This document shows positions 1 to 64,000 of a DNA stretch of 64,000 nucleotides, in pieces. Under the pieces are notes generated by a model, which saw only the letters and a program-made list of their open reading frames with translations, did no database searches and was not told the origin of the DNA. The position numbers and the translations under genes are program-made. Numbering within the stretch: the stretch's first letter is position 1; each line of letters opens with the position of its first letter. The stretch is from Mycobacterium barrassiae. Its GTDB lineage: Bacteria > Actinomycetota > Actinomycetes > Mycobacteriales > Mycobacteriaceae. The stretch spans positions 1 to 64,000 of the forward strand of contig NZ_JACKUK010000036.1 in the NCBI RefSeq assembly GCF_025822765.1, read 5' to 3'.

Positions 1-119
1 CCTCCCACCACTGTCGGATAGACCGGGCAGGCGACTTCCTACTCGGTAACCCACGAACATGGGTGAGTGGGGCCCCGGCCCGCAACCCCCGACTCAACGC
101 CGACGGTCACCCATACCGT

Positions 120-1421
120 CTAGCCGCCGGGTTGGCCGCCGCCGACGGGTTGCGGTGCATCCGACGGCGTCGCCGGCGCCGTGCTCGGGATCCCCACGGG
201 ATCGGGTTGTGCCGACAACGCAGACATTGAAGTCCACTCGTCCCACGGCACCGCCCAGTCCCAGATGTCGCCGTCGGCATATGACAGCTGGATCCGCGTA
301 CCGGTGACCTCGACCGGATCGCCGTAGATCGCGCTGTTGAAGTACTGCTGCGCGTCGGCCTCGGACAGGTTGATGCAGCCGTTGGTGACGTTCGCACTGC
401 CCTGCGAGCCGAGGCTGGCCGGGTTCGCGTGGATGAACTCGCCGTTGTTGGAGATGCGCACGGCGAACCGCTCGCGGATGTTGGCGTAGCCCGCCGCCGG
501 GTTGGTCATGTAGAAGTCCTCGTACTTCTCGGTGACCACGTGAATGCCGCTGCGGGTGACGTTACGGTCGAGGTCGCCCTCGCCGTAGCTGCACGGGAAG
601 TCCATGATCACCGCGCCCGCCTCGTCGATCACCTGGATGCGGTGCGACGAGGCCTCGGCCTTGACCACCTGGCGCCTGCCGATCTCGAACGTCAGCGTCG
701 AATCCTGCGCACCGTAGGCGCCGTCGCCGAACGGGACCCCGTAAAGCCGCGCGTCGACATGCACCTTGGTGCCCGGCGGGTAGTAGTCCTTGGTACGCCA
801 GTGCACCCGCGATCCGCCCACTTCGTCGGGCAGCCACGCCCAGCTGCCCTCGACCTTCGGCTCGGTGGTGACCTTGAGCGCGCGCTCGACGGACGCTTTG
901 TCGCTGATCGACGCGTCGAACTGGATGATGATCGGCGCCGCGACGCCGACGACCTGACCGTCGGCGAGCTGGAAGCGGCCGTTGACCTCGGTGCTCGGGA
1001 CGACGGTCGAGAAGCTGCCCGAGACCGGGACCGCCTTGCCGTCGCGGCCGACCACGGACCCGTCCCAGCTGTACTCGACGCCGTAGCCGAGCGGCTCGGT
1101 GATGTTGAAGGCGGTCCGATCCCGGTTGAGTGCACCCGCGACGGCCTTGCCGTCGGGGTTGGTCAACTTCACGCGCTGGAACCAGCCGTCGGAGACCTTG
1201 ACGCCGATGGGCGCGGTGGGCACCACATCGGTGGTGGAGTCGGCCGGGTCGAAGTTCAGCGACGGAGCGGACGGCGCACTCGCCTCGCCCGGTGTGGATG
1301 TCGACGACGGCTTGGAACAGGCGGCTAAGGCGCCCGGGGCGATCACCCCGACCGCCAGTGCGGCCAAGGCGTGCCGTCGGGATACCGCCGGCATGGGGGG
1401 CACGGCGTCGGCTGGCTTCAC
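120..1421 (-). CDS. ldtE: L,D-transpeptidase lipoprotein (LdtMt5/LprQ-like)
   Basis: Exported enzyme expected to form 3-3 cross-links in peptidoglycan. The 433-residue product starts at GTG (an ATG nine codons later is possible), has a twin-Arg N-terminus (SRRHAL) and a lipobox LAAC, so it is probably a lipoprotein. Ig-like beta domains precede a C-terminal YkuD domain with His331 and Cys349. The usual SHGC signature reads TNGC here: the residue before the Gly-Cys pair is Asn, not His. A Pro/Gly-rich tail follows. It lies 15 nt downstream of murB, so both are likely co-transcribed cell-wall genes. The pair matches Rv0482-Rv0483 of M. tuberculosis. The family call is firm; the paralog assignment rests on the murB neighbour. 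Confidence 0.88.
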
Positions 1422-1436
1422 GTGGACCCAGCGTAC

Positions 1437-2492
1437 CTAGAGAGCGGCCCCGATCAGAATCGGCTCGGGGGTGAGTCGGATCCCAAATGTCGCTTCGACA
1501 CCGTCGCGCACCGCCCTGGCCAGCGCGATCACGTCGGCAGTCGTGGCGCCGCCGCGGTTCGTCAGCGCCAGCGCATGCTTGGTCGACAGCCGCGCGGGAG
1601 CCTCGTCACCCGGATAGCCCTTCGCGAAGCCCGCACGCTCCACGAGCCAGCCCGCGGCCAACTTCACGCCCCCCGGCGCCGGATAGTTGGGCACATCCCC
1701 GTCGACTCGGCTGCACAGCTCCTCGAACACCTCGGGGGCGACGACGGGGTTGGTGAAGAACGACCCCACGCTCCACGTGTCGTGATCGGCCTCGTCGAGC
1801 ACCATCCCCTTGCGGGCGCGCAGCACCAGCACCGCCTCCCGCACCCGCGTCGGGTCGACCCGCGAATCCGGTGCTGCGCCAAGCGCGTTGGCCAGCTCGC
1901 CGTAACGCAGCGGCGCACTGTGCCCGTCGGGGTTCAATTCGAATTCCACCTCGAGCACGATCGCCGCCGCCGAATGCTTGAGCACAGATGTGCGATAGCC
2001 GAACTGGAGCGTCGACGGTTCGACCCACCGGTCCTCGCCGGTGCGGCGGTCGAGGAGTCGTACCCGCCGGATGGTGTCGGCCACCTCGGCGCCGTACGCG
2101 CCGACGTTCTGAACTGGAGTCGCCCCTGCGGAGCCCGGGATACCCGAAAGGCACTCCAGCCCGCCGAGACCGTGCGCCAGCGACGTCACGACGACGTCGT
2201 CCCACACCGCGCCCGCCTCGGCGCGCACGACGTTGCCCACCACGGTGATCTCGGTGTTGGCGAGCAGCACCACGTCGAGGTCGACCAGCTCGTCGGACAG
2301 CACCACGTTCGATCCGCCCGCCAGCACCAGAGCATCGCTGTCGGGGCCGAGGGCGCGCGTCACGTCGATCACCTTCTCGGTGGTGTCGCAGGTGATCAGC
2401 CGGCGTGCGACGGGGCCGACGCGCAGAGTGGTCAGCGGCGCCAGCGGCACCGACTCCGAGACGGACGCGCCGCCTATGAGCGAAGTGACCAC
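1437..2492 (-). CDS. murB: UDP-N-acetylenolpyruvoylglucosamine reductase MurB
   Basis: NADPH/FAD enzyme that reduces UDP-GlcNAc-enolpyruvate to UDP-MurNAc in the cytoplasm, an early peptidoglycan step. The 351-residue protein shows the FAD-binding stretch [12 protein letters not shown], the [18 protein letters not shown] segment, the catalytic-serine motif GSFFTNPV and the C-terminal Glu in EPILIG. Length is normal for the mycobacterial enzyme. Translation starts at GTG, only 26 bp from the divergent DUF2505 gene, so the two promoters must overlap or lie inside the coding regions. Confidence 0.95.
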
Positions 2493-2518
2493 GGGCGGTA
2501 ACGGTAGCCTGGCCAGCT

Positions 2519-3031
2519 ATGCCGCGTTCATTCGACATGGCTACCGAATACGAGGGCACTGTCGAACAGGTCCACAGCGCATTCCGCGAGGAACGCTACT
2601 GGCTGGCCCGGTTGACGGAGTCCGGCGCCGACGCCTACTCATTGGACAGACTGGACGTCGACGACGACGGTGGCATCGACATCGTGACGACTCAGACGGT
2701 GCTGGCCAATCGCCTACCCGGCATAGTTCAGCAGTTCCACCGCGGCGATCTGGTGTTGATCCGCGAAGAGGTCTGGGCGCCGATCCACGACGACCTGGCG
2801 ACCGCGACCGTCAAATGCAGGATCGAGGATGCCCCGGCGAATCTCAGCGGCAGCGCGACACTGTCGCCCGCGGATCCGTCGACCAGCTCGCGACTCGACT
2901 TCAAAGCCACCGTCGAGGTGAACATTCCGCTTGTCGGCGGCAAGATCGAGAACTTCATCGGGAGCCAGCTCGTCGATCTGTTGATCGCCGAACAGCGCTT
3001 CACCACGGTGTGGATCAGCGAGCGCGCGTAG
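2519..3031 (+). CDS. DUF2505 family protein (Rv0481c-like)
   Basis: A 170-residue cytoplasmic protein matching the DUF2505 family of actinobacteria, which resembles START/SRPBCC-type folds. No signal peptide or membrane segment is seen. The start MPRSFDM is used; a second ATG lies six codons downstream. It is divergent from murB, as in the M. tuberculosis Rv0481c-Rv0482 pair. It marks the left edge of the accessory block: its usual next neighbour, the nitrilase gene, is found about 29 kb away at 32310. Function is unknown. Confidence 0.85.
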   Translation: MPRSFDMATEYEGTVEQVHSAFREERYWLARLTESGADAYSLDRLDVDDDGGIDIVTTQTVLANRLPGIVQQFHRGDLVLIREEVWAPIHDDLATATVKCRIEDAPANLSGSATLSPADPSTSSRLDFKATVEVNIPLVGGKIENFIGSQLVDLLIAEQRFTTVWISERA

Positions 3032-3710
3032 GCCCAGGGTCAGCCGGGTTGGCGCCGCCGAGCGCGGCCAGGCAGAACCGCCAGAGCTTCTCCTTCACGG
3101 TCTCCAGATCGCTGTCGGTGTGCTCGGCGAAGGCGTAGTAGTGATAGACCGAGCGCACGAGTTCGACGAGAAACCACGAATCCCATTCGGGATCAGGAGG
3201 ATTGAGTAGACCGGCATCGATCGCCGCCTCGATCTCGACGCGCACCAGATCGACGAACGGCTTTTCGGCCTCCTCGAGTTCCTTCGGGAACTGCTTGTGC
3301 AGCCGCCAGCGTGTCGACACCACGAACTTCGACATTGCGGCGTCGCGTGTGTCGCCGGCAAGCCGCTCCAACGTTGAGGTGATGTAGTACTTCAACCGGG
3401 CCAACGGATCGGGTAACTCGCCTGCCGTGGCTGCCCAACGCTCGACGGCCTCGGACATGGCATCGCCGATCACCGCGAGGAGAAGCTCGTCCTTGCTGGC
3501 GAAGTACCGGTAGAACGTCTGCAGCGCGACGCCCGCCTCCGCGGCCAGTTCCTGGGTGGTGAAGTCGTCGCCCTTGGCGTCGATCAGCGTCCTGGCGGCG
3601 TCCAGCATCTGGCGCACCTGGGCGGCGATGCGCTCGCGTGACCGCTGTACCGCCGCCGATCGCTCGACGGCGCGCTCCACCCAAGACACTCCGGAAATGG
3701 TAGACCTCAC
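3015..3710 (-). CDS. TetR family transcriptional regulator (paralog 1)
   Basis: A 231-residue one-component regulator. The N-terminal HTH (about residues 28-75) includes FTTQELAAEAGVALQTFYRYF, followed by SKDELLLAVI; the rest is a ligand-binding helical domain. It is strikingly similar along its whole length to the TetR at 5995-6687, sharing MLDAAR, TTQEL, GVALQTFYRYF, AAMSKFVVSTRWRLH and LWRFCL, so the two are paralogs. It is the last gene of the minus-strand operon starting at 11875, and its 3' end overlaps the DUF2505 gene convergently by 17 bp. Starts at GTG; a GTG eight codons later is possible. The ligand is unknown; a lipid or acyl-CoA intermediate of the operon is a reasonable inference. 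Confidence 0.88.
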   Translation of the reverse strand: MRSTISGVSWVERAVERSAAVQRSRERIAAQVRQMLDAARTLIDAKGDDFTTQELAAEAGVALQTFYRYFASKDELLLAVIGDAMSEAVERWAATAGELPDPLARLKYYITSTLERLAGDTRDAAMSKFVVSTRWRLHKQFPKELEEAEKPFVDLVRVEIEAAIDAGLLNPPDPEWDSWFLVELVRSVYHYYAFAEHTDSDLETVKEKLWRFCLAALGGANPADPGPTRAR

Positions 3711-3785
3711 TGCCGCCCGACGCGCCGCTCACCTCACGGCGGGGGGGTCGATCCGCATTCGGCAGGCCGTGCTCGTGATCTACCT

Positions 3786-4184
3786 CTACCGAGAATCCCG
3801 GAACCGCTGGGCCAGCGACTCGATGTGATCCATCAGGGTCTGCAGGGCCGCGGCGGGATTCAGTTCCAGCGCCTCGGTCTCCTCCTCGTAGATCAACACG
3901 TGCCCGGCAGGAAAGAAGTAGGCCTCTCCGCCGGCAGCCACCTCGTCGGGCCAGTCCGAGTCAGGAAACCGGCACCGGATTCGACCGGTGAACACGTACC
4001 CGTAGTGCGGTACGGGGCATACACCGCCGGGTAATCCTTGATACACCGCGGTGTGATCACCAGGCCCGGTGGTGGTGTATCCGACTTCCATGTCGCCCCA
4101 CTGGGCGGACCGAAATCCGCTGCCGCACAAGGGCCATCGACCGCCACCGCCGACGGGTAGGTCGGCTGGTCTACTTACCGGCAT
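3786..4184 (-). CDS. Small cupin-domain protein
   Basis: A 132-residue single-domain beta-barrel protein. Features typical of a cupin are a central PHYGYVFTGRIRCRF strand and AGGEAYFFPAGHVLIYEEE. Only some of the usual metal-ligand His/Glu positions can be recognised, so metal binding is uncertain. The long start has a good ribosome site (AAGGTGG a few nt upstream); an internal ATG at 4091 would give a shorter protein. It lies between the secreted protein and the terminal TetR in the P450 operon. Function unknown; either a small-molecule isomerase/oxygenase or a sensor is possible. Confidence 0.75.
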   Translation of the reverse strand: MPVSRPADLPVGGGGRWPLCGSGFRSAQWGDMEVGYTTTGPGDHTAVYQGLPGGVCPVPHYGYVFTGRIRCRFPDSDWPDEVAAGGEAYFFPAGHVLIYEEETEALELNPAAALQTLMDHIESLAQRFRDSR

Positions 4185-4214
4185 CGTCCACCTTCCGCTG
4201 CCAATCCGTGCAGG

Positions 4215-4721
4215 CTAGTCCAGTTTCTCCAGCCTGAAGGGCATTTCGATCTCGGTCTTCTCGTTGAGGCTGCACCCACCGCTCTCGCCGGACGTCTTGT
4301 CGTACCCCCCGAGCACCCGCGAGCCGGGCAACTGGGCTCCGTCGGGCCCGACGGGGAAGAAGCGGTACCGCTGATGGCCCGTAACCGTTCGCCCGGTGCC
4401 GTCGGCACAGGGCTGCCATCGCGGCAACTCCCGTTTGACGACGTATTCGCCGTTGGTGGTGGTGATTTCGGCAGTCCAGCCGATGTCGCTTTCCACCGTT
4501 CCGCTGCACGTGACCTGGTTGACGCACGTCATCGTGATGGTCCAGACACTGCGCACCGACGGGATGTCCCGGTACACGTCGTTGGTGGCGGCGAAGTCGC
4601 CGACCGAGGTGGCGAGGTATCTGCCGTTGAGCGCCATGTCCTCGGCATGAGCGGTGGGGGCGACGACGATCCCGGACGCAATGATCGCGCCCGCCGCCGC
4701 CACACCCCGCACTGCTCCCAT
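4215..4721 (-). CDS. Secreted mycobacterial protein of unknown function
   Basis: 168 residues with a clear Sec signal peptide (hydrophobic AAAGAIIASGIVVAP, cleavage after THA/AHA) and four cysteines in the mature part (CVNQVTC plus two further), suggesting two disulfides. The rest is beta-rich with no recognised domain. Its ATG overlaps the stop of the upstream P450 (ATGA), implying translational coupling and a role tied to the P450 operon. Similar secreted proteins of about this size are common in mycobacteria; none has an assignable function from sequence alone. Confidence 0.75.
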   Translation of the reverse strand: MGAVRGVAAAGAIIASGIVVAPTAHAEDMALNGRYLATSVGDFAATNDVYRDIPSVRSVWTITMTCVNQVTCSGTVESDIGWTAEITTTNGEYVVKRELPRWQPCADGTGRTVTGHQRYRFFPVGPDGAQLPGSRVLGGYDKTSGESGGCSLNEKTEIEMPFRLEKLD

Positions 4722-5995
4722 CAGGCCACCGGCGTGAACCGCAGATTCAGGTTGGTGAGGCCCCGCAGGATGTAGGTCGGCTCATACGTGTACTCGGGCT
4801 GCTCCACCGACGCGTGAAAGCGCTCGTCGACCGTGATGTCCTTCATCCGAGCCAGAATTCGCTCCAGCGATACCCGGCCCTCGACGCGTGCCAGGGGTGC
4901 ACCGGGGCAGGAGTGCACTCCACGGGCGAACGCGATCTGCTCGCGCACATTGGCGCGGCCGAGCCGGAACTCGTGCGGACATTCGAACTTGTCCGGGTCG
5001 CGGTTGGCTGCGGCCGCGGAGATCATGACCGTCGTCCCGGCGGGGATGTCGACTCCTGCGAGCGTCGTCGACTTCCGCGCCAACCGGAACTCCGTCTTGA
5101 CGGGGCTTTCCATACGCAGGGTTTCTTCGATGAAGACCGGCACGAGGCTGGGATCGTCGCGCAGCGTCTGCTGGAGGTGGGGCGTGTCGCACAGGATGCG
5201 CAGCGCCGCACCGAGCAGCTTGGCGGTGGTCTCCTGACCTGCGCCGAACAGGAAGCTCGCAGTCCGCACCACGTCGGTGACCGCCGGCTGCGACCCGTCC
5301 GGGTACGTCGCGTTGGCGAGTTCGCTCAGCACGTCGTCCCGCGGCTGCGCGCGACGCTCCTCGATATACGCGCTGAACTTCTCGTCGAGGAACTCCAACG
5401 GGTTGATCGCCGCCCCCTCACCCTCGATGTTGCCCATCAGGTGCGGGTTGGCGAGGGCATCACGGAATTCCTTGTGGTCTTCTCGCGGTACCCCCAGTAG
5501 GTCTGCGATCGCCAACAGCGAGAACGGTTTCGAGTACGCGGTCAGGAACTCGCATTCGCCGCGCTCGAGGAACTCGTCGAGCTGCCTGTCGGCGAGTTCC
5601 CAGAGGAAGTCCTGATTGGCCTTGAGTCGGCTGGGCGTGAGCAGGCGGGACAGCAGCGATCGCGCCCTGGTGTGATTGGGCGGGTCCATCGCCACCATGT
5701 GCTCATGCAGGGGCATCTGAGTGCGGTGCGCATCGAGGAGTTCATCGATGTCGTCGCCCTCGGGTGTGAAGGGCAGCGGTGGAAACGGCCCGCCGACCGC
5801 AACGCAATTCGACCAGAGATCGGCGTCCTTGAACACCTCCAACGTCTCGCGGTAGCTCGTCACCGCGACCACACCGTGGTGTGGCTCCCGCACCACCGGA
5901 CCTTGGCTGCGCAGATACTCGAAGTACGGATGGGGGTCGGGTACGAACGCCGGGTTGGTGAAGAAGTCCATGGTGCTGAAGTCGGAATCGGTCAC
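4721..5995 (-). CDS. Cytochrome P450 (first of two)
   Basis: 424-residue soluble bacterial P450. The I-helix reads GAGQETT with the normal acid-alcohol pair, the K-helix ExxR lies in EETLRMES, and the heme loop is FARGVHSCPGAPLAR with Cys363 as thiolate ligand. It should hydroxylate a hydrophobic substrate using ferredoxin-delivered electrons; no ferredoxin gene lies in the operon. GTG start overlapping the TAG stop of the upstream TetR; its stop overlaps the next gene. The subfamily cannot be assigned. Context (Mce, acyl-CoA ligases, SDRs) favours a lipid or sterol-like substrate, which is inference. Confidence 0.93.
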   Translation of the reverse strand: MTDSDFSTMDFFTNPAFVPDPHPYFEYLRSQGPVVREPHHGVVAVTSYRETLEVFKDADLWSNCVAVGGPFPPLPFTPEGDDIDELLDAHRTQMPLHEHMVAMDPPNHTRARSLLSRLLTPSRLKANQDFLWELADRQLDEFLERGECEFLTAYSKPFSLLAIADLLGVPREDHKEFRDALANPHLMGNIEGEGAAINPLEFLDEKFSAYIEERRAQPRDDVLSELANATYPDGSQPAVTDVVRTASFLFGAGQETTAKLLGAALRILCDTPHLQQTLRDDPSLVPVFIEETLRMESPVKTEFRLARKSTTLAGVDIPAGTTVMISAAAANRDPDKFECPHEFRLGRANVREQIAFARGVHSCPGAPLARVEGRVSLERILARMKDITVDERFHASVEQPEYTYEPTYILRGLTNLNLRFTPVA

Positions 5996-6687
5996 TACAC
6001 AGGCCTTTCTGACACGGGTTGGCTACCGCCGAGCGCGGTCAGGCAGAACCGCCACAGGTGTTCCTTGAGCTCGTCGAGCTCGTTGTCTTCGGAGCCGGCG
6101 AAAGCGTAGAAGTGAAACACCGACCGGATGAGCTCGGCGAGAAGCCACGAATCCCACTCCGGGTCCGAAGGATTCAGCTGGCCCGTCTCGACTGCGGCGT
6201 TGATCTCACCGCGCAGCAACTCAACGAACGGCATCTCGACTTCGGCGAGTTCCTTGGGAAACAGTCGGTGCAGCCGCCACCTGGTCGACACCACGAACTT
6301 CGACATTGCGGCGTTATGGCTGTCGCCGTCGAGCCGTCCCAGCGCCGACGTGATGTAGTACCGCACCCTGGCCAGCGGATCGGACAGTTCCGCCGCACCC
6401 CTGACCCACCGCTCACACGCCTCGGTCATCGAGTCTGCAATCACCGCCAGCAGGAGCTCGTCCTTGCTGCCGAAGTATCGGTAGAAGGTCTGCAGTGCGA
6501 CGCCCGCCTCCGTGACGAGTTCCTGCGTGGTGAACTCCGCGTCACCCTTGACGGCGATCAGCCGCCTGGCGGCGTCGAGCATCTGCCGCACGTGCTTTGC
6601 GATTCGGACCCGCGACCGCTGCACCGCCGCAGACCGTTCGACGGCGCGCTGCACCCACGAGTCGGCCGGTACACCTGCTGAGGTCAT
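5995..6687 (-). CDS. TetR family transcriptional regulator (paralog 2)
   Basis: 230-residue TetR protein, close paralog of the one at 3015-3710; both share the N-terminal WVxRAVERSAAVQRSR run before the HTH and the FVVSTRWRLH segment. HTH at about residues 29-77. It overlaps the upstream Ddn-like gene by ATGA and the downstream P450 by one base, so it is embedded in the operon instead of sitting at an edge. The two copies flank the P450, secreted and cupin genes. Likely an autoregulated local repressor, possibly dimerising with its paralog; ligand unknown. Confidence 0.9.
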   Translation of the reverse strand: MTSAGVPADSWVQRAVERSAAVQRSRVRIAKHVRQMLDAARRLIAVKGDAEFTTQELVTEAGVALQTFYRYFGSKDELLLAVIADSMTEACERWVRGAAELSDPLARVRYYITSALGRLDGDSHNAAMSKFVVSTRWRLHRLFPKELAEVEMPFVELLRGEINAAVETGQLNPSDPEWDSWLLAELIRSVFHFYAFAGSEDNELDELKEHLWRFCLTALGGSQPVSERPV

Positions 6688-7118
6688 GACGGCGTGAGCA
6701 CGACGACGGGGATGTCACGGTCGGTACGCGACTGGTACACATCGTAATTCGGCCACACCTGCGTCACGAGCCCCCACAGGCGAGGCTTCTCCTCGGGCGT
6801 CGCGGTGCGGGCGGTCACCGGGATCACTTCGTCGCGGACCTGAATCTCCGCCGCCGGATTCGCCTGCAGGTTGAGATACCACTTCGGGTGCATGGGTGCG
6901 CCGCCCATCGACGCGACGACGAGGTAGTCCGCGCCGTCACGCGCGAAGATCAGCGCCGAGGTTCGTGGCTGGCCGCTGCGCCTGCCGACCACGGTCAACA
7001 GCAGCGTCGGAACACCGTTCCACAGGTAGCCGACCTCGCCGCCGGTGTCCCGGTAGGCCGCCACATGGTCGGCGCCGACCAGCGCGAGATCCGGTGCGGT
7101 GTAGTTATTTTCGGTCAT
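6684..7118 (-). CDS. Ddn-like F420-dependent nitroreductase-family protein (FDOR)
   Basis: 144-residue split beta-barrel protein of the deazaflavin-dependent nitroreductase (Ddn/FDOR-A) family. The signature runs VPTLLLTVVGRRSGQPRTSAL, then YLVVASMGGAPMHPKWYLNLQANP, ending YQSRTDRDIPVVVLTP. Such proteins use reduced F420 (F420H2) to reduce quinones or other conjugated compounds; some bind fatty acids. Normal length. Six nt downstream of the second P450 and overlapping the TetR start, so within the operon. The F420 requirement is family knowledge, not visible directly. Confidence 0.87.
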   Translation of the reverse strand: MTENNYTAPDLALVGADHVAAYRDTGGEVGYLWNGVPTLLLTVVGRRSGQPRTSALIFARDGADYLVVASMGGAPMHPKWYLNLQANPAAEIQVRDEVIPVTARTATPEEKPRLWGLVTQVWPNYDVYQSRTDRDIPVVVLTPS

Positions 7119-7124
7119 AGAACC

Positions 7125-8378
7125 TCACGCGGGGTCGAAGAGGACGGGTATCGCGGTTGCTCCACGCTCGTACACACCGACGAATCGGGGCTGCTCTGCG
7201 TCGGGGTCGAGCCGTAGGTTGGGCAGGCGATCGAGCAGTGCCGAGATGGCCACCGTCATCTCCGCGCGTGCTACGTGCATGCCGAGGCAGATATGCTCGC
7301 CTTGCCCAAAGCCCAAGGACGGCTTGTATGCCCGCGTGATGTCGTACTCATCAGGACGCTCCCACCGGGCGGGGTCACGGTTGGCGGCACCGATAGCGAT
7401 GTGGACGACCGAACCGGCGAGCACCTCGACTCCGGCGATCTCGGTATCGGCGACCACCCATCGGGAGAACATCGGGTCGGTCGGCATCCATCGCACCGAC
7501 TCCTCGATAGCTGGGCGCAGCAGCGTGCGGTCCTGGCGCACCGCCTCCAACAGATCCGGTCGTTGCAGCAGTGCGGTCAACGTGGTGCCCATCTGCTTCC
7601 ACGTGGTACCCGAGCCAGCACCGAGCAGCAACAGCACAAAGGAGTCGATCTCGCGTTCAGTCAGCCGCGTTGTCTCACCGTTCTCGTCGGTCACCTCAGC
7701 CTGGACGAGAACACTGATCAGATCGTCCTGCGGCTGATTGCGACGAGCCTCGACGACAGGCCGGATCATGTCGATGACCCTCTGTGGGTCGCGAGCGAGG
7801 GAGGCCCGTACGTCGAGCGCCTGCTCCACCGGCAATCCGAAGCTGCCGGTGATGGTGAGAATCGGTATGGCAGCGCAGAAGTCGACGTTGAGCTCGGCGC
7901 ACCCGTCGCCGGCGAAACCGTCGATCAGCAGGTTCACCGTCTCAGATATCCAGTTCGCGATCCACCACTTCCCGTTGGACGGCAGGAACGACGGTTGCAC
8001 CAAGCTGCGGTAGCGCTTGTGGTGATCGCCGCCCATCGACAGCATGCTGTTGGTGATGCTCAGCGGGCCGGACTCGAGGTCAACGGGAGTCGGCGACGAA
8101 GCGAAGATTTCGGAATTGCGGTATGCGGCAAAGCAACTGTCGTAGTCGAACAGCGTGAAGTGCGGACGGTCCGGGTACGGCAGACCGTGGAAGAAGAGGT
8201 TGTCGTCCAAACCCATGAGCTGATGGAGCGTGCCAGGCAGCACCGGCCCCTGCTCGCGGAGGCGGTGCCACACCGGATAGGGATCGTCCTGGTAACCACC
8301 ACCGACGAACTCGTTGTAGGAGCTGCGCAGGTCGAACAGCTCACGGAGTCGATCGCGATCCAGCGTCGGGGTCGTCAT
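7125..8378 (-). CDS. Cytochrome P450 (second; I-helix acid missing)
   Basis: 417-residue P450 starting at the ATG that overlaps the SDR stop (ATGA); an upstream in-frame extension is a shadow inside the SDR gene. ExxR is present in EESVRWMP and the heme loop reads LGFGQGEHICLGMHVAR with Cys364. The I-helix is GAGSGTTW: the usual Asp/Glu before the conserved Thr is Gly, which should alter proton delivery to bound oxygen. It differs clearly from the P450 at 4721-5995, so the two are not a recent duplication. It probably acts on an intermediate shared with the neighbouring SDR and dehydrogenase. Confidence 0.92.
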   Translation of the reverse strand: MTTPTLDRDRLRELFDLRSSYNEFVGGGYQDDPYPVWHRLREQGPVLPGTLHQLMGLDDNLFFHGLPYPDRPHFTLFDYDSCFAAYRNSEIFASSPTPVDLESGPLSITNSMLSMGGDHHKRYRSLVQPSFLPSNGKWWIANWISETVNLLIDGFAGDGCAELNVDFCAAIPILTITGSFGLPVEQALDVRASLARDPQRVIDMIRPVVEARRNQPQDDLISVLVQAEVTDENGETTRLTEREIDSFVLLLLGAGSGTTWKQMGTTLTALLQRPDLLEAVRQDRTLLRPAIEESVRWMPTDPMFSRWVVADTEIAGVEVLAGSVVHIAIGAANRDPARWERPDEYDITRAYKPSLGFGQGEHICLGMHVARAEMTVAISALLDRLPNLRLDPDAEQPRFVGVYERGATAIPVLFDPA

Positions 8379-9160
8379 CGCGCGACGTATCCACCGTCGA
8401 CGGGTAAGGCCACCCCGGTCACGTTGCGCGCAGCATCGGAGACCAGGTACAGCGCCGCCTCCGCGCAGTCCTCCGCGGTGATCGCATGACCGAGCGGGTG
8501 TTGTGCGCCGACCTTTTCGGCGATCGCCGCCTGCTGAGCTTCGTCGGCCTGAAGGCCGCCGGCCGCCATGAATCCGGTCAGCGGCATCGCCGCCGGGCAT
8601 ATCGCGTTGACGCGAATCCCGAACGGCGCCACCTCCACTGCCACCGCGCGCGTCAGCTGCAATACGCCACCCTTGGTGGCGCCGTACACCGTTCCACCCC
8701 ACGCCACCAGACCGGCGACCGACCCGGTGTTGAGGATGACGCCGCCGTCTCCCTGCTTCTTGAACTGCACCACGGCGTATTTGCATCCGAGGAACACGCC
8801 ACCGAGGTTCACCGCCACCAGCCGGTTGAAGTCCGCAAGCGTGTGGTCCTCGAAGCTCATCCCCAAGCGTGGTGTCGGGATCCCGACGTTGTTGAACAGG
8901 ATGTCGAGCCTCCCGAACCCGTCGACTGCGGCGGCGATCATGCCTTCGACCGCAGCCTCATCGGCCACGTCCACCTCGACGGCGACGGCCGCGCCGCCAC
9001 GACCCTCGATCTGGCGCACCGTCTCTTTCGCGTTGTCGAGATCGATGTCGGCGACGAGCACGCGGGCGCCTTCGTCGGCGAAGCGCAGCGCGGAGGCACG
9101 TCCGACGCCTGACCCGGCGCCGGTCACGATGGCGCTTTTGCCATCCAACAGAGCGGTCAC
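8375..9160 (-). CDS. SDR family NAD(P)-dependent oxidoreductase
   Basis: 261-residue classical short-chain dehydrogenase. The Rossmann motif TGAGSGVGRAS is at about residues 12-22, DVADEA follows, then NNVGIPTP, the catalytic Ser in NTGSVAGL and the YGATKGG Tyr-Lys pair. Likely interconverts an alcohol and a ketone produced by the P450s. GTG start four nt after the amidohydrolase stop; the stop overlaps the P450 start. Its substrate cannot be read from the sequence. Confidence 0.92.
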   Translation of the reverse strand: MTALLDGKSAIVTGAGSGVGRASALRFADEGARVLVADIDLDNAKETVRQIEGRGGAAVAVEVDVADEAAVEGMIAAAVDGFGRLDILFNNVGIPTPRLGMSFEDHTLADFNRLVAVNLGGVFLGCKYAVVQFKKQGDGGVILNTGSVAGLVAWGGTVYGATKGGVLQLTRAVAVEVAPFGIRVNAICPAAMPLTGFMAAGGLQADEAQQAAIAEKVGAQHPLGHAITAEDCAEAALYLVSDAARNVTGVALPVDGGYVAR

Positions 9161-9164
9161 GTGA

Positions 9165-10409
9165 TCACGCGTTCGCCGGCGCCGGCGGTTCGGCCGGGGT
9201 GAAGCGGTACAGCCGCTCGGCGTTGCCGCGCAGCAGTTTGTACTGGACGCGCTCGGGCAGGTCCTTCATCGTGTTCCGGGCGACATCGATGCAGTTCGGC
9301 CACGTCGAATCCGAATGCGGATAGTCGGTCTCACACATGATGTTGTCCTCGCCGAGTTCGTCGAGGCTCTTGATCGCGTGGCGGTCCTCGATGATGCAGC
9401 CGTAGATGTGGTTGCGGAACGTCTCCCGGATATCGAGGGTGTCGAGGTCGGCCTCGTTTCCGGCGTGGCCCATGAACTTCGTCCCGCGTTTGACCCAGTA
9501 ACGCTGCTTGTCCAGTACCTGCTCGGCGCGCTCGAGGAAGTAGGGCATCCAGCCGACCTCGCCCTCGGACAGCGCGATCTTGAGATTCGGGAATCTCTGG
9601 AACAGCCCACTGAACAACCAGGAGAGCATGGTCCCCGAAGTGCGGGAGGCGCCCCAGGTGAGGTTGGCCATGAACGGGGCGTCCTTACAGATCTTCGGAA
9701 GCTGCGACGACGAGCCCACGTGCATGCTCGCGACCATGCCGAGTTCGTTGGCCGCAGCCATCACGGGGTCCCAGTAGTGATTCGCATCGTGAATCGTCGG
9801 CAGCCCCAACGGTTCCGGATTCTCCGAGAACGCGAACGTCGTCACGCCCTTTGCCGCCATGCGCTCCATCTCCTTGGCGGCCAGCTTCGGATCCCACATC
9901 GGGATCAGCATCAGCGGTATATAGCGTCCCGGTGCCGCCCCGCACCATTCCTCGACCAGCCAGTCGTTGTAGTGCTGTAGGCACTCGAAGCCGAACTCGC
10001 GGTCGCTGGCCTCCATGAACAGCTGCCCGCAGAACCGGGTGATTGTCGGAAAGCAGAGGGAGGCAAGAACACCGGAGCGATTCATGTCCTCGATGCGTGC
10101 CGCGGCGTCATAGCAACCCGGCCGCATCTCCGAATAGGACAGCGGTTCCGGGCTGAACTCCTCCTTCGACTTGCCCACGACGGCGCTCAGTCCGGAGTTC
10201 GGATACCGCTTACCGTCGTACACCCACATGTCCACGCCGTTGTCGTCGGCCTCCATGTGGGGAGCGCGGTCCCGGTCCTTCGCTGCGACGCGGTCCACCC
10301 ACAGGTTCGGTGGTTCGAGAATGTGATCGTCGACCGAGATCAGCCAGTTCAAATCGTAGCTGGCGCCTTCACTTTCGACGCTGTCCGCCCGGACGTCGGT
10401 GATCGTCAT
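9165..10409 (-). CDS. Amidohydrolase-2 family metal-dependent hydrolase
   Basis: 414-residue TIM-barrel protein of the amidohydrolase 2 (ACMSD/LigW-like) family. Visible elements are the N-terminal ISVDDHILEPP, the middle SMHVGSSS and the C-terminal ETDYPHSDSTWPN followed by RGNAERLYRF. The family includes decarboxylases and C-C or C-N hydrolases. Proteins of this subgroup are frequent beside mycobacterial P450 and sterol-like clusters, but the substrate is unknown. ATG start overlapping the aldehyde dehydrogenase stop (ATGA). Confidence 0.88.
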   Translation of the reverse strand: MTITDVRADSVESEGASYDLNWLISVDDHILEPPNLWVDRVAAKDRDRAPHMEADDNGVDMWVYDGKRYPNSGLSAVVGKSKEEFSPEPLSYSEMRPGCYDAAARIEDMNRSGVLASLCFPTITRFCGQLFMEASDREFGFECLQHYNDWLVEEWCGAAPGRYIPLMLIPMWDPKLAAKEMERMAAKGVTTFAFSENPEPLGLPTIHDANHYWDPVMAAANELGMVASMHVGSSSQLPKICKDAPFMANLTWGASRTSGTMLSWLFSGLFQRFPNLKIALSEGEVGWMPYFLERAEQVLDKQRYWVKRGTKFMGHAGNEADLDTLDIRETFRNHIYGCIIEDRHAIKSLDELGEDNIMCETDYPHSDSTWPNCIDVARNTMKDLPERVQYKLLRGNAERLYRFTPAEPPAPANA

Positions 10410-11875
10410 CTCGCCAGTTCTCCAATCGACATGTGCTTCACTTCCTGGAACTCGCGGATCCCGTCGGGACCCCGTTCGCGGCCTAGGCCGCTCTGCTTGT
10501 ATCCCCCGCTGGGTGCGTAGGCGGAGAAGACCGTGGTATTGACGTTCACCGCACCCGTACGCAACCGACGGGCGACGCCGACGGCGGTGGCGACGTCCGC
10601 CCCGTATACCTGGCCCGACAGCCCGTACACGCTGTCGTTGGCGATCTCCACTGCATGGTCGAGATCGCGATAGCCGAGCACAGCGATGACCGGGCCGAAG
10701 ATCTCCTCTTGCGCAGCGGGATTCGCGTTGTCGGGTACGTCGAGCACCGTCGGCTCGAAGTAGTAGCCGCGTTCGAGGTGTTCGGGGCGACCGCCACCGC
10801 AGACGACCTTGGCCCCCTCCTCCTCAGCCGCCCCGACGATCCGTTCGCACTTGTCGCGTTGCGCCGCGCTGATGACTGGACCCATCGCTGCCTCCGCCGA
10901 CGTCGGCGGCCCGACCTTGATCGACCTGTACGTGGCGGCGACCGCTTCGAGCACCTGGTCCTTCTGGTCCTGCGGAACGAGCATGCGCGTCGCGGCCACG
11001 CAGGCCTGGCCCGCGGTGCTCATCACCACCATCGCAGCCCCCATCGCCGCGCGCTGCACCGCATCCGGCAGATATATCTGCGCCGACTTGCCACCGAGTT
11101 CGAGCGACACCCGCTTCACCGTGGGCGCCGCTTGAGCGAGGATCTTTCGCCCCGCCAGGGTGGACCCGGTGAACGACACCATGTCGACCGCGGGATCCGA
11201 GGTGATGAGTTCGGCTGCCGCGGTGCTCGATTCGACGATGACGCTCAGCACACCCGGCGGCAGCCCCGCCGCTTCCGCCGCCATACCGAACACCAGCGAT
11301 GAGATCGGCGTCAGCGGGCTCGGACGCAGGATCACCGAATTGCCCGCCACCAGAGCAGGAATGAGCTTCTGAAATCCCATGATCAGCGCCGCGTTGTACG
11401 GCGTGATGGCGGCGACCACCCCGACGGGCTCGTGCCTGCGGATGCTCAACGCGACCCGACCGCGGACGAGGTCGTCCACCGGGACCGGGCTCGCCTCCTC
11501 GTGCTTCATCGACAGATAGAGATCGATGGTCTGGCGCGCCAACGCGGCACCAGCCCGAAGCTGGGTCATCTCGGCGAATCGCGTTGGTTGGCCGGCCTCT
11601 GCGACGAGAGTGGGCACCAGGGTGTCGGCGCAGCCTTCTATGTAGTCGACGAACCGGCGCAGGACGGCGGCCCGGTCCGAGGCGGCGCGATCGGCCCAGA
11701 CGCCCTCATCGAAGCTGCGGCGAGCATCTGCGATTGACCGTTCGACCTCGGCGGGTGGGGTGGCGGTGACCTCATGAACATGGGTTTCGTCCGCGGGGTT
11801 CTCGACGGAGACCACCTCGTCGCCCGTCACCCACGTTCCGCCGACGAAGGTCCGCCGCTCCGCCAGAATCGTCAC
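10406..11875 (-). CDS. Aldehyde dehydrogenase (first gene of the P450 operon)
   Basis: 489-residue NAD(P)-dependent aldehyde dehydrogenase. Seen: SFTGSTLAGRKI (cofactor loop), LELGGKSAQIYL (catalytic Glu), GQACVAATRM (nucleophilic Cys), EEIFGPVIAV and SGLGRERGPDG near the C-terminus. It should oxidise an aldehyde generated by the P450/SDR steps. GTG start with AGGA upstream. It is first in the chain of ten minus-strand genes ending at 3015 and diverges from the Mce operon across a 167-bp AT-rich gap. Confidence 0.93.
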   Translation of the reverse strand: MTILAERRTFVGGTWVTGDEVVSVENPADETHVHEVTATPPAEVERSIADARRSFDEGVWADRAASDRAAVLRRFVDYIEGCADTLVPTLVAEAGQPTRFAEMTQLRAGAALARQTIDLYLSMKHEEASPVPVDDLVRGRVALSIRRHEPVGVVAAITPYNAALIMGFQKLIPALVAGNSVILRPSPLTPISSLVFGMAAEAAGLPPGVLSVIVESSTAAAELITSDPAVDMVSFTGSTLAGRKILAQAAPTVKRVSLELGGKSAQIYLPDAVQRAAMGAAMVVMSTAGQACVAATRMLVPQDQKDQVLEAVAATYRSIKVGPPTSAEAAMGPVISAAQRDKCERIVGAAEEEGAKVVCGGGRPEHLERGYYFEPTVLDVPDNANPAAQEEIFGPVIAVLGYRDLDHAVEIANDSVYGLSGQVYGADVATAVGVARRLRTGAVNVNTTVFSAYAPSGGYKQSGLGRERGPDGIREFQEVKHMSIGELAR

Positions 11876-11912
11876 ACGTCCTCATCTCCGCAATGAATAC
11901 CGACGTAACAGT

Positions 11913-11948
11913 AGAACATGATTATTGTTTTGACCATCTTGATGTTCT
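11913..11948. promoter_or_regulatory. Candidate operator: 7-bp inverted repeat in the divergent promoter region
   Basis: In the AT-rich gap between the divergent aldehyde dehydrogenase and mceA genes, AGAACAT (11913-11919) and ATGTTCT (11942-11948) form exact inverted arms 22 bp apart. The left arm lies in a TnnAAC-type half-site that only partly resembles a KstR operator. It is a plausible binding site for one or both TetR paralogs of the operon; this is inference. Confidence 0.4.
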
Positions 11949-12042
11949 GATTTGCCATGTGTACTCTTCTCGCCACAGCAAGTATGAGATTTCGGTCACA
12001 TATTAAGGGGAGCTCGTTGATCGCCGCCAGCCCAGGCGACCC

Positions 12043-13311
12043 ATGCGTCCAGGTGTGAAGCGCTCGCCGTGGAGCGCCGCGACCGATTCGCGGCCGGTCG
12101 CGGCGGCGCCCGGACGTGACTTCGGCGCGAGGAGCTACCGTCGGCCGGTCGTCGGACTGGTCGCCGTCCTCGTGATGGCCGGGATCGTCGCGGCGGCCAT
12201 CGCGATGTTCAACGGAAGTTTCGTCAAGACCGTCCCGATCACCGTCATGACCGACCGCGCCGGTCTGCTCATGGACCGCGGTGCTCGGGTAAAGCTCAAC
12301 GGCGCGCAGATCGGCACCGTGTCTCACGTCAGTGAGACCACGGATGGCCGCGCCGAACTGAAGCTGGCGATCGAGCCTTCCCGGTTAAGCCTTGTTCCCG
12401 ACAACGTGCAGGTCGAGATCGGCGCCAACACCGTGTTCGGGGCGAAGTCGGTCGAGTTCATCCCACCGCCGGCCCCGTCTGCGGTTCCGCTGCGCGCCGG
12501 ACAGGTTCTCGATACCGAGCATGTCACAGTCGAGGTGAACACGATCTTTGAGAACCTCAACTCCGTTCTGTCACATATTGATCCGGCGAAGCTGAACGAA
12601 ACCCTGGGTGCCATGTCGACGGCGTTCAGCGGACGGGGTGAAACCTTCGGGCAGTCGCTGTCCGATTTCAATGCGTTTCTTGCGGAGGTCGAGCCGAGCT
12701 TGCCTGCGCTCAGTGAGGAGCTGCGGAGGTTTCCCGACGTCGCCGCGGCCTACGCCGATTCTGCGCCCGACCTGATGTCAATTCTCGCCAATGCCAGCCG
12801 GATCAGTCAGACATTGGTGGAGAAGCAGTCCGACCTCGACCGGTTCCTGGTGTCGGCCATCGGGTTTGCCGATATCGGCAACGACGTCATCGGCGGCAAC
12901 CGCGAACAGCTCACCGACCTGATGCACGCGTTGGTCCCGACGACCAACCTGACGAACGAATACCACGAGGCACTCACCTGCGCCCTGACCGGAATGACCA
13001 ACTTCGCGTTCAAACCACCCGCACCCGTTCCCGGTGTCTACGACTCCGGCGCGCTGGTGCTCGGCATCGAGCGTTACCGCTATCCGCAGGACCTCCCTAA
13101 GGTCGCAGCCACCGGCGGCCCGCAATGCGAGGGACAACTGCCCCTGGTGTTCAACCACTTCCCACCCAAGGTGATCGCCGACACCGGAACAGATCCGACC
13201 CGTTACGGCAATCAAGGCATCCTCCTCAACACCGACGGACTCAAGCAGTGGCTGTTCGGTCCGATCGACGGCCCGCCGCGAAACACCGTGCAGTGGGGGC
13301 AACCTGGATGA
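12043..13311 (+). CDS. Mce family protein, MceA position
   Basis: 422-residue substrate-binding subunit of a mycobacterial lipid importer. One N-terminal membrane helix (VVGLVAVLVMAGIVAAAI) is followed by the MCE domain (about residues 55-140, with GARVKLNGAQIGTV) and a helical needle region. First gene of six coupled mce genes. ATG is the first possible start after an in-frame TAA at 12004, but an SD-like AGGGGAG lies 30 nt upstream and fits it poorly, so the 5' end is uncertain. The two yrbE permease genes that normally precede mceA are absent; the upstream gene is the divergent aldehyde dehydrogenase. Confidence 0.92.
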   Translation: MRPGVKRSPWSAATDSRPVAAAPGRDFGARSYRRPVVGLVAVLVMAGIVAAAIAMFNGSFVKTVPITVMTDRAGLLMDRGARVKLNGAQIGTVSHVSETTDGRAELKLAIEPSRLSLVPDNVQVEIGANTVFGAKSVEFIPPPAPSAVPLRAGQVLDTEHVTVEVNTIFENLNSVLSHIDPAKLNETLGAMSTAFSGRGETFGQSLSDFNAFLAEVEPSLPALSEELRRFPDVAAAYADSAPDLMSILANASRISQTLVEKQSDLDRFLVSAIGFADIGNDVIGGNREQLTDLMHALVPTTNLTNEYHEALTCALTGMTNFAFKPPAPVPGVYDSGALVLGIERYRYPQDLPKVAATGGPQCEGQLPLVFNHFPPKVIADTGTDPTRYGNQGILLNTDGLKQWLFGPIDGPPRNTVQWGQPG

Positions 13312-14336
13312 GCCTTCGTGGCACGGCAATCAAGTTCCTCGTCTTCGGTGTCGTGATGGCGGCGCTCACCGCGAGCCTTTTCATGGTGTTCGGGGAGTAT
13401 CGAAGCGGGTCGGCGAAGGGCTACTCCGCGGTGTTCACGGATGCGTCCAGCCTGGAGGGCGGCGACTCGGTCCGCATCGCAGGCGTTCGGGTCGGCACCG
13501 TCAACCAGGTGACCCTGCGTGGTGACAACACGGTGCTGGTCTCGTTCGACGCCGACGACGACATCGTGCTCACCACGGGCACCAGGGCCGCGGTCCGCTA
13601 CCTCAACCTGGTCGGCGACCGGTACCTCGAGCTGATGGACGGTCCAGGCTCGACCCGCGTACTGCCGCGCGGTGCCCAGATTCCCGCGGACCGCACCCAA
13701 CCGGCGCTCGACCTCGACCTGTTGCTCGGCGGGCTCAAACCGGTGATCCGCGGTTTGGACCCGAACGACGTCAATGCCCTCACCAATGCGCTGCTGCAAA
13801 TCTTCCAGGGTCAGGGCGATACCTTGCAGTCGCTGATGAGCCGGACGTCATCGTTCTCGAACACGTTGGCCGACAACAACGCCGCGCTCGAACAGCTGGT
13901 GGACAACCTCGATGCGGTACTGGCGACGCTGGGCAAGGAGGGCCAGCGTTTCTCCGGCGCCCTGGACAAGTTCGAACAACTGACGCGTGAGTTGGCCAAC
14001 GACCGGGACACGATCGGAACCGCCATCGATTCGTTGAGTGCCGGCACCGCATCTCTCGCCGATCTGCTGTCCAACGCGCGACCACCGCTGGCAGGCATGG
14101 TCGACGAACTGAATCGCGTCGCGCCTCTCCTCGATAAGGACAAGGGGCTGATCGACGTCGCGCTGCAGAAGGCGCCTGACAACTACCGCAAGCTCGCTCG
14201 AGTCGGCTCTTACGGCAGCTTCGTGAACTACTACCTGTGCGGCATCTCCATTCGCGTCACCGATCTGCAGGGCCGCACCGCGGTGTTCCCGTGGATCAAG
14301 CAACGGGATGGGAGGTGCGCAGAGCCTGATGCTTAA
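13308..14336 (+). CDS. Mce family protein, MceB position
   Basis: 342-residue Mce protein, second of six. N-terminal helix FLVFGVVMAALTASLFMVF, MCE domain with GGDSVRIAGVRVGTVNQV, then a long alpha-helical segment with heptad-like spacing. It overlaps mceA by ATGA. Expected to be anchored in the inner membrane and to contribute to a hexameric channel through the periplasm for lipid transfer. C-terminal region has paired cysteines (YLCGIS and DGRCAEP). Confidence 0.92.
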   Translation: MSLRGTAIKFLVFGVVMAALTASLFMVFGEYRSGSAKGYSAVFTDASSLEGGDSVRIAGVRVGTVNQVTLRGDNTVLVSFDADDDIVLTTGTRAAVRYLNLVGDRYLELMDGPGSTRVLPRGAQIPADRTQPALDLDLLLGGLKPVIRGLDPNDVNALTNALLQIFQGQGDTLQSLMSRTSSFSNTLADNNAALEQLVDNLDAVLATLGKEGQRFSGALDKFEQLTRELANDRDTIGTAIDSLSAGTASLADLLSNARPPLAGMVDELNRVAPLLDKDKGLIDVALQKAPDNYRKLARVGSYGSFVNYYLCGISIRVTDLQGRTAVFPWIKQRDGRCAEPDA

Positions 14337-15384
14337 ATACCGCAGCCCCAAGCTCGTTCGCGCGGGATTTCTCGGCGTCGTTCTCGTCGTGCTGACGATC
14401 GCCGTCGGTCTTCAGCCCGAACGCCTCATCTCGTGGGCGACCGGAATCCGGTACTCCGCGGAGTTCGCTGAAGCCGGTGGGCTCACTGCGGGCAACGAGG
14501 TCAAGGTCTCGGGTGTGAAGGTGGGCACCGTCACCGACATCGCGCTCGGCGAGCGTGGCGCCGTCGTGACGTTCGTCGTCAGAGACACGGTGCGGCTGGG
14601 CGATCGGACCACCGCGCACATCAGAACCGGGTCCCTGCTCGGAGCGCGCGTCCTGACTCTGGAACCGGCGGGCACGACCGCGATGCGAGTCGGTGAGGTC
14701 ATACCCCTGTCCCGGACAGGATCACCGTACTCACTCAACGAATCGGTCAACGACCTGACGACGAACGTCGCTGCCACAGATATGGATTCGCTCAATCAGT
14801 CGTTGGACACCCTGTCGATGACCCTGGATCAGGTGGCGCCTCAACTGGGTCCGACGTTCGACGGGCTGACCCGGCTGTCGCGATCGCTGAACAGCCGAAG
14901 CGAAACCCTGGGACGGCTGCTGGACAACGCTGCGACGGTCACCCAGGTGCTCGCACAGCGCAGTCAGCAGGTCAACACGTTGATCCTCAACGCCAACGAC
15001 CTCCTGGCGGTTCTGGTCGAGCGCAGGCAAGCGATCAGCGAGCTTCTCGCCAACACCGCCGCGGTGGCGCGCCACCTGAGCGGACTCGTCGAGGACAACG
15101 AGGCCGAATTGGCGCCAACGCTCGACAGGTTGAACTCCGTCACCGCGATGTTGGAGAAGAACCGCGACAACCTGTCGAAGGCTCTCCCGGGGTTGAGGAA
15201 GTTCGAGATCACCAGCAGCGAGTCCGTCGCGAGCGGGCCGTACTACAGCGCCTATGTACCCAACCTCATCCCGCCCCAGTTGCTTCAGCCGTTCTTCGAT
15301 TACGCGTTCGGCTTCCGGGCGGGCGACCCCAACATGCCGCGTGCGCTGTTCCCATGGGCGCGCAACGGGATTCCGGGAGGATGA
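14329..15384 (+). CDS. Mce family protein, MceC position
   Basis: 351-residue Mce protein. A single N-terminal membrane helix (AGFLGVVLVVLTIAVGL) precedes the MCE domain with GNEVKVSGVKVGTVTDI and a helical tail. The start MLKYRSP overlaps the end of mceB by 8 nt; an in-frame ATG at 14308 with a closer look to GGGAGGTG is an alternative only if longer. Part of the coupled mceA-F set. Confidence 0.91.
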   Translation: MLKYRSPKLVRAGFLGVVLVVLTIAVGLQPERLISWATGIRYSAEFAEAGGLTAGNEVKVSGVKVGTVTDIALGERGAVVTFVVRDTVRLGDRTTAHIRTGSLLGARVLTLEPAGTTAMRVGEVIPLSRTGSPYSLNESVNDLTTNVAATDMDSLNQSLDTLSMTLDQVAPQLGPTFDGLTRLSRSLNSRSETLGRLLDNAATVTQVLAQRSQQVNTLILNANDLLAVLVERRQAISELLANTAAVARHLSGLVEDNEAELAPTLDRLNSVTAMLEKNRDNLSKALPGLRKFEITSSESVASGPYYSAYVPNLIPPQLLQPFFDYAFGFRAGDPNMPRALFPWARNGIPGG

Positions 15385-16718
15385 CGGTGTCGCGCATCGG
15401 AAAGCTGCTGCTACTCGGGGTGCTGGTCGGCACCCTGGTGGCAGGTACCGCTGTCGTCGTCCGGCAGACCGTCTTCGCGCCACAGACCATCATCGCCAAC
15501 TTCTCCTCCGCGACAGGCCTATACCCCGGCGACGATGTGCGCATCGCCGGCGTGAAAGTCGGCACCATCAAGTCGATCTCACCGCAACCAGACCGCGCGG
15601 TCGTCACTCTGGACATCGACCACGACGTTCGGGTGCCCGCCGACGCCAAGGCCGTGATCGTGGCGCAGAACCTGGTTGCGGCCCGTTACGTACAACTCGC
15701 ACCGCTGTACCGAAGCGGGGAATCACGGATGGCCGACGGTGGTGTCATCCCGCAAGAACGCACCGCGGTCCCCGTGGAGTGGGACGAAGTGAAGACGCAG
15801 TTGTCGCGCCTGGCAACCGAACTCGGCCCCGACACCACGTTGTCGACCAGCTCGATGGGCCGATTCATCGAGAGCACCGCGGATGCGATGGACGGTAACG
15901 GGGAGAAGCTCCGACAGACCTTCGCGCAGCTGTCCCAGCTGGCTCGCATCCTTGCCGACGGCAGCCCTGACATCGTCGCCACCATCGAGAACCTTCAGAC
16001 CTTCGTCACCGCGTTGCGTGACAGCAGCGATGAGATCGTGTTGTTCCAGGATCGACTCGCCACCTTCGGCACCGTCCTGGCCGACAGCAGAAGCGATCTC
16101 GACGCCGCTATGTCAGAGCTCGCCATTGCGTTGGGAGAAGTGCAGCGGTTCATCGCCGGTACCCGCGACAAGACGACGGAACAGGTGCAGCGACTCGCCA
16201 ATGTCACCCAGGTGCTGGTGGACCACCGCATGGACGTCGAGAACATCCTGCACGTCGCGCCGACGGCGTTCGCCAACGCCTACAACATCCTCAACCCGAA
16301 TGTGCCAGGCGCGATCGGCACGTTCATCCTCACCAACTTCTCCAATCCGGTGCAGTTCCTGTGCGGCGCAATCGGCGGCATCGCCAATGTCACCGCCTCG
16401 GAGACCGCCAAGCTCTGCGGCCAGTATCTGGGTCCCGCATTGCGGTTGCTCAACTTCAACACTCTCCCGCAGCCACCGTTGAATCCGTTCTTGATGCCGT
16501 CGCTGACGCCCGACAAGGTCGTCTACACCGATCCAGCGCTCGCCCCCGGCGGGGCGGGCGGCGCACCGCCGCCGCCCCTCACGCCGCCGACGGTATCGGC
16601 CTACACCGGCTTGCACGGTGACGTCCCCGCACCGCCCGGGTTCGGACCACCGCCAGGCGGCACCCCGGTTCCGACGTTGCAGGACGTACTGCTGCCCGCC
16701 GAAGGGTCCCCGTCGTGA
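15381..16718 (+). CDS. Mce family protein, MceD position
   Basis: 445-residue Mce protein with N-terminal helix LLLLGVLVGTLVAGTAVVV, MCE domain (GDDVRIAGVKVGTIKSI), helical domain, and a Pro/Gly-rich C-terminal tail typical of MceD-type subunits. Its ATG overlaps the mceC stop (ATGA). The tail may reach into or interact with the cell wall; that is a family-based inference. Confidence 0.91.
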   Translation: MTVSRIGKLLLLGVLVGTLVAGTAVVVRQTVFAPQTIIANFSSATGLYPGDDVRIAGVKVGTIKSISPQPDRAVVTLDIDHDVRVPADAKAVIVAQNLVAARYVQLAPLYRSGESRMADGGVIPQERTAVPVEWDEVKTQLSRLATELGPDTTLSTSSMGRFIESTADAMDGNGEKLRQTFAQLSQLARILADGSPDIVATIENLQTFVTALRDSSDEIVLFQDRLATFGTVLADSRSDLDAAMSELAIALGEVQRFIAGTRDKTTEQVQRLANVTQVLVDHRMDVENILHVAPTAFANAYNILNPNVPGAIGTFILTNFSNPVQFLCGAIGGIANVTASETAKLCGQYLGPALRLLNFNTLPQPPLNPFLMPSLTPDKVVYTDPALAPGGAGGAPPPPLTPPTVSAYTGLHGDVPAPPGFGPPPGGTPVPTLQDVLLPAEGSPS

Positions 16719-17947
16719 TCGCCCGATGGGCAGCGGCCTGCTTGTGCGCCGCGCTGACACTCACCTCATGCGGCTTCGGCGGCGTCAACACGCTGCCGCT
16801 CCCTGGCGCGGTCGCCAGCGGGCCGGACAACTCGATCTACCACGTGCAGGTCGCCAATGTGGGCACGCTGGAATCCAATTCGCCGGTCATGATCGACGAC
16901 GTCGTGGTCGGTAGCGTCGGAAAGCTCGATGTGCGCGACTGGGTGGCCGAGGTCGAGGTCCGAGTGCGCCCCGATGTCACCGTCCCAGCCAATGCCGTCG
17001 CGACCATCGGCCAGACCAGCCTGCTGGGCTCGATGCACGTCGCGCTCGACCCGCCGCTTGGCGAGCCGCCTAGGGGTCGACTGTCGCCGGGTTCGACCAT
17101 CCCCCTTGATCGCTCGTCGACCTACCCCTCGACAGAACAGACCCTGTCGTCGTTGAGCGTCGTCGTCAACGCGGGCGGGCTCGGTCAGATCGGCGATTTC
17201 ATCCACAACGCCGCCACCGCCCTTTCAGGACGTGAGAGCGAAGTTCGCGACCTGATCACTCGACTGGACACGTTCGTCGGCACGGTCGACGAGCAGCGTG
17301 ATCGGTTCAACGCCTCGATTCAGGAACTCGACCGCTTCACCGGCACCCTGGCTGCACAACAGAACGACATCACCGATGCCCTCCGAACGGTGCCTCCGGC
17401 GATGGATGTCCTGCTGGCGGAACGCGCACGGCTGGTCACCGCCATGCAGAAGCTCGGTGAGTTCAGCGACACCGCAACCGAACTCATCAACTCCACGCAA
17501 GACGACCTGGTCACGAACCTCGCCAACCTGGAGGCGACGGTCAAGGCCCTCGCCGACGTCGGCCCCTACCTCGGTACGGTCCTGGCCCTGGTGCCGTCGT
17601 TCCCATTCCCGCAGAACTTCATCGACCGGGCGATCCGCGGTGACTACATCAACATCTTCGCGTCGATGGATCTGACGGTGCCGCGACTCAAGCGGTCCCT
17701 GTTCCTCGGCACACGATGGGGTGATCCGAACGCAGTGTTGATTCCGGCACCGGGCGACCCCGCGCACCTCAGTTACACGTACGAGCCGCTCAACATCGGG
17801 ATTGCACTGCCACCCCAGGAGACCGGTGTCGCCATGCCGCCACCCGCCGCGCCGCTGCTGCCTGTCGCACCGGCCGAACCCTCGGCGCCGCTGACCACCT
17901 CCTCGGTGTTCGCCGGACCGTATCCGCCCGCAGGCGGGGGTGGCTGA
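16715..17947 (+). CDS. Mce family lipoprotein, MceE position (LprK-like)
   Basis: 410-residue Mce protein with a signal sequence ending in the lipobox LTSC (Cys near residue 19), as expected for the MceE/LprK slot. The MCE domain contains NSPVMIDDVVVGSVGKL; a helical region and Pro-rich C-terminus follow. GTG start overlapping the mceD stop (GTGA). The lipid anchor and position five in the operon agree with canonical mce operons, showing that the six-gene order is intact despite the missing permeases. Confidence 0.92.
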   Translation: MIARWAAACLCAALTLTSCGFGGVNTLPLPGAVASGPDNSIYHVQVANVGTLESNSPVMIDDVVVGSVGKLDVRDWVAEVEVRVRPDVTVPANAVATIGQTSLLGSMHVALDPPLGEPPRGRLSPGSTIPLDRSSTYPSTEQTLSSLSVVVNAGGLGQIGDFIHNAATALSGRESEVRDLITRLDTFVGTVDEQRDRFNASIQELDRFTGTLAAQQNDITDALRTVPPAMDVLLAERARLVTAMQKLGEFSDTATELINSTQDDLVTNLANLEATVKALADVGPYLGTVLALVPSFPFPQNFIDRAIRGDYINIFASMDLTVPRLKRSLFLGTRWGDPNAVLIPAPGDPAHLSYTYEPLNIGIALPPQETGVAMPPPAAPLLPVAPAEPSAPLTTSSVFAGPYPPAGGGG

Positions 17948-19449
17948 TGCTGACCCGCCTCGTACGAACACAGCTCATCATCTTCGCCATCGCCTCCGTG
18001 ATCGGCGTCGCAACAATGGTCTTCGGCTATATGGGCGTCCCCACCTGGGTGGGAGTCGGACACATCAAGGTCACGCTGGAACTTCCGGGCACCGGCGGTC
18101 TCTACCGCTTCGGGAACGTGACCTATCGCGGTGTGCAGATCGGCAAGGTCGTCAGCGTCACACCGACAACCGCCGGTGCAGTCGCCGAGCTCTCGCTGAA
18201 CTCCTCGCCGAAAATCCCGGCCGACGTGCAGGCCAACGTACGCAGCGTGTCGGCCGTCGGGGAACAGTACGTCGACCTGGTTCCCCGCAGCGCCGGTCCG
18301 CCGTACCTCGTCGAGGGTTCGGTGATTCCGCGGGCCGACACCACGATCCCGCAGAAGGTCGGTCCCGTCCTCGATCAGCTCAGCGCCCTGGTGAAGAGCG
18401 TGCCCAAACAGAAGTTGTCCGACTTGCTGGACGAGTCGTTTCTCGCGTTCAACGGTGCCGGATATGACGTGGGTTCGCTTCTCGACTCGGGATCACGAAT
18501 CGCTGCCGACTCCGCCGCTGCGGCGAAACGCACCCGGACCCTGATCGAAGACAGCGCGCCATTCATCGACTCACAAGTGAAAGGCGCTGATTCACTGCGA
18601 ATCTGGACACACAGCCTGGCGGCGGTCACCGACCAATTGGTTGAGAACGATCGCGAGTTCCGCACCATCGTCGAGACCGGGCCCGGCGCGGCGGATGAGG
18701 CCTCGCGACTGCTGGACCAGGTGAAGCCGACGCTGCCGGTGCTGTTGGCGAATCTCACCACGATCGGTGAGGTGGCAGTCACCTACAACCCGTCGTTGGA
18801 GCAACTGCTCGTCCTGCTGCCGCCGTATGTCGCCGGCTTTGGCGCACTGTCGCCGACCAACAACCCGCTCGGCCAGTCGTTCGGCGCCTTCTCGCTCATG
18901 AACGGCGACCCGCCGCCCTGTACGGTCGGCTTCCTGCCCCCATCGCAATGGCGCACCCCCGCAGACGAAACCGTCATCGATACGCCGGACGGCTTGTACT
19001 GCAAGCTGCCGCAGGACTCCCCGATCGCCGTGCGCGGCGTTCGGAACAATCCGTGCATGGGGCGGCCGGGTAAGCGCGCTCCTACGGTCGAGATCTGTAA
19101 CAGCGACCGACCGTATGAGCCACTCGCGATGCGTCAGCACGTCCTCGGCCCCTATCCGTTTGATCCGAACCTTGTCGCCCAGGGCGTCCCCCTCGACGAT
19201 CGGGTACAGCCGGACCAGCGCATATTCGCACCTGCGCAAGGAACTCCGCTGCCCCCACCCGAGACTCCGCCGGCCACCGCCGTCCCGAATGCCTTCCCCG
19301 ACAACAACGCCGGTGCTCCGGCAGTGGCGACCGCCAGCTACGATCCGCGGACGGGTCGCTACATCGGCGGCGACGGCCGGGTGTATCAGCAGACCGATCT
19401 CCAACAGTCGACCGAGCCGACCGACTGGCAGGATCTGCTGCCACGTTGA
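17947..19449 (+). CDS. Mce family protein, MceF position
   Basis: 500-residue last subunit of the set. N-terminal helix (LIIFAIASVIGVATMVFGY), MCE domain with YRGVQIGKVVSVTP, long helical part, then a Cys-containing and Pro-rich tail. It shares one base with the mceE stop (TGATG). The gene ends ten nt from a convergent acyl-CoA ligase gene. No mas (mce-associated) genes follow, unlike many mce operons. Confidence 0.92.
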   Translation: MLTRLVRTQLIIFAIASVIGVATMVFGYMGVPTWVGVGHIKVTLELPGTGGLYRFGNVTYRGVQIGKVVSVTPTTAGAVAELSLNSSPKIPADVQANVRSVSAVGEQYVDLVPRSAGPPYLVEGSVIPRADTTIPQKVGPVLDQLSALVKSVPKQKLSDLLDESFLAFNGAGYDVGSLLDSGSRIAADSAAAAKRTRTLIEDSAPFIDSQVKGADSLRIWTHSLAAVTDQLVENDREFRTIVETGPGAADEASRLLDQVKPTLPVLLANLTTIGEVAVTYNPSLEQLLVLLPPYVAGFGALSPTNNPLGQSFGAFSLMNGDPPPCTVGFLPPSQWRTPADETVIDTPDGLYCKLPQDSPIAVRGVRNNPCMGRPGKRAPTVEICNSDRPYEPLAMRQHVLGPYPFDPNLVAQGVPLDDRVQPDQRIFAPAQGTPLPPPETPPATAVPNAFPDNNAGAPAVATASYDPRTGRYIGGDGRVYQQTDLQQSTEPTDWQDLLPR

Positions 19450-19462
19450 CGCCGCGGCGTCA
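19447..19462. terminator. Perfect 16-bp palindrome between convergent genes
   Basis: TGACGCCGCGGCGTCA spans the mceF stop codon and the last bases of the convergent acyl-CoA ligase gene. It could fold into a short GC-rich hairpin on either transcript. There is no T-tract, so a role as a bidirectional terminator is only possible. Confidence 0.3.
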
Positions 19463-20956
19463 GCCGCCGCGTGCCTCGACCATCGCCGAGCGGTTGACTT
19501 TCGTTGCGGCACTGCGTGGTATCTCCGCAACGAACTCGACGGTCTTGGGAGCCTTGTACGAGGCCAACTTTCCTTTTGCGTAGTCGATGACCTGTTGTTC
19601 GGTCAGCGGATTCGCGGGGTCGGCCAGCTGAACGACCGCGTGTACGCGCCGACCCCATTCCGGGTCCCTGAGACCCAAGACCACCACATCGGCGATACCG
19701 TCGTGCTCCGCCAGCGCGGCCTCGACTTCGGCGGGGAAGACGTTGGCTCCGCCGGTGACGATCATGTCGGCACGCCGGTCCGTCACATAGAGATAGCCGT
19801 CGCCATCGACATACCCGATGTCACCGCCGGTGTGAAAGCCGTCGGGCGTGGACGGAAGTGGCGGCGCACCACCGAGGTAGCGGTATTGCTCGCGTGCCGG
19901 AGACCGCATGTAGATCTCGCCGAGCTCGCCGGTCGGCACTTCGTTGCGGTTGGCGTCCAGAATTTTGATCTCGGTCTCGCGGAAGCCCCGGCCGGTGCTG
20001 CCCCGGTGCCGCAACCATTCGTCGCCGCGCAGCACCGTCAAACCGAAGTTCTCCGTCATCCCGTACGCCATCAGGACCTGCTCCGGGCTCAGCAGATCGA
20101 ACCACTTCTCCAGCAGCGCGGCTGGCATCACCGCTGCGCCCTGCAGGATCCACGCCACGCTGGACAAGTCGCGCTCGGCTACGCCGGGAACGCGCGCGAC
20201 ACGGGACAACATGGTCGGTGTCGCAGTGAAATTGGTGACCCGATGCCTTTCGATGACGTCCAGAAACAGTTCGGCGTCGAACTTCTCGAGAATCACCAGC
20301 CTGTCCCCGCCGAGAATGTAGAACAGCGTGTTGAAACCGTTGGTGTGGTACATCGGTGCGGGCACCAGGATGACCTGTGGGCGTGGAACGGGCGCCCACA
20401 CCGCCATGAACGGCTGGGTCTTGAGCTCGGTCCACAATGCGGGCTGCGTGTCGAGGATGACCTTGGGCAGACCGGTCGAACCACTGCTGCAGATGCCGTT
20501 GACCGTCGGGGTGACCGCCGCGGGCAACGCCGAATCCGGTTGGCGTGCAGCAGCGAGCGTAAATTCCGGGCAGGTGGCTTCCTCGATGACAACCGCCGGC
20601 GCGATGACATCCACGAGTCGGGACCGCTCCCACTCGGGCATGTCCCAGCGCACCGGGATCGGCACTGCGCCGATCTTCCAGCAGCCGTACGCGGCGAGTA
20701 CGAGCTCGAGCGAATTGGGAATGATCAGCGCCACATAGGAACCCACCGCTGCGCCCGATGCCGCCAGTTGGCGACCCCACTGGTTGGCGCCCGCTTCGAG
20801 TTGGCCGAGCGTCAGCACACGTTCGCTGCCGTCGGGGGCCACGGTTGTCACCGCGATCTGGTCCGGACTGCTCGATGCGAGCTCGGTCAGGCGCGTGCCG
20901 TACGGCACACCCTCGCTGACCTGGTCCAAGGATTGGACCGTTTCGGTCTCGGACAC
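19460..20956 (-). CDS. AMP-dependent acyl-CoA ligase (last gene of acyl-CoA operon)
   Basis: 498-residue ANL-superfamily enzyme that adenylates a carboxylic acid and joins it to CoA. Motifs: GICSSGSTGLPK (P-loop), YHTNGFNT, YGMTENFG, TGGDIGYVDGDGYLYVTDR, and the catalytic Lys region KGKLASYKAPKTVEFV. GTG start with GAGGTAG five nt upstream; only 3 nt from the SDR stop. Probably activates the substrate or a late acid intermediate of this operon. It is not close to the other acyl-CoA synthetase at 26714. Confidence 0.92.
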   Translation of the reverse strand: MSETETVQSLDQVSEGVPYGTRLTELASSSPDQIAVTTVAPDGSERVLTLGQLEAGANQWGRQLAASGAAVGSYVALIIPNSLELVLAAYGCWKIGAVPIPVRWDMPEWERSRLVDVIAPAVVIEEATCPEFTLAAARQPDSALPAAVTPTVNGICSSGSTGLPKVILDTQPALWTELKTQPFMAVWAPVPRPQVILVPAPMYHTNGFNTLFYILGGDRLVILEKFDAELFLDVIERHRVTNFTATPTMLSRVARVPGVAERDLSSVAWILQGAAVMPAALLEKWFDLLSPEQVLMAYGMTENFGLTVLRGDEWLRHRGSTGRGFRETEIKILDANRNEVPTGELGEIYMRSPAREQYRYLGGAPPLPSTPDGFHTGGDIGYVDGDGYLYVTDRRADMIVTGGANVFPAEVEAALAEHDGIADVVVLGLRDPEWGRRVHAVVQLADPANPLTEQQVIDYAKGKLASYKAPKTVEFVAEIPRSAATKVNRSAMVEARGG

Positions 20957-20959
20957 GCG

Positions 20960-21937
20960 CTACCTCACCGACGCCGCATTGTCGGCGATCGCTGTCAGCA
21001 CCTGACCGACCTCCTCGGCGGGATCGTTCATCACCGTGTAGCCGGTTTCGTCCCTGATCTGCGTGAAGTTCACGGCGACGTCCTCGATGGTCAGACCCCG
21101 GTTGAAGTAACCCTGGGTCCTGCCGATGAACCATCGCGACACCTGACCACCACCAGCGGTGTAGCACTCACCCGACACCGGGCAATCCTCATGCGCGAGA
21201 AAGGCCACCGCAGGCGAAACCAGCTCTGCGTCAAAGGCTTCGGTGAACATAGTAGTGAGCTGCTCCTTGGCAGCGTCGGGGTCAGGGCCGAGCTGATCAT
21301 CGGCCTCAGGCACCTCCAACGAGTGCGCGAGCATCCTCGTGTACGCGATCGGACTCAGCGCATTGGCCTTGATGTTGTGCGGCGCCCCTTCGGCCGCGAT
21401 GACGCGGGTGAGGCCGATCAGGCCGGTCTTGGCGGCGCCGTAGTTGGCCTTGGCCGGCGAGCCAAGAATCCCGGAAGCCGAGCAGGTGCTGACGATCCGC
21501 CCGTAGCCCTGCTTCTGCATGATCGCGAACGCGGGCCTGGTCACATTGAAGGCGCCCTTGAGATGCACGTCGAGAACGGGGTCGACGAGATCGGTCGTCA
21601 TGTCTGCGAACATCCTGTCGCGCAGAATACCTGCGTTGTTGATGACGATGTCGACGCGCCCGAACGCATCGAGCGCCGTCTGCACGATCGCCGCGCCGCC
21701 CTCCGGTGTCGCGACGCTGTTGACGTCGGCGACGGCCTCACCGCCACCGGCCCTGATCTCGGCCGCCAGCAGTTCGGCGAGGCCGGTGTCCGACCCTTCG
21801 CCGGTGACGGACCCGCCGACGTCATTGACGACGACGCGCGCGCCGCGTGAAGCCAGCAGCCGTGCATGGGATTTGCCCAGTCCCTGACCTGCGCCGGTGA
21901 TGATCGCAACCCTGCCGTCGAATCGGAGACCGGTCAT
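20960..21937 (-). CDS. SDR oxidoreductase, 17beta-HSD4/MFE-2-type
   Basis: 325-residue SDR with TGAGQGLGKSHARLLA, NDVGGS (NAD preference), NNAGILRDRMFADM, Ser in STCSASGI and YGAAKTGLIGL. Length and the C-terminal extension resemble the dehydrogenase half of multifunctional beta-oxidation enzyme type 2, so a 3-hydroxyacyl-CoA dehydrogenase role is likely. Second-last in the operon, 42 nt after the thiolase-fold gene. Confidence 0.9.
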   Translation of the reverse strand: MTGLRFDGRVAIITGAGQGLGKSHARLLASRGARVVVNDVGGSVTGEGSDTGLAELLAAEIRAGGGEAVADVNSVATPEGGAAIVQTALDAFGRVDIVINNAGILRDRMFADMTTDLVDPVLDVHLKGAFNVTRPAFAIMQKQGYGRIVSTCSASGILGSPAKANYGAAKTGLIGLTRVIAAEGAPHNIKANALSPIAYTRMLAHSLEVPEADDQLGPDPDAAKEQLTTMFTEAFDAELVSPAVAFLAHEDCPVSGECYTAGGGQVSRWFIGRTQGYFNRGLTIEDVAVNFTQIRDETGYTVMNDPAEEVGQVLTAIADNAASVR

Positions 21938-21979
21938 AGCGCCAACCTACGGTGGAACAGATATTTGGTCAACGGACGG

Positions 21980-23164
21980 TCAGACCGGCGACGACGAATA
22001 GGCGACGACGCCGCCGAAATGAGGCGATGCCTGGCAGGCGATTCCGATCGACACGTCGCGCTGTCGCTCACCGGCACGGCGCGACAACTGCAGGTAGCAC
22101 TCGAGCATCTGGGGCACGCCGTGCATACGTCCGTTGCCCAGCGCACCACCGCCCGACAGCGCAGGAACCGCGCCCCGATCGTCGGCGTCGATGCCACCCG
22201 ACTCGACGAACCGATGCCCTTCCCCGACCGGACACACCCCCAGCACCTCGAGCCAGAACCACACGAATGGCGAGAAGCCGTCGTACACCTGCGGCAGGTC
22301 GACGTCGCCGATGCTCAAACCTGTTTGCGCCCATAGCCGCCGCACCGTCTCCGCGCCCCCGTCGAGGATGTCGTCGAGTGGCCAGTGCAACGGCAGTCGC
22401 CGCGGTGCGCCGGGACTTCCCGCGTAGCCGACCACGTACACCGGGCGATTCGGCAGATCCTTGGCCCGTTCTGCGGATGTCAACACGAACGCGGCGACGC
22501 CGTCGACCGGAATGTCACAGTCCAAGCGGCAGACCGGATCGACCAGCGTCGGTTCGGCGAGATAGTCGCCGACCGTCAACGGCCGGTCCCGCCAGTACGA
22601 CCACGGCAGGCGCGCACCGTTCTTGCGGGCCTCCGCCACGACGGCGGCCATCGACTCCCGCCGCGCGCCGAAGCGCTGCAGATACTCGTTGTAGGGAAGC
22701 GCGATCATCGCCAAGGGGCCGAAAAACCCCTGCGGCGCAGTCCATTGCGCCGCGCCGCGGGCTTCGCGCATCGCATTGCCGTGGTAACTGCCCGCGGGAT
22801 TGTGCAGCGCGCGGTGGACGAGGACGTAGTCGGCGGCACCACTGATCAGCGCGTTGACCGCCATCGCGACCGAACCACTGACCTGACCGATGCCGTCGAA
22901 GCCCGCGACGTACCGGGGCGACGCCGATAGGCTGCGGGCCAGCCATGTCGACGACACCGTGCTGACCCCGTCGACCGCCTGATGGCCACCCGCGGCAGGT
23001 AGCAGGCTCGAGCTGACGAACCCATCCACCACGTCCACCGACAGCCCCGCGTCGGCGATCGCCGCCCGTGCCGTGTCGACGGCGATGGCACCCAAGGGGC
23101 GGTTGGCGCGTCGTTCGATCGTGCTCTGCGCGTAGCCGACGATCGCCACCTTGTTGCGGATCAT
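21980..23164 (-). CDS. Thiolase-fold lipid-transfer protein, probable acyl-CoA retro-aldolase
   Basis: 394-residue thiolase-superfamily protein starting MIRNKVAIVGYAQST. The usual nucleophilic-Cys motif is absent; the aligned stretch reads GFDGIGQVSGSVAMAV. C-terminal features are QVYDGFSPF and GALGNGRMHG. Thiolase-like proteins without the Cys and with a DUF35 partner (Ltp2 with ChsH2 in sterol side-chain degradation) are aldol lyases. The DUF35 gene immediately upstream overlaps by ATGA, supporting a two-subunit enzyme here. Substrate unknown. Confidence 0.85.
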   Translation of the reverse strand: MIRNKVAIVGYAQSTIERRANRPLGAIAVDTARAAIADAGLSVDVVDGFVSSSLLPAAGGHQAVDGVSTVSSTWLARSLSASPRYVAGFDGIGQVSGSVAMAVNALISGAADYVLVHRALHNPAGSYHGNAMREARGAAQWTAPQGFFGPLAMIALPYNEYLQRFGARRESMAAVVAEARKNGARLPWSYWRDRPLTVGDYLAEPTLVDPVCRLDCDIPVDGVAAFVLTSAERAKDLPNRPVYVVGYAGSPGAPRRLPLHWPLDDILDGGAETVRRLWAQTGLSIGDVDLPQVYDGFSPFVWFWLEVLGVCPVGEGHRFVESGGIDADDRGAVPALSGGGALGNGRMHGVPQMLECYLQLSRRAGERQRDVSIGIACQASPHFGGVVAYSSSPV

Positions 23165-23574
23165 GTCGCCAACTCCCATGCGGGGACAACGATTCCGTCG
23201 GCAACATCCTCGAAGGCAACTCGGACGTCGGCACCGAGCCGCAGGTCGGCATCCACCCCGCCGAGCAGGCGCCCGATGACTCGGAGCCCCTTCTGCTCGG
23301 TGAGCTCGACGTCGACGAGCACGAACGGCACCTCGAAGCCGGGCAGGAAGGACTGGCGAACGACCGTCCACGAACGCACCGTGCCACGGCCACTCACCGG
23401 TAAGAACTCCAAGCGGGGATCGGTCGAGCCGCAGGCGGTGCAGACGACGTCCGGCGGCAGCGCGAGCGTGCCGCAGTGTGCACAGCGGGCGGCGGTCAGG
23501 ACGTGCCGGGCGGCGGCCTCCCAGTACGGCGCCGACGACTCGTCGGGTACCGGCAGAATGCGGTCGGAGGTCAC
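23161..23574 (-). CDS. DUF35 OB-fold/zinc-ribbon partner of the thiolase-fold protein
   Basis: 137-residue protein. The N-terminal rubredoxin-like zinc ribbon has two CxxC pairs (CAHC and CTAC); an acyl-CoA-associated OB-fold follows with GRGTVRSWTVVRQSF. GTG start overlapping the CoA-transferase stop (GTGA) and stop overlapping the thiolase-fold start. In known pairs this protein stabilises the thiolase partner and helps deliver the acyl-CoA. Confidence 0.88.
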   Translation of the reverse strand: MTSDRILPVPDESSAPYWEAAARHVLTAARCAHCGTLALPPDVVCTACGSTDPRLEFLPVSGRGTVRSWTVVRQSFLPGFEVPFVLVDVELTEQKGLRVIGRLLGGVDADLRLGADVRVAFEDVADGIVVPAWELAT

Positions 23575-24794
23575 GGGATCACGCCGGCGTCGGCGAGCTT
23601 GCCGATGCGGTCCCAGTCGTAGCCGAGTTCCATCAGGACGGCCTCGGTGTGTTCGCCATGCTCGGGTGCGCGCCGCAGAGGTGGCGGCTGACCGTCGAAT
23701 TGCACTGGGACAGAGGGCAGCCGATAGCTTGTGCCATCGTCGGTCATCACTTCGCCGATGTACGAGTTCGCGATCACCTGAGGGTCGTCGACGACCTCCT
23801 CGATGGACTGGATCGGCGACCACGGTGCGTCCATCGTGGCGAGGACGTTCTTCCACTCGGCGAGCGTGCGCGTCGCGAACAGTGCATCGAGCTCATCGAC
23901 GCAGGCCGCGGCATTCGCCCGTCGCGCCGCCATGTCGGTGAACCGGGGATCGTCGGCGAGGTCCGGCCGGCCGGCCGTACGACAGAACTCGTTCCAGTAG
24001 CGGTCGCCCTGCAAAAACATCAACTGGACGTGGCGGTCGTCCTTGGTCCGATAGGTGCCCGTCAGCGGGTTCACCACCGCGCTGCGACCCGAAAAGCGCA
24101 TGACCTCACCGCCATTGAGCGCGGCGAGCAGGTCGGAGGACAACATCCACATCGCCGTGGCGAGCAGCGACACGTCCACCACCGAGCCCTCGCCGGTGCG
24201 GGTGCGCTCGAGCAGGGCGGCGGCGATACCGAACGCGAGCGCCATCGCGCCGTTGCGATCGCCCATGGCGCCACGCTGGCTGATCGGATAGTCCCGCTCC
24301 GGCGGAGTGAGCATGTGGCCCACTGCCCCGCGGGCCCAGAACGCCGAACTGTCGTAGCCCGGCTGATCGGCGTCGGGCCCGCGCACACCGAACCCGTTGC
24401 CGCGCGCGTAGACCAGATGAGGATGACGTTCGCGAACGGCGTCCGCACCGATGCCCAACCGTTCGAGCGCCCCAGGCCGCAGGCTGGTGAGGAGCACGTC
24501 CGCGGATGCCAGCAGCTCGTGCAGGATTTCGAGACCTTGCGGTGTACGCAAGTCCAGGGCGACGGAGCGCTTACCCCGATTAGCAAGTGCCATGGACAGA
24601 TTGACACCGCCGCGGTCGGTGCCGATGCCCTGGGTGGCCAACCCCCGGTACGGGTCGCCGTCCAGCCGCTCCACGCGGATGACATCGGCGCCCCAGTCGG
24701 CGAGCAGTGCGCCCGCGACCGGCACAAAGACCCACTGGGCGAGCTCGATGACGCGGATGCCCTCGAAGGCGCCGGAGGTCTGGTCCGCGCTCAT
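23571..24794 (-). CDS. CaiB/BaiF family acyl-CoA transferase (class III)
   Basis: 407-residue class III CoA-transferase or racemase. N-terminal GIRVIELAQWVFVPVAGALLADWGADVIRVE is the family hallmark; the expected catalytic Asp lies in NRGKRSVALDLRTPQG. It may move CoA between substrates or epimerise a 2-methylacyl-CoA, as AMACR does. ATG start overlapping the APH-like gene stop. Fits with the two acyl-CoA ligases and the SDRs in one beta-oxidation-like route. Confidence 0.9.
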   Translation of the reverse strand: MSADQTSGAFEGIRVIELAQWVFVPVAGALLADWGADVIRVERLDGDPYRGLATQGIGTDRGGVNLSMALANRGKRSVALDLRTPQGLEILHELLASADVLLTSLRPGALERLGIGADAVRERHPHLVYARGNGFGVRGPDADQPGYDSSAFWARGAVGHMLTPPERDYPISQRGAMGDRNGAMALAFGIAAALLERTRTGEGSVVDVSLLATAMWMLSSDLLAALNGGEVMRFSGRSAVVNPLTGTYRTKDDRHVQLMFLQGDRYWNEFCRTAGRPDLADDPRFTDMAARRANAAACVDELDALFATRTLAEWKNVLATMDAPWSPIQSIEEVVDDPQVIANSYIGEVMTDDGTSYRLPSVPVQFDGQPPPLRRAPEHGEHTEAVLMELGYDWDRIGKLADAGVIP

Positions 24795-25846
24795 CGCATC
24801 ACCATTTCCGCGTGGTCGGCGACCGCGGTGCCGAGGCGTTCGAGCAGAACCGCGATGACGTCTGGTTCGACCTTGGTGGTGATTGCCCACAGAAAAAAGC
24901 CGTGGATCATGCCGTTGACGATCGCGGCCCATGCCTCGTCGCGTGGCGGGGAGTAGATGCCATGTGCATCAAGGGCTTCGAGATAGTGATGCAGTAGGTC
25001 GCGTTCGGATGCCCGCCTGATGTCAGGTGGCAGCGTTGCCGCGATCAGATATCCGACGTCGACGTCCCAGAAGCCGCGCTGAACCAGCTGCCAGTCGACC
25101 ATCCACGGCCGTTTCGTCACGTCGAGCATGATGTTTCCGACGTGCGCGTCGCCGTGGATGACGCACCATTGCGCCTCCCCGTCCGGTGTCCGCGCGCTCA
25201 CCCGTCGGTGCGCCGCCAATAACTGCTCGGCGTCTGCCACGGCGCGCGGTACACCAACACCGTTACGGCCGTTGAGATTGGCCGACATGATTTCCAGGGT
25301 ACGGGCCTCGCCCCATGCCTGGACTGCTCGGCCTAGCCGCGGTTGCAGCCATTCCACGTCCGCCCACCGCTGAGCCCGCCACGTGATGGCGTGCAGTCTG
25401 GCGAGCTCGGTCAGCGCGTCGGCGGCCTGTTCGACGTCGAAAGGGTCATTGCCATCGAGGAAGTCGCCGCCGTTGGCAACCTCATCGTGGGTGATCACCA
25501 CGCCGTGCCTGCTGTCCGGGTGCACATCGGCGTACACGCATTTCAGCGTCCTGATACCTGACGGTCCCGCGAGGTCACGGTAGAAGCAGGCCTCCGGTTC
25601 ACCGACGAACGGGATGTGACGGCCCACTTCCCCGAAGTAGCCCTTGATGCAGAGGTGCCGCGGGAGGTCGAAGCGTCCTTTGTAGTCGACAGTGAACCGC
25701 GCATTCGTAGACAGTCGCTCGACGACCGGTCCCCGCCGCACCGCCCGGATCTCGATACCGGGAAACCGTTCCTGCAGTGCGTCGGTCAGCCACGCCGGCG
25801 ACAGGGCGGCGTCGAGATCGTCGGGAACTTCCACCGCAATACCCAT
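24791..25846 (-). CDS. APH-fold phosphotransferase family protein
   Basis: 351-residue aminoglycoside-phosphotransferase/choline-kinase-fold protein. Catalytic loop VIHGDAHVGNIML and metal-binding WMVDWQLV are intact. Members of this subgroup sit in mycobacterial lipid and sterol operons; the phosphate acceptor is unknown and antibiotic resistance should not be assumed. Start at ATG or two codons earlier at GTG. 20 nt upstream of the next gene's start is the SDR stop. Confidence 0.85.
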   Translation of the reverse strand: MGIAVEVPDDLDAALSPAWLTDALQERFPGIEIRAVRRGPVVERLSTNARFTVDYKGRFDLPRHLCIKGYFGEVGRHIPFVGEPEACFYRDLAGPSGIRTLKCVYADVHPDSRHGVVITHDEVANGGDFLDGNDPFDVEQAADALTELARLHAITWRAQRWADVEWLQPRLGRAVQAWGEARTLEIMSANLNGRNGVGVPRAVADAEQLLAAHRRVSARTPDGEAQWCVIHGDAHVGNIMLDVTKRPWMVDWQLVQRGFWDVDVGYLIAATLPPDIRRASERDLLHHYLEALDAHGIYSPPRDEAWAAIVNGMIHGFFLWAITTKVEPDVIAVLLERLGTAVADHAEMVMR

Positions 25847-25866
25847 GTTCACCACTTGTCCGCCGG

Positions 25867-26703
25867 CTACTTCAAGCAGCTGCCCGCGTCGATCGGTAAC
25901 GGAACCCCGGTGACATAGCGCGACTCGTCGGATGCCAGGAAGAGGACGGCGTTGCTGACATCGACGGCGTCGACCCACGGGATCGGCAGGATGTGGAAGT
26001 TCCGGCAGATCGGCGCCATGTCATCGGGACCCGGGTTCTCCAGATCGGGCCGGAAGGTCCGAAACGTCGACTCGTTGAGCAACAGTCCTGTGCTGACGTG
26101 CGTCGGGTGGACCGAGTTCACACGAATCGAGTACTGGCCCAATTCGACTGCGAACGTGCGCATCAGGCCGACGACACCGTGCTTGGCGCTCACATAGTGG
26201 CCGACGTGCGGATAGGCCTTCAATCCACCGACAGAACTGGTGAGGATCACCGAACCGCCGCGGTCCCCCGCCTTGATGTGCGGCACGGCTGCCTTCACGG
26301 ATTTCCACACCCCGGTCAAGTTCACGTCGATCATCTGCTGCCACTTGGCTTCATCCATCTCGTCGAGCATCGCGCCCGGAGTGCCGATCCCCGCGTTGGC
26401 GACGACGATGTCGAGTCGGCCGAGTTGTTCGACACCGCTGTCGATCGCGGCCTGCACGCCGTCGAAGTCGCGCACGTCGACCTCCGCGGTGACGACACGT
26501 CGGTTCAGCGCCTTGATCATGTCCGCGGTCTCGGCGAGGTCCTCCGGTGTGGATCCCGGTTCCGGCGTGTTCTCGATGTGCCTGCAAACATCGATTGCGA
26601 TGATGTCGGCACCCTCTTCGGCCAGCCTGACGGCATGGCTGCGGCCCTGACCCTGCGCCGCTCCGGTGACGAAGGCGACCTTGCCCTCTACCCGTCCAGT
26701 CAA
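25867..26703 (-). CDS. Mycofactocin-coupled SDR family oxidoreductase
   Basis: 278-residue SDR with VTGAAQGQGRSHAVRLAEEGADIIAIDV, an insert after the cofactor site (about residues 38-65), NAGIGTP, Ser in TSSVGGL and YVSAKHG. The insert and the GQGRSHA motif are typical of SDRs that keep NAD bound and pass electrons to mycofactocin. TTG start is preferred because GAGGAG lies six nt upstream. 10 nt after the acyl-CoA synthetase stop. Suggests the pathway oxidises an alcohol through mycofactocin, whose genes are not in this window. Confidence 0.88.
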   Translation of the reverse strand: MTGRVEGKVAFVTGAAQGQGRSHAVRLAEEGADIIAIDVCRHIENTPEPGSTPEDLAETADMIKALNRRVVTAEVDVRDFDGVQAAIDSGVEQLGRLDIVVANAGIGTPGAMLDEMDEAKWQQMIDVNLTGVWKSVKAAVPHIKAGDRGGSVILTSSVGGLKAYPHVGHYVSAKHGVVGLMRTFAVELGQYSIRVNSVHPTHVSTGLLLNESTFRTFRPDLENPGPDDMAPICRNFHILPIPWVDAVDVSNAVLFLASDESRYVTGVPLPIDAGSCLK

Positions 26704-26713
26704 GGAAATCTCC

Positions 26714-28273
26714 TCACGATGGATCTCGAACGTGTTGTCGCACAAGGTATTTCTGTACCTTGCCGCTCGCTGTCCTGGGGAAGTCCGTCGCCTCGCGGAC
26801 CTCTTCGGGCCACTTCTGCCTGGCCAGTCCGGCTGCGTCGAAATGCGCACGGACCTCATCGTGGGTCGGCAGCCGCTCGCCGGTCCGCAACCGCAGCACC
26901 GCGACGACGCGCTCACCGAATCGGGCGTCGGGCGCTGCCACCACCACGGCCTCGGCCACCTGCGGCATCGTCAGCAGCACCTCCTCGACCTCGAGAGCGC
27001 TGACGTTCTCGCCGCCGCGGATGATCACGTCGGCCTTGCGGTCGACGATCGTCACGTAGCCGTCCGGATCGACCACACCGATGTCGCCGGTGTGATACCA
27101 GCCGTCGGTGTCGAACGCCTTGGCCGACAGCTCGGCGTCGAGGTAGCCCAGGCACAGATCCGGTCCGCGCGAGAGTATTTCGCCGTCTGGCGCGAACTTG
27201 ACTTCGACGCCGGTTCTCGGGTTGCCGTCGGTGAGCAGCCGCTTTCCCAGTGCGGCGTCGGGTCGTGATCCGGTGATCGACGGGTGTTCGGTACTGCCGT
27301 AGGAGCGGGTGACCACCAGGCCGAGGTCGGTCAGCCGACGTGTCACCGCGGCCGGCACGGCCGAACCTCCGAGGCCGAGATACGGCATGTATTGCAGATG
27401 GTCATCGGTGAAGTCTGGATGATCCAGCAGGCTGGTGATGAAATAAGTTGGGCCGCCGCCGAAGCCGACGCCGTCGCGCTTCATCCGCGCCAGCACCATG
27501 CCGGGGTCCCACGCGTCGCACAGATGGATCGGCAGACCCTCGAGCACAGGACACAGCACTCCGCCGAGCATGCCGATGAAGTGACCGACCGGCAGCGCCA
27601 TCACGCTGCCCGCCGGATTGTCGGGATGGTGTTCTGCGAGCTGACGGATCTCGAACCCCAGCGTCTGATGACTGTGCACCACACCCTTGGGATCGCGCGT
27701 GGTGCCGGAGGTGAAGGCGATGAGTGCGGGCCCCGCCGGGTCGGCGGCGATCGTGCCCTCCATCGGGCGTGAGTCGAGGAGGTTGTCGAAGTCGATTCCA
27801 ACAACCCCGACGATCGGAACGTCGGCGCTCAACTCGGGGTCATACGTCATCCGGCCGAACTCCTCGGCCGTGACGAACACCTTCGGCCGAGCCGTGGTGA
27901 GGATGTGCCCGAGTTCCTTGCGACCGTAGAAGTGGACGACCGGCACCACGACCGCGCCGAGCAGCGTCGCCGCCCAGAACGTCGCCGCCGCTTCCATCCA
28001 GTTCGGCAGCTGCAGCGCGATGACGTCGCCGGGGCCCACACCGCGCGAGCGCAACCCTGCGGCGAGCCGCCGCGCAGTGTTCTCCACCTCGGCGAAAGTG
28101 CCGCGGTACGGCCGCACAGTCGAGTACACGTTGAAGGCGACGTCCGGATTCTCCTTCAGCGCCGTGGCCAGGAGGTCGCCGAGCGTGTCCGCCGTCCACC
28201 AGCCCTCGGCTTCGTACCGGGCCCGCAGTTCCGCCGGGATTGGCCGAGTGGCGACGTGAAACACAGTGCTCAC
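26714..28273 (-). CDS. Acyl-CoA synthetase (first gene of acyl-CoA operon)
   Basis: 519-residue ANL-superfamily enzyme with IAFTSGTTRDPKGVVHSHQT, YGSTEHPS, TGDIGVVDPDGYVTIVDRKADVIIRGGENVS and the C-terminal Lys in TASGKVQKYLV. Activates a fatty or cyclic carboxylic acid to its CoA thioester at the entry of the operon's route. GTG start gives MSTVFHV; upstream codons in the same frame are not supported. The operon's promoter should lie in the roughly 100 bp towards the divergent methyltransferase gene. Confidence 0.92.
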   Translation of the reverse strand: MSTVFHVATRPIPAELRARYEAEGWWTADTLGDLLATALKENPDVAFNVYSTVRPYRGTFAEVENTARRLAAGLRSRGVGPGDVIALQLPNWMEAAATFWAATLLGAVVVPVVHFYGRKELGHILTTARPKVFVTAEEFGRMTYDPELSADVPIVGVVGIDFDNLLDSRPMEGTIAADPAGPALIAFTSGTTRDPKGVVHSHQTLGFEIRQLAEHHPDNPAGSVMALPVGHFIGMLGGVLCPVLEGLPIHLCDAWDPGMVLARMKRDGVGFGGGPTYFITSLLDHPDFTDDHLQYMPYLGLGGSAVPAAVTRRLTDLGLVVTRSYGSTEHPSITGSRPDAALGKRLLTDGNPRTGVEVKFAPDGEILSRGPDLCLGYLDAELSAKAFDTDGWYHTGDIGVVDPDGYVTIVDRKADVIIRGGENVSALEVEEVLLTMPQVAEAVVVAAPDARFGERVVAVLRLRTGERLPTHDEVRAHFDAAGLARQKWPEEVREATDFPRTASGKVQKYLVRQHVRDPS

Positions 28274-28369
28274 AGTAGAACGGGACTCTCGTCTAAACAA
28301 GGGTGTAGCTATTGGATGGCGGGCGGCGTGGTGCGCGGCCATGACCCGTCACCGGCCTAAAATCGCAGT

Positions 28370-29152
28370 ATGGGCGCCCCTGTCGGACAGCTGACGCGGG
28401 GCACCACCGGTTACAACCGACTGCGCCGCAGCGATCGCTGGCTGGTGCATTCGCCACGGGTGCGCGCCGCGCTGCTGTCCACCGCCGAGCCATTGGTCAT
28501 CGACCTCGGCTACGGCGCACTGCCGGTGACCACCCTCGAGTTGGCGGAACGGCTGCGGGCGGTGCGTGGCGACGTCCGCGTCATCGGCCTCGAGATCCAT
28601 CCCGATCGGGTCGCCTCGGCGCAGGCCGCCGGCGGCGACCGCGTCGAGTTCGCGTTAGGCGGTTTCGAACTCGCCGGGAGGCGGCCGACGCTGGTTCGGG
28701 CGTTCAATGTGTTGCGGCAGTATCCGGTCGACGCGGTGGCCGAGGCGTGGTCGACCATGCAGCGTCAGTTGGCTCCCGGCGGGCTGATCATCGACGGTAC
28801 ATGCGACGAGCTCGGTCGGCTGTGCTGCTGGGTGCTACTCGACGCCGACGGTCCGCTGAGCCTCACCATGGCGTGCGACCCGTTCGCCATCGAGCGCCCG
28901 TCCGATCTGGCCGAACGGCTGCCGAAGGTGCTGATCCATCACAACGTCGAGGGCCAGCCCATCCATACGCTGCTGACGGCGGCTGACCGCGCCTGGGCCA
29001 CCGTCGCGGGCCACGGCGTCTTCGGTCCGCGGGTCCGCTGGCGCGCAATGCTGGATACACTGCGGGACAGCGGTTTTCCGGTCGATCCGCCGCGCAGGCG
29101 GATGCGTGACGGCGTCCTTACGGTGCCGTGGCCAGCCGTGGCTCCGCACTGA
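28370..29152 (+). CDS. SAM-dependent methyltransferase-like protein
   Basis: 260-residue protein with a class I SAM-binding core: VIDLGYGALPVTTLELAERL (motif I region) and VRVIGLEIHPDRVASA (acidic end of beta 2). The loop is GYGALP, not the usual GxGxG. The last 35 bp overlap the convergent symporter gene. Conserved across mycobacteria by appearance; substrate and methyl transfer are unproven. Confidence 0.75.
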   Translation: MGAPVGQLTRGTTGYNRLRRSDRWLVHSPRVRAALLSTAEPLVIDLGYGALPVTTLELAERLRAVRGDVRVIGLEIHPDRVASAQAAGGDRVEFALGGFELAGRRPTLVRAFNVLRQYPVDAVAEAWSTMQRQLAPGGLIIDGTCDELGRLCCWVLLDADGPLSLTMACDPFAIERPSDLAERLPKVLIHHNVEGQPIHTLLTAADRAWATVAGHGVFGPRVRWRAMLDTLRDSGFPVDPPRRRMRDGVLTVPWPAVAPH

Positions 29153-30656
29153 CGGGTTCCGGCTCGGACACCTCGACCGTCGCCAGCGCGTCGTCGACGT
29201 CCTCGGCCAGCCTGATGTCCAGACCCCGGATCGGCGCGGCGGGCCTCAGCAGCGCGATGACCACATAGGTGACCAACGACGCCGCGAACGCGATGAACGT
29301 CGGCCATCCGTCGAACGACGCATCGATCATCCCGTTGGGGATGTACAGGATCGTGTTCTCGAGGCCGTACATAGTCGGCGTCATCACGAACAGCACCAAG
29401 CGCACCGAAAGGCCGACCACGATCGAGGTGATGGCCGCGACGGAAGTGCCTTTGCGCCAAATCAATCCGAGGATGAACGGCACCACCAGACACGCCAGCA
29501 GCAGATCGAACGCCAACGTCAGCAGGATGCCGGTCTGCTTGACGTAGATCGCGATCAGGATCGAGACGAGCGTCATCGGGACCATCGCGATGCGTGTGGC
29601 CCGCAGCAGCGGATCCCGCTGGCCCGGAACGTGTACGCGCCGAACGCCTCCCAGGTTGCGCACCGAGACGTTCGAGATCGCCAGGATGGCACCGTTGGCG
29701 GTGCTCATGGATGCCCCGACCAGCCCGCACAACACGATGATGGTCAAGAACAGCGGCGCGTACTGATCGAGCAGGACGAACAGGATCGGCCCGTCGAGCT
29801 CCTCGGGCATGAACGCCTTCGCCGAGAGCACGACGAGACCGAACGGCACGCAGATCGCCACGACGCCGGTGGCCGCGCTGAAACAGGCACGGCGTGCGGT
29901 CTCCGGGGACTTGGCCGCGAACACGCGCTGCATGAAGTCGATGGCCACGATGTCGCCGATGCCGAGCGCGACGAGCGTCGCCCAGTTGATCACTGCACCT
30001 TGTGCGGGATCGGTCATCTGGCCCATGTCGAAGGGGCCGGTGCCCTCGGCGATCGCGATGCCGTGGGTGGTGGCCATCCAGATGAGCAGGCCGACGGCGC
30101 CGATGAGGACCAGCGCCATCTGGATGATCGCGGTGTATGCGTCGGCGATCAGGCCGCCGGTGCCGGTGTAGGCCACCGCGAGCACCGCGATGATGACGGT
30201 GCCCAGCCAGTACGGGGCGCCGAGGAAGTAGTTGAAGAGGAACCCGCCCGCCACCAGGTTGCCGGCCACCAGGATGCAGAACCCCACGATCAGCATCACC
30301 GACGCGGCGACCTCGACGACGCGACCGAAACGCAGTCGGTAGTAGTCGGGGAAGGACGTCAGGCCCATCCGGTTCATCGGTTTGGCGAAGAACAGACCGG
30401 TGAAGAACAGACACAACGCGAGACCCAGCGGCAAGCAGGCGCCCGCCCAGAACCCGAACTCCGCCGCGAGGTCGGTGTTGCCGAGCGTGGCGTTGGTGTC
30501 GACGGCCGAACCCATCAGCGCGCCGCCGACCAGGATGAGCGGCAGGGTGCGACCACCGACCAGGAAGTTGGCGCTGTCGCCTGCGATTCGCTTGGATGCC
30601 AGGAAGCCGACCAGCACGACGAGGGCGATGCTGATTCCTACGCCGAGAAGAATCAT
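29118..30656 (-). CDS. Sodium:solute symporter family permease, candidate guanidine importer
   Basis: 512-residue SSS-family integral membrane protein with about 13 hydrophobic segments; N-terminal LVGGRTLPLILVGGALMGSAVDTNATLGN matches the sodium-site region. It is preceded by a guanidine-I riboswitch (30684-30783), so the most probable substrate is guanidinium or a related guanidine compound. ATG start with AGGAG seven nt upstream; part of that SD sits in a small hairpin (30666-30678). Divergent from a ureohydrolase with its own guanidine-III riboswitch. SSS members carry many solutes, so the substrate is inference from the aptamer. Confidence 0.9.
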   Translation of the reverse strand: MILLGVGISIALVVLVGFLASKRIAGDSANFLVGGRTLPLILVGGALMGSAVDTNATLGNTDLAAEFGFWAGACLPLGLALCLFFTGLFFAKPMNRMGLTSFPDYYRLRFGRVVEVAASVMLIVGFCILVAGNLVAGGFLFNYFLGAPYWLGTVIIAVLAVAYTGTGGLIADAYTAIIQMALVLIGAVGLLIWMATTHGIAIAEGTGPFDMGQMTDPAQGAVINWATLVALGIGDIVAIDFMQRVFAAKSPETARRACFSAATGVVAICVPFGLVVLSAKAFMPEELDGPILFVLLDQYAPLFLTIIVLCGLVGASMSTANGAILAISNVSVRNLGGVRRVHVPGQRDPLLRATRIAMVPMTLVSILIAIYVKQTGILLTLAFDLLLACLVVPFILGLIWRKGTSVAAITSIVVGLSVRLVLFVMTPTMYGLENTILYIPNGMIDASFDGWPTFIAFAASLVTYVVIALLRPAAPIRGLDIRLAEDVDDALATVEVSEPEPVSAEPRLATAP

Positions 30657-30665
30657 GGGGAGTCT

Positions 30666-30678
30666 CCTAGAAACTAGG
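30666..30678 (-). promoter_or_regulatory. SD-masking hairpin between guanidine-I aptamer and symporter start
   Basis: On the transcript CCTAG-TTT-CTAGG can pair, hiding the first part of the AGGAG ribosome site (30664-30668). The aptamer's 5' strand also contains CCTAGGG, giving a possible alternative partner. This is a candidate translational expression platform; the switching is inferred. Confidence 0.45.
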
Positions 30679-30683
30679 TTGGA

Positions 30684-30783
30684 GCCTCCCGGGCTTTTAT
30701 CCCGCCGTGGAACGGCCGGCGTCGCTGCGCAACCGCTTGCGTCTCTCGGACCAGACCCGGCGAGCCGGCGGAACCCTAGGCGC
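30684..30783 (-). ncRNA. Guanidine-I riboswitch (ykkC/yxkD class)
   Basis: Read on the minus strand, three consensus blocks occur in order: CTAGGGTTCCG (30769-30779), GGTCCGAGAGA (30742-30752) and the 3' block ACGGCGGGATAAAAGCCC with GGGAGG after it (ending at 30685). These are the invariant segments of the class I guanidine aptamer, including the ligand-pocket 3' block. It sits about 28 nt upstream of the symporter start and in its sense. In the family, free guanidine turns expression on. Confidence 0.95.
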
Positions 30784-31029
30784 GCCTCACACCACTGAAT
30801 GTGAGTCGTCGATCAGACAAACTCGGATCCGTTACGGCGGTTCGCGCGTCGTGTTAACGGTGCGTTGCAGTTCCTTCACCGTCGAATCTGACGTTCTGCA
30901 CGTATTTCCTGGATTTCGCCTGCCCCACCTCAAATTCGGCGGTGGCGCATTGCAGTTACCCCCTGCCGGGTTGGCGAATCGCTGCCAAGATATGGACTCA
31001 GGAGCCGGCCACGCTTTCCGGCGGGCTCC

Positions 31030-31072
31030 CCGGACGAGGTGCGTCGTACCCGGCTTGCGACAAGACGGCGCG
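31030..31072 (+). ncRNA. Guanidine-III riboswitch (ykkC-III class)
   Basis: The plus strand reads CCGGACGAGGTGCGTCGTAC, then CCGGC, then GACAAGACGGCGC, which is the ykkC-III consensus. The CCGG copies at 31030-31033 and 31051-31053 region form P1; GCGTCGT (31041-31047) can pair with ACGGCGC (31065-31071, one G-U) to give the pseudoknot. The SD GAGGAG (31074-31079) begins two nt after the pseudoknot strand and the GTG start is at 31084, so translational control is likely: guanidine should favour or stabilise the fold next to the SD. Confidence 0.93.
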
Positions 31073-31083
31073 TGAGGAGCCCC

Positions 31084-32232
31084 GTGACCGAGCAGAACGA
31101 CAACCAACCACTCAACGCCGAAGGCGCATGGGCCCAGCAGGCCGAGGCGCGACTGTCGGAACGCCGCGAACGCGAGGAGATCGAGCGCAGCCTGGCCTAT
31201 GGGCTCGAGGCGGCGCCGACGATCAACGACCGCCGGATCTCGACGTTCGTGCGCGGTGAGCTGCCCCATTTCGCCGGTGAACGCGGAACCTTCCTGAAAT
31301 GTCCCTTCGTCGAGGACGTGAACCAGGTCGACGACGCCGAGGTGGCGATCTTCGGGGTGCCGCTGGACGCAGGGGCGACCTACCGGCCGGGCACCCGCTT
31401 CGGCCCGCAGGGCATCCGGCGCTCCACCAACCTGTTCGGCACCTACAACTACGAGTCGGGCGTGGACCTGCGCGAGCAGCTCAACATGGTCGACATCGGC
31501 GACGTGTTCACCATTCCGGGCAACCTGGAGAAGTCCTTCGACCAGATCAGCCAGGCCATGGCACACGTCGTGTCCAAAGGCGTCATGCCGGTGGTACTCG
31601 GCGGCGACCACTCGATCGGTTTCCCGACCATTCGCGGTATGACGCCGTATCTGGACGGCAACGTCGGCATCATCCACTTCGACCGCCACGTCGACACCCA
31701 GGAGTCCGACCTCGACGAGCGCATGCACACCACCCCGTGGTTCCACGCCACCAACATCAAGAACGCGCCTGCGACCAACCTGGTGCAGATCGGGATCGGC
31801 GGCTGGCAGGCGCCCCGCGCAGGCGTCAAGGTCGGTAGGGAACGCCAATCGACGGTGATCACGGTCGGCGACGTCGAGCGGGTGGGTGTCGAGAAGATCG
31901 CCGAGATGGCCCTCGAGATCGCATGGAAGGACGCCAAGGCGGTGTACCTGTCGTTCGACATCGACGTCATCGACGCCGGCTTCGTGCCGGGTACCGGCTG
32001 GCCCGAGCCCGGTGGTCTGCTCCCCCGCGAGGCGCTGAACCTGGTCAAGATGGTGTCCGAACCCGGCTTGGCCGGTATCGAGGTCGTCGAGTGCTCACCG
32101 CCGTACGACTGGGCGGAGCAGACGGCGCTGCTCAGCTCGCGGGTGATCCTCGACAGCCTGGCCGCGCAGGTGCGGTCCGGAAAGCTCGGCAACAAGGCCG
32201 CGTCGCTCGACCGTCACGCGTGGGGGCCGTAG
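31084..32232 (+). CDS. Ureohydrolase (agmatinase family), candidate guanidine hydrolase
   Basis: 382-residue binuclear metal hydrolase. Metal ligands are visible: GGDHS (His176), D200-R-H202-V-D204 and SFDID (D292, D294), followed by VPGTGWPEPGG. The first Asp motif reads DRHVD, not the usual DAHxD, and there is a roughly 80-residue N-terminal extension compared with short agmatinases, as in the cyanobacterial guanidine hydrolase group. GTG start with GAGGAG; a longer frame would run into the aptamer. The guanidine-III riboswitch directly upstream makes guanidine to urea plus ammonia the favoured reaction. Urease and nickel-chaperone genes are not in the window. Confidence 0.88.
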   Translation: MTEQNDNQPLNAEGAWAQQAEARLSERREREEIERSLAYGLEAAPTINDRRISTFVRGELPHFAGERGTFLKCPFVEDVNQVDDAEVAIFGVPLDAGATYRPGTRFGPQGIRRSTNLFGTYNYESGVDLREQLNMVDIGDVFTIPGNLEKSFDQISQAMAHVVSKGVMPVVLGGDHSIGFPTIRGMTPYLDGNVGIIHFDRHVDTQESDLDERMHTTPWFHATNIKNAPATNLVQIGIGGWQAPRAGVKVGRERQSTVITVGDVERVGVEKIAEMALEIAWKDAKAVYLSFDIDVIDAGFVPGTGWPEPGGLLPREALNLVKMVSEPGLAGIEVVECSPPYDWAEQTALLSSRVILDSLAAQVRSGKLGNKAASLDRHAWGP

Positions 32233-32236
32233 CCCA

Positions 32237-32289
32237 GCGATTTGTGTGCGTTTAGGAGTGCTGAGCGCGCCGAAACGCACACAAATCGC
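32237..32289. repeat. Perfect 17-bp inverted repeat with 19-nt loop
   Basis: GCGATTTGTGTGCGTTT (32237-32253) is the exact reverse complement of 32273-32289. It starts 4 nt after the ureohydrolase stop and ends 20 nt before the nitrilase start. A strong hairpin on either strand without a T-tract; may end the ureohydrolase transcript or be a dispersed mycobacterial intergenic palindrome. Confidence 0.75.
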
Positions 32290-32309
32290 GGAAAAGTAGG
32301 CTGGTCACC

Positions 32310-33122
32310 ATGCGCGTGGCACTCGCACAGATCCGCAGCAGCACCGATCCGTCGGCCAATCTCGACCTGGTCGACGAATACACGCAGCGCGCCGCCGACG
32401 CCGGTGCGCGGCTGGTGCTGTTCCCCGAGGCCACGATGTGCCGGCTCGGCGTTCCGCTGGCCGCGGTCGCAGAGCCGCTGGACGGACCGTGGGCGAACGG
32501 CGTGCGACAGATCGCCGAGCGCGCAGGCATCGTCGTCGTCGCAGGCATGTTCACCCCCGCGGACGACGGCAGGGTGAAGAACACGCTGATCGCGGCGGGA
32601 CCCGGAGTCGACGCGCACTACGACAAGATCCATCTCTACGACGCGTTCGGGTTCAGCGAGTCGGCCACCGTGGCGCCCGGACACGAGCCGGTGGTGATCA
32701 CGGTCGACGGGGTCAGCGTCGGCCTCACGCTCTGTTACGACGTTCGCTTCCCCGAGCTCTACATCGAATTGGCCCGTCGCGGAGCACAACTCATCACGGT
32801 TCACGCGTCGTGGGGCACCGGCCCTGGCAAGCTCGAGCAGTGGACGCTGCTCGCCAGGGCCCGCGCGATCGACACCACCGGGTTCGTCGCCGCGGTCGAC
32901 CAGGCCTATCCGGGCGACGAGATCGCCGCACTCGGTCCGGTCGGCGTCGGCGGCAGCGTCGTCGCCTCGCCGACGGGTGAAGTCCTCGCATCCGCAGGTG
33001 GCGACCCGTCCTTGGTCGTCACCGACATCGACCTCGCCGCCGCCCAAAAGGTGCGCGAAACCATCGCGGTGATGCACAACCGCGTGGACCACGCATGGGG
33101 TAAGGCAGAATCGCGGGGATGA
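32310..33122 (+). CDS. Nitrilase-superfamily amidohydrolase (Rv0480c-like)
   Basis: 270-residue carbon-nitrogen hydrolase. The catalytic triad is visible as Glu40 (FPEATMC), Lys106 (YDKIHLYDAF) and Cys142 (LCYDVRFPELY). The pattern is that of the Nit1/deaminated-glutathione or omega-amidase branch, which cleaves small amides. It overlaps the next gene by 4 nt. In M. tuberculosis it neighbours the DUF2505 gene, so it marks the right edge of the accessory block. Guanidine metabolism is not implied by proximity, since it is backbone. Confidence 0.9.
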   Translation: MRVALAQIRSSTDPSANLDLVDEYTQRAADAGARLVLFPEATMCRLGVPLAAVAEPLDGPWANGVRQIAERAGIVVVAGMFTPADDGRVKNTLIAAGPGVDAHYDKIHLYDAFGFSESATVAPGHEPVVITVDGVSVGLTLCYDVRFPELYIELARRGAQLITVHASWGTGPGKLEQWTLLARARAIDTTGFVAAVDQAYPGDEIAALGPVGVGGSVVASPTGEVLASAGGDPSLVVTDIDLAAAQKVRETIAVMHNRVDHAWGKAESRG

Positions 33123-34009
33123 CAGACCCCTGGGACCCCCGGAACCAGCCGCCGCAGCGACCGCAGGCCCCGTACCCGCAGCCGCCCCAGCAGCAAGGCC
33201 CGCCGCCAGGGCCGCCGCCCGGCCACACCCCGCCACCGGCGCCGCCACAGGAAGAGCCTTCACCCAAGAAGGGTTTCCTCCGCGACCCTCTCTCGATCGT
33301 GCTGGTCTTCATCATCGTGGTGGCGGTGGTCGCGGGCATCCTGATCGGAATCGAGCTCTATGCCCGCAACGAGGGCGAGACCCGGGTCGCGAACGCCGTC
33401 GAGTGTCTTGTCGAAGACACGGCGGAGGTGTCGTTCGCTTTCATGCCGCCGTTCCTGATGCAGCACATGTCCCGCCACTACTCGAGCCTGCACATCGAGA
33501 CGGCGGGGAACCAGATCCGCGATCTGCAGGGCATGAAGGCCGACGTCACGATCAAGGATGTGCGGCTGGCGGAGGACGCCGGCTCCGGTGGCGGCGGCAC
33601 GATCGGGTCGCTCGTCGCGAAGATCGACTGGACCTCTGAGGGCATGACGCAGTCCATTCAGAACGCGATTCCGCTCGTCGGTTCCCTCGTCTCCGGCGTG
33701 ACGACCAACCCATCCAGCGGCACCGTCGAACTGGAGGCGGCGCTCGGATCAATCGTGACAAAGCCCGAGGTCAGGAACGGCGCCCTCATACTGCAGGTGA
33801 AGGAGTTCACCGGACTTGGATTCACGCTGCCGCGTGAGACCATCCAGCCCGCACTCGATTCGCTCACCTCGCAGCTGACGCAGGAACTGCCCTTGGGTAT
33901 CAAGGCGGACTCGGTGAAGGTCACCGAAAACGGTGTCGAGTCTCAGTTCTCGACCCAGAACGCGACGATCCCCAAGAGCGAACAGGATTCGTGCTTCGCG
34001 AGCATCTGA
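33119..34009 (+). CDS. LmeA/DUF2993-like membrane-anchored protein (Rv0479c-like)
   Basis: 296 residues: a Pro/Gln-rich cytoplasmic N-terminus (about 1-50), one membrane helix (LSIVLVFIIVVAVVAGILI), then an extracytoplasmic domain resembling DUF2993/LmeA phospholipid-binding proteins of the mycobacterial envelope. A C-terminal Cys (DSCFASI) pairs possibly with the Cys in VECLVE. It overlaps the nitrilase gene by ATGA. Role in lipid or mannolipid handling is inferred from the family. Confidence 0.8.
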   Translation: MTDPWDPRNQPPQRPQAPYPQPPQQQGPPPGPPPGHTPPPAPPQEEPSPKKGFLRDPLSIVLVFIIVVAVVAGILIGIELYARNEGETRVANAVECLVEDTAEVSFAFMPPFLMQHMSRHYSSLHIETAGNQIRDLQGMKADVTIKDVRLAEDAGSGGGGTIGSLVAKIDWTSEGMTQSIQNAIPLVGSLVSGVTTNPSSGTVELEAALGSIVTKPEVRNGALILQVKEFTGLGFTLPRETIQPALDSLTSQLTQELPLGIKADSVKVTENGVESQFSTQNATIPKSEQDSCFASI

Positions 34010-34012
34010 CGG

Positions 34013-35806
34013 TCAGTCGTCGGGGTTGTTCCATCGAAAACTGTTGATGTACTTGCCCATATCCATGGCGAGTTGCATGTTGACGCCCGAAGGATGGCCC
34101 GTGCCGAAGTCCCTGGTGAATTCGTGGTACGGCCCGACCGCGGCACCGACCAACACATAGTCGTACTTGATCGCGGCCATGATGAGCACTCGCAGATGGG
34201 TGAACGTGCTGCCGGCATCCTGCGGATACTCGTCTGCGACGACGCCGTACCCGGGTTCGTATCCGACCATGGCGTTGGGGATTTCGTAGTCGATTGTCGC
34301 GTTCGGATACTTCTCGTTGAGCAGGCCGAGGACGATCTCCTTCGGTGTACGGCCGTCCGCAGGCATACCGAACAGCGCCATCGTCCCGGTGTCGCCGCCG
34401 GTGAATTTCAGATCGACACCGTCGTCGGCGAGCGACGCCTCGTATGCCGTTCCCGAGCCGGGATACTGAACCGAGAACCGACCATCCGGTGAGATGAAAC
34501 GCGGATAGGATTCGATCGGTTCGCCGATCGGTGGCCGCCCACAGTCCGGTGGGCACACATACGCCGGCGGGGCGGGTGTGGCCACCAGCGCGATCGTAAC
34601 GCCTACTCCCGCAACGACTGCCACGGCGACGCCCAGTTCCGTTAGCAGTCGCCTGTTGGACGTTCCGCGTACCGCATCCACATCCCCGTCCGCCGCGGCG
34701 CGACGCGCAACGCGCGATGCCCGCGAGGTCGCGTGCGCGGCGACGCCGCAGTTGGGACAGAACGGCATCTCGGGTACGACGGTGTTGCACTGCGGACAGA
34801 GTTCGCGCGCGTTCGGGTCGACCGGTTCCTGCTGCTCGTTGATGAGAGCCTTCTGCACGCCGATCCGTAGTGCGATCAGCGCGAGCACGGCGAACAGGAA
34901 GTACAGCCCGAACTGCAGAAGTAGCGGAATCTGCTCGAGATCCATGATCGCGACGGCGCCGTACAGACCCACTGTCACCAGAACACTGACGGCGATGACG
35001 GACCGCCGGCCGAACCACAGTGCGACGCCGACCAATCCGCCCAGTGCCGCCGACGCCACCGGCACCGCGATGACCTGAATTCCCGCCTGGAGGGCGAGGT
35101 TGTCGATCGGACGGGGGCCCGCGGTAACCCCCGTCTCGAACAGCGGCGCCAACCGGGTCAGCGTCCACGCGGCAGTGAACATGGTCGCACCGAAGGCCCC
35201 GATCACGAAGCCGTCCAACGATTCCGACGCTTTCGGTCGCACCAGCCGCATCACCGTCGCCGGGATCATCGAGAGAATCCCGAACCCGACCGGGACCGCG
35301 AACGTGGAAACAATGTCGAACCAGGTCAGCTTGTAGTTGGCGTTCACGAATGCCACGGCGGCGGGATCAGCAAGCAGGGCGCCCGTCACGTAGGCCCAAC
35401 CGACACCGAGGACGATCCCGAGTGCGGCCGTCAGTACGAGCGTCTTTCTCGGCAGGTCGTCATCGACCTCCGACTCGTGCAGATAGAGCACGAAAAGCAG
35501 CGGAAGGCCGAGCGCCCCGACCGTGATCAACGGTGCCTGCCAGCCCAGCAGGGCGAAGGCGGTCAGAACGAGGAACAGCAGTCCCAGCCCTACGCGGAAC
35601 GGGGGCAGCGATCGCTTCGGCAGGTGCGGGAACAGCGACGTCGCCACCGACGGCAGCAGAGTGGACTCGCTGGGCGTCGCCGCGTACGCCCGTCGCCTCC
35701 GCGTGGCTCCCTGGCGCGCGCCGCAGTGTCCGCAGAACGCCCCTTCGGGTACTTCGGTTTCGCACGCCCGGCAGACCATGGTGGTTGCGTCACCGGGGCT
35801 GGTCAC
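34013..35806 (-). CDS. Membrane protein with two zinc ribbons, partner of S53 peptidase
   Basis: 597 residues. An N-terminal zinc ribbon (CRAC and CGHC) is followed by a multi-spanning hydrophobic region (about residues 65-320), a second zinc ribbon (CPQC and CPNC), another membrane helix (LGVAVAVVAGVGVTIALV) and an extracytoplasmic C-terminal domain of about 180 residues. GTG start overlaps the peptidase stop (GTGA). No known family fits the whole. Coupling suggests it anchors, regulates or senses for the secreted peptidase. Confidence 0.75.
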   Translation of the reverse strand: MTSPGDATTMVCRACETEVPEGAFCGHCGARQGATRRRRAYAATPSESTLLPSVATSLFPHLPKRSLPPFRVGLGLLFLVLTAFALLGWQAPLITVGALGLPLLFVLYLHESEVDDDLPRKTLVLTAALGIVLGVGWAYVTGALLADPAAVAFVNANYKLTWFDIVSTFAVPVGFGILSMIPATVMRLVRPKASESLDGFVIGAFGATMFTAAWTLTRLAPLFETGVTAGPRPIDNLALQAGIQVIAVPVASAALGGLVGVALWFGRRSVIAVSVLVTVGLYGAVAIMDLEQIPLLLQFGLYFLFAVLALIALRIGVQKALINEQQEPVDPNARELCPQCNTVVPEMPFCPNCGVAAHATSRASRVARRAAADGDVDAVRGTSNRRLLTELGVAVAVVAGVGVTIALVATPAPPAYVCPPDCGRPPIGEPIESYPRFISPDGRFSVQYPGSGTAYEASLADDGVDLKFTGGDTGTMALFGMPADGRTPKEIVLGLLNEKYPNATIDYEIPNAMVGYEPGYGVVADEYPQDAGSTFTHLRVLIMAAIKYDYVLVGAAVGPYHEFTRDFGTGHPSGVNMQLAMDMGKYINSFRWNNPDD

Positions 35807-37380
35807 CGAGGCGATATTCCCTTCTGGATCTCCAAGAAATTCTGGGCGAGGTTGTAGACGTCGGGGGTGCCCAAGCCTGACACCAGGTCATAGCCGGGGC
35901 CGGCGAAGTCGACCGCATTGCCTCCGCGAACGATATCGCGGAACCCGGGCAGACTCGCACCTTCGGCGACGCGATACAGCATCGCGTTGGCATTCCCGAT
36001 CGGACGACCGCCGTTGGCCTCGAGGTACTGGTTCATCAGCACCGTCATCGCGGCCCAGATCGGCGCGGCCTGCGACGTGCCACCGCCGAGCACCTCGGCC
36101 TGCTTGTAGATGAATCTGACACCGGTGAACGGATCGGCGACGGCGGAGACGTCGGGCGACAGGCGACGCCCCTCGGTGTCGCGGTCGGCGCTCAGCCGCT
36201 GCTGCCATCGCGGACGTTCGAACAGCGTCGACACCCCGCCACTGGTGCCCTGCGAAAGGGGGGAGTCCACCCAGGCGTATTCACCCACCCACTGTCCTCG
36301 GGGGGTCGTCGACAGCGTGGTGCCGCCGACCGTCGTCATGTTCGGTATCGACGAAACCGCATCCAGCCCAATGTCATCCGGGCCCGGAGGCGCCGACCAG
36401 TCCTCGCCGCTCTTGCACTCCAGTCCCGCGGTGTCGCCGCTCGCATCGAATGCCGAGGTGCCGCGCCGCTGCGCCGCGACCAGGGCGGCTTGCACCGGCG
36501 CCAAATCCGCTGCGGTGATCAGCTTTTCGCAGCCCCATCCGATCGAAAGGCTCCACACCGCTCCGGGGAACTGCTCATCGACCTCTTCGAACAACTTACC
36601 GATCTTCTCGTACGCGCCGTCACCCTCGACCGTGGGGCGGGCGTTGACGACGACCAGCTTCGCATCCGGCGCAATCGCATGCGCGACTTGAAGATCCATC
36701 GCGGTTTCGCCGTGCTCCTCCGTCGGCTTCCCGCCGACGATCTCGGGAGTGAAGCGGGGCAGGCCGGACGTATCGGCGAAGAGGTCGAGGTCCGCTTGGT
36801 CGGCACTGTCGAACGCGAAGAAGACAATCGTCGCCCCCTCGCCGGTGAAGCCCTGTTCGGCCAGTGGGGTGGCGTTGTAGGCCTGCAGCAGACCCTCAGG
36901 CGTCAAACCGCCCCAGCGCACGTCGAGGGGCAGGAACCCGGGACTCGCCGTGTGGTGCGGTGTGTAGCCGTTGATCCGGCCCATCTCAGACACGACGCCG
37001 CGCAGCGGTGACGGTATCGACGGCTGGTGCGTGGACGCGTAGAACACCTGTCCCTTGCGTCCGCGGTAGTCGTGGATCGGTACGTCGAACGCCCGCGCCA
37101 TATCCGGCGCAGCGCCCTCGACCACCGCCCAGCCGTCGTCGGGACGCGCGCGGACCCATAGTCCGGCGTCAGCGGCCCAGTGGGTCAGCGCGGACGCCTG
37201 GGTGGGGTCGGCGAGCGTGACGGTCACCTGCGCGTCGCCTGCCTGCGAGGGCCCCAGATCGGAGGAACTCGCAAGCAGCGACGCGTAGGGACCCGTGATC
37301 GCATCGGCGGATTGCCGTGCGCAGGCTGCGCCGGAAGTGACGATCAGCGCCGCTGCCGCGAGCGCCGAGAGCCGGCGCAC
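35803..37380 (-). CDS. S53 family (sedolisin/kumamolisin-like) secreted peptidase
   Basis: 525-residue serine-carboxyl peptidase. Signal sequence MRRLSALAAAALIVTSGAAC may be lipidated at Cys20, although the lipobox is weak. An activation prodomain (about 45-165) is followed by the catalytic domain: Glu225 and Asp229 in GETAMD, the oxyanion Asp316 in ASGDTAG and Ser436 in GGGTSQAAP; a C-terminal calcium site is likely (FRDIVRGGN). GTG start 4 nt after the lipoprotein stop is preferred; the Arg-rich upstream extension in the same frame is antisense-like noise. Likely works outside the cell at acidic pH. Confidence 0.87.
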   Translation of the reverse strand: MRRLSALAAAALIVTSGAACARQSADAITGPYASLLASSSDLGPSQAGDAQVTVTLADPTQASALTHWAADAGLWVRARPDDGWAVVEGAAPDMARAFDVPIHDYRGRKGQVFYASTHQPSIPSPLRGVVSEMGRINGYTPHHTASPGFLPLDVRWGGLTPEGLLQAYNATPLAEQGFTGEGATIVFFAFDSADQADLDLFADTSGLPRFTPEIVGGKPTEEHGETAMDLQVAHAIAPDAKLVVVNARPTVEGDGAYEKIGKLFEEVDEQFPGAVWSLSIGWGCEKLITAADLAPVQAALVAAQRRGTSAFDASGDTAGLECKSGEDWSAPPGPDDIGLDAVSSIPNMTTVGGTTLSTTPRGQWVGEYAWVDSPLSQGTSGGVSTLFERPRWQQRLSADRDTEGRRLSPDVSAVADPFTGVRFIYKQAEVLGGGTSQAAPIWAAMTVLMNQYLEANGGRPIGNANAMLYRVAEGASLPGFRDIVRGGNAVDFAGPGYDLVSGLGTPDVYNLAQNFLEIQKGISPR

Positions 37381-37384
37381 CGTC

Positions 37385-37678
37385 TCAGTGGTGACCCGGC
37401 AGGCTGTGATGCCCAGGGGCTTGCGTGCCCGCCGGCGGCGCAGTGACGTTCGGCGAGAACGGGTTCGGCGAGTTGGGATCGATGCGTGGCGCATTCTCCG
37501 TCGGCGCGACCGTAGCGGAAGGCGACGTCGTCGTGGTGGTGGTCGTGGTGGTCGTCGAGGTCTCCGGCGCCTTCTCCTCTTCCTTCGCGCACGAGGCGGT
37601 GAAGAAGCCCATAGCGGCGATCGCGGTGAGTCCCGCAACCGTGGAAGCCTTGCGAAGCAAACGTTTTTGCGTAGTCAT
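37385..37678 (-). CDS. Small Thr/Pro-rich lipoprotein
   Basis: 97 residues starting MTTQKRLLRK. A signal peptide with lipobox TASC is followed by an acidic AKEEEKAPE stretch, a run of ten Thr, a Pro-rich segment and His-rich GHHSLPGHH end that could bind metal. First gene of the three-gene S53 operon, 4 nt from the peptidase start. No domain is recognised; a surface-exposed linker or metal-binding partner is possible. Confidence 0.72.
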   Translation of the reverse strand: MTTQKRLLRKASTVAGLTAIAAMGFFTASCAKEEEKAPETSTTTTTTTTTTSPSATVAPTENAPRIDPNSPNPFSPNVTAPPAGTQAPGHHSLPGHH

Positions 37679-37765
37679 GTCGTACACCATAACCCATGTT
37701 ACCTGCGTAATGTGTGGTAACTGTGCACGGACATGCAACTTTGGCACACTTATAAGATGTACTTA

Positions 37766-37784
37766 GCAAACCCTTTTAGTTTGC
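37766..37784 (-). terminator. Hairpin downstream of deoC
   Basis: GCAAAC and GTTTGC arms (6 bp) with a 7-nt loop lie 8 nt after the deoC stop, in an AT-rich stretch that also precedes the lipoprotein gene. A weak terminator or part of that promoter region. Confidence 0.4.
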
Positions 37785-37792
37785 GTAAATAG

Positions 37793-38491
37793 TCATGTGT
37801 GCTGGTCGAGTCCTTCCAGCACGGATCGAGTCCCTGACAACCCTAGCCGCGTGGCTCCGGCGTCGAGCATCGACAACGCATCTGCCGTCGTCCGGATGCC
37901 ACCACTGGCCTTGACCTCGACGTCAGGACCCACGGCCGCGTACATCAGCTCCACCGCCTGTACCGACGCGCCGCCCGCGGGATGGAAACCCGTGGAGGTC
38001 TTGACGAAGTTCGCCCCGGCATCCGCGGCGGCCCGGCAAGCGGAGCGCAGTGCCTGCTCCCCCACGATGCTGAGCAACGCCGCGGACTCCACGATGACCT
38101 TGAGCACGACATTCGCGTCGATGGCCGCCCGGACCGCGGCGACGTCGGCTTCCACCGCGGCGAAGTCGCCGGAAACCGCGGCTCCGACGTCGATCACCAT
38201 GTCGATCTCGGCGGCCCCCGCCGCCATTGCAGTGCGCGCCTCTTCGGCCTTGATGGCCGGAAGGTGCTTACCCGACGGGAACCCCACGACGGCGGCGATG
38301 GGCCGCTGCCCGGCGCCCGACCGCTTCGCGGCGGTGACCATGGACGGCGACACGCACACCGCATACACCCCGAGTTCGGCGGCTTCCTCGACGAGACGCG
38401 CGACGTCGGATTCGGTGGCTTCGGGTTTGAGGAGGGTGTGATCGATCAGCGCGGCCACGTCGGCGCGACGGTAGCGCTGCCGCGACGGCAT
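37793..38491 (-). CDS. deoC: Deoxyribose-phosphate aldolase DeoC
   Basis: 232-residue class I aldolase that splits 2-deoxyribose-5-phosphate into glyceraldehyde-3-phosphate and acetaldehyde in nucleoside salvage. Seen are [10 protein letters not shown] at the N-terminus, the Schiff-base Lys in VVLKVIVES, and the FVKTSTGF and [10 protein letters not shown] motifs. Length is normal. Start codon abuts the stop of the upstream DUF2599 gene (TAGATG). Same neighbour order as Rv0478-Rv0477. Confidence 0.95.
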
Positions 38492-38902
38492 CTAGAACGG
38501 TTCCTCGGTGCCGCCCGGGTTGCAGCCAGTCGCCAACAGCGTGGTCTGGTCGACTTCCGGTCGCCACGGCTCCAAATTCCAGCTGACCTTGCCCGGCGCG
38601 CCTCGTTCGGCGAACTCCCAGTGGCAGACGAACTGGTCCCACATCCCTGGCAGATCGGCGTCCGGAGACAGCGCCAGGACCTCGGCCCACGCCTGGTTGA
38701 CCAATGCGGCGGTGGCGACGGTCGAGGCCTGACGCCCGGCGGGCGTCGGATACACACGCAGGCTGGATAGGTCGCCCCATTTGGCCCACTCGACGTGATC
38801 GACGTACGGCGGCGGGGGCGGCGGTTCGGCGGAGGCGGCCGGCGCGCAGACGAGGGGTACGAGAACCGTTGCTGCGGCGACCGCTGAACGCAGATGACGC
38901 AT
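38492..38902 (-). CDS. Secreted DUF2599-like protein (Rv0477-like)
   Basis: 136 residues with a Sec signal peptide (VAAATVLVPLVCAPAASA) and a mature domain containing WAEVLALSPDADLPGMWDQFVCHWEFA, which matches small secreted mycobacterial DUF2599 proteins. Two Cys in the mature part may form a disulfide. Directly abuts deoC. Function unknown. Confidence 0.8.
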   Translation of the reverse strand: MRHLRSAVAAATVLVPLVCAPAASAEPPPPPPYVDHVEWAKWGDLSSLRVYPTPAGRQASTVATAALVNQAWAEVLALSPDADLPGMWDQFVCHWEFAERGAPGKVSWNLEPWRPEVDQTTLLATGCNPGGTEEPF

Positions 38903-38909
38903 CGGCGAT

Positions 38910-39206
38910 CTAACGGGACTTGCCCTGGATCTCCAGGATCTTGGGCCGCACGTCGACGAGATAGATGCCCGTGGCGACCGCAGCTATCGCGACTGCGAAA
39001 ACTGAAACACCTGCGAGACTGGTGAGCAGTGCGAAAGCACCTGCGGCGCCGAGGATTAGCAACCAAACCGGCTTGGTGAGTTTGCCCGCCGCGGTATACG
39101 CGTCCGGCCGTTGCATGGCGGCGTGAACGAAGGCGTACAGGGTGAAAGCCAACACCACCACGGCCAAAAGCAAGAGGACGTAACCCGCCAGAGTTTGGAG
39201 CTCCAC
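38910..39206 (-). CDS. DUF2516 membrane protein (Rv0476-like)
   Basis: 98 residues with three predicted membrane helices: [37 protein letters not shown] and [16 protein letters not shown], ending in a short charged tail. Belongs to the actinobacterial DUF2516 family. 7 nt before the DUF2599 gene. Function unknown. Confidence 0.8.
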
Positions 39207-39241
39207 ACTCCAAGCGTATGCGGGCTACGTCCCCGGGTCGA

Positions 39242-39271
39242 CTCTGAGTCGCCCAACTGGGCGACTCAGAG
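39242..39271 (-). terminator. Strong hairpin downstream of hbhA
   Basis: Perfect 14-bp arms CTCTGAGTCGCCCA and its complement, separated by 2 nt, 8 nt after the hbhA stop. GC-rich, no T-tract; probable terminator separating hbhA from the DUF2516 gene. Confidence 0.7.
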
Positions 39272-39279
39272 CCGAAATG

Positions 39280-39900
39280 CTACTTCTGCGTGACCTTCTT
39301 GGCAGCAGCCTTCTTGGCCGGAGCCTTCTTGGCCGGAGCCTTCTTGGCCGGGGCCTTCTTGGCAGCGCTCTTCGCAGGTGCCGCGGCCTTCTCGGCCTTC
39401 TTCGGCAGCTCGACGCCGACCAGCTTGGCGGCGCGCTCGCCGACCGCGCGGGTCTGCGAAGCGACGTTGCCCAGCGCCTCCTGGGTCAGCTCGACGGCCT
39501 GGTCCGAGTAACGCTCGACGCGACCGGCGGCCTCTTCGAGAGCGGGCTGGCTGCGCAGGCGCTCCAGGGCGGCCTCGCCACGCTCGACGAGCTTGTTGTA
39601 CGACGACTGCGCGGCCTCGGCGTAGCTCTCGGCGAACTTGCGCAGTTCCTCCGAGCTCAGCCGCTCGCGAAGGTCACCGAACTGCGTCGGCAGGTCCTCC
39701 TGCAGCTTCGTGACGCGGGCGCGGGTCTCCTCCACGCGGGTCTCGGCGTCGGTCCGGGCCTCGCCGGCACGCTCACGCAGAGTCGCGACGATCTCGTTGA
39801 CGCGCTCCAGCGCCAGATCGGCGGCGCCGACCGCGGCAAGCAGCGGGGCCTTCAGGTCGTCAGCGGTGGGCTGGCTCTTGCTCGTGGCCTTCTTAGCCAT
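39280..39900 (-). CDS. hbhA: Heparin-binding hemagglutinin HbhA
   Basis: 206-residue surface adhesin. A long coiled coil (about residues 20-150, rich in Glu/Arg/Ala with [19 protein letters not shown]) is followed by the Lys/Ala/Pro-rich heparin-binding tail built of KKAPA repeats. In M. tuberculosis the tail lysines are methylated and bind heparan sulfate; the protein also affects lipid bodies. No signal peptide, as in the family. Start MAKKATSKS preferred (AAAGGA upstream). The upstream XRE gene overlaps by 8 nt. Confidence 0.93.
39308..39367 (-). repeat. hbhA: Four 15-bp tandem repeats in the hbhA tail
   Basis: The unit gccttcttggccgga (forward strand) occurs four times in a row at 39308, 39323, 39338 and 39353, the last diverged. 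Each codes five residues of the Lys/Ala/Pro tail (KKAPA). Copy number could vary between strains. Confidence 0.85.
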
Positions 39901-40393
39901 GGGGGTGATTCCTTTCATCTTCTTCTTGGAGATTTGGTGTTGTGCTTCCGACTAATTCGGGTGTCGAGATGGTCTGGTCAGTCGTCGGCTCCTCGTCGGT
40001 CTGGATACCTGCGGCGTCGTTCTTTTGCGCCTCGTTCTGTTGAACAAACGACGTGTAGATCTCGAGCAGCACCTGCTTCTGCCGCTCCGTGATCGCCGTG
40101 TCGGTGATGATGACGTCGCGGACTTGGTTGTTCTCGCTGGGTTCCAGAATCCCGGCCCTGATGTAGAGAACTTCCGCGGACACTCGGAGTGCCTTGGCGA
40201 TCTGGTTGAGCACGTCGGCGGAGGGTTTGCGCAATCCCCGCTCGATCTGGCTGAGATAGGGATTGCTGACGCCGGCCTTCTCGGCCAACTGCCGCACCGA
40301 TACCTGCGCTGCCTCGCGTTGCGTACGGATGAAGGTGCCGATGTCCTGCGCAGCGTTGGACACAACAGCGGCGATATTTTCATCCTGCGACAC
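39893..40393 (-). CDS. XRE-family transcriptional regulator (Rv0474-like)
   Basis: 166 residues. N-terminal Cro/C1 HTH at about residues 22-78 ([20 protein letters not shown] then [11 protein letters not shown]), a linker and an acidic Thr/Gln-rich tail. GTG start chosen with GAGGGG upstream. Its 3' end overlaps hbhA, so it is co-transcribed with, and probably controls, hbhA and itself. A 6-bp inverted repeat lies just upstream of its start (40456-40481). Confidence 0.87.
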
Positions 40394-40455
40394 GCGCGTG
40401 ACCCCCTCGTGCGTCGGGTAACCGGTTAGCGACAAGCCCTACCGTACGACGGGGT

Positions 40456-40481
40456 GCTAACTTTTGCAAGCACTAGTTAGC
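40456..40481. promoter_or_regulatory. Candidate operator upstream of the XRE gene
   Basis: GCTAAC (40456-40461) and GTTAGC (40476-40481) are exact inverted arms 14 bp apart, in the 93-bp gap before the XRE/hbhA pair. A likely autoregulatory site; binding is not shown. Confidence 0.4.
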
Positions 40482-40486
40482 GCAGG

Positions 40487-41830
40487 TCAGAAGAGTAGCT
40501 GGGCTATCGAATAGATGGCCAGGCCCGCCAGCGAACCCACCACGGTGCCGTTGATACGGATGAATTGCAGGTCACGGCCGACGTGCAATTCGATGCGGCG
40601 ACTGGCCTCGTCGGCGTCCCACCGCTCGATCGTCTCGGTGATGATCGCTGTGATCTCCGCCCCATATTCGGTGACCAGGTGTTGGGCCGCCCGAATGATC
40701 CAGTTGTCGACTTTGTCGCGCAGGTCGGCGTCGTCGCGCAGCGACTCGCCGATATGCACGACGGAGTCGGCGATCCGCGTCCTCAGCGCCGACGACGGAT
40801 CGTCGACCGACTCGAGGAATATCCGCTTGGCGGTGGCCCACGCCGTCTCGGCGGCCTTGGCGACCTCGTCGCGGGCCATGATCTGTTCCTTGACGTTCTC
40901 GGCGCGCGCGATGGTGGCGTCGTCGTGCTGCAGGTCGTCGGCGAACTCGAACAGGAACCGGGTGGCCGAGCGACGGAGTTCGTGCTCGGGATTGCGCCGC
41001 ACCTTGTCGGTGAAGTCCATCAGCTCGCGGTGGATGCGGTCTCCGACGAGGTGATCGACCCAGCGGGGCGACCACGTGGGCGAATCGCGCTCGACGACCC
41101 GCTCGATGATGTCGCCGGCGTTGAGCGACCACTGGAAGGCCCGGTCGGCGAGCAGTTGCAGCAGCGCCTCCTGACGCCCTTCGGCGAGCAACGAGGCGAG
41201 CACCCGCCCGATCGGCGGTCCCCATTTCGGTTCGGCAATGCGCTTGACGATCATCCGATCCAGCACGTGCTGCACGTCCTCGTCGCGCAGCATCTCGACC
41301 AGAACCCTTAACACCGTTGATGTTTCGGCCGCGACTCGCTCGGCGTGCGACGGTTCGGACAGCCACTTGCCCAGCCGCCCCGCGACCTGCGCGTCGCGCA
41401 GTTTGGTCTCGACGACCTCCGCCGACATGAAGTTCTCCCGGACGAACGTGCCCAGGCCCTCGCCGAGTTGGTCCTTCTTGCGCTTGATGATCGCGGTGTG
41501 TGGGATCGGGATCCCCAACGGGTGCTTGAACAACGCCGTGACCGCGAACCAGTCCGCCAGCGCGCCGATCATGCCCGCTTCGGCTGCGGCACGGACATAA
41601 CCGACCCACCCCGCCGCCGTGCCGGTGGACTGGGCCCAGGTGCAGACCAGGAAGATCACCGTGGCGCCGAGCAGGAACGACAGCGCGACGAGCTTCATCC
41701 GGCGCAGGCCGTGTCGGCGCTCGGCATCCGCGGCGCTGTCGGCCCCTGCGAGGGACTCGGCGAAGCTCCGCTTCGGCGCGGTCGGCAACTGCGTCATCGC
41801 CCGTGCGCCGACATTCGGTCTGTGTGCCAC
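40487..41830 (-). CDS. DUF445 membrane protein (Rv0473-like)
   Basis: About 447 residues. Membrane segments near the N-terminus (VALSFLLGATVIFLVCTWA, then AAEAGMIGALADWFAVTALF) and at the C-terminus (VVGSLAGLAIYSIAQLLF) flank a long helical soluble region. The GALADWFAVTALFKHPLGIPIPHTAII motif is the DUF445 signature. GTG at 41830 has a very close GGAGGG; ATG at 41797 is the alternative. Function unknown. Confidence 0.82.
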   Translation of the reverse strand: MAHRPNVGARAMTQLPTAPKRSFAESLAGADSAADAERRHGLRRMKLVALSFLLGATVIFLVCTWAQSTGTAAGWVGYVRAAAEAGMIGALADWFAVTALFKHPLGIPIPHTAIIKRKKDQLGEGLGTFVRENFMSAEVVETKLRDAQVAGRLGKWLSEPSHAERVAAETSTVLRVLVEMLRDEDVQHVLDRMIVKRIAEPKWGPPIGRVLASLLAEGRQEALLQLLADRAFQWSLNAGDIIERVVERDSPTWSPRWVDHLVGDRIHRELMDFTDKVRRNPEHELRRSATRFLFEFADDLQHDDATIARAENVKEQIMARDEVAKAAETAWATAKRIFLESVDDPSSALRTRIADSVVHIGESLRDDADLRDKVDNWIIRAAQHLVTEYGAEITAIITETIERWDADEASRRIELHVGRDLQFIRINGTVVGSLAGLAIYSIAQLLF

Positions 41831-41935
41831 CCCTCCATCATCCGCTACGTCCGGAGTGGCGGGCCGAGCCGACAACGCTCAGAGCCAAGATCGCCCGTAC
41901 TATCGAGGGGAACTAGGGAATGGATTACGGCGATC

Positions 41936-42640
41936 GTGGCACAACAAACCTCGTCCGTCGCGGTCAAGACCGATGGCCGCAAGCGGCGCTGGCACCAGCA
42001 CAAGGTGGAGCGGCGCAATGAACTGGTGGACGGCACCCTGGAGGCGATTCGACGCCGCGGCAGCAACGTCAGCATGGACGAGATCGCCGCAGAGATCGGT
42101 GTGTCCAAGACGGTGCTCTATCGCTACTTCGTCGACAAGAACGATCTGACGACCGCGGTGATGATGCGGTTCGCGCAGACCACTCTGATCCCGAACATGG
42201 CCGCCGCGCTGTCGTCGAACCTCGACGGTTATGACCTGACCCGGGAGATCATCCGGGTGTACGTCGAAACCGTGGCCTCCGAGCCGGAGCCGTACATGTT
42301 CGTCATGGCCAACAACTCGGCAAGTAAGAACAAGGCCGTCGCGGACTCCGAGCAGATCATCGCCCGCATGCTCGGCGTGATGCTGCGCCGCCGGATGGCC
42401 GAGGCGGGGATGGATACCGGCGGCGCGTCGGCGTGGGCGTTCCACACCGTCGGCGGTGTGCAGTTGGCGACGCACTCGTGGATGTCGAACCCCCGCATCA
42501 CCTCCGACGAGCTCATCGACTATCTGACGATGCTGTCCTGGAGCGCGCTGTGCGGCATCGTCGAGGTCGGCGGCTCGCTGGAGAAGTTCCGCCAAATGCC
42601 CCATCCGTCACCGGTGCTCCCGCCGAAAAAGCTTGACTGA
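41936..42640 (+). CDS. TetR family regulator (Rv0472c-like)
   Basis: 234-residue TetR protein starting at GTG. HTH at about residues 22-70 with VSMDEIAAEIGVSKTVLYRYF and VDKNDL. The C-terminal domain has AWAFHTVGGVQLATHSWM. An in-frame upstream extension is not supported, since it runs antisense through the DUF445 gene. Divergent from the DUF445 gene and 4 nt upstream of PPK2. In M. tuberculosis its ortholog lies near umaA/pcaA; here PPK2 follows. Confidence 0.88.
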   Translation: MAQQTSSVAVKTDGRKRRWHQHKVERRNELVDGTLEAIRRRGSNVSMDEIAAEIGVSKTVLYRYFVDKNDLTTAVMMRFAQTTLIPNMAAALSSNLDGYDLTREIIRVYVETVASEPEPYMFVMANNSASKNKAVADSEQIIARMLGVMLRRRMAEAGMDTGGASAWAFHTVGGVQLATHSWMSNPRITSDELIDYLTMLSWSALCGIVEVGGSLEKFRQMPHPSPVLPPKKLD

Positions 42641-42644
42641 CTGC

Positions 42645-43508
42645 ATGAGCGAGTCCGATCTCCCGTCGCTGTGGACGCACGAGCCGCATATCCATCTCGA
42701 GTTCCGCCACGGCGACAAGGTCGCCGACATCGACACCAGCGCCACGCCGGGATTCAAGGGCAACAAGGCTGACGCGCCGGCGTTGCAGGCCGAACGCAAC
42801 CAGCGATTCGCCGACCTGCAGGAGATGCTGTACGCCAACAGTCGTTCCGGCGACCACAGGTCGATACTGCTGGTGCTGCAGGGTATGGATACCGCGGGCA
42901 AAGGTGGAATCGTCAAACACGTTGTCGGAGCTGGTAATCCACAGGGTATTCGGTACACCAGCTTCGGTAGGCCGACCGAGGAGGAGCTCTCGCACGACTT
43001 CCTGTGGCGCATCCGCAAGGCGCTGCCGGGTGCAGGTCAGATCGGCGTCTTCGACCGCAGCCATTACGAGGATGTGCTGATCGTGCGAGTGCACAACCTG
43101 GTGCCACCGGATGTGTGGGGCGCGCGCTACGACGAGATCAACGCGTTCGAGAAGGAACTCGTCGACAGCGGTATGACCCTGATCAAGGCGGCGATGTTCG
43201 TTTCGCTCGACGAGCAGAAGGAGCGCTTGGCAGAGCGGCTCGAGCGTCCCGACAAGTACTGGAAGTACAACCCGGGAGACATCGACGAACGGCTGAAGTG
43301 GCCGCTGTACCAGGAGGCATACCAAGCGCTGCTGGACAAGACGTCGACGGATTACGCGCCGTGGCATGTGATTCCGTGTGATCGCAAGTGGTACTCGCGA
43401 TTGGCCATCACGGAACTGTTGATCGAGGCCCTCAAGGGACTCGACTTGTCTTGGCCGCCCGCCGATTTCGATGTCGAAGCGGAGAAGAAGCGGCTAGCAG
43501 AGGCCTAA
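42645..43508 (+). CDS. Polyphosphate kinase 2 (PPK2) family protein
   Basis: 287-residue P-loop kinase using polyphosphate and nucleotides (usually polyP plus NDP to NTP). Walker A GMDTAGKGG, Walker B FDRSHYEDVL and the lid ERPDKYWKYNPGDIDER are complete. Starts MSESDLP; 4 nt after the TetR stop. It sits where M. tuberculosis has the mycolic acid methyltransferases umaA and pcaA, hence a lineage-specific arrangement. Whether it prefers AMP, ADP or GDP cannot be told. Confidence 0.9.
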   Translation: MSESDLPSLWTHEPHIHLEFRHGDKVADIDTSATPGFKGNKADAPALQAERNQRFADLQEMLYANSRSGDHRSILLVLQGMDTAGKGGIVKHVVGAGNPQGIRYTSFGRPTEEELSHDFLWRIRKALPGAGQIGVFDRSHYEDVLIVRVHNLVPPDVWGARYDEINAFEKELVDSGMTLIKAAMFVSLDEQKERLAERLERPDKYWKYNPGDIDERLKWPLYQEAYQALLDKTSTDYAPWHVIPCDRKWYSRLAITELLIEALKGLDLSWPPADFDVEAEKKRLAEA

Positions 43509-43592
43509 CCTTCATCGGGCGGGAACCGCCGAATGTAACGTGATGGCGCGAAATCGGCCGAAATCCCGCCACCTGGTTACACCCGACGGCGC

Positions 43593-44447
43593 TCAGTACG
43601 TATAGAAGCCCTGGCCCGACTTCTTACCCAGCCGCCCGGCCTCGACCATGCGCAACAACAGCGGTGGCGGAGCGTAATTCGGGTCCTTGTACTCCTCGTA
43701 CATCGAGTCGGCGATCAGCTTCATGGTGTCGAGGCCGATCAGGTCGGACAGTCGCAGCGGGCCCATCGGATGCGACAGCCCCGCCACGATCGCAGTGTCG
43801 ATGTCCTCGACCGAAGCCACCCCTGCCTCCGCCATCCGGATCGCCGACAACAGATACGGCACCAGCAGCGCGTTCACGATGAAACCCGAGCGGTCACCGC
43901 AGCGCACCACCTTCTTGCCCAAGACTTCACTCGCGAACTGTTCGACGCGCGCAATCGCCGCATCGGACGTGACGAGCGTGTTGACGAGTTCGACCAGCGG
44001 CAGCACCGGCACCGGGTTGAAGAAGTGCAGCCCGAGCACCCGCGACGGATTCTTAGTCGCCGCAGCGATTTTCATGATCGGGATGCTCGACGTGTTCGAT
44101 GCCAGCACCGCGTCGGGATCGGTGATGATCTCGTCGAGCTGGGCGAAGATCTTGCCCTTGACGGCCCCGTCCTCGACGACGGCCTCGATCACGAGCTGAC
44201 GATCTGAAAGGTCGGCGAGGTTCGTCGTGAACGACAGCCGCGCCAGCGCAGCGTCGCGATCGGCTTCGGACAGCTTGCCCTTGCTCGCGGCGCGCTCCAA
44301 CGACCCTGTGATGCGCTTGCGACCCGCGTCGAGCAACGCGTCGGTCGGTTCGTACACGACGACATTCGCGCCGGCCTTTGCCGACACCTCGATGATCCCC
44401 GAGCCCATCTGCCCGGCCCCGACGACACCTACCCGTTCGATACTCAA
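43593..44447 (-). CDS. fadB2: 3-hydroxybutyryl-CoA dehydrogenase FadB2
   Basis: 284-residue NAD-dependent 3-hydroxyacyl-CoA dehydrogenase. GAGQMGSGI Rossmann loop at the N-terminus, the catalytic region HFFNPVPVLPLVELV with its His, the SGFIVNALLVPYL stretch and GYDTMK-like IGLDTMKLIADSMY. Interconverts 3-hydroxybutyryl-CoA and acetoacetyl-CoA. It lies downstream of icl behind a hairpin, as in the Rv0468-Rv0467 order, consistent with fatty acid use. Confidence 0.94.
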   Translation of the reverse strand: MSIERVGVVGAGQMGSGIIEVSAKAGANVVVYEPTDALLDAGRKRITGSLERAASKGKLSEADRDAALARLSFTTNLADLSDRQLVIEAVVEDGAVKGKIFAQLDEIITDPDAVLASNTSSIPIMKIAAATKNPSRVLGLHFFNPVPVLPLVELVNTLVTSDAAIARVEQFASEVLGKKVVRCGDRSGFIVNALLVPYLLSAIRMAEAGVASVEDIDTAIVAGLSHPMGPLRLSDLIGLDTMKLIADSMYEEYKDPNYAPPPLLLRMVEAGRLGKKSGQGFYTY

Positions 44448-44466
44448 TTCACCTTCTCCTCAAAGC

Positions 44467-44501
44467 ATCAGGCCCCGCCCAATATAAGGACGGGGCCTGA
44501 T
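44467..44501 (-). terminator. Hairpin between icl and fadB2
   Basis: ATCAGGCCCCG and CGGGGCCTGAT form perfect 11-bp arms around a 13-nt loop, 75 nt after the icl stop and 20 nt before the fadB2 start. Probable terminator or attenuator of the icl transcript. Confidence 0.65.
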
Positions 44502-44575
44502 GACAAGCCGTTGGGCCTCGTGAGCCTACTAAGCCTGGTCTAGTGACTCCGGCTGGCCGGTTCCACTTCGCAAGC

Positions 44576-45862
44576 TCAGTGGAACTGACCCTCTTCGGTC
44601 GACCCCGCCAGCGCAGTGGTCGAGCTGGTCGGGTCGACGGTGGTGGCGATCCGGTCGAAGTAGCCGGCGCCGACCTCGCGCTGGTGCTTCGTCGCGGTGT
44701 AACCCCGCTCCTCGGCGTCGAATTCGCGCTCCTGCAGCTCGACGTAGGCGCTCATCTGGTTGCGGGCGTAGCCGTAGGCCAGATCGAACATCGAGTAGTT
44801 CAGCGCGTGGAAGCCGGCCAGCGTGATGAACTGGAACTTGAAGCCCATCGCGCCGAGCTCCTTCTGGAACTTCGCGATCGTCGCGTCGTCCAGGTGCTTC
44901 TTCCAGTTGAACGACGGCGAGCAGTTGTAGGCGAGCATCTGGTCGGGGAACTCGCTCTTGACGCCCTCGGCGAACTTCTTGGCGAGCTCGAGGTCCGGGG
45001 TGCCGGTCTCCATCCAGATCAGATCGGAGTACGGCGCGTAGGCCTTGGCGCGCGCGATGCACGGCTCCAGGCCGTTCTTCACCCGGTAGAAGCCCTCGGC
45101 GGTGCGCTCACCGGTGATGAACGGACGGTCGCGCTCGTCGACATCGGAGGTGATGAGCGTCGCGGCCTCGGCATCGGTACGGGCGATGACGACCGTCGGC
45201 ACGTCGGCGACGTCGGCGGCCAACCGGGCCGAGGTGAGCGTGCGGATGTGCTGCTGGGTCGGGATGAGCACCTTGCCACCGAGGTGGCCGCACTTCTTCT
45301 CCGAAGCCAGCTGATCTTCCCAGTGCGACCCCGCGACGCCTGCGGCGATCATTGCCTTCTGCAGCTCATAGACGTTCAGTGCGCCACCGAAGCCGGCCTC
45401 ACCGTCGGCCACGATCGGGGCGAGCCAGTTCTCGACGGAGGTGTCGCCCTCGACCTTGGCGATCTCGTCGGCGCGCAGCAGGGCGTTGTTGATGCGGCGG
45501 ACCACCTGCGGCACCGAGTTGGCCGGATACAGGCTCTGGTCGGGGTAGGTGTGGCCGGACAGGTTCGCGTCACCGGCGACCTGCCAACCGGACAGGTAGA
45601 TGGCCTTCAGGCCCGCGCGCACCTGCTGAACGGCCATGTTGCCGGTCAGGGCGCCCAGCGCGTTGACGAACTCCAGGTCGTGCAGCTGGTTCCACAGCAC
45701 CTCGGCGCCGCGACGGGCCAGCGTGTGCTCCTCGACCACGGAACCCTGGAGGGCCACCACGTCGGTCGGGGTGTAGGTGCGCTCGACACCCTTCCACCGC
45801 GGGTTGGTGTCCCAGTCGTGCTGGATCTGCTCGGGTGACTTCGGCGTTCCGACGGTGGACAT
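44576..45862 (-). CDS. icl: Isocitrate lyase Icl1
   Basis: 428-residue glyoxylate-shunt enzyme splitting isocitrate into glyoxylate and succinate; the family also cleaves methylisocitrate. The catalytic loop KKCGH has Cys191, the same number as in M. tuberculosis Icl1. ATG start with AAGGAG four nt upstream. The regulator gene ramB is close by on the other strand, and candidate operators lie in the 264-bp upstream gap. Required for growth on fatty acids or acetate in relatives. Confidence 0.96.
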
Positions 45863-46021
45863 TGGTGCTCCTTCGAGTTCACATCGCTGTGCATAGCTGG
45901 CGGTGGCCGGCTTGCTAATCCTCAAACAACTTTCACGTTGCGCTTATTCGAGGATGCACTACGACATATGCGCAGGTCCAGTCGCTGTGATTGCCAATTT
46001 TCGCCAAGCCTTCACCGCATG

Positions 46022-46037
46022 TTGCGAACTTTGCGAA
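46022..46037. promoter_or_regulatory. Candidate RamB-type site upstream of icl
   Basis: On the minus strand TTCGCAAAGTTCGCAA contains two TTCGCAA copies and resembles the AAAGTTTGC-type RamB motif of corynebacteria. It lies about 160 bp upstream of the icl start. Only similarity is claimed. Confidence 0.45.
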
Positions 46038-46049
46038 GGCAGCTATTAC

Positions 46050-46063
46050 CTGAACCGGTTCAG
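46050..46063. promoter_or_regulatory. Perfect 14-bp palindrome upstream of icl
   Basis: CTGAACCGGTTCAG is an exact palindrome in the icl upstream gap, 12 bp from the RamB-like motif. It could be a second regulator's operator or end the thioesterase transcript. No binding protein can be named. Confidence 0.4.
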
Positions 46064-46126
46064 TTGCTACTCGCCAGTAGCACGTTTGCGCACGTCAGTA
46101 CGGTCGTACTGTTAAAACGGACGGAG

Positions 46127-46933
46127 TCAGAGCGCGAAGATCGATGCGACGGCTTTGGTCTCGTCGCCGACGGCATATGTGAGCGTTGTAACAGTGCGAT
46201 CCACCAATTCGGGACCGAATTTGTCCGTCGAACCCGGCGGGTGCACATGGGTGATGATTTCCAGCTTGTCCCCGAGTCCGACCGGCGCATCGTGCTCGAT
46301 CGTGACCCGCAGCGGCGCCTCGAGCAGTTCGGGTGCGCTGAACAGATAGTCCTCGACCACCGACCAGTACACCGAGTTGTTCATGTGGTCGAAGATGTCG
46401 ATGTCGCTGACGCGAACCGGATAATCGCGAATCGCATCCGCATCCTCGCGGCTGCCGGGCTTCAGATAGGGCTTCCACCGCAGCCGATCGATATCGGTGG
46501 TGCGACGCAGTCCTTCGAGGAAGTCGTCGGAGATGCGCGCGGGCCCCTGCGTCTCCTGATTGATGTTGATCCAGAACGCCTCGGACTCCATCAGGCCGCC
46601 CTTGCGCCCGTCGACGCGGACCCGCATCTCGCACCACCGGTTGGAGGTGCCCGAGCACCAGCGCCGCAACCGAAGCATGTCCTTGAACTCGATGGGCCTG
46701 ATCAGGTCGACCATCGTGCGCCGGACAATCCAGAGCGGATGGGTCTCCTCGTAGCCCATCTCACGCAGTTGATCGGATCCGACGTCCTGGATGTGCCTGG
46801 TGGCCGCATCGAACTTGAGCCTGCCCGCCCGATCGACGTCGGCGACCCGCAGCGGCCACTCGACATCGAAGACGTCGGGGTGCGGATCGGGAACAGGCAT
46901 CATCACCTTCGCCAGACCCGTGCTGCTTTCCAT
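46127..46933 (-). CDS. Acyl-ACP thioesterase family protein (Rv0466-like)
   Basis: 268-residue double-hotdog protein of the FatA/acyl-ACP thioesterase type. Hotdog 1 has DVDRAGRLKFDAATRHIQD and WIVRRTMVDL; hotdog 2 has VSDIDIFDHMNNSVYWSVVEDY, the Asp-Asn region of thioesterases. It should release fatty acids from acyl carrier protein or CoA. Start MESSTGL chosen over an upstream codon. Divergent from ramB. Confidence 0.87.
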   Translation of the reverse strand: MESSTGLAKVMMPVPDPHPDVFDVEWPLRVADVDRAGRLKFDAATRHIQDVGSDQLREMGYEETHPLWIVRRTMVDLIRPIEFKDMLRLRRWCSGTSNRWCEMRVRVDGRKGGLMESEAFWININQETQGPARISDDFLEGLRRTTDIDRLRWKPYLKPGSREDADAIRDYPVRVSDIDIFDHMNNSVYWSVVEDYLFSAPELLEAPLRVTIEHDAPVGLGDKLEIITHVHPPGSTDKFGPELVDRTVTTLTYAVGDETKAVASIFAL

Positions 46934-47010
46934 GTCGCACGATCCTGCCACAGCCAAGGTTCTGCCAAGAATGCGAAGGCCCCGTTCGCAGGGTTGTTAG
47001 GCTGGCTGAC

Positions 47011-48426
47011 GTGGCGAAAACGTACGTCGGATCGCGCGTTCGGCAACTTCGCAACGAACGCGGCTTCAGCCAGGCCGCACTTGCGCAGATGCTCGAGATC
47101 TCGCCGAGCTATCTGAACCAGATCGAGCACGACGTCCGACCGCTCACCGTGTCGGTGCTGCAGCGCATCACCGAGGTGTTCGGGGTGGACGCGACGTTCT
47201 TCGCCTCCGAGGACGACACCCGGCTGGTCGCCGAGTTGCGCGAGGTGACCCTGGATCGCGACGTGGCCATCGACGTCGACCTGGCCGAGATCGCCGATAT
47301 GGTCAGCTCGCATCCGGCGCTCGCCCGCGCGATGGTCAATCTGCACCGCCGGTACCGGTTGACCGCCGCACAGCTGGCGGCCGCGACCGAGGACAGATAC
47401 GCCGACAGCAGCGGGTCTGGCGCGATCACCATGCCGCATGAGGAAGTCCGCGACTACTTCTACCAGCGGCAGAACTACCTGCACGAACTCGATACCGCCG
47501 CCGAGGACCTCACCATCCGGATGCGGATGCACCGCGCCGAACTCACCCGCGAGCTCGCCGACCGGTTGACCAGGGTGCACGGCGTACACATCCGGCGACG
47601 AGCAGACCTGGGCGGCAACGTATTACATCGCTACGACCCGAACTCCAAGACGCTGGAGATCAGCGACCACCTGTCCTCGGGGCAGACGGTGTTCAAGATG
47701 GCCGCCGAGCTGGCCTACCTGGAGTTCGGCGATCTGATCGACAGGCTGGTGGACGAGGGCAACTTCACCAGCGACGAGTCCACCGTGCTCGCCCGGCTCG
47801 GGCTGGCCAACTACTTCGCCGCCGCAACGGTGTTGCCCTACGGGCAATTTCACGAAACCGCGGAGAACTTCCGGTACGACGTCGAGCGCCTTTCGGCGTT
47901 CTACTCGGTCTCCTTCGAGACGATCGCGCACCGCCTGTCCACGCTGCAGCGTCCCTCGATGCGGGGGGTGCCACTGTCGTTCGTACGGGTCGATCGCGCG
48001 GGGAACATGTCAAAGCGGCAGTCCGCCACCGGCTTTCACTTCTCGTCCAGCGGGGGAACGTGTCCCCTGTGGAATGTTTACGAGACGTTCGCGAGCCCCG
48101 GCAAGATTACGGTGCAAGTCGCGCAGATGCCCGACGGGCGCAACTACATGTGGGTGGCCCGCACGGTCGAGCGACGCGCGCACCGGTACGGCCAGCCGGG
48201 CAAGACGTTCGCGATCGGCCTCGGATGCGAGCTCCGCCATGCCCACCGGCTGGTCTACTCGGAAGGTCTCGATCTGTCCGGGCACAATTCGACGCCGATC
48301 GGCGCTGGCTGTCGCGTCTGCGAACGCGACAACTGTCCGCAGCGAGCCTTCCCCGCGCTGGGCCGGGCGCTGGACCTCGACGAGCATCGCAGCACGGTGT
48401 CGCCCTATCTGGTCAAGCAGACCTAG
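47011..48426 (+). CDS. ramB: Transcriptional regulator RamB
   Basis: 471-residue regulator of acetate/fatty-acid genes, repressor of icl in relatives. N-terminal XRE HTH (about residues 9-62: FSQAALAQMLEISPSYLNQIE), an IrrE/ImmA-like middle domain (KMAAELAYLEFGDLID), and a C-terminal DUF2083-type domain with Cys pairs (GCRVCERDNCPQRA) that may bind a ligand or metal. GTG start. Same order and orientation as Rv0465c next to icl. Confidence 0.93.
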   Translation: MAKTYVGSRVRQLRNERGFSQAALAQMLEISPSYLNQIEHDVRPLTVSVLQRITEVFGVDATFFASEDDTRLVAELREVTLDRDVAIDVDLAEIADMVSSHPALARAMVNLHRRYRLTAAQLAAATEDRYADSSGSGAITMPHEEVRDYFYQRQNYLHELDTAAEDLTIRMRMHRAELTRELADRLTRVHGVHIRRRADLGGNVLHRYDPNSKTLEISDHLSSGQTVFKMAAELAYLEFGDLIDRLVDEGNFTSDESTVLARLGLANYFAAATVLPYGQFHETAENFRYDVERLSAFYSVSFETIAHRLSTLQRPSMRGVPLSFVRVDRAGNMSKRQSATGFHFSSSGGTCPLWNVYETFASPGKITVQVAQMPDGRNYMWVARTVERRAHRYGQPGKTFAIGLGCELRHAHRLVYSEGLDLSGHNSTPIGAGCRVCERDNCPQRAFPALGRALDLDEHRSTVSPYLVKQT

Positions 48427-48436
48427 ACTCGATTCG

Positions 48437-48988
48437 GTGAGCTCAATTGAGCCGGCACGCATCGCGCCCGGCGGATTCAAGGAACTCGGACCCCTGAATT
48501 GGGTCATTGCAAAGATCGGCGCCAGGGGGATCCGGGCGCCGCGGTTCAGCCTCGTCAATGTGCTTGGCCAACATCGGCTTCTGTTCTTGGCTTGGCTGCC
48601 CTACAGCCTCATGTTGCTGGGAGCGCTGTCCAAGCTGCCCGTGAAGGACGCCGAGGTCGTGATCCTGCGCGTCGGTCACCTCCGCAACTGCGAATACGAA
48701 CTGCAGCAGCATCGTCGCCTGGCCCGTAGTCGCGGCCTCGGCCCCGACATCCAGTCCAAGATCTTCGAGGGTCCCGACGCCGAGGGCCTGACCGAGCGCC
48801 AACGCGCACTGATCACCGCCACCGACGAGTTCGTCGTCACCCGTGGCGTATCCCCCGAGACGTGGGCGGTGTTGGCCAGGCACCTCACCAAGCCACAGCT
48901 CATCGAGTTCTGCCTGCTGGCCGCGCAGTACGACGGGCTTGCGGCGACGATCACCACGCTCAAGGTGCCGCTGGATTTTCCCGACTAA
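48437..48988 (+). CDS. Carboxymuconolactone decarboxylase-like protein (Rv0464c-like)
   Basis: 183-residue AhpD/CMD-fold protein. The motif region reads RNCEYELQQHRRLA: the first Cys and the His are present, but the second Cys of the peroxidase CxxC is Glu, so it is not a normal AhpD peroxidase. GTG start 10 nt after ramB, probably the same transcript. Its end overlaps the broken gene on the other strand. Confidence 0.84.
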   Translation: MSSIEPARIAPGGFKELGPLNWVIAKIGARGIRAPRFSLVNVLGQHRLLFLAWLPYSLMLLGALSKLPVKDAEVVILRVGHLRNCEYELQQHRRLARSRGLGPDIQSKIFEGPDAEGLTERQRALITATDEFVVTRGVSPETWAVLARHLTKPQLIEFCLLAAQYDGLAATITTLKVPLDFPD

Positions 48989-49664
48989 GCCCGCAGAGCG
49001 TCCACAGTTCGTGGGCATTCGACAGGTGCGCGGCAACCCCGTCGGAATCGGCGGCGAAGAAGCCGGCTTGAAGGCGCTCGCCGACCGCGGGACTCGCCAC
49101 CCAGTCGAGCACCGTTGCCTTGGAAGCGGATTCGAACGGCTCCCGCATCGTGAACACCGCGCCGACAAGATCAGCGAGATATCATGCCGCAGAGGGCATC
49201 TCGACCGTCGTCAGGAAATCCAGATGCGCCCTTAGATCGAGTCCACACCAGTCCAGGAAGTCGACCGCCGACGGCGCGTCGCTGAAGTAGCCCAGGTCGC
49301 ACGGATAGGAGCCCAGCAGCTCGGACCACACGGCCTCGGCCAGGTTCACAACCGTCTGCCGCTCGTCGGGCTCCCATTGCGGCAACCGCGCTTTCAGGTC
49401 GGCCAGCCGGAAGTCGAATACCGGCGCATCGGTCTGCAGCATCACCTCGATGAGCCGCGGGAAGAAATGCCGCAGCGAATCGTCGTCGAGTGACATGACG
49501 TGGACGGCAATCAGTTGCGGCTGCGACACCGACCTCAGTGGTGTGGCCCGGATGGATTCGGACGTCCATTCGGGTCCGCATTGCTCACACACTGAGATAT
49601 TCGCCGGGAACCGATAGCGCGCGAACCGCTCGTAGATCAGCTCAACGCTGGCGGATGCGGTCAC
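48960..49664 (-). pseudogene. Conserved hypothetical protein split by an in-frame stop
   Basis: The minus-strand frame reads 160 residues from ATG 49664 (MTASASVELIYERF, with CEQC) to TGA at 49182-49184 and continues in the same frame with YLADLVGAVFTMREPF to 48960. The text on both sides looks like one protein: acidic, no low-complexity, and normal codon use. Either a nonsense mutation truncated the gene, or the stop is read through, or there is a sequencing error. If truncated, the first part alone (49182-49664) is an ORF. Domain unknown. Confidence 0.65.
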
Positions 49665-49732
49665 GCGAACCCCCCATGCGCCAATATGAGCCGTTGGCCA
49701 GCAGCAGTCGCCGCCGCCAGTTCATCGACTGA

Positions 49733-50001
49733 CTATAGGTACGTGACTCCGAGGACCACCAGCGACAGCAGCACCGGCGACACCGGCAACGCCAGTAGGA
49801 ACGCGGCCCAGACGTCGGACTTGCGCTTATAGGCGCGCCAGCCGAGCGCGCCGACGACGGCTCCCACGACAAACGATGTCGCGGCGACCACCAACACCCA
49901 GGAGCTGATCGTCGCCGTCGACGTGGCAGCCGTGATCCCGCCCAGCCACAGGATGTGACCGAGCACCAATCCGCCGATCGCGGCGACCCAGATCGCGGCT
50001 C

Positions 50002-50005
<4 letters not shown>
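49733..50005 (-). CDS. Small membrane protein (Rv0463-like)
   Basis: 90 residues with three hydrophobic segments ([58 protein letters not shown]). TTG start overlapping the lpdC stop (TTGA) is chosen because upstream ATG codons lie inside lpdC in another frame. Conserved small gene after lpdC in mycobacteria; function unknown. Confidence 0.68.
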
Positions 50006-51402
<1,397 letters not shown>

Positions 51403-51411
51403 GCCCCCACC

Positions 51412-51870
51412 CTAGTAAGGAATGAGCCCCACGAAACAGCGGCTGGCCCATTCGCAGAAGTAGAGACCGTGCAGCACGGCGGCGCCGGCGGTTGCCGCGA
51501 AGGGCGCAGAGGTGAACGCGATGGCCAGTGCGGAGGCCACCGGCCGGTTCGGAACCATGGCGATGAGCAGGCCCGCGACGGTGCACAGGATCAGGAACAC
51601 CAGCACCACGAACACCGGCGCGGTCTTGTCGATCGAGTGGTACCACCAGTGGTAGAGCCCCCATCCCGCCGCGGCCGCGAGGGCCCAGACGCACGTCACG
51701 ACGAGGACGAACTTCCACCGTTTGAGGAACTGGTATTCGCCAGGCACGACGACCGGAGGGGCCGGGACCGGCTGGGGCCCCGACGGCGCGTCGATGGCGG
51801 CGAGTTCACCGGTGTCCCACGTCGGAGTGAATTCCTGGGTGTCTTCGAGCAGGTGGTCCATGTCAGGCAC
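51412..51870 (-). CDS. Membrane protein (Rv0461-like)
   Basis: 152 residues. An acidic/proline-rich N-terminus (DTQEFTPTWDTGELAAIDAP), then hydrophobic segments FVLVVTCVWALAAAAGW, VFVVLVFLILCTVAGLLIAM and a Cys-containing end. 9 nt upstream of lpdC; overlaps the next gene by 8 nt. Function unknown. Confidence 0.72.
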   Translation of the reverse strand: MPDMDHLLEDTQEFTPTWDTGELAAIDAPSGPQPVPAPPVVVPGEYQFLKRWKFVLVVTCVWALAAAAGWGLYHWWYHSIDKTAPVFVVLVFLILCTVAGLLIAMVPNRPVASALAIAFTSAPFAATAGAAVLHGLYFCEWASRCFVGLIPY

Positions 51871-52141
51871 CGTTCACCGATTGAATCGCCACCAGCACGC
51901 CGAACCAGCCGGGGGCGATGGCCAGGACGAAAGCGCCGACCGCGGTCACCCAGCGTGCGCGCGAGAAAAGGATGGTCAACATCCCGATCGCACCGGGCAC
52001 GCCGACCACAAGCGCGATCGCCACGTCAGGCCGAATCTTGGCGCTGACCACCAGCGTCAATCCGATTCCGAGGAGCAGCCCGACCGCCGTGCCGATCAGT
52101 AGTGCACTGGTCAGCAACCGCGGGCGCGGCAGCGGGATCAC
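51863..52141 (-). CDS. Small membrane protein (Rv0460-like)
   Basis: 92 residues with three hydrophobic segments (LLTSALLIGTAVGLLLGIGLTL, AIALVVGVPGAIGMLTILF and VGAFVLAIAPGWFGVLVAI). Precedes and overlaps the Rv0461-like gene. Likely a two-protein membrane unit with it; function unknown. Confidence 0.7.
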   Translation of the reverse strand: MIPLPRPRLLTSALLIGTAVGLLLGIGLTLVVSAKIRPDVAIALVVGVPGAIGMLTILFSRARWVTAVGAFVLAIAPGWFGVLVAIQSVNGA

Positions 52142-52177
52142 CCTTTCGACGATACTGCGGCACCGCCCGTCAACCCG

Positions 52178-52684
52178 TTAACCGCCCGGCGTGGCACGGC
52201 AGGCGTCGACAGCGTCGGCGACGACGTGGGTGCCGGTCGTGCGCGGGCGTTCACCGCGTGCGAAGTCGGCACCTGTCACGGGTGGCTCCCCGCTGAGCAG
52301 CTGGTTCTCGGCGGTGTTGAAGGCGCGCCCGCGCGACAGGAAGCGCAGGCCCTCGGGGGCTTCGACGCTGAAACCGCCGCCCCTGCCCGGCACCACGTCG
52401 ATCACCAGTTGTGTGTGCTTCCACGCCTCGAACTGCGGCCCCGAGATCCACACCGGCACCCCGTCCCCGACGTCGAGGACGGCAAGCAGGATGTCGCGGT
52501 CGCCCACGAGGAATTCGCCGTCGGGATAGCACATCGGCGACGACCCGTCGCAGCATCCGCCGGACTGGTGGAACATCAGCGCACCGTGCCGTTCCTGCAG
52601 TTTCTCCAGCAGGTCGGCCGCCGCCCGGGTGATCAGGGCGCGCGGCGGGGCCGCCTCTTCCTGCCGAGCGCTGGAGGGTGACAC
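52178..52684 (-). CDS. DUF779 protein, partner of aldehyde dehydrogenase (Rv0459-like)
   Basis: 168 residues with the DUF779 signature FHQSGGCCDGSSPMCYPDGEF, rich in Cys (CCDGSSPMC) that may hold a metal or an iron-sulfur site. GTG start one nt after the aldehyde dehydrogenase stop, so co-transcribed. DUF779 genes commonly accompany this dehydrogenase type; biochemical role is not established. Confidence 0.85.
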   Translation of the reverse strand: MSPSSARQEEAAPPRALITRAAADLLEKLQERHGALMFHQSGGCCDGSSPMCYPDGEFLVGDRDILLAVLDVGDGVPVWISGPQFEAWKHTQLVIDVVPGRGGGFSVEAPEGLRFLSRGRAFNTAENQLLSGEPPVTGADFARGERPRTTGTHVVADAVDACRATPGG

Positions 52685-52685
52685 G

Positions 52686-54209
<1,524 letters not shown>

Positions 54210-54294
54210 CGTGTCCTCCTCATTGAGACGCGGCGTCACGGCCGATTGTGCTCTCGATCACTTCGACGCGCCAGCGCCCCGTCAGAATGGGGGC

Positions 54295-55782
54295 GTGGAT
54301 CCGTCACCGACGGTCGGACGTCGCGCACACAATTCGCGGCCCTCGACGAGCTTCGGATTCGTTCTGTTGGCGGTGACGCTATCGATAAGCGATTTCACCA
54401 TCGCCGACGCCGTCATCCCACCCCTGGTACGTGATCTCGGGTTGACCGTGGCCGATGTCGGACTGGCGTTCACCGCCTACTTCGCCGCCGCGGCGGCCTT
54501 CATGGTGCTGTTCGGCAGGCTCGGCGACGTGCTCGGACGACGCCGTGTACTGCTCATCGCCGTCGGGTTGTTCATGGCCGGCTCCGCGGTCAGCGGCATC
54601 GCGTGGAATCTGCCGTCGTTCTTCGCGGGCCGCGTACTGGCCGGATTGGGATTGGCGGCGACTCTGCCCACTGGTCTCGGCGTGCTTAACACGCTGTTTC
54701 CGGTGGCCGGTCCGCAGCGCGAGCGTGCGTTCGGCTGGTGGGCAGCGGCCATCGGAATGGCGGCAGTCGTCGGGCCGCTGATCGGCGGCGCGATAGCGGA
54801 CACCGCGATCAGTTGGCGCTGGGCATTTTTGGGATCCGCTCTGCTCGGTGTGCTGGCCGCGGCCGGGATCAGAGTCACCCTCGCCGAAAGCCGGCGCACT
54901 CGCATCACCGACATCGACGCCGGCGGTGCGCTCCTGTTGGCGACGGGTGCGGCGAGTCTCGCTCTCTCCGTCGACCTCGGCGGCGCATTCGATGACCAAG
55001 TGCGAACGGCCGCCGCGCTTTTCGGTGTCGGCGTCGTCGCAGTCGCGGCATTCGCCGCCGTCCAGCGTGCACGCATCCGGCGGCGGCAGGACACCATCGC
55101 ACCACCACACTTGTTCCGGTACAGGTCGTTTCGGTTGGCCACCTTCAGTTCGGCGTTCATGTCCTTGGGCGACACCGGATTCCAGCTCGCGTTACCGCTC
55201 GTCCTGGGGTTCGTCCTCGGGATCGGCGAACTGGGCGTCGGCGTCGTGCTGGCCTGCTACGGCGTGGGCGCCGTGCTCAGCGGGCCGGCATCCACAGCGC
55301 TGGGTCGCCGTCTCGATGACCGCACGGTCGCCAAGTACGCGTTGGCAGCACTACCCCTTCTGTTGCTCGGACTGCTCGCTTTGGTGTCCCGCACCATCCC
55401 GCTGGCAGCGGTCGGGGCGGTACTGGTCGCGTACGGCGTGGCCTGGGGCGTCGCCTACGCGCGCCTCGTGAATGTGTCGTACTACGAAGTACCGGAACAG
55501 GACTCAGCGGTAGCGGGCGGCATTCAGAGTGCGTTACGACTGCTGGCCGGCGCTCTCGGCGCGGGAGTCCTGACCGCGGTGTTCAGCGGTGTCGCCGGAC
55601 GTTCCGCGATGGAGGCAGCCGTGCCGTCCCACGCACGAATTGTGCCATCGGCCGACCCGGGCGTGCTCGCATCGGCACTCTCGACCGGAGCGCAGGCGAC
55701 GATCGCGGTCGCAGCCGCCATCACCGCCGTCGCCCTGATCATCGCGTGGCGACTCCCCGACCGACCGGCCGTCAAATCGTGA
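54295..55782 (+). CDS. MFS drug/solute transporter
   Basis: 495-residue major facilitator with about 14 membrane segments. The GRLGDVLGRRRVLL loop between helices 2 and 3 is the MFS signature, and the GPLIGGAIADTAISWRWAFL stretch matches the motif C region of the DHA2 (EmrB/QacA) group. GTG start; a longer upstream frame overlaps the dehydrogenase promoter and is not used. Its 3' end overlaps the convergent oxygenase gene by 11 bp. Substrate unknown. Confidence 0.87.
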   Translation: MDPSPTVGRRAHNSRPSTSFGFVLLAVTLSISDFTIADAVIPPLVRDLGLTVADVGLAFTAYFAAAAAFMVLFGRLGDVLGRRRVLLIAVGLFMAGSAVSGIAWNLPSFFAGRVLAGLGLAATLPTGLGVLNTLFPVAGPQRERAFGWWAAAIGMAAVVGPLIGGAIADTAISWRWAFLGSALLGVLAAAGIRVTLAESRRTRITDIDAGGALLLATGAASLALSVDLGGAFDDQVRTAAALFGVGVVAVAAFAAVQRARIRRRQDTIAPPHLFRYRSFRLATFSSAFMSLGDTGFQLALPLVLGFVLGIGELGVGVVLACYGVGAVLSGPASTALGRRLDDRTVAKYALAALPLLLLGLLALVSRTIPLAAVGAVLVAYGVAWGVAYARLVNVSYYEVPEQDSAVAGGIQSALRLLAGALGAGVLTAVFSGVAGRSAMEAAVPSHARIVPSADPGVLASALSTGAQATIAVAAAITAVALIIAWRLPDRPAVKS

Positions 55783-56647
55783 CGGGCCGCTCCAGACGAT
55801 CGCGTACCGATTCCAGGAACGGATGCTCCTCCGTACCCAGATAGTCGGCGGGCGGCCGCCAGTCGATCCGGCCCATCTTCCCCGCGAACAGGCCGTACCC
55901 GATGAGTTCCCGTAGCCGCGGATCCAACCGCCGCACCAACTCGCGCGGAATGCTCAACTGCTGGTTGATCTGCTGACGCAAAAACCCCGCGCAGTAGTTG
56001 ACGGTGAGCGCCGGCCGCGGCTGGTTCGTGCGGTTCGCCCCGGCCGTATGCCACAGGCTGCCGTTCCACACCAAGGCATCGCCGGCCGCCATTTCCACCG
56101 GTGTGCTCTCCGGATACGGCTCAGACGGTTTGGCTTCCACACGATGCGTTCCAGGAACGACCCTGGTCGCCCCGTTCTCGTCGGTGAAGTCGCCCAGCGC
56201 AACCAGCGCGTTGCACAGCAGCGGCTGGTGCGGCCGCGGAATGGGGTACATCTCGTCGTCACAGTGCAGCCGCTGCTCCACGGCGCCCGGCAGCTGATTG
56301 CTCGTCATGAACCACGACAGGAGGCAGTCGCGTCCGAGGACACCTTCGATGACCGGCAACAACCGCGGGTGCACCGGCAGCGCCTCGTATCTGGCGCCGT
56401 GCAGGAGCAGATTGTCGATCCGCACCCAGTCGTGATCGGCCCCGGTGACCGGGCGCTGTCCCGGTCGCGGGAACCCCTTGACGACGGTGTTCGAGTTCGC
56501 GATCACCGTCGGCAGTTCCCGTTCGAGCCGGCGCGTGTCGCTCAAAAAGTCGGCTACCGCGGCGTCGTCCAGAACACCCTTGACGACGGTGTAGCCGAGT
56601 TCTTCGATCTCACCGACGTGACGAGCGGTCGATGAGTCGTCGGCCAT
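55772..56647 (-). CDS. PhyH-type Fe(II)/2-oxoglutarate dioxygenase
   Basis: 291-residue phytanoyl-CoA dioxygenase-family enzyme. The iron ligands are His128 and Asp130 in LHCDDEM and His200 in SLWHTAG; Arg211 (QPRPAL) is the 2-oxoglutarate contact. It should hydroxylate an unknown substrate. Its ATG overlaps the stop of the 26-residue ORF upstream (TGATG), indicating tight coupling. Confidence 0.88.
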   Translation of the reverse strand: MADDSSTARHVGEIEELGYTVVKGVLDDAAVADFLSDTRRLERELPTVIANSNTVVKGFPRPGQRPVTGADHDWVRIDNLLLHGARYEALPVHPRLLPVIEGVLGRDCLLSWFMTSNQLPGAVEQRLHCDDEMYPIPRPHQPLLCNALVALGDFTDENGATRVVPGTHRVEAKPSEPYPESTPVEMAAGDALVWNGSLWHTAGANRTNQPRPALTVNYCAGFLRQQINQQLSIPRELVRRLDPRLRELIGYGLFAGKMGRIDWRPPADYLGTEEHPFLESVRDRLERPVTI

Positions 56648-56727
56648 CAGGACGGCAGCAGGTCGATTTCCTGCTGTACTTCTTCTTCCTGGTTCTCGCT
56701 GGTGTCAACAACCTGGGGGTCAGCCAT
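56647..56727 (-). CDS. 26-residue acidic peptide ORF, coupled to PhyH-like gene
   Basis: Starts ATG (56725-56727) with GAGG five nt upstream, encodes 26 residues: MADPQVVDTS then an acidic, Gln-rich centre and the end DLLPS, with no Cys or hydrophobic run. The TGA shares a base with the PhyH start. Too short for most gene callers. Could be a substrate peptide for the oxygenase (RiPP-like), a small regulatory leader, or simply a coupling ORF. Confidence reflects coding uncertainty. Confidence 0.5.
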   Translation of the reverse strand: MADPQVVDTSENQEEEVQQEIDLLPS

Positions 56728-56867
56728 GACTACCTCACTCTGCGAAGACGACAGTGACGAGCTCATGATCACTCACATTGGCCCAACATGCTGCGGATTC
56801 CGGCGAAAAATCGACCCTGGTGGTGGGCGCGGAGAGCGGACGCGACCGGGACCGAGACAATGGCGGG

Positions 56868-58898
56868 ATGACGGACCCGTACCTATGGCTCGAGGACATC
56901 ACCGGCGACGACGCGCTGGGCTGGGTCCGCAAGCACAACGCACCGACCCTCACCGAGTTCGGCGGGCCCCTGTTCGAGGAGATGCGCACCGAGGCGCTGG
57001 AGGTCCTCGACACCGAAGCGCGGATCCCGTACGTGCGGCGGCGCGGCGACTACCTGTACAACTTCTGGCGCGATGCCGCCAATCCGCGCGGGCTGTGGCG
57101 GCGCACCACACTGGAGAGCTACCGCACCGACGATCCCGACTGGGACGTCCTGCTCGACGTCGACGCGCTTGCCGACGCCGAGGACGAGAACTGGGTGTGG
57201 GCCGGCGCCGACGTGCTGGAGCCGGATCACTCGCTGGCGCTGATCGAGCTGTCCCGCGGCGGCGCCGACGCCACCGTGGTCCGCGAATTCGACATGGCGA
57301 AGCGGCAATTCGTCACCGACGGTTTCGAACTGCCCGAAGCGAAGTCGAATATCACGTGGCAGAATCGCGACACCGTGCTGGTGGGCACCGAATTCGGCCC
57401 AGGCGCGATGACCGACTCCGGCTATCCGCGGATCGTGAAACGCTGGCGGCGCGGCCAACCCCTGGACAGCGCGGTGACCCTGTTCGAGGGCGAGTCGACG
57501 GATGTCAGCGTTGGCGGCGGCTACGACCCGACGCCCGGCTTCGAGCGCCTTTTCATCACGCGGTCATTCGATTTCTTCAACCGTGACCGCTACGAACTCC
57601 GCGGCGAAGACCTGATTCCGATCCCCATCCCCACCGACGCGGGGATGTCGGTGCATCGCGAGTGGCTGCTGATCCGGCCGCGCAGCGAGTGGACCGTCGG
57701 CGAAGTCACCTACCGGCCGGGTTCACTGCTGGCCGTCCGCTACGACGAATTCCTTTCTGGCACCGGCGAACTGATCGTCGTCTTCGAGCCGGACGACCAT
57801 TCAAGCCTGGACAACTACGTGTGGACGCGCGACCACCTGGTGCTCATCGCACTGGTGGACGTGTCCAGCCAGGTGGAGCTCGTGACCCCCGGGACCTGGG
57901 AGCGCTCCCCCATTGCCGGCATCCCGCCGAACACCAATACCGTGCTCGTGGACATCGACGAGTACGGCGACGAGTTCTTCCTCGACTCAAGCGGTTTCAC
58001 CGTTCCGTCGCAGCTGCTGTGGGGCCGTGCGGGTACCGAGGTGGTGCCCGTCAAGAGCGCTCCCGAGTTCTTCGACGCGTCCGACCTCGAGGTGAACCAA
58101 TACTTCGTCGCATCTGCCGACGGCACGAAGATCCCGTACTTCGTTGTGGGGCACCGCGATGCGACCGGCCCCGGACCGACGCTGCTCAGCGGTTACGGCG
58201 GATTCGAGGTCGCCAACACGCCGGGATACGCAGGCGTGCTCGGCCGGCTGTGGCTGGCCCGTGGTGGCACCTACGTGCTGGCCAACATCCGCGGCGGCGG
58301 CGAGTACGGGCCGACGTGGCACACCCAGGCGATACGCGAGAACAGACACCTGGTGTATGAGGACTTCGCCGCGGTGGCAAAGGATCTCGTCGATCGGGGT
58401 ATCACCACCGTCGAACAGCTCGGCGCCCAGGGCGGCAGCAACGGTGGCCTGCTGATGGGTGTCATGCTGACGCAGTATCCGGAATTGTTCGGTGCGCTGG
58501 TGTGCAGCGTGCCCCTGCTGGACATGCGCCGTTTTCACCTGTTGCTCGCGGGCGCATCGTGGATGGCCGAGTATGGCGACCCGGATAATCCCGACGATTG
58601 GGCGTTCATCTCGAAATACTCGCCGTACCAGAACATCTCGGCGGACCGACGCTATCCGCCGGTGCTGATCACGACGTCGACGCGCGACGACCGGGTGCAT
58701 CCGGGGCACGCCAGGAAGATGGCTGCGGCACTCGAGGAACTCGGCCACACGGTGCACTACTACGAGAACATCGAGGGCGGCCACGCCGGCGCCGCCGACA
58801 ATGCCCAGACGGCGTTCAGGTCGGCGCTGATCTACGGCTACCTGTGGAAGATGCTCACTTCACCAGCAGATCGCCCAGGAATCGATCCGGACCGGTGA
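56868..58898 (+). CDS. Prolyl oligopeptidase family serine peptidase (Rv0457c-like)
   Basis: 676 residues. An N-terminal beta-propeller precedes an alpha/beta hydrolase domain with Ser524 in GGSNGGLL, Asp608 in TRDDRVHPGH and His639 in EGGHAG. Cleaves short peptides at proline or related sites. Start MTDPYLWLED chosen; an upstream frame start inside the divergent region is not supported. Its end overlaps the efeB gene by 44 bp in a convergent pair. Confidence 0.92.
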   Translation: MTDPYLWLEDITGDDALGWVRKHNAPTLTEFGGPLFEEMRTEALEVLDTEARIPYVRRRGDYLYNFWRDAANPRGLWRRTTLESYRTDDPDWDVLLDVDALADAEDENWVWAGADVLEPDHSLALIELSRGGADATVVREFDMAKRQFVTDGFELPEAKSNITWQNRDTVLVGTEFGPGAMTDSGYPRIVKRWRRGQPLDSAVTLFEGESTDVSVGGGYDPTPGFERLFITRSFDFFNRDRYELRGEDLIPIPIPTDAGMSVHREWLLIRPRSEWTVGEVTYRPGSLLAVRYDEFLSGTGELIVVFEPDDHSSLDNYVWTRDHLVLIALVDVSSQVELVTPGTWERSPIAGIPPNTNTVLVDIDEYGDEFFLDSSGFTVPSQLLWGRAGTEVVPVKSAPEFFDASDLEVNQYFVASADGTKIPYFVVGHRDATGPGPTLLSGYGGFEVANTPGYAGVLGRLWLARGGTYVLANIRGGGEYGPTWHTQAIRENRHLVYEDFAAVAKDLVDRGITTVEQLGAQGGSNGGLLMGVMLTQYPELFGALVCSVPLLDMRRFHLLLAGASWMAEYGDPDNPDDWAFISKYSPYQNISADRRYPPVLITTSTRDDRVHPGHARKMAAALEELGHTVHYYENIEGGHAGAADNAQTAFRSALIYGYLWKMLTSPADRPGIDPDR

Positions 58899-60123
58899 CG
58901 CCGGGCAGCACGAAAAAGAAGCCGCCACCGACCGGCATGATGTACTCCTCGAGCGGCTCACCCTTGAGCCGGCGCTGCACGGTGAGGAAGCCCTTCTCGA
59001 GGCTTCGCTGGTAGGCGACGAACGCCAGCCCCTGATCGAGCCTGCCCGCACCGTCGAAGCCGCGTGAGTAGTTGAAACCACGCCGCAGGATACGGTTTTC
59101 GTCCGTTTCGGGCGTGCGCGGGTTCGCCAGCCGGATGTGGGCGTCGAGCGGGATCCGCTTGCCGTCGGGATCGGAGGGATAGTCCGGATCGGTGAACTCA
59201 CCCGTCAGCCCCAGCGGCGCGCCGCTGACCTTGGAACGCCCGATGAGGTGCTCCTGTTCGATGAGCCGGGTGCGGTCCCAGAACTCGACGAACATCCGGA
59301 TGATGCGGATCGCCTGATATGACCCGCCGACCGCCCATTCGGGTTCGCCGTCGTCGGGCCCCACCCACACATGTCTATCCATCAGGCCCTGATCATCGAC
59401 GTCGAGGTTGGCCGTGCCGTCCTTGAAGCCCAACAGGTTTCGCGGAGTCGCCGCTTCCGACGCCACCCCAGCGCCGATACCGCGGGCATAACCGTCGATC
59501 ATCCAGCGCAACACCAGATCGCTTCGCGTGCGCCGCATCACCTGACGTAGCGCGAACTGAACCGTGTCATTGTGTCCGGCCTCGAAGATGATCGAGATGT
59601 CACCATGCGAGAGCTTGGGATCCAGCCGATCGTTGGCCAGGAACGGCATCGTTTCCAGTTCCTTGGGCTTGCGATCGGCAATGCCGAACCGGTCGTCGAA
59701 CAGCGATGCCCCGACTCCCACAACGATCGACAGGTTGTCCGCGGGCGGCTTCTCGCCGAGGATGCCGGAGTCGACCGGCGGGTAGGCGGCATCGCGCGTT
59801 TCCGGCGGCTTACCGGCCATCAGCCCACGGATCTCCTCGGTGAGCTCCTGGAGCGCCCTCGTCAGCCCGGCTCGATCCTTCGACTGGACGTTGAACGTCG
59901 CCACCAGGCCCTGCTCGGGAATCGGCAGGGCCGTGACGCCTGTTTGGTGCACCCCTTCGAACGGAACGAAGGCCCCCTGGGCGGCGGGTGCGGGTGGCTG
60001 TCGCGCGCCGGAGTTCGTCAACGCCAGCGTGGCGCCGGCACCCACGGCAGCTCCCGCACCCGCGCTCAGGGCACCCGTGACGAATCCTCGACGCGAGATG
60101 CCCTGGCGCGGCTGCTCGGTCAC
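58855..60123 (-). CDS. efeB: EfeB-type heme-containing DyP peroxidase
   Basis: 422-residue Tat-exported dye-decolorizing peroxidase. Twin-Arg signal SRRGFVTGAL, central GFKDGTANLD (GxxDG motif with distal Asp), and RxxRRG-like FNYSRGF. In EfeUOB systems the peroxidase oxidises extracytoplasmic iron or heme for uptake. GTG start overlapping the EfeO stop (GTGA). No EfeU is found next to it. Confidence 0.88.
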   Translation of the reverse strand: MTEQPRQGISRRGFVTGALSAGAGAAVGAGATLALTNSGARQPPAPAAQGAFVPFEGVHQTGVTALPIPEQGLVATFNVQSKDRAGLTRALQELTEEIRGLMAGKPPETRDAAYPPVDSGILGEKPPADNLSIVVGVGASLFDDRFGIADRKPKELETMPFLANDRLDPKLSHGDISIIFEAGHNDTVQFALRQVMRRTRSDLVLRWMIDGYARGIGAGVASEAATPRNLLGFKDGTANLDVDDQGLMDRHVWVGPDDGEPEWAVGGSYQAIRIIRMFVEFWDRTRLIEQEHLIGRSKVSGAPLGLTGEFTDPDYPSDPDGKRIPLDAHIRLANPRTPETDENRILRRGFNYSRGFDGAGRLDQGLAFVAYQRSLEKGFLTVQRRLKGEPLEEYIMPVGGGFFFVLPGVTGPDRFLGDLLVK

Positions 60124-61049
60124 GACAGCTTCAAAACCCCCGCGACCTGGGACACGTTCTCCGACAGTCCAGCCAGTTGAGCCTTGAGTTTGTCGATGGT
60201 CGCCGGGTCGACCGTCACACCGGTGCACCGGGGCGACGGGTACGGATCGTTCTCGGTGCAGTAGAGCACCCAGCCATCACCGCGGCGCAACGGCGCCAGC
60301 GTGGTGTTGATGTCTGCGAACCCGGCCTCGATCTTGCCCAGCAGCTCCGGATCGGCCTTCTCCAGAGCGGGTTTCAGCTTGTCGATCGCGGCCTGCGAGC
60401 CCTGCAGGTTGGCATCGAAGTCCCACAGGTCGGTCTTGGAGTAACGGTCCTCCTCGCCGGTGATCTTGCCCTCGGAGACCTCTTCGATCAGCTCGGCGGC
60501 GCCGGTTGCGACGTCGACCGGCTTCACCTCGACCGAGGGGAACTGCTCCTTCAGCGACGCGATGTCCTTGTCCAACTGGTCGGCGAACTGGGCGCCGCCC
60601 TCGGTCGTGTTCTGGTCGAACAGCAGGTACTCCAGGCGGTGCCAGCCCGTGAACTCCGCGTCGTCGACGCCGGCGAAGTCGTCGACCCGCGCGTCCACCT
60701 TGCCGTCGATCTCCTCGACCAGACCGGCCAGCGGCTCGATCCGCTCCCACGGGACGCGCGACGGCGCGTAGGCGTCCTGCGCGGCCTGCAGATTGTTCGC
60801 CCGCACCGCGTCGGTGAGCACCTTGACGGCGGCGACGAGCTCGTCGATCTGACCGGCTGCGTACGTCTTGTACTCGGCTGCCGCCTGCTCTGCCAGAGGA
60901 TCGGGAGCGGCCGGCGCGGCGCTCGACGTCGTAGTCGTCGCACTGGCGGCGGATGTCTCCTCGCTACCGCTGGATTTGTCACTGGAGCAGCCGGCGACGA
61001 TGAGGCTCACGGCAACAACCGGCACCGACCAGGCGAGATAACGATTCAT
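60120..61049 (-). CDS. efeO: EfeO-type imelysin/M75 iron-binding lipoprotein
   Basis: 309-residue lipoprotein with lipobox VAGC and a Ser/Thr-rich linker. The M75 domain includes the HxxE motif in GWHRLEYLLF, the metal-binding site of EfeO/imelysin proteins. ATG with AAGAGG upstream. First gene of the operon and preceded by IdeR-like boxes, so it is expected to be iron-repressed. Confidence 0.88.
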   Translation of the reverse strand: MNRYLAWSVPVVAVSLIVAGCSSDKSSGSEETSAASATTTTSSAAPAAPDPLAEQAAAEYKTYAAGQIDELVAAVKVLTDAVRANNLQAAQDAYAPSRVPWERIEPLAGLVEEIDGKVDARVDDFAGVDDAEFTGWHRLEYLLFDQNTTEGGAQFADQLDKDIASLKEQFPSVEVKPVDVATGAAELIEEVSEGKITGEEDRYSKTDLWDFDANLQGSQAAIDKLKPALEKADPELLGKIEAGFADINTTLAPLRRGDGWVLYCTENDPYPSPRCTGVTVDPATIDKLKAQLAGLSENVSQVAGVLKLS

Positions 61050-61058
61050 TTGCACCTC

Positions 61059-61117
61059 TTAAGTTAGGAAAGGCAAAACATAGCATTGCCGCAGACGAGA
61101 AGGGTAGGCACACCTAA
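61059..61117 (-). promoter_or_regulatory. Two IdeR/DtxR-like boxes upstream of efeO
   Basis: Sequence 61099-61117 matches the 19-bp IdeR palindrome TTAGGTTAGGCTAACCTAA at 14 positions; 61059-61077 matches at 13. The nearer one is 10 bp upstream of the efeO start, the farther 50 bp. Predicts iron-dependent repression; the divergent echA2 could also be affected. Confidence 0.55.
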
Positions 61118-61176
61118 ATCTTGATTCAAAGCGGTCTGTTCTTGACTTGGCGATCGTCAGTGACTCGACTGCTCCT

Positions 61177-62085
61177 ATGCCTGCTCCTATGCCGACGTTC
61201 GAAACCCTGCTCTACAAGACCGAAGCCCCGATCGCGACCATCACGCTGAACCGGCCCGAGCACCTCAACACGATCGTCCCGCCGATGCCCGACGAGATCG
61301 AGAAGGCGATCGGCCTCGCCGAACGCGACCCCGAGATCAAGGTGATCGTGCTGCGCGGCGCGGGGCGCGCATTCTCCGGGGGCTACGACTTCGGCGGCGG
61401 CTTCACGCACTGGGGCGAAGCGATGAACACCGACGGTCGCTGGGACCCGGGCAAGGACTTCGTGATGACGACGGCCCGAGAAACGAGCCCCAACCAGAAG
61501 TTCATGGCGATCTGGCGGGCATCCAAACCCGTCATCGCGCAGGTGCACGGCTGGTGCGTGGGCGGCGCCAGTGACTACGCGTTGTGCGCCGACATCATCA
61601 TCGCCAGCGACGACGCCGTCATCGGCACCCCGTACGCGCGCATGTGGGGCGCCTACCTCACCGGTATGTGGATCTACCGGCTCAGCCTGGCGAAGGTGAA
61701 GTGGCACTCGCTGACCGGGGAGCCACTGACCGGAAAGGAAGCCGCCGCAGTCGAACTCATCAACGAGTCGGTACCGTTCGAGAACCTCGAAGCGCGGGTC
61801 AAGGAGATCGCGCACAAGCTGGCCCGAATCCCGTTGTCGCAACTGCAGGCTCAGAAGCTCATCGTCAACCAGACCTACGAGAACATGGGCCTGGCATCCA
61901 CCCAAACGCTGGGTTCGATTCTCGACGGCTTGATGCGCAACACTCCCGATGCGCTCACATTCATCGAAACTGCTGCGTCCCAAGGGGTTCGGGCGGCCAT
62001 CGAAAAGCGTGACGGCCCGTGGGGCGATTACAGCCAGGCGCCGCCGGAGCGGCGACCCGACCCGAACCACATCATCGAACCCTAG
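61177..62085 (+). CDS. echA2: Enoyl-CoA hydratase family protein EchA2
   Basis: 302 residues with the crotonase fold: SGGYDFGG oxyanion loop (about residues 65-75), VHGWCVGGASDYALCAD and GTPYARMWGAYLTGMWIY. Probably hydrates or otherwise handles acyl-CoA. Start MPAPMPTFETL preferred over a TTG ten codons upstream, which lies beside the IdeR-like box. Convergent overlap of 14 bp with the DUF2889 gene. Ortholog of Rv0456c by order. Confidence 0.9.
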   Translation: MPAPMPTFETLLYKTEAPIATITLNRPEHLNTIVPPMPDEIEKAIGLAERDPEIKVIVLRGAGRAFSGGYDFGGGFTHWGEAMNTDGRWDPGKDFVMTTARETSPNQKFMAIWRASKPVIAQVHGWCVGGASDYALCADIIIASDDAVIGTPYARMWGAYLTGMWIYRLSLAKVKWHSLTGEPLTGKEAAAVELINESVPFENLEARVKEIAHKLARIPLSQLQAQKLIVNQTYENMGLASTQTLGSILDGLMRNTPDALTFIETAASQGVRAAIEKRDGPWGDYSQAPPERRPDPNHIIEP

Positions 62086-63058
62086 CCCGAAGATCCAGCA
62101 GCGCATCGAGATCGGCGATGGCACGCAGCGTGTCGTTGAGATGCGTACACGTGCTGGTGCCGACGAACTCGCTACGGATGCGCTCGCGCAGCTCCGACAG
62201 CGTCACCCCCTGCACGCGCGCGGCGCTGCCGATCGCGCCGGGACAGTCCTGCCACGGCAGCACCCGCACGTGCGCGGTGACCGAAGCGATCGTGCGCGTC
62301 GACGTGTCCACCGCGCCCTCGACGGTGTATTCGTGCACGATCGTCTCGGCCCCGTCGCCGTCGACGTGTGAATCGCGGAAATGCGCGTCGAAACCCACCG
62401 CCGACGACGACGCGTCGACCGGATGCAGATCGAGCCGCCGGTACCGCCGCATCCCGTGCGCGCGCAGCGGTTCGACCGGATGCAGCCCGTCGAGAGGTGG
62501 TGCCGTCGGCCCGTGCACCGACGGGATGATGCCGATGCGACGCGCGTACCCGACGAGGGAAGCCTCCGGCGCGAACCCGGCGCAGATACCCGCCATCCGG
62601 TCGACGGTTCCGGGAGGCAACTTCTCCTCGACGCCCGTGATGATCGCCGCGTGCTGCGTCGAGTAACCGGATACCAGCGCCGCGCCGACCCAGTCGTCGA
62701 GCAACAGGTGCAGCAGGCTGGCGCGCTGCGCTTCCCCCGGCAACTTGGTGTTCACCGACGACCGGAACCCCGGGCCGACCCTGCACCCGCGCAGCGCGGC
62801 CAGGCGCTCGTCGCTTGGAGTGGACCCGATCTCGTCGATCACGCGCTGGGACAGGTGCGCGCGCACCCGGATCTCGTCGAGGACGTCGACGCCCTCCGGT
62901 CCTGCCACCACATCACGCGCCCGCAGGTCGACATCGGACTCGCCCGTTTCGGCCGGATGGGTGTCGATGGTGCTGGTGCGACGGAGCGCGCCGACGGCCA
63001 ACACCACAGGCGTCTGGACGGGCTGCTGCGGGCCCACGATGTCCGAGACGAACGGCAT
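62072..63058 (-). CDS. DUF2889 family protein
   Basis: 328 residues. The C-terminal DUF2889-type domain has RRLDLHPVDA, HEYTVEGAVDTSTRTI, the PWQDCPGA loop and the conserved CTHLNDTLRA segment. The N-terminal part is less conserved. Start MPFVSDIVG. Function unknown; related genes occur near lipid or steroid genes. 19 nt downstream of the membrane protein gene. Confidence 0.72.
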   Translation of the reverse strand: MPFVSDIVGPQQPVQTPVVLAVGALRRTSTIDTHPAETGESDVDLRARDVVAGPEGVDVLDEIRVRAHLSQRVIDEIGSTPSDERLAALRGCRVGPGFRSSVNTKLPGEAQRASLLHLLLDDWVGAALVSGYSTQHAAIITGVEEKLPPGTVDRMAGICAGFAPEASLVGYARRIGIIPSVHGPTAPPLDGLHPVEPLRAHGMRRYRRLDLHPVDASSSAVGFDAHFRDSHVDGDGAETIVHEYTVEGAVDTSTRTIASVTAHVRVLPWQDCPGAIGSAARVQGVTLSELRERIRSEFVGTSTCTHLNDTLRAIADLDALLDLRARVR

Positions 63059-63077
63059 GGCAGAACGGTACCTGGGC

Positions 63078-63932
63078 CTACTCCCGCCGACGCAGACCGC
63101 CGAGCAACGACACCGCGACGCCGAACACCACCAGCACACCGCCCGCGGCGAGCGTGAGGTTCAGCCACTGGTGCATGCTCGCCTCAGCCTGGGCGACCAT
63201 GACCTCGGCGACGGATCGAATGTCACCCACCGTCTGGTTCAGTGCGTCGTTGACATATCGGCGTGACACCTCCAGCGCCGCCCACCCCGCGGCGCCCACG
63301 AGCAGTGCCGAAACACCCAGCGCCGCAAGGGCTCTACCACGTGAGCGAGCCGATGCCAGCACGAGCAGCGCCGACACCCCCGCCAATATCGTCGACCCCA
63401 CGCTCACCCATGGACCCCACGTGGACGCCGCCCGCAGCTGACCGGGCCGCAACGACGAGGACTCGGGCACCGTGAGCGGCACAGTCAGCGTCTGCGGAAC
63501 ATCCAGGTCGAGATCACCGAGGGTCTGTTTGATCGAGGAATCGTTGAGCATCGGCGCGATGTCGACCAGCCAGCGGTCACCCGAGCCGCCCTCGGGCTGA
63601 ACCGCGTTGGTGAACATCCAGCGATGGGCGATTCGATTGGCCTGCGCGAACTGGCCGGGGAATCCGTCATTTCGGGTGTAGGAGGTGACCACGCCGGACA
63701 CCAGGTCGCGGTTGAGCGTGCCGTAGCCGTTGTCTGCGGCGAAGGTGATGATCTGTGTCGTCAACTCCGTGGCCATGGCCCGCTGCAGTTTCGGATCGTG
63801 TGCCGCCGCGGCCGCCAGCGCGGCGTAACCGTCCTCGCTCACCACGTTCCGTTGCGCCCACATCGTCGGAACCGCGACCGCGAGCAGGACGGTCGTGACG
63901 AGCCACAGGAACAGGGTCGCGACGAACCGCAC
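63078..63932 (-). CDS. Conserved membrane protein
   Basis: 284 residues with an N-terminal hydrophobic segment (VATLFLWLVTTVLLAVAVP), a soluble domain of about 150 residues, then three hydrophobic segments (VSVGSTILAGVSALLVLA, ALAALGVSALLVGAAGWAAL, LTLAAGGVLVVFGVAVSLL) and a Arg-rich end. GTG start with GAGGAGG four nt upstream. No family recognised; may be a mycobacterial envelope protein. Confidence 0.75.
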   Translation of the reverse strand: MRFVATLFLWLVTTVLLAVAVPTMWAQRNVVSEDGYAALAAAAAHDPKLQRAMATELTTQIITFAADNGYGTLNRDLVSGVVTSYTRNDGFPGQFAQANRIAHRWMFTNAVQPEGGSGDRWLVDIAPMLNDSSIKQTLGDLDLDVPQTLTVPLTVPESSSLRPGQLRAASTWGPWVSVGSTILAGVSALLVLASARSRGRALAALGVSALLVGAAGWAALEVSRRYVNDALNQTVGDIRSVAEVMVAQAEASMHQWLNLTLAAGGVLVVFGVAVSLLGGLRRRE

Positions 63933-64000
63933 ACGTCCTCCTCATCCAGACCGGGTGTCGCCGCCGCTGCGGCTCGTCCCCCTCAGACGAACTTACTCAA

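Follow-up and report, generated by a model that had tools for sequence, protein, structure and literature searches.

Two guanidine aptamers in one intergenic region

Why would a single intergenic region of Mycobacterium barrassiae carry two unrelated RNA sensors of guanidine, one in front of each of two divergent genes? Such an arrangement had been proposed from the letters of a 64,000-nt stretch of DNA (the window) by an earlier, sequence-only reading, which also suggested a covariance search. A scan of the whole window with the Rfam 15 models (cmscan) revealed exactly two matches above gathering, both significant and full-length. The Guanidine-I (ykkC subtype 1) aptamer, RF00442, occupies positions 30684-30790 of the minus strand (75.8 bits vs. 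a cut-off of 63, E 1.1e-11, model positions 1-107), while the Guanidine-III (ykkC-III) aptamer, RF01763, is located at 31008-31074 of the plus strand (57.3 bits vs. a cut-off of 36, E 3.2e-9, positions 1-67). In the host genome (5.9 Mb, 49 contigs) one match was found per class.

The conserved Guanidine-I blocks described on the minus strand before a symporter gene were confirmed, as were gene and strand; the distance to the symporter ATG is 27 nt rather than the 28 nt claimed. Guanidine-III was likewise correctly placed on the plus strand directly before a ureohydrolase gene: it ends 9 nt before the GTG start codon (31084), and the ribosome-binding site AGGAG (31075..31079, plus strand) begins at the very next base, abutting the aptamer. 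Like tandem riboswitches, the pair combines several aptamers for one ligand in one region; unlike them, it is not arranged in series on one transcript, the two aptamers being located on opposite strands and on divergent, separate RNAs. A 2022 survey reported no tandem arrangement involving any of the four guanidine classes (PMC9481103).

The rightward gene encodes a guanidinase-type ureohydrolase

The rightward gene (31084..32232, plus strand) encodes a 382-aa ureohydrolase (PF00491) with the guanidinase signature (GdmH type). The best matches among solved structures are 9fek (E 1.4e-152), the guanidinase of Nitrospira inopinata, and 7esr/7oi1 (E 1.4e-144), the Synechocystis enzyme; 222 of the 359 residues aligned with 9fek are identical. 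All ten tested guanidinase residues, drawn from the published list (T105, W313, H222 and E344 in N. inopinata, and the metal ligands; PMC11410670), are present in the sequence of the window hydrolase. Its T99, W306, H215 and E336 correspond to T105, W313, H222 and E344, respectively (9fek alignment, chain offset 2), and the six metal-binding residues are H176, D200, H202, D204, D292 and D294. Among 80 named relatives, whose loci were collected with the hydrolase as query, all 80 share T105 and the six metal ligands, H222 is conserved in 79 (N in L083), and W313 and E344 occur in all 79 covered sequences. An ordinary agmatinase was ruled out by these residues and by the score for agmatinase TIGR01230 (169.9 bits), which is below the curated cut-off of 174.3; PRK02190 gave 202.1 vs. 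302. The enzyme is predicted to cut guanidine.

A guanidine relative, e.g. methylguanidine, might instead be the natural substrate and ligand, given that Guanidine-III crystals accommodate small side chains (PMC5696562) and that a methylguanidine demethylation pathway is placed under guanidine riboswitches elsewhere (PMC12508155). We consider this quite unlikely: the window hydrolase has the Thr and Trp typical of guanidinases, the N. inopinata guanidinase is reported to produce no urea from methylguanidine (printed as "methylguanine" in that text; PMC11410670), and a Pfam analysis of eight window proteins around the module gave no dioxygenase or lyase match (one protein had no match at all).

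The leftward gene encodes a putative guanidinium importer

Sodium:solute symporter (SSF) family proteins normally take up solutes together with sodium, and none is known as a guanidine carrier. The leftward gene (29118..30656, minus strand) encodes a 512-aa member of this family (PF00474, E 5.7e-23, 81.9 bits vs. gathering 22.8), whose match to NCBIfam TIGR00813 lies under the model cut-off. Among proteins of solved structure, high-affinity choline transporters come closest in sequence (best E 1.5e-19); other near relatives in that group carry sugars, iodide and vitamins. The symporter is predicted to be a guanidinium importer. Importers linked to guanidine riboswitches are described as ABC and, by prediction, APC proteins (PMC12186494); an SSF protein in this role was not found in the open-access literature searched.

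The 198 genus genomes contain 32 symporter orthologues, one of them a fragment and the other 31 at ≥67% identity. Guanidine-I lies no more than 60 nt upstream of 30; it is missing in G152 and before the fragment, which belongs to G052. Neither guanidine class lies upstream of nine paralogues (~50% identity). In three Nonomuraea loci (L065, L078, L085; ~3940-4005) a symporter of 59-62% identity is encoded with the start of the divergent hydrolase only some 40 nt away; no riboswitch was detectable there at E up to 1, and leaderless promoters are possible for these genes.

Conservation of the divergent pair

The same set of 198 genus genomes was searched for every item. Guanidine-III was found at 119 places in 109 of them. 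Guanidine-I was found at 62 places in 59 genomes, 32 of which have a match above the cut-off. Comparison of all 62 Guanidine-I with all 119 Guanidine-III places identified 24 genomes in which both classes lie within 1 kb on opposite strands; all of these pairs are divergent, with gaps of 113-227 nt (15 at 117-119 nt), against a back-of-envelope chance expectation of about 0.001. A chance origin of either aptamer match could thus be ruled out by the single occurrence of each class in the host genome of the window and the recurrence of the divergent pair. Pairs of one class (Guanidine-I/Guanidine-I or Guanidine-III/Guanidine-III) less than 1 kb apart were not found in any of the 198 genomes.

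Hydrolase genes, counted at E 1e-100 or better, number 46 in this set, and Guanidine-III was detected upstream of 38. Those without it belong to G002, G028, G158, G183, G159, G044, G086 (56% identity) and G059 (a fragment); G159 and G044 have altered Guanidine-III-like sequences. Where both genes are on one contig, both riboswitches are present in 24 of 26 genomes. The pair, called unusual by the sequence-only reading, is therefore real, but no one-off.

In 21 of the 80 named loci both classes are above gathering and divergent, which together with the 24 genus genomes rules out a local oddity of one genome. Four loci (L037, L043, L048, L097) have a divergent Guanidine-I only, two (L103, L104) have Guanidine-I upstream on the hydrolase's own strand, 25 have Guanidine-III alone before the hydrolase, and one (L077) has Guanidine-II downstream of it; for 26, no guanidine class was above gathering within the stretch scanned. 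In the Streptomyces locus L083 (3727-3792, minus strand) Guanidine-III points away from the hydrolase; the ORF that it leads into is similar, in its C-terminal half, to PatB-type C-S lyases.

In a tree built from 86 hydrolases, one supported set of 31 (98/94) comprises all 21 rows that have the aptamer pair and the symporter (the window among them), five with altered Guanidine-III, and L080, L033, L036, L041 and L047. Within this set L033 and L036 have Guanidine-III only, and L041 and L047 have neither class. This distribution fits, but does not prove, a single origin followed by losses; L080 is on a long branch and its placement is unsure.

When the matches listed for 374 genomes of the class were inspected by eye, the pair was seen in seven genomes (G000, G011, G079, G122, G132, G141, G528), every one a member of the genus to which the window belongs; the listed matches showed no such pair in any other genus. 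One pair beyond the genus was identified among the named loci, in L080, a Pseudonocardiales metagenome-assembled genome. In another family of the class (L112, L113, L114) Guanidine-I itself precedes the hydrolase (61-62% identity); for L112 and L113 (hydrolase 62% identical) no Guanidine-III was above gathering in the 4.5 kb fetched.

Linked loss of genes and riboswitches

In six genomes examined that lack one of the two genes, the matching riboswitch is missing too. M. chlorophenolicum and M. chubuense (L033, L036) keep the hydrolase and Guanidine-III, while the symporter and Guanidine-I are absent at the locus. Conversely, G056, G083, G165 and G167 keep the symporter and Guanidine-I; the neighbouring Guanidine-III is absent and the hydrolase was not found genome-wide. 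This linked loss of each gene with its own riboswitch rules out that both aptamers serve one gene.

The linkage is imperfect, as seen in the four genomes without hydrolase, in G152 and G144, and in 8 of the 46 hydrolases. The symporter orthologue of G152 (L138; 86% identity) is adjoined by neither Guanidine-I nor a hydrolase. G144 (L143) carries a Guanidine-I match with a guanidine-type pocket that, at 61.9 bits, falls slightly short of the cut-off; no symporter or hydrolase is present within the 2.3 kb examined, and the next sizeable ORF, luciferase-like, starts ~360 nt downstream.

It might be supposed that one aptamer is decayed or vestigial and that only one gene is under guanidine control. 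Relatives do carry altered Guanidine-III (an insertion in L037, L043, L048 and L121, core changes in L097), and G152 has kept the symporter and lost Guanidine-I. For the window we regard this as very unlikely, since both of its aptamers are full-length and above gathering, its Guanidine-III ligand contacts are intact, and both aptamers are retained in 24 of 198 genomes.

In L080 the gene behind Guanidine-I encodes an APC-family permease (PF13520; best NCBIfam TIGR03428, 614 bits vs. a cut-off of 740), and the sequence separating its aptamers can still be aligned with that of the mycobacteria. For comammox, an APC permease has been proposed to import guanidine (PMC11410670). In two loci of a slow-grower clade, L061 (urease alpha and gamma subunits) and L070 (beta subunit), the Guanidine-III/hydrolase unit is divergent from urease genes, as checked at the protein level; two further loci of that clade, L067 and L098, gave a ureB RNA match only. 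The 5_ureB_sRNA match of L061 is antisense inside the urease alpha gene.

These loci bear on a detoxification system, in which the leftward gene would export guanidine and the hydrolase destroy it. Small multidrug resistance (SMR) proteins are a known guanidine exporter family, and elsewhere in the genus Guanidine-III precedes SMR genes: PF00893 was identified in six of seven scanned downstream genes (L021, L128, L129, L133, L134 and L137; not L135), an eighth scanned ORF, in L018, being on the other strand. Such a role is nevertheless unlikely for the pair, considering the uptake usual for SSF proteins, the APC-family permease filling the Guanidine-I slot in L080 and the adjoining urease genes in L061 and L070. 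Moreover, G113 has the pair plus a separate Guanidine-III/SMR unit, so an exporter is already supplied there.

Predicted control of the symporter

The window's Guanidine-I aptamer contains the conserved blocks plus the A of GGUCCGAGAG, putatively position A46 of the crystal structure; 17 of 20 fetched sub-threshold matches have GGUCCGAGCG instead. The pocket adenosine A46 separates guanidine binders from ykkC subtypes 2a and 2b (PMC6031431).

Guanidine-I riboswitches usually act via a transcription terminator (PMC12186494). In the window the 27-nt linker between the aptamer and the ATG has no T run longer than three, so it does not look like an intrinsic terminator. Instead, an anti-Shine-Dalgarno hairpin is predicted at 30658..30690 on the minus strand (MFE fold, -14.2 kcal/mol), in which the GGGAG at the aptamer 3′ end (30686-30690) pairs with CUCCC by the ATG; CUCC pairs with the ribosome-binding site GGAG (30664-30667). 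Twelve of 500 linker shuffles folded equally well. A matching hairpin, read off predicted MFE structures, occurs in 24 of 26 folded sequences with differing linker lengths, the exceptions being L097 and L080 (for the latter the start coordinate used was unsuitable), and only 12 of 25 individually tested hairpins reached p 0.05 or better vs. 500 shuffles. Folding of whole leaders, which by MFE ignores the pseudoknot, showed neither leader to be more stable than its shuffled versions (z 0.04 and 0.34).

According to this model, Guanidine-I appears to work by hiding the symporter ribosome-binding site, not by its usual transcriptional mechanism. When guanidine is lacking, the 3′ GGGAG would enter the hairpin and bury the site; with guanidine bound, the aptamer would retain GGGAG, leaving the site free and the symporter translated, i.e. 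a translational ON switch.

Predicted control of the guanidinase

Read side by side, the Guanidine-III core is near to the crystal RNA of T. fusca, and C6, G7 and G17, the ligand contacts in that structure (PMC5696562), are kept. In the predicted fold the P1 helix probably starts near 31001. Guanidine-III is described as an ON switch acting by site exposure and RNA stabilisation (PMC12186494), which the abutting ribosome-binding site fits: guanidine binding to the pseudoknot would expose the site and probably stabilise the mRNA. A conserved competing anti-Shine-Dalgarno pairing was not found across 24 sequences, among which the window's own 7-bp pairing is not general.

Several relatives differ in this leader. 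In L037, L043, L048 and L121 the hydrolase directly follows a Guanidine-III variant whose core is interrupted by an insertion; RF01763 misses it even at E up to 1 (three tested: L037, L043, L048). L097 has a Guanidine-III-like sequence with core changes. In L061, L070, L067 and L098 a stretch of 113-116 nt with a strong hairpin separates the aptamer from the predicted start, and the expression platform therefore differs.

The gap between the aptamers

A conserved element, GnAAC-n6-TTAAC, was distinguished between the aptamers (30853..30868, minus strand) as a possible binding site of the nitrogen regulator GlnR. Its core, AAC-n8-AAC, is present in 22 of 26 intergenic sequences and in none of 25 Guanidine-III-only loci (159 nt upstream of Guanidine-III searched); in the 64-kb window it occurs seven times, and the extended form once. 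The GlnR motif of M. smegmatis is AC-n9-AC (PMC3662644). The element fits this motif, which is degenerate, and has one mismatch to the longer GlnR consensus. In L033 and L036 it is gone together with the symporter, so we hypothesize that it probably serves the symporter promoter.

The gap measures 217 nt in the window and 227 nt in G039, whereas most of the paired genomes (15 of 24) have 117-119 nt; an insertion of about 100 nt appears to lie near the rightward promoter (window 30880-30990).

Other ykkC-like RNAs of the genus

ykkC-like RNAs with GGUCCGAGCG were found in L142 and in 17 of 20 fetched sub-threshold Guanidine-I matches (L145-L148, L150-L162). The eight downstream genes scanned comprise five TauE/SafE and three EamA genes. 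These RNAs fit the known orphan subtype 2d (PMC7266159).

Five further ykkC-like RNAs, in L144, L149, L120 (2405-2502), L139 and L140 (G194, G007, G172, G051 and G162, respectively), have a changed pocket, GGACCGAGRG and ACACC(A/T)GGGGACAAAAGCC, and lack the ACGG block; the RNAs of G051 and G162 are still above the Guanidine-I cut-off. A creatininase-family gene is located downstream in L120, L139, L140 and L149, followed by a glutamine-synthetase-like gene in the two tested (L140, L149). A creatininase-type association is absent among the ykkC associations taken from a review (PMC7266159), and these RNAs are possibly a further orphan variant of ykkC.

A proposed guanidine-inducible nitrogen-scavenging module

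We interpret the locus, with a probability of about 85%, as a module of two divergent genes that is induced by guanidine and scavenges nitrogen. Transcription would start in opposite directions from two promoters between the aptamers, giving a leftward RNA that opens with Guanidine-I and a rightward RNA that opens with the Guanidine-III pseudoknot. The symporter would import guanidinium, the guanidinase would split guanidine into ammonia and urea, and the remaining nitrogen would be freed from urea by a urease whose genes lie elsewhere. What the sequences show directly are the two aptamers, the gene families, the active-site residues, the conservation and the linked loss; ligand binding, the direction of the switches, the substrate and direction of the transporter, and the promoters are all inferred from them.

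This interpretation is based on the covariance matches, the conserved pair with each class before its own gene, the guanidinase residues, the linked loss, the hairpin and a urease alpha gene in the genome, as well as on the APC permease in the Guanidine-I slot of L080 and the hydrolase beside urease genes in L061 and L070. The tie of both genes to guanidine, suggested by the sequence-only reading, is reinforced by the conservation, the linked loss and the signature residues. The urease alpha and HypA genes are both located away from the module, and we count the separate position of HypA against the interpretation. The same holds for the imperfect linkage, for the other substrates carried by the symporter's nearest solved relatives, for the modest number of hairpins (12 of 25) that stand out from shuffles, and for the failure to find a conserved anti-Shine-Dalgarno pairing at Guanidine-III.

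A more elaborate two-sensor circuit is possible, if doubtful. Here the unrelated aptamers would be kept either to avoid an inverted repeat or to provide different thresholds, combined with GlnR coupling to nitrogen starvation, a translational Guanidine-I and the first SSF sodium-coupled guanidinium importer. Two copies of one aptamer at a distance of ~118 bp would make up a long inverted repeat, which is unstable, and the 198 genomes yielded no same-class pair within 1 kb; alternatively, two classes might set different response thresholds for import and breakdown.

Relation to known guanidine systems

Each part of the proposed nitrogen-scavenging module is of a known kind. The Guanidine-I aptamer resembles its class in the full-length match and conserved blocks, and differs in the predicted anti-Shine-Dalgarno hairpin in place of the usual terminator (PMC12186494). 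Guanidine-III has a core like the T. fusca RNA and is situated directly at the ribosome-binding site; here it precedes a guanidinase-type hydrolase, elsewhere in the genus SMR genes.

Riboswitch-linked transporters and guanidinases with the same signature residues are described for Synechocystis (GdmH, ABC importer) and N. inopinata (APC permease) (PMC11410670, PMC12186494). Those loci are single operons with one Guanidine-I, whereas the genes studied here are divergent, with two classes and an SSF transporter. That two unrelated guanidine aptamers occur at one locus, as the sequence-only reading stated, is true here but not without precedent: guanidine carboxylase operons of enterobacteria combine classes I and II in one assimilation locus, with the importer under class I (PMC12186494). 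In these operons class II is downstream of class I, the pathway is that of the carboxylase and the importer is of the ABC type, in contrast to the divergent genes, hydrolase and SSF transporter of the window. An extra class II guanidine riboswitch is described inside a Vreelandella operon (PMC12508155). The divergent pairing of Guanidine-I with Guanidine-III and the symporter as importer were not found described in the subset of the open-access literature searched.

Through the proposed module, a symporter family that is so far uncharacterised and the agmatinase-like hydrolases of mycobacteria are tied to free guanidine, which has only lately been recognised as a source of nitrogen. The module also offers a natural case of one ligand, two structurally unrelated RNAs and two divergent genes, in which genomes with a single loss are built-in controls, and it makes directly testable why bacteria retain several classes of guanidine sensor.
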